Source: a bacterium | GTDB taxonomy: Bacteria > BMS3Abin14 | Reading direction: 5' to 3' | DNA: 32,680 nucleotides | Assembly: GCA_029210545.1 (NCBI GenBank) | Contig: JARGFV010000019.1 | Location: 1 to 32,680, forward strand | In this document: positions 1 to 32,680 of the stretch, one piece after another | Position numbering within the stretch: position 1 is the stretch's first letter | Layout: every line of letters begins with the position of its first letter | Program-made: the position numbers and the translations under genes | Notes under the pieces: model-generated | Databases searched by the model: none | Seen by the model: the letters and a program-made list of their open reading frames with translations, nothing else | What the model was told of the DNA's origin: nothing

Positions 1-76
1 AAGGAAAGGGAAAACGACGCTTTTCCCTTTCCGTGGAGCGAAAAGTCCCGGATTGGACTTTTTGCGACCCTATCAA
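1..76 (+). repeat. 3' half of the dispersed five-hairpin repeat
   Basis: Near-identical to the last 76 bases of the full repeats at 13212-13369 and 21769-21926. It contains hairpin 4 (GGAAAGGGAAAA / TTTTCCCTTTCC) and hairpin 5 (AAAAGTCC / GGACTTTT), and ends in the terminal TATCAA. The left half lies outside the window or is missing. Confidence 0.85.
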
Positions 77-220
77 GGATAAAGGATGAAGAAAAACGGA
101 AGTACAAGGCACGCCTTGGGGTATTCATGCCCTTTTTAAGTACTGCTGCACCGCTTTAAACATTTTCTCCGCGTCCCTGCGTCAAGCGGTTTCTTTGTGT
201 TGTCCCTCCTTCCTCCTCCC

Positions 221-1114
221 CTATTCCCTTTTCGAACCTAAATAGCTCCTGATCCCCTCCTCGAAGCCCGTCCAAACGATTCCCAGCTCGGTGATATCAT
301 CGCCACCTTTCCGGATATTATCCTCCTGGAGCATCTGAAGCTGATCGGACGTCACTGGCAGGGGGATCCCTATGGCCTGCATGGCGGAGACAGGAGGCTT
401 GACCATCCAAAAGGGAACTGGAATGAAATATCTTTTTTTGTCAATAGTTTGCGCAGTTATGTGAAGAATATCCTTGAAGCTGAGCACATCTGGGCCACCC
501 AGTTCGTACACCTTTCCGATGCAACCAGGTCGCTCCAGGGCCGCCGCGAAGGAGGCTGCCACGTCCTGGACGTGGACAGGCTGCATCCTGCTCTGCCCGC
601 CGCCGAAAACGGGCATGACAGGAGTTATCCTTAGCGTATCGGCCAGCATGTTGATGAAGGCGTCCTCCGGCCCGAAGATGATGGAGGGCCTGAAAATGGT
701 CCAGGCCAGGCCGCTTTCCCGCACGGCCTCCTCCCCCGCCCACTTGCTGCGGTGGTACCCGCTCATGGCCCCCTCCCGGGTGCCCAGGGCGCTCATGTGC
801 AGGTACCGTTGGATCTTCGCCTGCCGGGCTGCCCCGAGCACGTTGACGGTACCCTGGTGGTGGACGGCGTCGAAGGTGTTGGAACCGGCCTCCTTGATGA
901 TGCCCACCAGGTGGACCACGGCGTCTGAACCGTTTAGAAAGGTGTTGAGTCCCTCACCAGTGACCACACTGCCGGTATGATACGATAATCTGTCGCTATC
1001 TGCTTGTTCCTGCCTGCTTCGGGCAAGGATCCTCACCTGGTGGCCTCTCTCCAGGAGTTCAGAAACGACCGCCTTTCCAACAAAACCGGTTCCGCCGGTA
1101 ACAGCTATCCGCAT
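221..1114 (-). CDS. NAD(P)-binding SDR / NDUFA9-like epimerase-family protein
   Basis: Encodes 297 aa. The N-terminus MRIAVTGGTGFVGKAVV carries the Rossmann glycine motif GGTGFVG, and residues around 120-125 hold YHRSK, the SDR YxxxK motif. The internal FRPSIIFGPED segment is typical of the atypical SDRs related to the NDUFA9 accessory subunit of complex I. Such proteins bind NAD(P) and often lack a known reaction, so no substrate is assigned. The ATG at 1112-1114 is chosen because a good GGAGG ribosome site lies just upstream; an in-frame ATG ten codons earlier would put extra residues before the Rossmann strand. It is probably a cytosolic, single-gene transcript convergent with nothing nearby. 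An alternative label would be NmrA- or epimerase-like protein. Confidence 0.85.
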   Translation of the reverse strand: MRIAVTGGTGFVGKAVVSELLERGHQVRILARSRQEQADSDRLSYHTGSVVTGEGLNTFLNGSDAVVHLVGIIKEAGSNTFDAVHHQGTVNVLGAARQAKIQRYLHMSALGTREGAMSGYHRSKWAGEEAVRESGLAWTIFRPSIIFGPEDAFINMLADTLRITPVMPVFGGGQSRMQPVHVQDVAASFAAALERPGCIGKVYELGGPDVLSFKDILHITAQTIDKKRYFIPVPFWMVKPPVSAMQAIGIPLPVTSDQLQMLQEDNIRKGGDDITELGIVWTGFEEGIRSYLGSKRE

Positions 1115-1302
1115 AAGAACCTCCGCCGCAAGTTCCAAGAGCAAAGCGCAAAGCGCGAAGAAAGATCTTCCTTCGTACTTCGTTCTTTGTTCTTTGCGCT
1201 GTCTTTTCTTCCTCTGGCATCAATGGGATGCTTTTGCTACAACAGTTCCATCATAACAACTTGGTACCCGCCTTCGCAATTCGAATGAGAGGAAGAAAAG
1301 AC

Positions 1303-1848
1303 ATGCACCCACGCAGACTTACCCGATTGGCCCTTGTAGCTTCCCTGTATGTCGTACTGACCTATCTGGCAAACATCCTCGGTCCGGGGCTGAATCTGGG
1401 TTACGGGCCTGTACAGGTCCGCATTTCGGAGGGTCTTGCCATGCTGGCCATTTTCGATCCCTACATGCCCCTGGCCCTTTACATCGGTTGTCTGTTCGCC
1501 AACATCCTCGGAGGGATGGGACTTCCGGACATCGTCTTCGGGCCCCTCCTGACCCTGGCGGCCGGCTACGCTACCTGGTTCACCAGAAGGGTCCCGGTAC
1601 TGCCTTTTCTTCCACCGGTGCTGTTCAACGCCCTGGGAGTTTCGGCCTACCTGTACCTCATCCTCGGGATCGATTTCGGGTTCGTACCTGTTGAAGGCGA
1701 AGGCGCCGTCATCGCCGTGTTGAACTGGGTAGCCGTCCACCCCTACTGGGCAATGGTGTTTTCCATCGGTGCAGGCCAGACCATCTCGGTGGTGGTGTTC
1801 GGAAATCTGTTCATGAGGATGTGGAGGAGGATGGATTACAATCAGTGA
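1303..1848 (+). CDS. QueT-family transporter (putative queuosine precursor uptake)
   Basis: Encodes 181 aa with about five to six hydrophobic segments, so an inner-membrane protein. The segment YGPVQVRISEGLAML near residue 40 closely matches the QueT (formerly DUF988) signature, where a tyrosine-glycine-proline turn precedes a conserved R-I-S-E. In Firmicutes, QueT is the substrate-binding S component of an ECF transporter for queuosine precursors; that role is inferred here from family membership. The ATG at 1303 is chosen because GAGAGGA sits about nine bases upstream; earlier in-frame ATGs at 1228 and 1285 lack a site. I looked for a preQ1 riboswitch in the leader and did not recognise one. 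The gene ends 43 bases before a strong terminator. Confidence 0.82.
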   Translation: MHPRRLTRLALVASLYVVLTYLANILGPGLNLGYGPVQVRISEGLAMLAIFDPYMPLALYIGCLFANILGGMGLPDIVFGPLLTLAAGYATWFTRRVPVLPFLPPVLFNALGVSAYLYLILGIDFGFVPVEGEGAVIAVLNWVAVHPYWAMVFSIGAGQTISVVVFGNLFMRMWRRMDYNQ

Positions 1849-1885
1849 AACGTGAAAGGAATGTTTTATCGTTTCACTGTTCACC

Positions 1886-1920
1886 AAAAAAAGAGCCGAT
1901 CCGGAGGATCGGCTCTTTTA
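1886..1920. terminator. Bidirectional intrinsic terminator
   Basis: A 12-bp perfect stem AAGAGCCGATCC / GGATCGGCTCTT with a GGA loop is flanked by A-run and T-run. It lies between the convergent queT-like (+) and HU (-) genes and can serve both. Confidence 0.9.
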
Positions 1921-1941
1921 ATATTCTTCTTCAGGAAGAGA

Positions 1942-2214
1942 TTATCTGATGTCGTCTTTAAGCCCCTTGCCCGGCTTGAATTTGGGGACCTTGGAAGCGG
2001 GGATGTTGATAACAGCGCCGGTCCTCGGGTTACGACCGGTGCGGGCGGCTCTTTCACTTACACTGAATGTACCGAAGCCAACGAGGGAAACCTTGCCCCC
2101 TTTTTTCAGGGCGCCTGTAACGCTGTCCACAAAAGCACCCAGTGCTCTCTCGGCGGCTGCCTTGCTGATCCCGGCGTCCGCGGCAATCTTGGCAATAAGC
2201 TCGGTTCTGTTCAT
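1942..2214 (-). CDS. hup: HU-family DNA-binding protein
   Basis: Encodes 90 aa, the standard HU length. It starts [18 protein letters not shown] and contains the HU/IHF signature [18 protein letters not shown] with the DNA-arm proline region, ending [14 protein letters not shown] is a homodimeric nucleoid protein that bends DNA. The ATG at 2212-2214 is preceded by AAGGAGGGAGAG, a very strong ribosome site, fitting an abundant protein; the longer reading frame upstream is not HU-like. A TTGACA promoter lies about 90 bases upstream. It is monocistronic and ends at the shared terminator. HU is more likely than IHF because of the [13 protein letters not shown]-terminal helix, though this separation is not absolute. 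Confidence 0.95.
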
Positions 2215-2280
2215 CTCTCCCTCCTTGTAAGTGGGACTTGAAAATGGCATGGAATGGAATGCTATATACCTTTGCCATTT

Positions 2281-2310
2281 TGGATAGCAGATGAGGGAGC
2301 AAAGTGTCAA
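2281..2310 (-). promoter_or_regulatory. Predicted sigma-70 promoter for the HU gene
   Basis: On the minus strand TTGACA (2305-2310) is followed after 18 bases by TATCCA (2281-2286). The -35 is perfect and the -10 is weak. The leader to the HU start is about 60 bases. Confidence 0.5.
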
Positions 2311-2433
2311 GAGCAATCAGCCCGCCAAACCCCGTGAAAACTTGATTTCAGCGAAAACCGGTTGATACCTTCTGCCTGTTTGTATTAGCATTCAATGACT
2401 CAGAAATACCTTCACCCGAATCCGAGAGGCCAT

Positions 2434-3933
2434 ATGATCCAGCGACAGCTGACCCAGAAACGGTTCCAGATCGTTTCCATCGTCCTCATACTCATAGCCT
2501 CAACCATCGTAACAATCAGCGATTACTGGACTTCCTTGAAATCGGTTATGGTGCAGTCGGAGAGCTATGCTGATCGTGTGGCCTCCCACCTCAGCCGCAT
2601 CCTGGTTTCCCAGAGCAGCGATCCGGATGGCAAAGTTTATCTTGATTCCCCCGAATCTTTCCTCATTCACAAAAGCAGTGTCGAAATTGTCATTACCGAT
2701 TTCGGCCTTGAAAATATCAAGATATTCAACCTGGAGGGTGTCATCCTTTTTTCCCTGGACCGGTCGGTCATCGGGAAGGTGGCCCGGGACAACCGTTCCC
2801 TGGCCATGGCTCTGTCCGGGTCGAACTCTTCCCACGTGGCGACTCCGGAATACCTGGAGTTGACCTACGGCAAACGGGCAGGTTTTCCGATGCTGGAGAC
2901 CTACGTCCCTATCGTTCACCCTGTAAACGGGCAGATCCTTGGCGCATACGAGATATATCAGGATTACAGGGTTCTCAGGGCCATGGTGCTGTCGGAAACG
3001 TTCTGGGCCAGTATTACGCACATCTTTCTCTTCCTGGTGTTTGCGGCCCTTTTCTACCGGTACGGCAGGGTGACCTCCAGGACCCACGCCTATCAGCAGC
3101 AGGCCCTCATCAGTGAACTCGAAGAGCGTGTCGAGGAACGCACCCTGGAGCTCAAGCGCTCCCGTGACAGGATCGGCAAGCTTTTGGAAAAAAAGGATGA
3201 AATGTTCAGGGAACTCATGATCGCCGACGAATACAAGAAAAATTTCATGGGGCTTGTGAGCCACGAACTGAGGACACCCCTCTCGGTGATCAAAGGTTAC
3301 CTGACACTGATGAGTGACGGTAACCTTGCACAAGATCCGTCCGGCAGCCGCCAGGCCGTCCAGACGAGTCTCGATGAATCGAACAAACTCGAGATCATCA
3401 TTAACAATATCCTCGAACTGTCACAGCTGGAACGGGGAGTTTACGACCTTTCAGGTGAAGAGTTTCCTCTTCGGGAGTTGATCGACGAGGCCATCGAAAC
3501 GGTACGGCCCGAGGTGGGAGACAAGGATATCGGATTTTCGGTCCGGGTGAACAACGAGGTCAGCCGTTTCACAACGGACAGGCTGAAGGTTCTCCAGGTT
3601 CTCCAGCAGTTCCTGAGTAACGCCGTCAAATTTTCCTCCGGGAAGGGAAGAGTCACGGTCCAGGCCTCTGAAAGCCACCGTGGTCTTCTGATCTCGGTAA
3701 CCGACGAGGGAGTTGGCATCCCCGAAGCGCAAGTCAACAAGATATTCAACCTTTTCTACCAGGTTGATATCTCGACGACGAGGGACCACGAGGGTTCAGG
3801 TCTGGGGCTTGCCATCGTTCGCAGGATCACAAGACTCCTGGGCGGTCGCGTATGGGTCCAAAGCGAGGAGGGCAAAGGGAGTACTTTCTTTTTCGAGATC
3901 CCGCCTTTCGATGCTGAGGATCGTCAGGCGTAA
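2434..3933 (+). CDS. Membrane sensor histidine kinase
   Basis: Encodes 499 aa. Membrane segments at about 11-29 and 190-209 enclose a periplasmic sensor region of about 160 aa containing FNLEGVILFS, a layout like the Cache/PAS-like periplasmic sensors. A coiled coil (225-265) leads to HisKA with LVSHELRTPLSVIKGYL, where His277 is the phospho-acceptor. The ATPase domain shows the N box LQQFLSNAVKFSSGKG, G1 DEGVGIP and G2 GSGLGLAIV, so it should be active. The ATG at 2434 has GAGAGG four bases upstream; the ATG at 2395 adds 13 residues but has no ribosome site. The signal is unknown. The likely partner receiver, encoded directly downstream, appears broken (3911-4120), so this kinase may now signal to an unlinked regulator. 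Confidence 0.9.
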   Translation: MIQRQLTQKRFQIVSIVLILIASTIVTISDYWTSLKSVMVQSESYADRVASHLSRILVSQSSDPDGKVYLDSPESFLIHKSSVEIVITDFGLENIKIFNLEGVILFSLDRSVIGKVARDNRSLAMALSGSNSSHVATPEYLELTYGKRAGFPMLETYVPIVHPVNGQILGAYEIYQDYRVLRAMVLSETFWASITHIFLFLVFAALFYRYGRVTSRTHAYQQQALISELEERVEERTLELKRSRDRIGKLLEKKDEMFRELMIADEYKKNFMGLVSHELRTPLSVIKGYLTLMSDGNLAQDPSGSRQAVQTSLDESNKLEIIINNILELSQLERGVYDLSGEEFPLRELIDEAIETVRPEVGDKDIGFSVRVNNEVSRFTTDRLKVLQVLQQFLSNAVKFSSGKGRVTVQASESHRGLLISVTDEGVGIPEAQVNKIFNLFYQVDISTTRDHEGSGLGLAIVRRITRLLGGRVWVQSEEGKGSTFFFEIPPFDAEDRQA

Positions 3934-4120
3934 AGTCGTGACCAGGGAGATGCCGGTCATCATTGTCAGCGCTCTCGGTCAGGAAAACCAGGTTCAGGAA
4001 GGGTTCAAGGCAGGGGCAAACGCCTACTTCGTCAAGCCCGTCGATAACGACACGCTCCTCGCACGGATCGCGTTTTTGATGGGAGAACGCGGGAACGGTG
4101 AAGATCGTTCCCACGTGTAA
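3911..4120 (+). pseudogene. Response-regulator receiver remnant with an internal deletion
   Basis: A 69-aa frame beginning MLRIVRRKVVTREMPVIIVS overlaps the kinase 3' end by 23 bases in another frame. From residue 11 it reads as the second half of a CheY-like receiver: MPVIIVSALG (beta-4 with the conserved Ser), GFKAGANAYFVKP (alpha-4, beta-5 with the conserved Lys-Pro), then an alpha-5 helix. The acidic pair and phospho-acceptor Asp of the first half are absent. MLRIV looks like a normal receiver start, so about 60 codons seem to have been lost between residues 5 and 10. It cannot be phosphorylated in the usual way. It could be a deletion pseudogene or a sequencing/assembly loss. Confidence 0.65.
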
Positions 4121-4213
4121 AAGTTCCCCCACCAATAGCGCCTGGTATCCTATTCACCGGAGGCGTCCCAGGAAATTATAATGTAATTCCCCACCCTTTC
4201 CGGTCCTTGTAAG

Positions 4214-4257
4214 CTTTAAAAAAAGGGGGGAGCTTTCGCTCCCCCCTTTTTTTAAAG
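4214..4257. terminator. Bidirectional intrinsic terminator
   Basis: CTTTAAAAAAAGGGGGGAGC pairs with its near-perfect complement after a TTTC loop, with A and T runs on both sides. The stop codon of the por alpha-beta gene lies inside the hairpin. It also terminates readthrough from the kinase side. Confidence 0.92.
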
Positions 4258-6537
4258 TATCGGGTTCTCGTGAACTGCCTTCAGGCGCAGCCAGCGCCGG
4301 TCCACCTCCACCTGGAACGCCTCAACGATGTCCGCGTTCTCGGCCTTGGTGAGGTGGCGCGTCTTGCCCATGGTCTTGAGCCACTCGATAACAGGCAGTT
4401 TGCCGTCCTTTTCCTCGGGGTTGTAGGTGATGGTCGTGATGCCGTTGTAAACTTCGTAGAGGGGGTAGAAACAGGTATCGACGGCTTTCTGGATGATGTC
4501 CACGGAGTTTTTCTCGACCGTTCGCCAGCCAAGGGGGCATACGGACAGGACCTTGCCGAAAACGAACCCTTTCTCGGCGGCTACTTTCTGGGCCATGGCG
4601 GCCTTGCGTACCATGTCACGAGGCTGCGTTTCCACCGCGGTGAAGACGTAAGGGATATGGCAGGCGGCAAAGATCTGGGCCGTATCCTTGTGATGGAACG
4701 ACTTACCCCGCTCGCCGGGTCCGACCCCCGAAGTGGAGGTCTGGTGCCCTATGGGGGTCGTGAAGGAAAGCTGCGTCCCCGTGTTCATGTAGGCTTCGTT
4801 GTCGTACTCGAGGAGGATCATCTTGTGGCCGCGGATTGCCGCGCCGATGCTGGGCCCCATGCCGATGTCGTGGCCGCCGTCACCTGTGACCATGATGAAG
4901 GTGAACTCCTCGTCACCGGGAAGCCGTCCCTTCCTGACCAGGGTGTGGTACGCCTCCACGAGGCCGCTCATCGTAGCGGCGCCATTCTGGAACAGGTTGT
5001 GGATGTAGGTGATCCGGTGCGAACTGAAGGGGTATCCGGTGGTGACGACCATGGCGCAGCCGGTGTGGAACTGGACGATGACGTTGCCTTCGATCCCCTT
5101 GAGGAAGGTGTTCAGGCTCGGGAAGATGCCGCAGCCCGGGCAGGCGCCGTGGCCTGGAACGATCCGCTTCGGTTTGGCGGCCAGCTTCCGCTTGTTGAAC
5201 CCCTTGAGGAGGAAATGGCCGTCCTTTTCTTCAAGGCGGAAGATCCCCGGCGACTGCTCCTCTTTTGTAAGTGGTGCAACGACGCGCTCCATCTTCACAT
5301 CGGGATCGCCCGGGTTGGCGCCGTGATAATCGAAGTGCACCTTGACCAGGCCTGTTTTTGCCGTGTCGAGGGCTTCCGCCAACAGCTCCAGGGCATCTTC
5401 CACATAGAACTCACGGCCTCCCAATCCGTAGATCCTCGACAGGACCTGGGTGCCGTTATCGGGATCGTCCTTGAGGGCCGCCTTGATCTCCATGGACATG
5501 TTGCCGTTAAAAGCGCCGTAACTGTCGGCACGGTCACCCACCATGAGAGCCTTGACGCCTGAAAAAGCGGCCTGGATCCCCTTTACGGGAAACGGCCTGA
5601 TCACGGTGGATGTCACGACTCCGACCTTCTCGCCTTTTTCCCGCAGCCGGTCCACGGCGATCTTTGCCGTGTCGAAGGCGGAATTGAGCACGAACAGGGC
5701 CGCCTCGGCGTCTTCCATGGCGTAGGAGTTGAGAACGGAATAGGTCCGGCCGGAGAGCTTGCCGTACTCCCCGTAGATACCGGGGAGAAGCTTGTAAGCC
5801 TTCTCCATGGCCATGGAGAGCTGTTTCTTGTTGTTGATGAGATCGGGCTCGTTCATGTACGGACCGATGGTGACCGGGTTGCCGGGATCCAGGGCGTGGT
5901 TCTCCTGGACCTTGTCTCCCAGCCAATCACGGACGACGGAAGGATCCTCGAAATAGTAAACCCTTCTCTTCTGGTGGCTTGTGAAAAAGCCATCGTAAGC
6001 GACGATGACCGGGAGCCTGACGTCCGGGTGCTCACCGAGCTTCACCGCGATAATGTTAAGGTCGTAGGCCATCTGGGGGTCCTTGGCCAGCAGCATGATC
6101 CATCCCGCGTTTAGGGCCATCATGATGTCGCTGTGGTCGCCCTTGATGTTCAGGGGACCGGAGACCGAGCGGCAGGCAATGTCCAGGACCATGGGGAAAC
6201 GGCTTCCCGACTGGACCGGGAGCTGTTCCATGGCGAAGAGCAGGCCGTTGGCGGAGGTGGCGTTGAAGACGCGGGCACCTCCTGCTGTAGCCCCGAAACA
6301 GATACCGGCGGCACCATGCTCCCCGTCTCCCGGGATCATGGTGATATCGTGCTGGCCATCGGCCTTCAGTGCGTCCAGGGTCTCTGCCACCTGGGTCGAG
6401 GGAGTGATGGGATAGTACCCTACCACGTCGAAATCGATGTGCATGGCAGAGATGGCGGCGATGGCGTTCCCGTCCAGAAGGTCCACCTTCTGCGGGTACG
6501 GCCCAGAGAGTTTTTTAGCGGTCCTGGCGGAACTCAT
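4252..6537 (-). CDS. porAB: 2-oxoacid:ferredoxin oxidoreductase, fused alpha-beta subunit (probably pyruvate)
   Basis: Encodes 761 aa. Residues 20-425 are the alpha part, with GYYPITPSTQVAETLD at 40-55. Residues 455-761 are the beta part, starting GHGACPGCG. Cys466, Cys469, Cys494 and Cys667 match the four ligands of the proximal [4Fe-4S] cluster. The thiamine-diphosphate motif runs from GDGG (552-555) to YDNEAYMNTG (578-587), which is the PorB pattern and favours pyruvate over 2-oxoglutarate. The enzyme interconverts pyruvate + CoA and acetyl-CoA + CO2 with ferredoxin. The start overlaps the stop of the gamma-delta gene by four bases (ATGA), so the two are translationally coupled. Usually alpha and beta are separate polypeptides; here they are fused in alpha-beta order. 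Substrate could still be another 2-oxoacid. Confidence 0.92.
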   Translation of the reverse strand: MSSARTAKKLSGPYPQKVDLLDGNAIAAISAMHIDFDVVGYYPITPSTQVAETLDALKADGQHDITMIPGDGEHGAAGICFGATAGGARVFNATSANGLLFAMEQLPVQSGSRFPMVLDIACRSVSGPLNIKGDHSDIMMALNAGWIMLLAKDPQMAYDLNIIAVKLGEHPDVRLPVIVAYDGFFTSHQKRRVYYFEDPSVVRDWLGDKVQENHALDPGNPVTIGPYMNEPDLINNKKQLSMAMEKAYKLLPGIYGEYGKLSGRTYSVLNSYAMEDAEAALFVLNSAFDTAKIAVDRLREKGEKVGVVTSTVIRPFPVKGIQAAFSGVKALMVGDRADSYGAFNGNMSMEIKAALKDDPDNGTQVLSRIYGLGGREFYVEDALELLAEALDTAKTGLVKVHFDYHGANPGDPDVKMERVVAPLTKEEQSPGIFRLEEKDGHFLLKGFNKRKLAAKPKRIVPGHGACPGCGIFPSLNTFLKGIEGNVIVQFHTGCAMVVTTGYPFSSHRITYIHNLFQNGAATMSGLVEAYHTLVRKGRLPGDEEFTFIMVTGDGGHDIGMGPSIGAAIRGHKMILLEYDNEAYMNTGTQLSFTTPIGHQTSTSGVGPGERGKSFHHKDTAQIFAACHIPYVFTAVETQPRDMVRKAAMAQKVAAEKGFVFGKVLSVCPLGWRTVEKNSVDIIQKAVDTCFYPLYEVYNGITTITYNPEEKDGKLPVIEWLKTMGKTRHLTKAENADIVEAFQVEVDRRWLRLKAVHENPIL

Positions 6538-7535
6538 AGCACCCTCCTCAGATCAGCGCGAAGCTCGTTGACGTCATGCTCGGTTTCCACCTCAGTGGTG
6601 AGGGCTTCCGAGGGGCAGATAGCGACACACCGCAGACATCCCTTGCAATAGTTGTAATCCACTCCGAGCATGTAACCGTTGTCCTTGCCCTTGTCGTCCT
6701 TTTTCATCTCGAACACCATGCAGTGATCGGGGCATGTCAGGTCACAGTCGCCGCAGTGGGTACACTTGTCGCTGTGCCAGAGGGGGATGTACCCGGTCCT
6801 GGAGGCGGCGTGGTTTTTCAGCAGGGAGTTGCCGGGGTTGGTGATGATCCCGCCGAAGGGCTCGTTATCGTAACCCAGTCCCGGCTGGGCCCGGTGAAAT
6901 TCCACTTCCGGGTACTTGCCGGAAGATGTGAAATCCTTTTCGCGGATCTCGTTGAAGCCACGGTCAAAGGCGTTCATGTTCCCCTCGACCAGATGGGGGT
7001 ACCGTTTCCCGATCTTGGCCTTGATGACGTTCTTGATCGATTCGGGATCGATGAAACCGGACGCCTTCGAAACAGCCCCCAAGAGAGCTGTGTTCAGGGG
7101 GATCTTCTCTTCCATGGCGATCTTCATTGCGTCCACGCATACGACAAGGCACCCGGGAAGCTCCATGAGATCCATGATCTCGTCCGGCGTCCTGGTGGTG
7201 TTGACGACGACCACCCCGCCCTTTTTGAACCCCTGGGTAAGAGGCACGGTGCCCAGGAGCCCCTCGGCGAAGACGACCAGCATGTGGGGGCTTTCCACAG
7301 GGGCGTTGTCGGCGATTTCCTTGTCGCCCGGCCCCAGCCGGATAAAGGACTTAACGGGGGTCCCCTTTTTTTCGGAGCCGTAACTGGCGAAGTTGACACC
7401 GTTGTAACCCATCTCAAGGATGCACGCCTCGGCGAGGATCTGGCCGGCAAGGTTTGCTCCCATGCCGCCGATACTCTCCATGCGGATCTCGTAGTATCCA
7501 AGTTCATTGGTCATTGGCAGTTTAGGTGGCCTCAT
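6534..7535 (-). CDS. porGD: 2-oxoacid:ferredoxin oxidoreductase, fused gamma-delta subunit
   Basis: Encodes 333 aa. The first 200 residues are the gamma domain, with MESIGGMGANLAGQILAEA and YGSEKKGTPVKSFIRL, the family pattern for the subunit that helps bind CoA. The C-terminal 80 residues are a ferredoxin-like delta domain with two [4Fe-4S] motifs, CTHCGDCDLTCP and CKGCLRCVAICP, which pass electrons from the core to external ferredoxin. The ATG at 7533-7535 is preferred because AAGGAG lies eight bases upstream; the ATG two codons earlier (7541) is only two bases from it. It is first in the operon, followed by the alpha-beta gene with a four-base overlap, so the four classical subunits come from two genes. 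Confidence 0.92.
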   Translation of the reverse strand: MRPPKLPMTNELGYYEIRMESIGGMGANLAGQILAEACILEMGYNGVNFASYGSEKKGTPVKSFIRLGPGDKEIADNAPVESPHMLVVFAEGLLGTVPLTQGFKKGGVVVVNTTRTPDEIMDLMELPGCLVVCVDAMKIAMEEKIPLNTALLGAVSKASGFIDPESIKNVIKAKIGKRYPHLVEGNMNAFDRGFNEIREKDFTSSGKYPEVEFHRAQPGLGYDNEPFGGIITNPGNSLLKNHAASRTGYIPLWHSDKCTHCGDCDLTCPDHCMVFEMKKDDKGKDNGYMLGVDYNYCKGCLRCVAICPSEALTTEVETEHDVNELRADLRRVL

Positions 7536-7634
7536 CGCCATTTCTCCTTTCGTTGAAACAAAAAAAGAAAATCTTCCCCCGGCATCTTAGCCGGTTGGCC
7601 GCAAATAAAGGGCTGAAGAAGGTCTTTTCCAGTG

Positions 7635-7665
7635 AAAAAAGGGGGAAGTCCGGCTACCCTTCCCC
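7635..7665 (-). terminator. Intrinsic terminator or attenuator between cheY and por
   Basis: On the minus strand GGGGAAG and CTTCCCC form a stem with a ten-base loop, followed by CTTTTTTC. It can end the cheY-like transcript. A promoter-like TTGACA/TATAAG lies between cheY and this hairpin, so it may instead attenuate the por leader. Confidence 0.75.
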
Positions 7666-7697
7666 TGCCCCTTCATATCTGTAGTTTCTACAGGTTA

Positions 7698-7724
7698 CTT
7701 ATAATGGAGGTCGAACATTGTCAA
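7698..7724 (-). promoter_or_regulatory. Predicted sigma-70 promoter upstream of the por operon
   Basis: On the minus strand TTGACA (7719-7724) is followed by TATAAG (7698-7703) with a short 15-base spacer. Just downstream CTGTAG-AAA-CTACAG can form a small hairpin, then the terminator-like hairpin at 7635-7665. Confidence 0.5.
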
Positions 7725-7821
7725 GATAAAATGGCGTTTTACGGCTGTCAGCTCTCAGGAAATAGAAGCCTGCAGAAACTCATGGGCCTCTGCCAGGAAG
7801 GTGGAAATTGGCCATCCCCCA

Positions 7822-8187
7822 CTATTCCAGCACTTTCCGTGTAATGGCCACCAACTGTTCAGGCTTGAACGGCTTGACCATCCACCCTGTGGCCCCTGCT
7901 TCCCGGCCCTGTTCACGGATGGACTCGCGATCTTCGGTGGTCAAAATAACGATAGGGATCAGGTGATAGTCTTTATGGCTCCGGATCATTTTCACCAGGG
8001 TGATACCGTCCATCTGCGGCATGTGGAGGTCGGCAATGATCATGTCGACATCGTTTTTTTCCAGTTTCTCGAAGGCGTCGGTGCCGCTGACCGCTTCGAT
8101 CATAGTGTAACCGGCTTCTTGCAGGGTGAATACGACCATCATCCTCATGGTGGCCGAGTCATCGACGATCATTACGGTTCTGGCCAT
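7822..8187 (-). CDS. CheY-like single-domain response regulator
   Basis: Encodes 121 aa, only a receiver domain. VMIVDDSATMRMM holds the acidic pair (Asp9, Asp10), MIIADLHMPQMDG holds the phospho-acceptor Asp53, VILTTEDRES the conserved Thr, and GWMVKPFKPEQL the conserved Lys. It should be phosphorylated by a histidine kinase and act by protein binding, as CheY does on motors or kinases. The ATG at 8185-8187 has GGAGATCAAGTCC upstream; the 29 codons before it are not receiver-like. It follows the MCP-like gene by 188 bases on the same strand, which suggests a common pathway, but no cheA or cheW is in the window. Confidence 0.92.
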   Translation of the reverse strand: MARTVMIVDDSATMRMMVVFTLQEAGYTMIEAVSGTDAFEKLEKNDVDMIIADLHMPQMDGITLVKMIRSHKDYHLIPIVILTTEDRESIREQGREAGATGWMVKPFKPEQLVAITRKVLE

Positions 8188-8375
8188 GGACTTGATCTCC
8201 TTCCGGTGTGCCGCCAGGTGTACACCAGACCAGACCCTCTCCCTGATAGCGGCCGTCATCAGACAACCCGGCAAGAGCTGTTGCTTCGGTCACCATCTCA
8301 GGAACGGGACTTATAACGTTCTTGACGACCTTCCTGCTCTTGAGAGATCTTTCCATTGAGCAGGCAGGCACGAGT

Positions 8376-10181
8376 CTAAAATAAAATGGCGTTTTTGCTT
8401 CCGGGGCCGTCTCCTCCCGGATCGACTCCGTCTTCGACAGGGCTTTTCACTGCAAAAGAAGAGCGGATCACTTTAAGCCTCTTATCAGGACCCATCCCCG
8501 AGGCCTCCGGGAGGGTGATCCCTGTTGGATCCAGATCAACCAGTGCCTGAGGGCTCAGGTCCCGGGCCAACCTGACGGCGAGGTCGTAGAGCTTATCAGA
8601 TATTTCCCTGGATTCCGGGTCTACGGTATCCTGAATGGTAATCTGTCCGCTAGACGCTGTGATGCTATCATAAAGTCCGCTGCTCAAGGTATTGATCTCA
8701 TTGAGCATGGAAACGATCTTGTGCTGCATGATCCGTAAGGCGTCCAGGAAAACTCCCAGTTCCCGGACCACCTGGCCCAGTTCCTTTTCCTTCCCCTTGA
8801 CGGTGTCCTCGATGGCGGTTTTGAGCTCCATGGAGGTCAGAGTGATCCGCTCAAGCCTTTCGATGAGCGTACGCCGACGGTTCTCCGATTCAATGGCCGT
8901 GGCGTGGACGGCTTCGGCGATAACACTCATTCCCGCACCGCCGGTTCCGGTCTGGGCCGCCATTATCCTGGCGTTGAGGGAGATCAGTTCGACATCGGAG
9001 CTGATCATTTCGATCTCCTCTGAATATTTGGACATCCCTTCCACGGATTCTGCAAGGGAACTCAAGGCATCGGACATCTCCCTGCTGGATTCCACGACAT
9101 GGGAGAGAAAACTCGTGACCGATCCCATACCCTGCTCGAGCTGTTTCAGAAACTGCCCTGTTTCCCCGCCCGCGGCGGCGGTAACATCCCCCATTTCGGC
9201 TATGTTATCCGCAATGTGGCGAAGAGCGGATACCATCTCCCGGATAACGTTCCGGACCTGGTCTCCGGTCCTCCGGATCCCCGCCGCCTGATGAAAAGCT
9301 TCGGAGCATGCGATGATCTCGGGGCTTGGAAGATGTCCCTGTCCAGGGTTGTCCGTCTCAGCCTCGGCCTTGAGAACCCCGCTCAGACCGGTTCGTATCC
9401 TGTCCATGGTCTGCCGGGTTATGTCCTGGTACTGGATGGAGGTGACCAGTTCCTGGATGCTAGCCGTGATCTGGTCCGAACTCTCCTTGATCCTCTCTAC
9501 CTCCTGGGCTGAACGTATGCTTATCTCGCCGAGGGACCCGATAATGTTCCGTGTCCCCTCCATGACCTCCGTCGTCTGGTATTGCTGCCTCGATGTTAAC
9601 TCCTTGAGGTTACCGGTAACGCCGTCGACAAACCCCGCGAGCCTGGATGTCTCATCGGAAAGGTCGGCAGATTTGTTGTGAATGATCTCTGACATGCCGG
9701 CGATATCGTTACCCAGCTGCATGAAAGCGGCAAGACCCTTCCCCGTACGTGTGCTCTGGATCTTTGTTGACAGGGCCAACATCTTGAGGTCGCGGGACGT
9801 TCCTTTGAGTTCCTGGAGTTCCTCGAAAACCTCCCGGAGGGTCTTTCCGGCGGCTCGCAGGCCTACCAGGTTAAGGCAGGAAGCGTCATTGGACTTCAGG
9901 AACAGATCTTCGAGCTGGTCGATCATCCCAGTCAGTCCACTCACAGCGTCCTGGATCTCGTCGCCGGACATGACGGTGGAGGCCGAAATGGCGACCTTCG
10001 ATATCTCGGCAGCCCTTGTGGCATACTCCTGGAGGTTGGAACCTATGAGCAGAAAATCCTTTTCCGTCCGGATGTTGAGATCCTGGATACGGTTCACAAG
10101 GCTCTCCAGGACAGGCTTCCACTCATCGGTAACAGTCTCGGCATGTTTTGCAGGGTTTTTGAACTCCAACAGGTTCTCCAT
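8376..10181 (-). CDS. Soluble MCP-like (methyl-accepting chemotaxis-like) coiled-coil protein
   Basis: Encodes 601 aa, almost wholly helical, with no membrane segment, signal peptide or HAMP domain. Residues 394-432 (SSDVELISLNARIMAAQTGT, then GMSVIAEAVHATA) resemble the MCP signalling hairpin tip, normally LNAAIEAARAGE-GFAVVA. Residues 129-167 (LKMLALSTKIQSTRTGKGLA) look like a second, more degenerate copy. IQYQDITRQTMDRI at 249-262 is a motif I know from other soluble MCP-like proteins. Receptors of this kind normally control a CheA kinase; whether these degenerate tips still bind CheA/CheW is unclear. The start at 10179-10181 has GAGGGG upstream; an upstream 46-codon extension is unsupported. 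The CheY-like gene follows on the same strand. Confidence 0.75.
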   Translation of the reverse strand: MENLLEFKNPAKHAETVTDEWKPVLESLVNRIQDLNIRTEKDFLLIGSNLQEYATRAAEISKVAISASTVMSGDEIQDAVSGLTGMIDQLEDLFLKSNDASCLNLVGLRAAGKTLREVFEELQELKGTSRDLKMLALSTKIQSTRTGKGLAAFMQLGNDIAGMSEIIHNKSADLSDETSRLAGFVDGVTGNLKELTSRQQYQTTEVMEGTRNIIGSLGEISIRSAQEVERIKESSDQITASIQELVTSIQYQDITRQTMDRIRTGLSGVLKAEAETDNPGQGHLPSPEIIACSEAFHQAAGIRRTGDQVRNVIREMVSALRHIADNIAEMGDVTAAAGGETGQFLKQLEQGMGSVTSFLSHVVESSREMSDALSSLAESVEGMSKYSEEIEMISSDVELISLNARIMAAQTGTGGAGMSVIAEAVHATAIESENRRRTLIERLERITLTSMELKTAIEDTVKGKEKELGQVVRELGVFLDALRIMQHKIVSMLNEINTLSSGLYDSITASSGQITIQDTVDPESREISDKLYDLAVRLARDLSPQALVDLDPTGITLPEASGMGPDKRLKVIRSSFAVKSPVEDGVDPGGDGPGSKNAILF

Positions 10182-10469
10182 TGGCCCCTCGAAATATCCC
10201 CTTAACATACGGCTGCGGATGGTCCACAGTCTTTCATGGCTTGCCGACCGTAGCTTCTCTTGGGGAACAGCCTTTGTGCCCTCTTTCGCGTAAGGCTGGG
10301 GAGGTTCTCGTCCCTCCATACTCCGTGGCCTGCCACGAGTCCTTCGAAAACGCTCAGGACCCCGATTTCAATCGAGGGGCAAGCCCCGTATGATGGTGCC
10401 CTTCGACGCGTCCTTCGACACGGCACCCAGGCTCTCGGTGCCTGGCTCAGGACTTGCTCAGGACTACCA
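10182..10469. other. Gene-free stretch between the MCP-like gene and tRNA-Leu
   Basis: No convincing reading frame. It holds several scattered GTCCTTCGA and GCTCAGGAC words related to the inverted repeat at 10470-10523, and a local hairpin GGCACC-CAGGCTCTC-GGTGCC near 10421-10441. On the minus strand it is the upstream region of the MCP-like gene; I see no clear promoter. Confidence 0.5.
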
Positions 10470-10523
10470 CCCTTCGACAATCTCATCAGTCCATTCCATA
10501 TCGACCCTGAGCCTGTCGAAGGG
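10470..10523. repeat. REP-like inverted repeat downstream of tRNA-Leu
   Basis: CCCTTCGACA (10470-10479) and TGTCGAAGGG (10514-10523) form a perfect 10-bp inverted repeat. The right arm contains CCCTGAGCCTGTCGAAGGG, a sequence word widely dispersed in bacterial genomes. It ends directly at the CCA end of the tRNA gene and may help terminate it. Confidence 0.7.
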
Positions 10524-10608
10524 TGGTGGGGAAGGAGGGACTCGAACCCTCACGCCTAACGGCCCGGGATTTTAAGTCCCGTGCGTCTGCCCGTTCCGCC
10601 ACTCCCCC
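10524..10608 (-). tRNA. tRNA-Leu (anticodon UAA)
   Basis: An 85-base class II tRNA including an encoded CCA. The acceptor arms GGGGGAG and CTTCCCC pair (one G-U), D stem GCG/CGC, anticodon stem CGGGA/TCCCG around CTTAAAA (anticodon TAA), a long variable arm typical of tRNA-Leu, and T arm GAGGG-TTCGAGT-CCCTC. It reads leucine UUA and, by wobble, UUG codons. Confidence 0.97.
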
Positions 10609-10639
10609 ATATTCAAATCAGCATGCTGATTTGAATATG
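10608..10639. repeat. Perfect 32-bp palindrome at the tRNA-Leu 5' end
   Basis: The left arm CATATTCAAATCAGCA is followed directly by its exact reverse complement with no spacer. The palindrome ends on the first base of the tRNA and its other end forms the predicted -10 element. Confidence 0.95.
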
Positions 10640-10662
10640 AAGATTTAGCCGGGGAACGTCAA
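10634..10662 (-). promoter_or_regulatory. Predicted promoter of tRNA-Leu
   Basis: On the minus strand TTGACG (10657-10662), a 17-base spacer, then CATATT (10634-10639, four of six consensus bases). The start would fall inside the palindrome, giving a very short 5' leader on the tRNA precursor. Confidence 0.55.
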
Positions 10663-10741
10663 GGGAAGAGGGGCAAGTTCCAGATTTGATGTGCAGGGAA
10701 GGCTTTTGACGTTGGACTTTGCACTTCTGACATTGTCTGTC

Positions 10742-11140
10742 CTATCCCGGCCAGACGTACTCCAGGTCGTCCGGTTCCCCGGGCCAGAATCGCCCGAAAT
10801 GGTCGGGGTCCTTGCGAAGGAGGTTGCTGCGGTAAGCCCTGTGAAGTGCCTCGTCTCCCAGCCAGGGAGGTTTCTCCCAGGCGACCGGCAGAGCTACCCT
10901 GAACATGGTGTTCCGGTATCCCCTCCTCTCCCACTCGTCGATCATGGCGTTCATGTAGGCCGAGAGGGCCATCTCGTAGCCTCGCCACATCCTGACGGCA
11001 GGGTGGTTTCGCCAACCCTTCGACAGCCCGGACAGGGTCCGGAGGATCTGGTAGGCTTCCACCCTCTGCCGGCCGAGCCTTCTGTTATCAAGGACTTGAG
11101 CTGTCTTCCCAAAATCCGGGTAAGGGAGGAAGGTCTGCAA
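10742..11140 (-). CDS. MSMEG_6728-family protein (pyrimidine-dimer glycosylase-like)
   Basis: Encodes 132 aa starting MQTFLPYPDFGKTAQVLDNR with RLGRQRVEAYQIL following, the conserved N-terminus of the MSMEG_6728 family, which is related in fold to endonuclease V / pyrimidine-dimer glycosylases. It also contains NHPAVRMWRGYEMAL. Function is unproven; the relation to DNA repair is by family only. The start is a TTG at 11138-11140 with AAGGAAG seven bases upstream; the family alignment of MQTF to the first residue supports it. Length fits the family. It stands alone, between tRNA-Leu and pckA. Confidence 0.8.
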   Translation of the reverse strand: MQTFLPYPDFGKTAQVLDNRRLGRQRVEAYQILRTLSGLSKGWRNHPAVRMWRGYEMALSAYMNAMIDEWERRGYRNTMFRVALPVAWEKPPWLGDEALHRAYRSNLLRKDPDHFGRFWPGEPDDLEYVWPG

Positions 11141-11385
11141 CGGTTATCTTCCTTTTCAGAAGTCAGGATCCAAACCCGGTGTTCAAAAGGTTGAGGCGAT
11201 CCTGTAGGGGCCCGGTAAAGTTACCAGACAGCTGATAATTAATTAAGGTAGTATCTGAAGCATGCGCTCAATAATGGTTCTCACACAGACAGGCCCGAAA
11301 CGCTGAATTACCAAAAAATGGGCCAATTGGTGGTCGGCCTGACAAAATTTTTCCTGGAGAATGCATCCAGATGAACCTGAAACCA

Positions 11386-11412
11386 AAAAGGCGGCCGCAT
11401 GGGCCGCCTTTT
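11386..11412. terminator. Intrinsic terminator downstream of pckA
   Basis: AAAAGGCGGCC and GGCCGCCTTTT form a strong stem with a short loop, flanked by A and T runs. It lies 36 bases past the pckA stop and can act on either strand. Confidence 0.85.
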
Positions 11413-11447
11413 ATTACAAGGTCTTTATCCTGTCTACTGACTGCTGA

Positions 11448-13055
11448 TCACTGAACTTTCGGTCCCGCCTCCACAACATCCCTGATCCTGGCCGCGTCGA
11501 AATCCTTGAAGTTCTCCACGAACCTGTTGGCGAGTTCCTTTGCCTTCCGATCATAGGCGCTCTTGTCCTTCCAGTTCTCCCTTGGATCGAGGATCTCTGA
11601 AGGGATACCGTCACAGACGGCGGGAACCTCGAACCCGAAGGTGGGATCGATCCGCATGGGCGCGTTGTCCAGTTTCCCTTCCAGGGCCGCGTTGAGCAGA
11701 GTGCGTGTGTACTGGATGGAGATGCGTTCACCAGCACCGTAGCCGCCGCCGATCCAGCCTGTGTTGACCAGCCAGCAGGCCGCTTTGTGTTTCGTGATCT
11801 TCTGTTCCAGGAGTTCTGCATAGACGGATGGTTTCAGGGCCATGAAGGGGGCCCCGAAGCAGGCGCTGAAGGTCGCCTCCGGCTCGTCCCCCATGCCCCT
11901 CTCGGTGCCGGCGATCTTGGCCGTGTAACCTGACAGAAAATGGTATTCGGCCTGCCTCGGGGTGAGGCGCGCGATGGGCGGCATGATACCGAATGCGTCC
12001 GCTGTAAGCATGATAACGTGTTTCGGATGCGCTCCAACACCATTTATCACCGCGTTGGGGATGCGGTCGATGCTGTAGGCGGCCCTGGTGTTCTCCGTGA
12101 AGGTGTCATCGTCCAGGTTGACACGGTGTGTCGCGCCGTCAATCCCGACGTTTTCGAGGATCGTACCGAAGAAGCGTGTGGCGGCGTAGATCTCCGGCTC
12201 GGCTTCCTCTGAAAGCCGGATGACCTTGGCGTAGCAGCCCCCTTCAAAGTTGAAGATCCCTTCGTCGCTCCAGCCGTGTTCGTCGTCGCCGATGAGGTTT
12301 CTCATGGGATCCGCCGAAAGGGTGGTCTTGCCGGTCCCCGACAGGCCGAAAAAGACCGCCACATCTCCTTTGGGACCCACGTTTGCGCTGCAGTGCATGG
12401 ACAGGACACCCTGTTGGGGCAGCAGGTAATTCAGGATCGTAAATACGGATTTCTTGATCTCCCCGGCGTAGCTGGTTCCGCCGATGATCACGAGCTTTTT
12501 GCCGAAGTCCACCAGGATGAACGCCTCGGAATTGGTCCCGTCCAGTTCCGGAACGGCGTGAAATCCCGGCATGTCGATGAGTGTGAACTCCGGGACGAAA
12601 CCGGAAAGCAGGGTCCGGTCCTCGATGTGGATGAACATGTTGCGGGCGAACAGGTTGTGCCAGGCGCGCTCCGTGATGACCCTGATGGGAAGACGGTAAT
12701 TGGGGTCGGCGCCGACATAACAGTCCTGGACAAAGAGGTCCTTTCCCTGCAGGTAGGCCATGAGCCTCGCATGGAGCCTGTTGAACTGTTCTTCCTCGAA
12801 CGGCCGGTTGACTTTACCCCACCAGATCTTGTCCTTGCTGGTAGGTTCCATAACGAGGAACTTGTCGTTGGGCGACCGTCCCGTGTAATGCCCTGTGCGC
12901 ACTACGAGTGGACCCAGATGTGCCAGAAGCCCCTCGCGCCGTGCCACGGCTTCCTGGTAAAGTTCGGGTGTTGTGGGTGTCCAATAGATTTTCCCGGCAT
13001 TCTTGATGCCGTGATTTTCCAGGCTGTAGAACCCTTCAGGTGGCATACCCTGCAT
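11448..13055 (-). CDS. pckA: Phosphoenolpyruvate carboxykinase (ATP)
   Basis: Encodes 535 aa, the normal length for ATP-dependent PEPCK. It converts oxaloacetate + ATP to PEP + CO2 + ADP, the first committed step of gluconeogenesis, in the cytosol. The P-loop FFGLSGTGKTTLS lies at about 235-247 and is followed by LIGDDEHGW, the metal-binding kinase-2 motif of the family. RTGHYTGRSPNDKF near residue 55 supplies the oxaloacetate-binding Arg. The ATG at 13053-13055 is chosen because GGGAGG is eight bases upstream; an in-frame GTG three codons earlier overlaps that site. It is transcribed divergently from icd, and its leader contains a terminator-like hairpin (13090-13127). Confidence 0.97.
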   Translation of the reverse strand: MQGMPPEGFYSLENHGIKNAGKIYWTPTTPELYQEAVARREGLLAHLGPLVVRTGHYTGRSPNDKFLVMEPTSKDKIWWGKVNRPFEEEQFNRLHARLMAYLQGKDLFVQDCYVGADPNYRLPIRVITERAWHNLFARNMFIHIEDRTLLSGFVPEFTLIDMPGFHAVPELDGTNSEAFILVDFGKKLVIIGGTSYAGEIKKSVFTILNYLLPQQGVLSMHCSANVGPKGDVAVFFGLSGTGKTTLSADPMRNLIGDDEHGWSDEGIFNFEGGCYAKVIRLSEEAEPEIYAATRFFGTILENVGIDGATHRVNLDDDTFTENTRAAYSIDRIPNAVINGVGAHPKHVIMLTADAFGIMPPIARLTPRQAEYHFLSGYTAKIAGTERGMGDEPEATFSACFGAPFMALKPSVYAELLEQKITKHKAACWLVNTGWIGGGYGAGERISIQYTRTLLNAALEGKLDNAPMRIDPTFGFEVPAVCDGIPSEILDPRENWKDKSAYDRKAKELANRFVENFKDFDAARIRDVVEAGPKVQ

Positions 13056-13089
13056 GGAAAGCACCTCCCGACTCCAGCGAAAAACTGCG

Positions 13090-13127
13090 AAGAAAAAGCA
13101 GGCATCTCCACGCAGTGGGATGCCTGC
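13090..13127 (-). promoter_or_regulatory. Terminator-like hairpin in the pckA leader (possible attenuator)
   Basis: On the minus strand GCAGGCATC and GATGCCTGC form a perfect 9-bp stem, extended inside by CCAC/GTGG, followed at once by TTTTTCTT. It lies about 40 bases upstream of the pckA start codon. No minus-strand gene lies upstream to be terminated, since icd runs the other way. Confidence 0.65.
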
Positions 13128-13159
13128 GAACTCAACGAAGTTATAAAGCGCGATCTATA

Positions 13160-13209
13160 TTGATGACTTCACAAAAAGTCCCGGATTGGACTTTTCGCGA
13201 CCCTGTCAA
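13160..13209 (+). repeat. 50-bp short form of the five-hairpin repeat
   Basis: It joins the first 21 bases of the full repeat directly to its last 29, so hairpins 2 to 4 are missing. It ends in CTGTCAA. It lies two bases upstream of a full copy. Confidence 0.85.
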
Positions 13210-13211
13210 AG

Positions 13212-13369
13212 TTGATGGCTTCGCAAAAAGTCATCAACGCGCCCCGCGCGGGGCGCCCAAATCAATGACTCACTCCGTAAGTCATTGATTTGTAAGGAAA
13301 GGGAAAACGACGCTTTTCCCTTTCCGTGGAGCGAAAAGTCCCGGATCGGACTTTTTGCGACTCTATCAA
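13212..13369 (+). repeat. Full-length 158-bp five-hairpin repeat, copy 1
   Basis: The whole element is tiled by hairpins: TTGATGGCTT/AAGTCATCAA; GCGCCCCGCGCGGGGCGC; AAATCAATGAC/GTCATTGATTT; GGAAAGGGAAAA/TTTTCCCTTTCC; AAAAGTCC/GGACTTTT. Its ends, TTGATGGCTTCGCAAAAAGT and the complement of the last 21 bases, are imperfect terminal inverted repeats. Copy 2 (21769-21926) has the same length and orientation and about 90% identity by eye. It has no coding capacity, so it resembles a MITE or a REP-type element. Confidence 0.9.
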
Positions 13370-13491
13370 TATTGAAACGGCATCGAGCACGTCGCTCTTA
13401 GCTCATGGCACTTAGTTCATAGCACTTAGTTCATATCCCCCTGTCCCGAGCTTATCGAGGGATCAGTTCTCCGCCGCCAGCCATAAAACCG
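13370..13491. other. Gene-free stretch upstream of icd promoter
   Basis: No gene. It contains a short tandem duplication of the word GCACTTAGTTCAT (about 13408-13433), related to the CTAAGTGCTATGAGCTAAG stretch near 23095, and a TCCCGAGCTTATCGAGGGA hairpin near 13444-13462. Confidence 0.55.
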
Positions 13492-13539
13492 TTGACAGAC
13501 CTGCTGTCGGCAGGTATTGGTATACTGTATATTGTATAC
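13492..13539 (+). promoter_or_regulatory. Predicted icd promoter with a GTATAC pair
   Basis: TTGACA (13492-13497), a 17-base spacer containing the inverted repeat ACCTGC/GCAGGT, then TATTGG (13515-13520). GTATAC occurs at 13520-13525 and again at 13534-13539, separated by TGTATATT, overlapping the start region. This looks like an operator but no regulator can be named. Confidence 0.5.
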
Positions 13540-13628
13540 TTTGAACGGTACCCTGCATACGAGACTGACCGTTTTGTCCCTGCGATGAACCGTTGCCAAG
13601 ACCGCACTGATATATCAGGAGGAAAGTC

Positions 13629-15866
13629 ATGACTACAAAGACACCGAAGATCAGTTGGACCTTAACTGACGAGGGCCCGATGCTGGCAACCTACTCCCTT
13701 TTCCCTATCATCCGGACATTTACGAAGGGCTCCGGCATCGAGGTTGAACTGCGGGACATCTCTCTTGCCGGGAGGATCATCGCGAACTTTCCCGACAAGC
13801 TGACCGAAGCGCAGAAAATTCCCGATGAGCTGACGGCCCTCGGTGAACTCTCGTTGACGCCTGCGGCCAACATCGTGAAACTGCCTAACATCAGCGCGTC
13901 CATTCCCCAACTCGTCGCTGCGATCAAGGAACTCCAGGGGCAGGGATACGACATCCCGGACTACCCGGAGGAGCCGCAAAACGACAGTGAAAGGAAGATC
14001 AAGGAGCGATACGCCAAGGTCCTCGGGAGCGCGGTCAACCCTGTTTTGCGGCAAGGAAACTCGGACCGCCGGGCTGCGGATGCGGTCAAGCAGTACGCGA
14101 GGAACTTCCCCCACAGGATGCGTGAATGGAAACCCGATTCGAAGACACACGTGGCGACCATGAGCGGCGGGGACTTCTTTTCCAATGAGAAATCGACGAC
14201 CATGGCCGAAGGGACTCAGGCAAGGATCGAGTTTGTCGATGAAAGCGGCAAGGTGACGGTCCTCAAGGAGAGTCTGCCGCTTCTGGCCGGAGAGGTCATC
14301 GACGCCACCTTCATGAGCAAGAAGGCCCTCGTTAAATTTTTCGAAGAGCAGATCGAGGACGCGAAGGCCAGGGACGTGCTTTTCTCGCTCCACCTGAAGG
14401 CCACCATGATGAAGATCTCCGACCCGATCATCTTCGGCCACTGCGTCAAGGTCTTTTACCGGGAGGCCATCGAAAAGCATGCCGACACGATCGCGAAGCT
14501 CGGTGTCGATTTCAACAACGGCCTGGGCGATCTGTACGCGAAGATGCAGCGCCTTCCCGAGGCCAAAAGGGCCGAGATAGAGGCCGACATCCAGGAGGTC
14601 TACAAGAAGCGTCCCGCTATAGCCATGGTGGACTCGGACAAGGGGATCACCAACCTGCATGTGCCCAGCGATATCATCATCGATGCCTCCATGCCTCCCA
14701 TGATCCGCGATGGCGGGAAGATGTGGGGTCCCGACGGCAATACACATGACGCCAAGGCGGTCATCCCTGACCAGAGCTACGCGGGCCTTTACGATGAGGT
14801 GATCAAGGACTGCAAAAAACATGGCGCCTACGATCCGACGACCATAGGAACCGTGCCCAACGTCGGACTTATGGCGCAAAAAGCGGAAGAGTACGGTTCA
14901 CACGACAAGACATTCCAGTCCCCCGGAAAGGGCACCATCCGGATCGTCAATGCTGCCGGGAACACCATCCTCGAAAGCTTCGTTGAAGAAGGGGATGTCT
15001 GGCGCTCCCCGACCGTTAAGGACGCGCCCATTCGGGACTGGGTCAAGCTGGCTGTGACGAGAGCGCGGGCAACCGGTGCGCCGGCGATATTCTGGCTGGA
15101 CAAGGACAGGGCACACGATGCCCAGCTCATAAAAAAGGTCGATCGGTATCTGAAGGATCACGATACGAAAGGCCTGGATATCAGCACCATGGCCCCGGCC
15201 GAAGCGACTAGATTCTCCATCGAGAGGATGAGAGCGGGAAAGGACACCATTTCAGTAACAGGCAACATCCTTCGAGACTACAACACGGATCTCTTCCCTA
15301 TCATTGAACTGAACACCAGCGCGAAGATGCTCTCTATCGTGCCCCTTATGGACGGAGGCGGCCTCTTCGAGACCGGTGCCGGCGGCTCCGCGCCCAAGCA
15401 TATCCAGCAGTTTATCGCGGAAAATTATCTCAGGTGGGATTCCCTCGGCGAATTCCTCGCCCTTGCGGAATCGCTGAGGCACATGGGTGATGCCACCGGC
15501 AATGAGAGCGCCAAGGCCATGGCCAGGTCCCTTGATCAGGCCAATGCCAAGTTCCTGGAAAACAACAAGAATCCCACCCGGAAGCTCGGCGGGATCGACA
15601 ACCGCGGAAGCCATTTCTACCTTGCCCTTTACTGGGCGCAGGCCATCGCCGAACAGGCCGGGGACGGGGAGCTCAAGGCGCGATTTGCGAAGCTGGCGAA
15701 GGAACTGGGAGATAACGAAACGAAGATCGTTGATGAACTCATCGGTGTCCAAGGGTCTCCCAACGACATCGGCGGCTATTACCATCCCGATCCTGAAAGG
15801 ACGTCAAAGGCCATGCGCCCCAGCGCCACCTTCAATGCCATAATGGACGGGTTTGCGGGGAACTAA
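13629..15866 (+). CDS. icd: Isocitrate dehydrogenase (NADP+), monomeric type
   Basis: Encodes 745 aa, the length of the monomeric IDH family, which is unrelated in length to the common dimeric 45-kDa enzyme. It oxidises isocitrate to 2-oxoglutarate + CO2 with NADPH formation. Family signatures are [13 protein letters not shown] (137-149, substrate-binding Ser/Asn/Arg), [18 protein letters not shown] (253-270, with the catalytic Lys at about 257), [16 protein letters not shown], and [20 protein letters not shown], whose Tyr is catalytic in characterised members. It starts at an ATG with AGGAGG eight bases upstream. Promoter at 13492. It is a single-gene transcript divergent from pckA, placing both at the TCA-gluconeogenesis branch. 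Confidence 0.97.
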
Positions 15867-16043
15867 CCACTAGCCCGCATTATTCATGATGGTGATGAGA
15901 TGTCAGCTAATTGTTTGGCAAATATGGATAAATGGGAATGGCACGATAAACATCTAAAGCTGAACGCTTAAGGGGGATTTTACTCCGATACTCCGACACC
16001 CCGATACGGGTTCTTTTCTCCGTGTCTCCGCGTCACCGTGTCC

Positions 16044-16081
16044 GAACTGAGAGACGCCGATTGTGGTGCGTCTCTCAGTTC
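16044..16081. terminator. Perfect 14-bp inverted repeat at the 3' end of the holin-family gene
   Basis: GAACTGAGAGACGC (16044-16057) and GCGTCTCTCAGTTC (16068-16081) form a stem that includes the stop codon of the minus-strand gene. No T-run follows, so it may stabilise the 3' end rather than terminate alone. Confidence 0.6.
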
Positions 16082-16476
16082 ACGTCCCTCTCCCTCCTCA
16101 CCTCCGGCCCGAACCTTACGTACCTTACCGTCCGCTCCTTTGGCTCGGTCAGTTCCCCCAGGAAAAACAACACGATGGACATGGCCAGGGTGAAAAGGAC
16201 CGCCCACCAGAAACCCGCCACGTAAAAACCGGGAACCATGGCGGCCGCCAGCAGGACCATGAGGGCGTTGAGGACGAAGGTGAAGAGACCAAGGGTCAGG
16301 ATGGTCAGGGGCAGGGTCAGGATAAACAGGACCGGGCGCAGGAACCCGTTGACCAGCCCCAGGATAGCCGCTGTGACCAGGGCCGCGAAAATCCCGTTGA
16401 GCTGGATTCCGGGCAGGATGTAGGCGACGATGCCGATGGCCAGGGCGTAGATGAACCAGTTGATCAGGAAACGCAT
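16075..16476 (-). CDS. Phage-holin-family (PF04020-like) small membrane protein
   Basis: Encodes 133 aa with four hydrophobic segments. MRFLINWFIYALAIGIVAYI followed by LPGIQLNGIFAALVTAAILGLVN matches the PF04020 family, also named DUF360, which is widespread in bacterial chromosomes and mostly not phage-derived. Its function is unknown. The C-terminal 20 residues are charged (KERTVRYVRFGPEVRRERD), probably cytoplasmic. The ATG at 16474-16476 has GGAGG eight bases upstream; a nine-codon upstream extension is unsupported. No phage genes surround it. Confidence 0.85.
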   Translation of the reverse strand: MRFLINWFIYALAIGIVAYILPGIQLNGIFAALVTAAILGLVNGFLRPVLFILTLPLTILTLGLFTFVLNALMVLLAAAMVPGFYVAGFWWAVLFTLAMSIVLFFLGELTEPKERTVRYVRFGPEVRRERDVN

Positions 16477-16503
16477 TGCGAACCTCCAGACAATTGTCGG
16501 CAA

Positions 16504-16732
16504 TGGGGAACTCTTTGAAGATAGAATAGCAGAGATGGGGGATGTTGGGGAACAGACCAGTATAGTCCTAAGAGATAAGAGATAGGGAAAAGGAAGAACC
16601 CGGTTCAGATCGTATAAGTCATATATTTAAAGTAAACAGCTTTAATAATAGTAACCTAAAGCAACAATATTAAAGTTAATTCTTAACTTCAAGCCCTCGG
16701 CTTACAGCCGAGGGTCTAGCTGACTGTCCTGG
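16504..16732. other. AT-rich gene-free stretch with one strong hairpin
   Basis: No gene seen. Positions 16600-16690 are markedly AT-rich compared with the surroundings. CCCTCGG-CTTACAG-CCGAGGG (16694-16714) forms a hairpin of the kind seen at subterminal positions of IS200/IS605-type elements, but no transposase is present. Confidence 0.5.
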
Positions 16733-16925
16733 GGAAAGGGAAAAGCGTGGTTTTCCCTTTCCTCACGGTGACTACAGTAATATCGCCAAAGTCCGGGTAG
16801 GACTTTGGCTCAACGGAAAGGAAAAAGCGTGGTTTTTCCTTTCCTCACGGTGACTGCTGATAATCACCAAAGTCTGTGCGAGACTTTGGCTCAACGGAAA
16901 GGAAAAAGCGTGGTTTTTCCTTTCC
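16733..16925 (+). repeat. Tandem hairpin array, period 81-82 bp, 2.4 units
   Basis: A 30-base hairpin, GGAAAGGAAAAA/TTTTTCCTTTCC around GCGTGG, starts at 16733, 16815 and 16896. Between the copies lies a second hairpin, CCAAAGTC/GACTTTGG, at 16786-16808 and 16867-16889. These resemble hairpins 4 and 5 of the 158-bp repeat in order and shape. Confidence 0.85.
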
Positions 16926-16950
16926 TCACGGATCGCTGACATATTTGGCG

Positions 16951-17027
16951 GTCATCGATCCGGGCGCCTCTCCCAGGCGCGGCAGTTTTCACGGGTCATC
17001 GATCCGGGGGCCCTTCCCAGGCGCGGC
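16951..17027 (+). repeat. Two 33-bp direct repeats
   Basis: GTCATCGATCCGGG starts copies at 16951-16983 and 16995-17027, both ending CCCAGGCGCGGC. They differ at a few central bases and are 44 bases apart start to start. Confidence 0.85.
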
Positions 17028-17030
17028 TAT

Positions 17031-17077
17031 TCATTGATTTGGGCGCCCCGCGCGGGGCGCGTTGATGGACTTTTTGG
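17031..17077 (-). repeat. Inverted truncated copy of the five-hairpin repeat
   Basis: Reads, on the opposite strand, the hairpin 3 arm (CATTGATTT), hairpin 2 (GCGCCCCGCGCGGGGCGC) and most of hairpin 1 of the full repeat. The terminal bases have diverged (GGACTTTTTGGGG). Confidence 0.8.
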
Positions 17078-17093
17078 GGTCCAAAAATTTTTT

Positions 17094-17124
17094 ACACGGA
17101 ATTTCCTGAAGGGAGATTCCGTGT
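17094..17124 (+). terminator. Terminator-like hairpin upstream of the DUF4390 operon
   Basis: ACACGGAAT pairs with ATTCCGTGT, extended inside by TTCC/GGGA-type pairs, followed by GTTGTTTTTG. The preceding T-rich side could serve the minus strand. Confidence 0.6.
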
Positions 17125-17147
17125 GTTGTTTTTGCCACACTTTTGCC

Positions 17148-17175
17148 TTGTGGTCACAACAACCGGTGATATAAT
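17148..17175 (+). promoter_or_regulatory. Predicted sigma-70 promoter of the DUF4390-ntrYX operon
   Basis: TTGTGG (17148-17153), a 16-base spacer and a perfect TATAAT (17170-17175). Transcription would begin near 17182 and leave a leader of about 228 bases. Confidence 0.6.
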
Positions 17176-17180
17176 GCCAG

Positions 17181-17409
17181 GAGCCTGTCGGGGATTAATT
17201 GCAGGCTCAAGGCTGTTGTTTGCCGGAATTTCTTACGATTCTATCCGATAAGGGCAATAGAACGACTCAATGTGGATATTTTTCATTTGGTTGACCTTGC
17301 TGCAAGCAAGGAGACCGAAAAAAAACGCCTTCCAACAAACCGTATCTCGTCACGCCGTTGGCGTGATGCAGGTTCCCCGACGCGCTGCCGGGATGAAGGC
17401 GATACGACC
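17181..17409 (+). promoter_or_regulatory. Long structured leader of the DUF4390-ntrYX operon
   Basis: Three hairpins are visible: GAGCCTG/CAGGCTC (17182-17208), CCTTGC-TGCAA-GCAAGG (about 17295-17311) followed by an A-rich run, and TCACGCC-GTT-GGCGTGA (about 17350-17366). I do not recognise a known riboswitch class. The reading frame is open from 17272 into the gene but the N-terminal part is not protein-like. Confidence 0.4.
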
Positions 17410-17985
17410 ATGAAAAGGCTCCTCGCGGCCATCCTCGTCCTGATCACCTTGTCTTTCGCGGTTACCGTGCCCGTGCGGGCCGCCTCCGACGGTCCCCGGA
17501 TCATCGGGCTTCAGCTGCACCAGGGGGAGGAGGCTGTCCTCCTGTCGGCAAAGCTGTCCACCGAATTTACAGACGAGATGCTCCAGGCCCTCAGGGGCGG
17601 CGTCCCCCTGACTTTCCGATACCGCATCCGCCTGACCCGGAAGGGGACCCTTCTGGGTGAGCGCATCGTTCGCGACCGGGAACTGGTCCACAACCTCGAA
17701 TACGATCCGGTCAAACAGCTGTTCCTGTTTGCCGGTGAGGGGTACGGCTCCGAACTCCTCGAGATGACGATAAAGAATGAGGACGAGGCCATCGGGTGGT
17801 TGACCGAGATCAACCAGTGGCCCATGTTCCCCCTGGACCGTCTCGAGAAGGACACGAAGTACAGGGTCAGGGTCATGGCCACACTTCGCTCCGTGGAGCT
17901 GCCCTCGGTCCTCGGATACCTCTTCTTTTTCACCACCATATTCAACCGGGAAACACCATGGGTTCAGCTGGATTTTACCTATTGA
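17410..17985 (+). CDS. DUF4390-family exported protein
   Basis: Encodes 191 aa. The signal peptide MKRLLAAILVLITLSFAVTV ends near ARAA-S, so the protein is exported. The remainder is beta-rich (HQGEEAVLLSAKLSTEFTDE, FRYRIRLTRKG, VQLDFTY end) and matches the DUF4390 family, which I know as the gene preceding NtrY in many deltaproteobacteria. No biochemical role is established. The ATG at 17410 is chosen because it starts the signal peptide; the frame is open further upstream but that part is not protein-like. The next gene begins 12 bases after its stop, so the three genes form one operon and it may serve the NtrY sensor. Confidence 0.85.
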   Translation: MKRLLAAILVLITLSFAVTVPVRAASDGPRIIGLQLHQGEEAVLLSAKLSTEFTDEMLQALRGGVPLTFRYRIRLTRKGTLLGERIVRDRELVHNLEYDPVKQLFLFAGEGYGSELLEMTIKNEDEAIGWLTEINQWPMFPLDRLEKDTKYRVRVMATLRSVELPSVLGYLFFFTTIFNRETPWVQLDFTY

Positions 17986-17996
17986 GGGCCTGACGG

Positions 17997-20192
17997 ATGA
18001 GGCTTCCTTCCTTCAAATTCAGGGACAACAGGAGCCGGTGGACCGCCATCGTGGTTATCCTGCTCCTCATCGGTTTCGTCCTCGTTTTCGGGGGCAGGTA
18101 CCGGTCCCTCAGGGAGCTTGACCCCAAGGGCGGGAACCTGTTCATCTTTTTCCTCATCAACATCAACATTCTTCTGCTCACTGTCCTGGTCTTCCTCCTT
18201 GTAAGAAACGCCATCAAGCTCTTTTACGAGGGCAAGGCCAAGGTCTTCGGCTACCACCTCAGGACACGGCTCGTGTTCATCTTCGTCGGCTTTTCCCTCA
18301 TTCCCACCATCCTGCTTTTCTTCGTCGCCCAGGGGTTTATCACCGACAGCATCGAGTACTGGTTCAACCTCAATGTGGACCAGGCCGTGGAGGGGGCCCT
18401 GAGCGTCTCCCAGGACTATTACTCTACCCTGACCGGGAGGTCCCGTGTCATTGCCCAGAGGGTAGGTGAGAGGCTCAACGCGGTTGCCGAGGGGAAGGCG
18501 CTGGAAGACAGCCTGGAATCCCTCCGGAAAGATTACGCCCTGTCCATGGTCGAGCTGTTTGGCGGTGACGGCGGGTTCCTTGCCCGGGCCTGGGACGGCG
18601 CCAGCCCACAGAACTTCACCGGTGTGCACAGCAGCCTGGTCCAGAGCGCCCTGGTGGGCAGGGTCACCGACAGCGTTACCAGGGCCGACAAGGGAGAGTA
18701 CATCAGGGCCTCGGCGCCCCTGGCCATGCCCGGGGGACAGGGGGCGGTTGTGGTGTCTATCCACCTCTCGGAGGATGTCCGCCTCAGTGCGGAAGCGGTG
18801 GCGAGCACCTACAGGGGTTACACCGAGATGCGGCTTCAGGAAGGGCCTATCAGGCAAAACTACCTGGCCTACCTCCTGCTCATCACCCTTCTCATCCTCT
18901 TTTCTGCCGTCTGGCTGGGCTTCTACCTCGCCCGGGGCATCACCGTTCCCATAGGCCTTCTCGCGGACGGCGCCGCCAAGGTTGCCTCGGGCGATCTCAC
19001 GGTCCGTATCGAGAGCGGAGCCTCGGACGAGATCGGGATCCTGATCCAGGCGTTCAACCGCATGACGGAGGAACTCGAAGGGGCCAACCGCAACCTGGAG
19101 AAGGCTTACAGCGAGAACGAGGAGCGCAGAAGCTATATCGAAACGGTACTCAGGAACGTGGGTACCGGTGTGGTCTCCATGGACCTGCTGGGCAGGATCA
19201 ACACCTTCAACCGGGCCGCGGAGAACATGTTCGACGCGAGTGCCGAAGAGATCCTCGGAAGACCCTTTTCCAGAGTCCTGTCTCCCGAACACGCGGCCCT
19301 CATCGAACAGATGCTCGAGGACCTCAAGGAGGAGGGTGGTTCGAGGATCCGGCGCGAGGTTCCGGTGGTGGTCAGGGGGACGCCTCTCATCCTGCTGATC
19401 ACTTTAAGCGTCATGGAGGATGCCTACGGCAGCACCGTCGGAACCGTGTTTGTCATCGAGGACATGACGAAACTGGTCAACGCGCAGCGCAAGGCGGCCT
19501 GGTCGGAGGCTGCCAAGCGGATCGCTCACGAGATAAAAAATCCCCTCACTCCCATCAGGCTGTCCGCCGAAAGGATCAGAAGACGGCTCGAGGGCAGCCT
19601 GGGGGAGGCTGAGGAAAAGGTCCTGAAGGAGGGAACGGATTCCATTGTCAGGGAGGTGGAGGCCATGCGGGGGCTGGTGGACGAGTTCAGCCAGTTCGCC
19701 CGGCTTCCCGTGCTCAAACCTGTGCCGGGCGCCATCAACGATGCAGTCCGGGAAGCGGTGGCCCTCTTTGGAGAGGCCGGAGACAGGTCAGGGAGAATTC
19801 AGATGTCCCTGTCCAGTGATCTGCCCCAGGTCAGTTTCGACGGTGAGCAGATAAGGCGGGTGGTCATCAACCTCCTGGACAACGCCATCCGGGCGGTCCA
19901 GGAGCGGGGTGAAGAGGGGGAGGTCCAGATCAGCACCAGACTTCTTGAAGAAGAGGGAATGGTGGCCATATCGGTCTCCGACAACGGTGCCGGAATCCCG
20001 GAAGATCTCATGGACCGTATCTTCGAGCCCTACTTCAGTACCCGCGAGGAGGGGACAGGACTTGGCCTCGCAATCGCCCAGAGGATCGCCGAGGAGCATG
20101 GCGGTAACCTGGCCTGTTTCCCCGGTTCCCAGGGCGGGGCGGTTCTGACCATCAAGATCCCTGTGGACATCGATCCCATGAGGAGGATATAG
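17997..20192 (+). CDS. ntrY: NtrY-like membrane sensor histidine kinase
   Basis: Encodes 731 aa. Membrane segments lie at about 15-33, 48-69 and 91-112 and, after an extracytoplasmic region of 180 aa, at 290-312. HAMP follows (to about 365), then a PAS domain (375-490) and HisKA with AAKRIAHEIKNPLTPIRLSA, His511 being the phospho-acceptor. HEIKNPLTPI is the characteristic NtrY/NtrB-type box. The ATPase shows NLLDNAIRAV, DNGAGIP and GTGLGLAIAQRI. NtrY senses nitrogen or redox-related cues in proteobacteria; the signal here is unknown. GAGGG overlaps the preceding stop and serves as its ribosome site. The regulator gene starts two bases after its stop. Confidence 0.93.
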   Translation: MRLPSFKFRDNRSRWTAIVVILLLIGFVLVFGGRYRSLRELDPKGGNLFIFFLININILLLTVLVFLLVRNAIKLFYEGKAKVFGYHLRTRLVFIFVGFSLIPTILLFFVAQGFITDSIEYWFNLNVDQAVEGALSVSQDYYSTLTGRSRVIAQRVGERLNAVAEGKALEDSLESLRKDYALSMVELFGGDGGFLARAWDGASPQNFTGVHSSLVQSALVGRVTDSVTRADKGEYIRASAPLAMPGGQGAVVVSIHLSEDVRLSAEAVASTYRGYTEMRLQEGPIRQNYLAYLLLITLLILFSAVWLGFYLARGITVPIGLLADGAAKVASGDLTVRIESGASDEIGILIQAFNRMTEELEGANRNLEKAYSENEERRSYIETVLRNVGTGVVSMDLLGRINTFNRAAENMFDASAEEILGRPFSRVLSPEHAALIEQMLEDLKEEGGSRIRREVPVVVRGTPLILLITLSVMEDAYGSTVGTVFVIEDMTKLVNAQRKAAWSEAAKRIAHEIKNPLTPIRLSAERIRRRLEGSLGEAEEKVLKEGTDSIVREVEAMRGLVDEFSQFARLPVLKPVPGAINDAVREAVALFGEAGDRSGRIQMSLSSDLPQVSFDGEQIRRVVINLLDNAIRAVQERGEEGEVQISTRLLEEEGMVAISVSDNGAGIPEDLMDRIFEPYFSTREEGTGLGLAIAQRIAEEHGGNLACFPGSQGGAVLTIKIPVDIDPMRRI

Positions 20193-20194
20193 CG

Positions 20195-21598
20195 ATGGAC
20201 AAGGACGCTGCGGGTGACAAAAGATCCTCGGAACTGGTCCTCATCGTCGATGACGAGCGGAGGGTCAGGGAGAGTGTCAGGTCGATCCTCCAGGACGAGG
20301 GTTACTCGGTCATCGAGGCGGCCGGCGGCCAGGAAGGGCTTGGCAAGGCGGCCGCTGACAAGCCGGATTGCGTTCTTCTGGACATCTGGATGCCCGGCAT
20401 GGACGGTATCGAGGTGCTGACCTCACTCAAACAGGTCGATCCCGATCTCCCTGTCATCATCATGTCCGGACACGGGAACATCGAGACCGCCGTCAAGGCC
20501 TCCAAGCTGGGAGCCTATGATTTTCTGGAAAAGCCTCTCTCCATCGACAAGCTGATCCTGGTTCTGCGAAACGCCCTCAGCCAGCGCTCCCTCGTTGAGG
20601 AGAACCGGGCCCTGCGGGAAGGCCAGGTGACAGGGAGCGAGTTCATCGGGCATTCACCGACCGTTGCGTCTATCCTGGAACAGGTCAGGATCGTTGCTCC
20701 AACCCAGGCGTCAGTACTCATCACCGGGGAGAACGGCACGGGTAAGGAACTCCTGGCCAGGTCCATTCACAGCGGCTCCCGGAGGAGCAGCACAGCGTTC
20801 GTGGCCGTGAACTGCGCAGCCATACCGGACAACCTTATCGAGAGCGAGCTTTTCGGCCACGAGCGGGGCGCTTTCACCGGTGCGGTGTCCAGGAAAGTCG
20901 GCAAGTTCGATCTGGCCCACCAGGGGACCCTTTTCCTGGACGAGATCGGGGACATGAGCCTCGCGACCCAGGCCAAGATCCTGAGGGTACTCGAAGAGCG
21001 GGTATTCCAGAGGGTAGGAGGGAACCGGGATATCGCTGTTGATGTGAGGGTTGTCGCCGCCACCAACAAGGACCTGTCTGAGGAGATCGCAAGCGGTGCC
21101 TTCCGTGAGGACCTGTTCTTCCGCCTCAACGTCTTTCCCTTTCATCTCCCGCCCCTCAGGGAGCGCAGGGAGGATATCCTCCTGCTTCTCGACAGGTTTT
21201 TGGGCGAATATGGCCGGTTGTACGGAAAGCCGGACCTCACTTTCAGTCCAGAGGCCGAGGCGAGCCTCGTGGGTTACCAGTGGCCGGGCAACGTCCGGGA
21301 ACTAAGGAACGTAGTGGAGAGGCTTGCCATCATCGCCCCTGACAAGATCATCGACAGGGAGCTCATCCCCCCAAGTGTCAGGGAAAGGCAGGAGGACGGC
21401 CCGGCCGGTCATGGGGATGATCCCGCGGCATCCGAGGCGGATTACAGGCTTGCCCGGGAACGGTTCGAGCGGAGTTTTTTCTCACGGCGCCTGGAGGAGA
21501 ACGACTGGAACATCTCCCGGACCGCCGAGACCGTGGGGTTAGAGCGCAGCAACCTGCACCGGAAGATGAAACAGTTGGGGATCAAGAAACTTTCATAA
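20195..21598 (+). CDS. ntrX: NtrX-like sigma-54-dependent response regulator
   Basis: Encodes 467 aa. The receiver (12-130) has VDDE and the phospho-acceptor Asp63 in VLLDIWMPGMDG. The AAA+ domain has Walker A GENGTGKE (178-185), the sigma-54 contact loop GAFTGA (225-230) and Walker B TLFLDEIGD. A C-terminal Fis-type helix-turn-helix includes NDWNISRTAETVGLERSNLH. It should activate RNA polymerase-sigma-54 when phosphorylated by the kinase encoded directly upstream (gap of two bases, GGAGGA ribosome site). I saw no convincing -24/-12 promoter in the window, so its targets are probably elsewhere. Confidence 0.95.
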   Translation: MDKDAAGDKRSSELVLIVDDERRVRESVRSILQDEGYSVIEAAGGQEGLGKAAADKPDCVLLDIWMPGMDGIEVLTSLKQVDPDLPVIIMSGHGNIETAVKASKLGAYDFLEKPLSIDKLILVLRNALSQRSLVEENRALREGQVTGSEFIGHSPTVASILEQVRIVAPTQASVLITGENGTGKELLARSIHSGSRRSSTAFVAVNCAAIPDNLIESELFGHERGAFTGAVSRKVGKFDLAHQGTLFLDEIGDMSLATQAKILRVLEERVFQRVGGNRDIAVDVRVVAATNKDLSEEIASGAFREDLFFRLNVFPFHLPPLRERREDILLLLDRFLGEYGRLYGKPDLTFSPEAEASLVGYQWPGNVRELRNVVERLAIIAPDKIIDRELIPPSVRERQEDGPAGHGDDPAASEADYRLARERFERSFFSRRLEENDWNISRTAETVGLERSNLHRKMKQLGIKKLS

Positions 21599-21768
21599 GG
21601 TCTTGGAAAGTTTCTTGAAATTCCAGATTCCAGATTCCAAAAGGGGAGCGCGGTTCACGTAAAAGCGATAAAGGCTGCCTCACACAGCCTGTCCGCCATA
21701 GCTTTAGCGAAAGCGGAAGCTCGAAGAGCGAAGTCGGATGGATCCTGGATTCCTTTGAAATTTGAAAG
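21599..21768. other. Gene-free stretch with short degenerate repeats
   Basis: No gene. It holds CCAGATTCCAGATTCC repeats (about 21622-21638), a GCTTTAGCGAAAGC hairpin (about 21700-21713) and a run of TTTGAAA words into which the next repeat is inserted. Confidence 0.5.
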
Positions 21769-21926
21769 TTGATGACTTCGCAAAAAGTCATCAATGTGCC
21801 CCGCGCGGGGCGCCCAAATCAATGACCGGTCCCGCAAGTCATTGATTTGTGAGGAAAGGGAAAACGACGCTTTTCCCTTTCCGTGGAGCAAAAAGTCCCG
21901 GATTGGACTTTTTGCGACCCTATCAA
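21769..21926 (+). repeat. Full-length 158-bp five-hairpin repeat, copy 2
   Basis: Same length, orientation and hairpin order as 13212-13369. Hairpin 1 is perfect here (TTGATGACTT/AAGTCATCAA). TTTGAAA repeats lie on both sides, so it sits inside a low-complexity tract or is flanked by a target duplication. It ends 35 bases before the next gene. Confidence 0.9.
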
Positions 21927-21961
21927 ATTTGAAATTTGAAATTACCGACGAGAGGCCGTAA

Positions 21962-23077
21962 ATGACCATTCAAAAGCAACCATCTATCCACGAAGCAGTA
22001 AAATCCCTTTTAACAGTGAATATGGGCCTCGAGGAGAACGAGAACCTCCTCCTCCTCGGCGACACGGCTGATAAGGCATGTCAGGACCTTGCCCGGGAAG
22101 TGGGTGAGACGGCACAGGCTCTGCACCCGGCCACAAGGACACTTATTTTCGATCCGGCCGGCGGGCACGGCCAGGAGCCTCCCGTTGAGGTCTGGGAAGC
22201 GGCGTTCGGGGCCGAAACAGTCCGTTCCCTGGAGGAAAACGGTCTTCTGTCAGCCATTATCGCCAAGGAGCGCGATGATAACACCCTGAAACAGGCGCTG
22301 CATGTTGTTGAAAAGGAAGGGGATAACGGCGCTGCTGTCATCGTGGCGCTGACCCACTTCTCCACCAGCCACACTACCTTCAGGAAACTGCTCAACGAGG
22401 CCCGCGGCGTGAGATACGCCAGCATGCCCCTTTTCGAGCGGGAGATGTTTTTCGGTTCCATGAACGTCGATTGGGCGTCACTGTCGGCATCGACAAGGTC
22501 TCTTGCAGGTGCGCTTGCAGGGGCGGACAGGTGCGAGGTCCGGGCACCCAACGGCACCGAGGTGGTTTTCACGGTTTCCGGCCGGCCTGTCATACCGGAT
22601 GGGGGTATACTGACGTACAAAAGGGCTTTCGGGAACCTGCCGGCCGGGGAGGTCTTCATGGCCCCTGTGGAGGGAACCACGGAAGGTACCCTCGTCCTCG
22701 ACTGGGGGCCCCTGGCCAGATTTGTCAAACCGCTCACGGTCCGGATAGAGGCTGGACGGGCTGTATCTGTTTCCGGTGAAGACGCCGGTGCGGTCGGTTG
22801 GCTCGAAAAGGCCCTTGACGCCCATCCTGCCAACGCCAATGTAGCTGAACTGGGCATAGGGACCAACCCCGGGGCTACGAGACCCGACAACGTCCTCGAA
22901 TCTGAAAAGATCCTGGGAACCGTCCACGCGGCCTTCGGGGACAACCACACCTTCGGAGGCCGGACGGTGGCCCCGTTTCACCAGGATTTTGTGATCTTCG
23001 ACGCCAGCCTGGTGGGGGTCTGGGAGAAGGGAGGAGGGAGGAGGGTGCTTTTGACTGAGGGGAGGCGGGGGTGGTAA
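21962..23077 (+). CDS. M29-family aminopeptidase-like metalloprotein
   Basis: Encodes 371 aa. GNLPAGEVFMAPVEG, VAELGIGTNPGA, EKILGTVHAAFGDNHT and PFHQDFVI follow the metal-ligand pattern of peptidase family M29 (thermophilic leucyl aminopeptidases). Candidate ligands are Glu230, Glu296, His322, His340 and Asp342. The 66-residue spacing of the two Glu matches the family as I recall it. It should release N-terminal amino acids in the cytosol. The N-terminal half is more divergent than usual, so a related non-peptidase is possible. The ATG at 21962 has GAGAGG upstream. It is preceded by the repeat and appears to be a separate unit from ntrX. Confidence 0.82.
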   Translation: MTIQKQPSIHEAVKSLLTVNMGLEENENLLLLGDTADKACQDLAREVGETAQALHPATRTLIFDPAGGHGQEPPVEVWEAAFGAETVRSLEENGLLSAIIAKERDDNTLKQALHVVEKEGDNGAAVIVALTHFSTSHTTFRKLLNEARGVRYASMPLFEREMFFGSMNVDWASLSASTRSLAGALAGADRCEVRAPNGTEVVFTVSGRPVIPDGGILTYKRAFGNLPAGEVFMAPVEGTTEGTLVLDWGPLARFVKPLTVRIEAGRAVSVSGEDAGAVGWLEKALDAHPANANVAELGIGTNPGATRPDNVLESEKILGTVHAAFGDNHTFGGRTVAPFHQDFVIFDASLVGVWEKGGGRRVLLTEGRRGW

Positions 23078-23192
23078 GAATAGAGAGCTAAGGACTAAGT
23101 GCTATGAGCTAAGTAATGCATTGTTGATACTTTTTCTTAGTACCTAGTACCCCTAGTACCCAGCACCTGATACTGATTCCGGAGGGATCTCC

Positions 23193-24143
23193 ATGAAAAT
23201 TAAAAATCTCGAAGACGTTCTCCGGCAGCTTCCCATAAAAGGGGAAGTGGCCTTTGCAGGCGGGTTGCGCGGCAAGTTCACGGAGAAGGCCAAGAAACAG
23301 CAGCTGAAAGTACTGAGGGACTTTGTGGACGACCTTAAGCACGTCCTGGAGCCCGGGGAGGAGATCCTGCTGGCCAGCCGCGGGGCGTCCCCCTTCACCA
23401 TGGTGGAGCAGCTGACCACGGGAGCCTGGATCTACCACATAAAGAGGTGCCTACTGGTCCTGACCGACAGGCGCCTTTTGCACTTTCCTGCCGATTACCG
23501 GTACAAACCCCGCATGGCAGCCGCCCAGGTCCGGTTCAACGACATTGATAGTTTCAAGGGCAAAAAGAGGATCACTTTCCGGTACAAGAACGGTACGAAG
23601 GAGGCGTTTTCCCAGGTCAGGCACGGCAAACGCCTGGTCGGGCTGCTCAAGGGCATGGTGGGGACCATATCCACCTCCACCCAGCATGGAGGCCGGCAGC
23701 ACCTTTGTCCCCGCTGCGTGGCTCCCCTGGCCCGGGAGCGCTACACCTGCCCCCGCTGCCGGCTGGAGTTCAAGGAACCCGGCGCGGCCAGGCTGTACTC
23801 CATTTTCCTGCCCGGAGGAGGCTACTTTTATACACGCCACCCTTGGCTGGGGGTCGGAGACGCCATAACAGAGCTCACTCTCATGTTTTTCACTTTCGTT
23901 TTTCTCCTGGAATATTTCACGACTGAGGCATCATCCGTGGAAACCCTCTATCTCGGGCTGTTCTTCGGGGTGATCCTGGTTGTGGAAAAGCTCATCACCA
24001 TCTACCACGCCAGGCACTTCATCAAGGAGTACATCCCCATGGAAAAACGGTTTAACCGGATACCCCAGACGGTGGAAGCTCGAACGCCCGTTGTCAGGGA
24101 GCAAAACGACCTTTACGAGGACGAAAAAGTCACGTTTAAGTGA
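23193..24143 (+). CDS. Uncharacterised membrane protein with a PH-like domain and zinc ribbon
   Basis: Encodes 316 aa. Residues 55-140 (EEILLASRG, RCLLVLTDRRLLHFP, ITFRYKNGTKEAF) look like a bacterial PH-like beta domain. Cys172, Cys175, Cys186 and Cys189 form CPRC-CPRC, a zinc ribbon. Residues 200-275 hold LPGGGYFYTRHPWLGVGDA and two hydrophobic segments, a layout seen in small TM2-like proteins. It probably sits in the inner membrane with the N-terminal domains in the cytoplasm. I recognise no named family and assign no function. The start has GGAGGG nine bases upstream. A strong terminator follows, so it ends its transcript. Confidence 0.75.
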   Translation: MKIKNLEDVLRQLPIKGEVAFAGGLRGKFTEKAKKQQLKVLRDFVDDLKHVLEPGEEILLASRGASPFTMVEQLTTGAWIYHIKRCLLVLTDRRLLHFPADYRYKPRMAAAQVRFNDIDSFKGKKRITFRYKNGTKEAFSQVRHGKRLVGLLKGMVGTISTSTQHGGRQHLCPRCVAPLARERYTCPRCRLEFKEPGAARLYSIFLPGGGYFYTRHPWLGVGDAITELTLMFFTFVFLLEYFTTEASSVETLYLGLFFGVILVVEKLITIYHARHFIKEYIPMEKRFNRIPQTVEARTPVVREQNDLYEDEKVTFK

Positions 24144-24174
24144 TGCTTGAAAGTTTTTGCTAATGCAAAACATT

Positions 24175-24210
24175 AAGCCGGCTGGAGATCTTTCCAGCCG
24201 GCTTTTTCTT
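24175..24210 (+). terminator. Intrinsic terminator
   Basis: AAGCCGGCTGGA and TCCAGCCGGCTT form a 12-bp perfect stem with loop GATCTT, followed by TTTTTCTTTG. It lies 32 bases after the preceding gene. Confidence 0.92.
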
Positions 24211-24238
24211 TGTACTTGGACCTGGAACTTAGCGCTTA

Positions 24239-24273
24239 TTGTTGAATGAGCAGAAAACCGTCTCATTCAACAA
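24239..24273 (-). terminator. 12-bp inverted repeat at the lipoprotein gene 3' end
   Basis: TTGTTGAATGAG (24239-24250) and CTCATTCAACAA (24262-24273) are exact complements around an 11-base loop. The stop codon of the minus-strand lipoprotein gene is inside the right arm. There is no strong T-run. Confidence 0.6.
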
Positions 24274-24775
24274 TGATAGAGTCGCAAAAAGTCCAATCCG
24301 GTTCCATGAAAGTGGCCGCGTCGATCACATCAACGGCCGCGAAGTGGCGTCCCCGGCAGGGTCCTGCCGTGTACAGCCTGGTGTAAACCCCGTCTCCCGC
24401 CTCGAGATCACCGTTGGTCCCGTCGTCGGTTTCCCTTTCGAGACGTTCCAGGTCCCCCCTCCACCAGAAGCATGGAAGTTCGGCGGTTCCTGATTGGGCG
24501 GCGAGGGACTGGACCGGTGCCTGCCCGTCATAGACCTGCGCCTGAGCCGCGGCTGCCGCGTCCTCGTCCCCATCCGTTCCTGTTACCGATTCGACGAAGA
24601 AAGGTTCGGTTTCAACAGCCGCCAGGATCGCGGCCTGATCGGCCTCGGTCCCTCCTGTGATGGAAACCCCGCTGCCGGACCCGCAGCCGGCGAGGAAGGC
24701 CAGAAGGAGACCGGATACCGCCAAGACCAGGACTTCAACCCGGTAATTCCTGAAACAATGTGTCTTGTTATTCAT
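24263..24775 (-). CDS. Putative lipoprotein with an anchor-X-like repeat motif
   Basis: Encodes 170 aa. A lipoprotein signal peptide ends LLLAFLAGC, so Cys31 is the lipidated residue, and the protein should be membrane-anchored on the outer side. The mature part is acidic and low in lysine; DDGTNGDLEAGDGVYTRLYT resembles the aspartate-rich turn found in choice-of-anchor X-type extracellular domains. No function can be given. The last ten codons lie in a fragment of the five-hairpin repeat (24274-24301), so the natural C-terminus may have been replaced. AAGGG is the ribosome site upstream of the ATG at 24775. It is a single gene, convergent with the PH-like gene. Confidence 0.7.
   Translation of the reverse strand: MNNKTHCFRNYRVEVLVLAVSGLLLAFLAGCGSGSGVSITGGTEADQAAILAAVETEPFFVESVTGTDGDEDAAAAAQAQVYDGQAPVQSLAAQSGTAELPCFWWRGDLERLERETDDGTNGDLEAGDGVYTRLYTAGPCRGRHFAAVDVIDAATFMEPDWTFCDSIIVE
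24274..24301 (-). repeat. Fragment of the five-hairpin repeat inside a gene
   Basis: Twenty-eight bases match the right end of the full repeat in reverse, with one mismatch (GATAGAGTCG for GATAGGGTCG). They encode PDWTFCDSI of the lipoprotein. Confidence 0.8.
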
Positions 24776-25037
24776 GATCTTAAACCCTTGAATAAGTGAA
24801 TTGTTCAGCGGGTTTGTTGATTGCAGACACGGGGGGAGGGGAAAGGTTTAAGGGTCGTTTCGCAAAGCAAAACTGCGGAGCCGATAGGGGGCGCGGGAGA
24901 GCCGAAGAGAGAAAGAGAGAGGGAAATGACAGAGGGGAGGGAAAATCCACGTACGTGCGTAGAGCGTGAATGCGTGGGAGTATAAATACGCACACACGGA
25001 CTTACGGACAAAAGCGATTACGAGCCTTTCCCCCCCC

Positions 25038-25082
25038 TTGACAACCAAGCGAAGGCCAGTGTATTGACTGAGCGGTCAGTCA
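25038..25082 (+). promoter_or_regulatory. Promoter and TetR-type operator of the efflux operon
   Basis: TTGACA (25038-25043), an 18-base spacer and TATTGA (25062-25067). TGACTGA-GCGG-TCAGTCA (25065-25082) is a perfect inverted repeat of the type bound by TetR/AcrR repressors and covers the -10 and start region. Autorepression by the first gene is therefore expected. Confidence 0.8.
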
Positions 25083-25105
25083 GTATGTTTGTAAGGGAGA
25101 AATCG

Positions 25106-25729
25106 ATGTCAAAAAAAGAGAAGATCCTGGCCGCGGCGACGGAACTTTTTGCCCGCCAGGGCTTTAACGAAACAGCCACCTCGGAGATCGCGAAAAGCGC
25201 AGGGGTGGCACAGGGAACTGTTTTTCACCACTTCAAGAGCAAGGAGAACCTCCTCGTCGCCATATGTGACGAACTTGTCAAGGAATACATGACCGGAGTG
25301 AGGGATGCCGCGGCCGGACCCGGCACCGGGTGGGAGGCGCTTGAAAGGGTTCTGAACTTCAGCCAGAGCTTCAGGAAGGTGCGATATGGATCCATCGTCG
25401 TGGCTTTCCGCGAGACCAGGGTGCTTGATAAGGAGGACGAGGATCTTTATAAGTATTTCTGCGGCCTCATGGGACAGATCATCGAGATCAAATCGCAGTG
25501 CATCGAAAGGGGCATAGCCGATGGGAGTATCCGGAAGGTTCCCGCCGCCACTTCAGCCATGCTGATCCACATCCTCCTGAGCGGGATCGTTCACGTTCAG
25601 ACCCAGGGTCTGCTGACCTTGCCTGACCTCGATTCCGAGGTCGTTGCGTTCTGCCGCAGGAGTCTGTGTCCCGAAACAATGCCTGAAAATATGCAGCTCA
25701 AAATTGTCGGAGGTAAAAAGGATGCTTGA
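25106..25729 (+). CDS. TetR/AcrR-family transcriptional repressor
   Basis: Encodes 207 aa. The N-terminal 60 residues are a TetR DNA-binding domain (KILAAATELFARQGFNETAT, then EIAKSAGVAQGTVFHHFKSK), with the recognition helix in AQGTVFHHF. The C-terminal region is the ligand-binding helical domain. The ATG at 25106 is chosen because AGGGAG precedes it; earlier TTG/ATG codons overlap the operator. It is the first gene of the operon and its 3' end overlaps the TolC gene by eight bases. It probably represses itself and the pump through the operator 24 bases upstream, with relief by a pump substrate. Confidence 0.93.
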   Translation: MSKKEKILAAATELFARQGFNETATSEIAKSAGVAQGTVFHHFKSKENLLVAICDELVKEYMTGVRDAAAGPGTGWEALERVLNFSQSFRKVRYGSIVVAFRETRVLDKEDEDLYKYFCGLMGQIIEIKSQCIERGIADGSIRKVPAATSAMLIHILLSGIVHVQTQGLLTLPDLDSEVVAFCRRSLCPETMPENMQLKIVGGKKDA

Positions 25730-27062
25730 AAGACCCGGGAATGGGGATCTCCCTTTACGGCCCTTACCGCTCTTGGCCGCGGTATTATTGATATCCTTGG
25801 CCGTATCAGCGTTTTTTACGGCCGAGTTATCCGCCTCCGACGTTACGGATCTGTCGCTCAGTGAAGCCTATGCGCTGATCCTTGATGCGAACCACGACAT
25901 CAGGAGCGCCGAGGAGGGTGTTCAGCAGGGCATCCTCCTGAAAAAACAGGCTGTGACCGTCCTGTTCCCCAAACTGATTGCCCTGGCCGGGTACGGCTGG
26001 CAGTCCTTCAGCGACGGTACCGAGACGGACGGTTCCAACTGGGGGATCAGCCTGGATCAGACAATCTATAACGGGGGCCGTGTATGGGTGGCCAAGCGGG
26101 GTGCCGAGTACACCCTGCGGGCCGCCGAGCTGGGACTGGAATTCGCCAGGCAGAGCGTTCTCATGGACCTCGTTTTCCGGGCAAATCAGCTTCTGTCGGC
26201 GGAAGACCTCCTGCAGGTCAGCGAAAAGAGGGTTCAACGTGTCCGGGAGCAGCTTCGTATGGCCGAAGCGCGCCTGGAGGTTGGAGATGTGCCGCTCACC
26301 AGCGTGCTCGCCGCACGTGTCGCCCTTTCCGTGGCTGAAAGGGAACGGGTGGAGGCTGAAAAACAGCTCCAGCTGGCCAGGAGAAGGCTCGCAGACCTCA
26401 TCGGTTCCGACGGGGTCCGGAGGGTTAAGGTGCCGGACGTGACCGGTTTTTCTCCCGAGACTCCCCTGGATGTTCTTCAACAGCGCGCCGGCGAGAACAG
26501 GGCCGACCTGAAGCAGACGATGGAGATGGTCAGGGTCGCCCAGCAGGAGGCGCGGATGGCCGGGAGGGCCGACGGCGTCAACGTGGACCTGGCCGGGTCG
26601 TACATGAACTACTCGGAAGATTCACTCTTCACACCCGAGACCCAGTTTTCCGTCACAGTGAACTGGCCGTTCTTCCAGGGCGGGCTCGTTGGTCTCCAGG
26701 AAAAGGCCGCCCTTTCCCAGGTCAGGCAGGCTGAGGAGAGTTACGGCAAGCAGGTCCAGGCGGTCAGGCTCCAGGTGGAAGAGGCGCTTTTAAACCTCAG
26801 GTCGCTCAGGGCACAGGAGGGCCTGGTCCGGAGCAACCTTGAGAATGCCTTAGAGAACCATCGGCTGGCCAGGGTTCAGTTCGAGCTGGGGGCAGCCGTG
26901 GGCCTGGACGTTCTGGACGCCGAGGAGAGCCTGGCCGAGGCCGAGAACCTGGCCGTCAACCACAAATACGAGACGAGGACGGCCCGAGCCGCGCTCCTTT
27001 ACGTTACGGGTTCCCTCGATCGGGAAGCTTTCAGTGCAGGGAGCCTGTCGGAGAGCCCCTGA
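25722..27062 (+). CDS. TolC-family outer-membrane efflux protein
   Basis: Encodes 446 aa. An N-terminal hydrophobic segment (about 17-35) ending near LSAS suggests an export signal. The rest is long amphipathic helices with TolC repeats: LSLSEAYALILDANHDIRSA near the start, LEVGDVPLTSVLAARVAL in the middle and ALENHRLARVQFELGAAVGL near the end. It should trimerise into a channel from periplasm to outside. The start at 25722 has CGGAGG upstream and overlaps the tetR stop, suggesting translational coupling. With the adaptor and pump genes it forms a complete tripartite RND system. Confidence 0.93.
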   Translation: MLERPGNGDLPLRPLPLLAAVLLISLAVSAFFTAELSASDVTDLSLSEAYALILDANHDIRSAEEGVQQGILLKKQAVTVLFPKLIALAGYGWQSFSDGTETDGSNWGISLDQTIYNGGRVWVAKRGAEYTLRAAELGLEFARQSVLMDLVFRANQLLSAEDLLQVSEKRVQRVREQLRMAEARLEVGDVPLTSVLAARVALSVAERERVEAEKQLQLARRRLADLIGSDGVRRVKVPDVTGFSPETPLDVLQQRAGENRADLKQTMEMVRVAQQEARMAGRADGVNVDLAGSYMNYSEDSLFTPETQFSVTVNWPFFQGGLVGLQEKAALSQVRQAEESYGKQVQAVRLQVEEALLNLRSLRAQEGLVRSNLENALENHRLARVQFELGAAVGLDVLDAEESLAEAENLAVNHKYETRTARAALLYVTGSLDREAFSAGSLSESP

Positions 27063-27098
27063 CAGGCGCCAAAAGTCGATAAAGGGAGAGATCAACCG

Positions 27099-28211
27099 AT
27101 GAAAAAACCTTCGATCAAGGCGATCACCACGCTCACCGTCATCCTGATCCTGGTCCTCGTTGTCGCGGCACGGTTTCTCATGGTACGGAAGATGGGTGAA
27201 CAGGCCGCCGGGCAGGCGCCGACGGTCCAACCCGCGGCCGAGGTTGAAAAACTGCCCGTCAACATAGCGGTGGAGGTCCTCGCGACCATGACCGTGGAGG
27301 AGACGTTCTTCCTTCCGGGAACCCTCGAGGCCTGGGAAGATCTGACCCTGTCACTGGAGCAGTCCGGGACCATAAAGTGGATCGGGCCTTCCGAAGGGAG
27401 CCGCGTCAGAAGAGGGGAGGAGATCCTGCGGATCGATACAGAGGCCCTCGAAGCCCAGCTCTCCAGGAACCAGGTGGACCTCCAACTCAAGGAGAAGCAG
27501 CTCGGGAGGGTCAAGTCCCTCCTTTCGGAAAAGCTCGTAAGCGAAAAGGAATTCGACGAGGCCAACCACGAAGTCCAGACTGCGAGAACAGCCCTGGAGC
27601 AATCCTCCATCACCATCAGGAAGAGCACCCTGGTCAGTCCCATTGACGGCATCCTGGACAAACTGTTTGTGGACCGCGGGGAATACGGCAACCCTGGAAC
27701 CCCCGCCGCGGTGGTCGTGAAGATCGACAAGCTCAAGGTGAACGTGGACGTTCCGGAAAAGAGTGTCTCTTCTGTCAAGCCCGGTCAGATGGTCAAGGTG
27801 TTTCCCGCCGAGGTCAACGGGAGCGGGATCGGCCGCATCGGCAAGATCATCCACGTCAGTTACATCGCGGATCAGGCCACGAGGACCTACCGGACGAGGA
27901 TCCAGATCGACAACAGCGACGGTTTCCTCCGGCCGGGAATGATCGTCCGCGTCAGGTTCGTCCGCAGCGTAATAGCGGATGCACTCGTCGTCCCCCTGTA
28001 CGCGGTCATCGACCGGGAAGGCGGAAAGTTCGTGTTTGTCGAAGAGGACGGGACGGCCGTCAGGCGGGAGGTTCGCCTGGGCCCCATCATCAACGGCAAG
28101 GTGGTCGTTTTCGGCGGAGTTCAGATAGGTGAACACCTCGTGGTCAAGGGACAGCAGATGCTCCTCGACGGCGGCCCGGTGACGATCATTGAAGCGGGAA
28201 AGGATGGGTAA
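27099..28211 (+). CDS. RND efflux periplasmic adaptor subunit (HlyD/MFP family)
   Basis: Encodes 370 aa. A single N-terminal membrane segment (about 9-28) anchors it in the inner membrane. The HlyD-like architecture follows: a lipoyl half at EDLTLSLEQSGTIKWIGPSE, an alpha hairpin (about 110-165), the second lipoyl half at STLVSPIDGILDKL, then beta-barrel (VPEKSVSSVKPGQMVKV) and membrane-proximal domains. It bridges the pump and TolC. The ATG has AAAGGGAGAG upstream. It lies 36 bases after the TolC gene and 6 bases before the pump gene. Confidence 0.93.
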   Translation: MKKPSIKAITTLTVILILVLVVAARFLMVRKMGEQAAGQAPTVQPAAEVEKLPVNIAVEVLATMTVEETFFLPGTLEAWEDLTLSLEQSGTIKWIGPSEGSRVRRGEEILRIDTEALEAQLSRNQVDLQLKEKQLGRVKSLLSEKLVSEKEFDEANHEVQTARTALEQSSITIRKSTLVSPIDGILDKLFVDRGEYGNPGTPAAVVVKIDKLKVNVDVPEKSVSSVKPGQMVKVFPAEVNGSGIGRIGKIIHVSYIADQATRTYRTRIQIDNSDGFLRPGMIVRVRFVRSVIADALVVPLYAVIDREGGKFVFVEEDGTAVRREVRLGPIINGKVVVFGGVQIGEHLVVKGQQMLLDGGPVTIIEAGKDG

Positions 28212-28217
28212 CCTGAC

Positions 28218-31200
28218 ATGCTCCTGACCAACGCGGCCATCTCCAGGCGCAGCATGGTTTTCTTCCTCATGATCGTTTTCTTCATTGTGGGACTGTTTTC
28301 CTACGTCACTTTGCCCCGCGAATCCAACCCCGACATCACCATCCCCATCATCCTCGTCCAGACCACCTACGAGGGGGCCGCCTCGGAAGATGTGGAAAAC
28401 CTCATCACCATTCCGCTGGAGCGCAAGCTCAAGTCCCTCAAGGACATCAAGGAGATCAGCTCGGTGAGCGCCGAGGGCGTCTCCATGGTGATGGTGGAAT
28501 ACATGCCGGACGTTGATATCGACGACGCCATGCAGAAGGTCCGGGACAAGGTGGACCAGGCCAAAGGGGAACTCCCCGACGACCTGGAAAACGACCCGGC
28601 CATCATCGAGATCAACCTGTCGGAGTTTCCCATCATGAAGGTGGCCATCTCGGCCGACCTCGGTGAACATGTCCTCAAACAGATCGCCGAGGAGTTCGAG
28701 GACCGCTTCGAGGAGATCCCCGGGGTTCTCGAGGTGGACGTAACAGGGATCCGGGAGCGGGAGATCCGGGTGGAGTTCGACCCGGACCGGATGGCGGCCT
28801 ACAAGCTCAGCTTCACGGAGATCCTCTCCCTGGTCCGGAGGGAAAACGTCAACGTTCCCGGGGGGAGCATCGACCTGGGGCGCGGGAAGTATATGCTCAG
28901 GGTGCCCGGCGAGTTCACCGATCCGTCGGAGATCGACAACCTGGTCCTCGTGGTCCGGGATGGGCGCCCCATCTACCTCAAGGACGTGGCCTCCATCCGG
29001 GACACCTTCGAGGATGTCGTCAACTATTCCCGTCTGAACGGGCGGTCCAGCGTCACCTTGTCCATCAAGAAGAGGAGCGGGGAGAACATCATCGAGGTGT
29101 CCGACAGGGTGTTCGCGCTTTTAGAAGCGGCAAAACCGCTCCTGCCCAACGGTGTCCAGTACACGGTGACCCTCAACGAGTCCAAGGATATCAAGAGGAT
29201 GGTGCAGGAGCTGGAGAACAACATCCTCACAGCCCTGGTCCTGATCCTGACGGTCCTGTTCCTTTTTCTTGGAGTGCGCAGCGCCCTCCTTGTGGCCCTG
29301 GCCATCCCCTTCAGCTTTTTCATCTCGTTCATTGTTCTCCAGGCCATGGGGATCACCCTCAACATGGTTGTGCTTTTCTCCCTCATCCTGGCCCTTGGGA
29401 TGCTGATGGATAACGCCATCGTTATCGTGGAGAACATTTACCGTCATCTCGAGGAAGGAAAGGACCGCGTCGAAGCGGCGAAGATCGCCGCCGCTGAAGT
29501 TGGCTGGCCCGTGATCGCTTCCACCGTGACCACCCTTTGCGCCTTCGGCCCCCTGCTGTTCTGGCCCGACATCATGGGCGAGTTCATGAGCTTCCTTCCG
29601 AGGACCCTCATCATCGTCCTTTCCGCCTCACTCTTTGTGGCCCTGGTCATCAACCCGGTGGTGGCTTCCGCTACCCTTAAAGCCGGCGGAAAACGGCGCG
29701 ACAAGAACAGGGACAGAACCTTGGTCATAAGGGGGTACAGAGTCCTCCTCCGGGTCGCCCTGAACCACCGGGTGGCCGTCGCCGCGATCGCCATCTTCAT
29801 GCTCCTGGGCACTGTGGCAGCCTATATCCTGTCCGGTCCGGAGGTTGAGCTTTTTCCTGAAACCGACCCTAACCGCGCATTGGTACACATAGAAGCCCCC
29901 CAGGGGACCAACCTGGAGACAACCAACGGTCTGGCACTCGAGGTTGAGTCGATCATCTGCTGCGAGGATGACCTCATGTATGTTACCGGGGAGGTGGGTG
30001 TCGGTTCGGACTGGGGTGAAGGCGCCGACGCCCGGAAAGCAACCGTTTCGGTGGAGTTCGTGGAAAGGGAAGAGCGTCTGGAAAGTTCCGCGGTAGTGGT
30101 GGACCAGATACGGGAGATGCTCCTGCCTGTCACCGGCGCCGATATCAAGGTGGAAAAAGAGAGGATGGGGCCGCCCGTTGGGGCCCCCGTGGAGATCGAG
30201 TTCATCGGGGCCGACGTGGAGGTTCTTTCCGGACTTGTGGAAAGGGCGAAGGGCCTCATCGCCGAAATCCCTGGGCTGGTGGACGTAAAGGACGATCTGT
30301 CCCGGGCCAAACCGGAGATCGCCTTTCACATAGACCGGGAGAAGGCGACCATCCTGGGTCTTTCCACCATCGAGATCTCCAACACCATCAAGGCCGCTGT
30401 GAACGGGTGGAAGATCGGTGACTACCGTGAAGGGGAGGACGAGTACGGCATCATCGCCAGACTTCCGGAGAAGAACCGGCAGACCATCAACCAGATCGAG
30501 AGCCTGCTCATCCCCACCGTTATGGGAGATCCGGTACCGTTGTCTTCGGTGGTTACCCTGGAGATGCGCTCCGGGTACGGTTCCATAAGGCACCTGGACC
30601 AGAAGCGCCTCATCCGGATCACGGCTAATACGGCAGGCCGAAGCTCCATCGAGGTCCTCCGGGATGTCCAGGCCCGGCTGGGGGAAATGGAGCTTCCGGC
30701 GGGTTACTCCATCGACTATGCAGGGGACCAGGAGGAGCAGCAGAACGCATCCGCGTTCCTGAGCAAGGCTTTTGTCGCTGCGATATTCCTCATCTTCCTG
30801 GTGCTCCTCACCCAGTTCAACTCGTTTGGCCAGTCCCTGATCGTCATCTCCTCGGTGGTCCTGTCCCTCATGGGAGTATTTTGGGGTCTCATGATCACCG
30901 GGATGCCCTTCGGGATCATCATGACCGGCATCGGGGTGATCTCTCTTGCGGGTGTTGTAGTGAACAACGCCATCGTCCTCATCGACTACATCAACCTGCT
31001 CAGAAAAGACGGCATGGAGCTACCTGATGCCCTGGTGACGGCAGGGACGGTGCGGTTTCGGCCGGTCATGCTCACCGCCATCACGACTATTCTGGGCCTG
31101 ACCCCCATGGCCATCGGCCTCAGCTTCGACTTCAGGACCTTTGACCTCCAGGTCGGCGGCGAGACGGCGCAGTGGTGGGGCCCCATGGCGGTTGCGGTGA

Positions 31201-31343
31201 TCTTCGGGCTGGCCGTGGCCACACTACTGACCCTGGTGGTGGTGCCGGTGTTATACTCGATCAGTGAGACAGCCTCCTTAAAGGGGGCTGTGACAGCTAT
31301 CTCAGGGAAATTCAGGAAAAAAGAAGAGGTGGTGGAGGGTTAA
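28218..31343 (+). CDS. RND efflux permease (AcrB/HAE-like pump)
   Basis: Encodes 1041 aa, full length for the family, with 12 membrane segments (one at the N-terminus, then clusters around 335-470, 520-545 and 850-1020) and two large periplasmic porter regions. LALGMLMDNAIVIVENIYRH holds the TM4 proton-relay Asp398; the neighbour Asp of AcrB is Asn399 here, as in many members with a VDNSIV-type motif. GVISLAGVVVNNAIVLIDYI in TM10 is characteristic. It should export hydrophobic or amphiphilic compounds using the proton gradient; the substrate is not predictable. The ribosome site is weak, so coupling to the adaptor gene is likely. Confidence 0.95.
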   Translation: MLLTNAAISRRSMVFFLMIVFFIVGLFSYVTLPRESNPDITIPIILVQTTYEGAASEDVENLITIPLERKLKSLKDIKEISSVSAEGVSMVMVEYMPDVDIDDAMQKVRDKVDQAKGELPDDLENDPAIIEINLSEFPIMKVAISADLGEHVLKQIAEEFEDRFEEIPGVLEVDVTGIREREIRVEFDPDRMAAYKLSFTEILSLVRRENVNVPGGSIDLGRGKYMLRVPGEFTDPSEIDNLVLVVRDGRPIYLKDVASIRDTFEDVVNYSRLNGRSSVTLSIKKRSGENIIEVSDRVFALLEAAKPLLPNGVQYTVTLNESKDIKRMVQELENNILTALVLILTVLFLFLGVRSALLVALAIPFSFFISFIVLQAMGITLNMVVLFSLILALGMLMDNAIVIVENIYRHLEEGKDRVEAAKIAAAEVGWPVIASTVTTLCAFGPLLFWPDIMGEFMSFLPRTLIIVLSASLFVALVINPVVASATLKAGGKRRDKNRDRTLVIRGYRVLLRVALNHRVAVAAIAIFMLLGTVAAYILSGPEVELFPETDPNRALVHIEAPQGTNLETTNGLALEVESIICCEDDLMYVTGEVGVGSDWGEGADARKATVSVEFVEREERLESSAVVVDQIREMLLPVTGADIKVEKERMGPPVGAPVEIEFIGADVEVLSGLVERAKGLIAEIPGLVDVKDDLSRAKPEIAFHIDREKATILGLSTIEISNTIKAAVNGWKIGDYREGEDEYGIIARLPEKNRQTINQIESLLIPTVMGDPVPLSSVVTLEMRSGYGSIRHLDQKRLIRITANTAGRSSIEVLRDVQARLGEMELPAGYSIDYAGDQEEQQNASAFLSKAFVAAIFLIFLVLLTQFNSFGQSLIVISSVVLSLMGVFWGLMITGMPFGIIMTGIGVISLAGVVVNNAIVLIDYINLLRKDGMELPDALVTAGTVRFRPVMLTAITTILGLTPMAIGLSFDFRTFDLQVGGETAQWWGPMAVAVIFGLAVATLLTLVVVPVLYSISETASLKGAVTAISGKFRKKEEVVEG

Positions 31344-31460
31344 TAGCTCCCTTTAAAGAGGCTGAGAACGAAGAACAAAGTACGAAGAACGAAGGATAAG
31401 CTCTATCTTCGCGCTTCGCTCTTTGCGCTTCGCACTGGAAAGCTGATATCATCGACCCTG

Positions 31461-32366
31461 ATGAAGCTGCCCCAAATCACAATTGCCGTATTCCTCATTC
31501 TTTCCCTCTCGGGATTATCTCTTTCTCAGCCGGTCGAGGTCGATGATACCCAGCTTTCCATCGACTTCACCAACAACGAGTCCCGCAGCGTCTCGGTCAG
31601 ACTGGGTTCGGCCGACGGCATCACCGCCGACATGAACTTCGCTGTTCTCGATTCCATGAACCGTCAGATCGCTCTGTTCTTCCCCCGCGAGATCCTCGGT
31701 GATCGGTTCTGGTCCGGTCCCCTGGACAGGGCCGATTACGCCAGGGTCCGTGCCGGCGACCGGGTGATCGCCCTCGCCATGACATCGGAGCAGGCTGGGC
31801 AGCTGCGTTCCGAGTTCGCGGTCCGGCTGGATGCCCTGAAAGCCGAGAGACGGCAAAGGCGCATCGAAAAGCTCAAGGAAGACGTTCTTTCACTGAAGGA
31901 TGTGATCAACGACCGGGACGTGGATGACGTGGCCCTGAAGAAAGACCTGGATTCCCTCCAGACGCGCCTCAAAAAGGAAAAGGATATCGTGAAACGGGAC
32001 GTGGATGAGATCCAGGAACAGGTCATCACTCTTCGTGACGAGCGCACGGAACTCATGGAGGAGCGCGCCGGTCTGCTGGACCGAAGGGATACCCTGAGAC
32101 GCAGGAGCGATCCCTCTCAGGACCGGGTAAACGACCTGAACGAGAAGATCGCCGACCTTGACCGTGAGATCGGTCAGCTCAATAACGAGATGGATAACTT
32201 CAGGGAGGAGATCCGGGAACTGCGTGAGAATACCCTGGATCTGGAGGAGGAGGTCCGCGTGATCAGCTCCGAGCGATCCGAGCTTGCCGCTGAGAGGAAG
32301 GAACTGGTGCTGGAACTGGGGGAACTGGAGGAGGAGCTGGAGAAGCTGAAAAGATCAGGACACTGA
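31461..32366 (+). CDS. Exported coiled-coil protein of unknown function
   Basis: Encodes 301 aa. The signal peptide MKLPQITIAVFLILSLSGLS ends near SQ-P. Residues 25-115 form a beta-rich domain (VSVRLGSADGITADMNFAVL, ADYARVRAGDRVIALA) resembling domains that bind surface or cell-wall components, though no family is recognised. Residues 120-298 are one long, highly charged coiled coil. It probably lies in the periplasm. It follows the pump by 117 bases in the same direction, with no clear terminator between, and might be cotranscribed. No strong ribosome site is visible, so the start is only likely. Confidence 0.75.
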   Translation: MKLPQITIAVFLILSLSGLSLSQPVEVDDTQLSIDFTNNESRSVSVRLGSADGITADMNFAVLDSMNRQIALFFPREILGDRFWSGPLDRADYARVRAGDRVIALAMTSEQAGQLRSEFAVRLDALKAERRQRRIEKLKEDVLSLKDVINDRDVDDVALKKDLDSLQTRLKKEKDIVKRDVDEIQEQVITLRDERTELMEERAGLLDRRDTLRRRSDPSQDRVNDLNEKIADLDREIGQLNNEMDNFREEIRELRENTLDLEEEVRVISSERSELAAERKELVLELGELEEELEKLKRSGH

Positions 32367-32582
32367 ACTTTTCAGCTTCGTATTCCAAATTTGATATTCC
32401 AAAAGATTCAAAGCTGGAACGCAGAGGGCCGCCAGGTGGCGCCATATTTCAGGCGCCGCCGCAAAGGGCCGCAGTTTAACCATCAAGCAGATGTTAGGTC
32501 TGAATAATTGCGGTATTCTGCGGGTCGCGCGGCCTACCAGAGAGCCGCCTCTGCGAAACTCTGCGATAAGGCTTTTTAGCTT
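32367..32582. other. Gene-free stretch with a GC-rich hairpin
   Basis: No gene. GGCGCC-ATATTTCAG-GGCGCC-type arms near 32437-32457 form a hairpin within a stretch (GCAGAGGGCCG, then GCAAAGGGCCGCAG) that resembles degenerate intergenic repeats. The minus-strand cytochrome ends just to its right, so this is its 3' region. Confidence 0.5.
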
Positions 32583-32680
32583 TCAGCGGTGGCATTTCAA
32601 ACACGTTTCACGGGTGACATTCCACAATCCGTTCTCCCTCGCCAATTCCGGATCCTTCATGACCCGCATGCTCTTGTACT
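32583..32680 (-). CDS. C-terminal end of a c-type cytochrome (partial)
   Basis: The gene enters from the right edge. The last 31 codons read a helix (SMRVMKDPELARENGLW) and end TRETCLKCHR, a CxxCH haem-binding motif immediately before the stop. A CxxCH two residues from the end and the helix ahead of it are typical of multihaem cytochromes of the c554 or related types, which carry several such motifs, but only this one is in the window. The protein would be periplasmic. It is too short to be certain, but the motif is unlikely by chance. Confidence 0.75.
   Translation of the reverse strand, partial: YKSMRVMKDPELARENGLWNVTRETCLKCHR

Follow-up and report, generated by a model that had tools for sequence, protein, structure and literature searches.

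A new family of modular, hairpin-rich MITEs that insert at AANNTT, with an IS1182/ISNCY-like insertion sequence as the likely mover

The analysed stretch of DNA (32,680 bp; hereafter the window) carries two copies of a 158-bp repeat, at 13212–13369 and 21769–21926, which have equal length, identical orientation and 92% sequence identity. An earlier note had described both copies and taken the element itself to be 158 bp long. The length holds for the repeat unit, but the element proper spans only 154 bp, from GAT to ATC (copy 1, 13214–13367; copy 2, 21771–21924; both on the + strand), because the outer TT and AA of each unit belong to a duplicated AANNTT target. Copy 2 lies between AAAGTT (21765–21770) and AAATTT (21925–21930), i.e. 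a target duplication with one mismatch. Copy 1 is followed by AATATT (13368–13373) and preceded by AAAGTT (13208–13213), a 6-bp spacer of the AANNTT type that separates it from a mini copy. The terminal inverted repeats (TIRs) are imperfect and ~19–21 bp long, with 18 of 21 positions complementary, and the element contains no gene; both features had been noted before (there as TIRs of about 21 bp and a lack of coding capacity).

Besides the two full copies, which are indeed present, the window holds members that the earlier note did not count. The mini copy (13162–13207, + strand, 46 bp) consists of the TIRs only, with its left end fused directly to its right end and the middle absent. Its left flank (13157–13161) reads ATATT, which equals the last five bases of the right flank of copy 1; the matching outer flanks look as if the mini copy and copy 1 had moved or inserted as a single unit. 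A third copy is cut by the contig start and retains H4, H5 and the right end (1–74, + strand), and a long relative of modular build, its hairpin modules repeated and its ends decayed, occupies ~16733–17084 on the − strand. A 27-bp right-end fragment (24275–24301, + strand) forms the last codons of ORF 24263–24775 (− strand), a reading frame whose end was apparently changed by the element. The intergenic sequence CGCCATAGCTTTAGCGAAAGCGGAAGCTCGAAGAGCGAAGTCGGATGGATCC, at 21690–21742, is separate from these members; its minus strand reads as the 'DFALRASAFAKAMADRL' peptide of ORF 21655–21969, and we take it to be a widespread repeat of other bacterial genomes.

Copy 1 is built of five adjacent hairpins on the + strand: H1 (13212–13237; arms TTGATGACTT/AAGTCATCAA), which forms the left terminal repeat, H2 (13239–13256; GTGCCCC/GGGGCGC type), H3 (13258–13292; arms AAATCAATGAC/GTCATTGATTT), H4 (13296–13325; arms GGAAAGGGAAAA/TTTTCCCTTTCC) and H5 (13331–13358; arms GCAAAAAGTCC/GGACTTTTTGC), which forms the right terminal repeat. 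Both copies fold in this way, as anticipated, and the outer ends can also pair with each other (18/21 positions), so that a multibranched fold is possible. The folding energy of copy 2 alone corresponds to z = −9.6 (DNA parameters) and that of 13159–13369, which contains copy 1 and the mini copy, to z = −10.8 (RNA parameters); no shuffled sequence was as stable in either case. We judged stem conservation by counting pairs in 70 copies from several genera. Standard pairs make up 95.3% of the cells in 52 pairs (40–54% in slid versions), changes on both sides occur at 14 pairs (8.7 on average in shuffles), and covariation (0.134 vs 0.079) scores above all shuffles. For example, the H3 arms AAATCAATGAC/GTCATTGATTT of the genome of the window (G000) correspond to GGATCAAGGAC/GTCCTTGATCC in G006, and one H5 pair has changed from CG to UA in 19 copies. 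The five hairpins are thus conserved through compensatory changes, which is the outcome that the earlier note had proposed to look for.

The repeat is abundant in its own genome (2.72 Mb, 241 contigs). A similarity search returned 368 candidates, of which 40 were scored, at 90–100% identity, and the right-end motif (at most one mismatch) occurs 235 times, compared with 0 for a reversed-pattern control. Many contigs of this genome end ~50 bp inside a right end, and the window itself starts within a copy. The earlier note had named a handful of copies, or stems broken without compensation, as grounds against its reading; instead, dispersed ends number in the hundreds and the changes compensate. 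At the family level, blastn detected the repeat in all but one of the 12 sampled genomes of family f1; the exception is G001, a complete genome with 0 copies. Outside family f1, the exact 19-bp end is present in one of 374 genomes (G053), where a ~132-bp element (C13, ~5423–5554; L150) has the same ends, GATGACTTCGTAAAAAGTC, a 6-bp ACCATT duplication and an unrelated interior with GTCACCCTGAACTTGTTTCAGGGTCT. This element just precedes an ORF that resembles a tyrosine recombinase N-terminus. A pattern scan of a genome collection matched one other record, the MAG 'bacterium isolate PFL40' (G011), and distant-mode searches for the element in plasmids and phages gave no match.

Target duplication was assessed in 121 of the 122 distinct full copies gathered from 11 genomes of family f1. 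An exact duplication of 6–7 bp flanks 59 of the 121 copies, compared with 4.1 on average and 13 at most when left and right flanks were re-paired (2000 shuffles). The duplication is 6 bp long, sometimes 7, and the flank consensus is AANNTT. The two middle bases of this consensus are mostly the same on the left and right sides, which rules out that the flank repeat simply prolongs the terminal repeats. The 12 copies sampled in G003 have a mean identity of 97%, and each has a flank repeat of at least 5 bp (exactly 6 bp in 10); this identity, together with duplications in all 12 sampled copies, indicates recent activity in that genome. In the more diverged genomes G005, G010 and G011, the duplications have mostly decayed.

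Filled and empty sites can be compared at the ntrX–aminopeptidase gene pair, which adjoins copy 2 and is conserved across family f1. Three genomes of three genera (G000, G003 and G006) each have an element in the spacer of this pair, at different points and, in G006, in opposite orientation. The spacer is element-free and only a few tens of bases long in G001, G007 and G010, and is longer, yet also element-free, in G004, G009 and G011. The positions of the three elements can be read as independent insertions. The repeat thus combines TIRs, target-site duplication, dispersed multi-copy occurrence and insertion polymorphism with a short, transposase-less body (typically 154 bp), all of which are expected of a miniature inverted-repeat transposable element (MITE).

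Elements with the same ends vary greatly in size: the smallest, with one hairpin, measure 44 bp and the largest, with 15, 564 bp. Forms of 44–46 bp are the two terminal repeats alone, those of 134–175 bp mostly have four or five hairpins and those of 234–564 bp have 7 to 15. The size sample over-represents 154 bp, since most copies were retrieved through their likeness to the 154-bp form. Exact target duplications occur at sizes of 44, 45, 144, 150–157, 173, 175 and 325 bp; a further mini element, in G004 (L107 225), has AGATAT on either side. The long forms contain variable numbers of added hairpin types (i.e. CGCGCCTGGGAAGGGCGC, GGGAACCGAAAA/TTTTCGGTTCCC and CCAAAGTC/GACTTTGG) and are frequent in the genome of the window, where such arrays occur at dozens of places; the relative at 16733–17084 is a decayed example. 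Tandem elements separated by AANNTT-like spacers also occur, and the mini copy with copy 1 is one such case. In G004, variants with a short H3 (~134–140 bp; C28, C33 and C16; L270, L271 and L275) are arranged in tandem with AANNTT-like spacers. TIR-only copies of 44–46 bp have target duplications of their own, which implies that transposition can do without the internal hairpins. These probably act as a cassette that grows and contracts and travels with the element.

A candidate partner is an insertion sequence (IS) of 1,665 bp in the genome of the window (L048, 1259–2923), which directly adjoins a MITE copy and whose ends (GATGGACCCGCAATTAGTC and GACGGCATCGCAAAAAGT) correspond to those of the MITE. 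It was hit by an ISNCY profile search and singled out by an adjacent known TIR position; in the loci read, the remaining hits of that profile lacked a TIR match. In G007, the right end of the same IS, GATGGCTTCGCAAAAAGT, is followed by AACCTT and is identical to MITE left-end variants. The identity between the two IS copies stops at that border, and in both the conserved sequence ends exactly at GAY beside AANNTT. The G000 protein contains DUF772 and DDE_Tnp_1 domains above the Pfam cut-offs. It matches the IS1182 profile with 1.6e-33 and 116 bits, below the NCBIfam curated cut-off of 270 bits, as does the partial G007 protein with 131 bits, and it also matches the ISNCY profile below the curated cut-off; we therefore call the partner only IS1182/ISNCY-like. 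An IS in a Microvirga plasmid encodes a homologous transposase (36% identical), and its inverted repeats end in GACGGGGCGGTAAAAAGT, which is alike in pattern. The inverted repeat of this plasmid IS runs ~18 bp outward beyond the TIR-like core (L306, 1434–1469 and 3218–3253), as if the IS had inserted into a palindromic target.

Both partner genes look damaged. By-eye reading suggests that the G000 transposase is without the segment bearing the catalytic glutamate, and that the G007 fragment has a catalytic-glutamate-like RFRAGVE...K segment that is absent from the G000 protein. In G007, a contig end truncates the gene, which also seems to be frameshifted downstream; G004 retains no more than a fragment of the L048-type IS. 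Among the genomes searched we found no intact IS with MITE ends, the L048-type copies have no clear target duplication, and viral contigs scanned for the transposase gave no hit. IS1182-type transposase genes in G003 (intact) and G009 were also considered as the mover and rejected, as the MITE ends are missing at the expected borders in the fetched flanks. The matching transposase that the earlier note had suggested seeking thus exists as an IS with the same ends in two genomes, but in a form that looks damaged.

We consider it very probable that the 158-bp repeat is a MITE that inserts at AANNTT and is moved, through shared ends, by an IS, with the L048-type IS as the likely partner. This agrees with the earlier note as far as it proposed a non-autonomous mobile element, for which the TIRs, the 6–7-bp duplication, the empty and filled orthologous sites, the dispersed ends and the same-ended IS all speak. 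The transposase would recognize the MITE through the GAYRRNNTCGYAAAAAGTC terminal repeats common to the IS ends, probably by cut-and-paste chemistry, and insertion duplicates the 6 (sometimes 7) bp of AANNTT. The high copy number, palindromic units and mosaic arrays also recall palindromes of the REP/BIME type, which a RAYT (Y1) transposase moves. However, REP/BIME units are without TIRs and target duplications, and the present element has both a clear target-site duplication and long TIRs as well as a five-hairpin anatomy; a REP/BIME origin is highly improbable, in line with the earlier note, which had argued against a simple REP. As for the partner, the 1.67-kb L048-type IS with its IS1182/ISNCY-like DDE transposase is, or recently was, likely the mover, judging from its ends, and we regard the link as good but not closed. 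The genomes searched contain no intact L048-type transposase, and G003 has been recently active without a detectable one. As G003 has the freshest copies and the ends of its IS1182-type genes do not match, the active mover there may be missing from the assembly or may be another IS. Movement of the MITE by an IS of another type is nevertheless somewhat unlikely, given that, among the loci examined, the L048-type IS of G000 and G007 is the only place outside the MITEs where the end motif accompanies a transposase gene, that the distant Microvirga homologue has similar ends, and that fragmented assemblies often miss multi-copy IS (in G007 and G004, the fragments lie at contig ends).

What keeps the hairpins paired is a separate question. 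Tentatively, the MITEs may form a hairpin-string class in which selection on the transposing lineage, acting on one strand of single-stranded RNA or ssDNA, maintains the pairing. Parsimony on a tree of 114 copies offers a hint, and only a hint, of such constraint on the + strand: changes in H2–H4 on internal branches went to G-T 15 times and to A-C once, compared with 41:27 on single-copy branches (Fisher p 0.016), whereas the G-T excess over all helices is not significant (p 0.11). This contrast, along with the compensatory stem changes, would also be expected of a structured non-coding RNA whose hairpins act in the transcript under selection on the + strand and are carried along by transposition. 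We consider this quite improbable, because folding does not consistently favour the + strand (it is the more stable one in 50 of 114 copies), TIR-only copies transpose, and Rfam covariance models detected only one tRNA across the window and no family that the repeat matches. Moreover, 25 copies with rough gene calls show no apparent bias in their orientation to neighbouring genes (10 in the direction of both neighbours, 8 opposite, 7 divergent and 0 convergent). Scans for sigma-70 promoters and intrinsic terminators around both window copies found none, and we saw no evidence of a host function. A mutational origin of the pairing, by template switching or inter-arm correction in replication instead of selection, is unlikely but deserves more weight. 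It would account for 23 double compensatory changes on single-copy branches, where selection should be weak, and for the many hairpin types and module duplications. Single-copy branches may, however, hide unsampled transposing lineages, and the G-T over A-C excess on shared branches is unexpected from strand-symmetric repair. If selection on the transposing lineage is indeed responsible, the pairing of the cassette would be maintained in lineages that still transpose, and the hairpins would serve the element itself and not a neighbouring host gene.

In brief, this MITE family is new, abundant and modular to an unusual degree: the kind of element is ordinary, its body interesting. The family supplies a well-sampled natural series, across about ten bacterial species, in which a mobile element keeps its ends while its hairpin number runs from one to fifteen. 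This allows us to ask what internal hairpins contribute to the success of a MITE and whether selection or a mutational process keeps them. The family also helps to explain the fragmented assembly of the genome of the window, and its recognition marks intergenic repeats of a little-known, uncultivated lineage for annotators.

Several known repeats share parts of this anatomy. By description, RUP, Correia and ERIC are likewise small, TIR-bounded, intergenic and strongly folded mobile repeats of 100–200 bp, but they have a fixed body without a ladder of one to fifteen hairpins, and their targets and partner IS differ. Within ISNCY, the ISDol1 group is listed with 6–7-bp repeats. The 6–7-bp duplication found here is unlike the 4-bp repeats observed experimentally for an IS1182 member in Paracoccus (PMC3281130) and unlike IS1272, which inserts at inverted repeats without duplication (PMC5678879). 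The MITEs of Methanosarcina acetivorans (160–169 bp), which are paired with the IS1182-family ISMac2 (PMC3852290), are similar in their length of ~160 bp, inverted repeats of ~25 bp and IS1182-family partner, but their reported direct repeats measure 4 or 0 bp and their copies number only 7–14, compared with 6–7 bp and up to hundreds of ends here. The BOX elements of Streptococcus pneumoniae are modular (67–637 bp), with TIRs, target duplications and IS-like ends (PMC3049150). Like the present MITEs, they are high-copy and TIR-bounded, with target duplications, variable internal hairpin modules and a proposed IS mover with similar ends. In contrast to BOX, the end units of the present MITEs are themselves hairpins, the body can be absent (44–46 bp) and the target is AANNTT. 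The hosts differ and the likeness is one of layout, with no relation in sequence seen; by that layout, pneumococcal BOX is the nearest working analogue.
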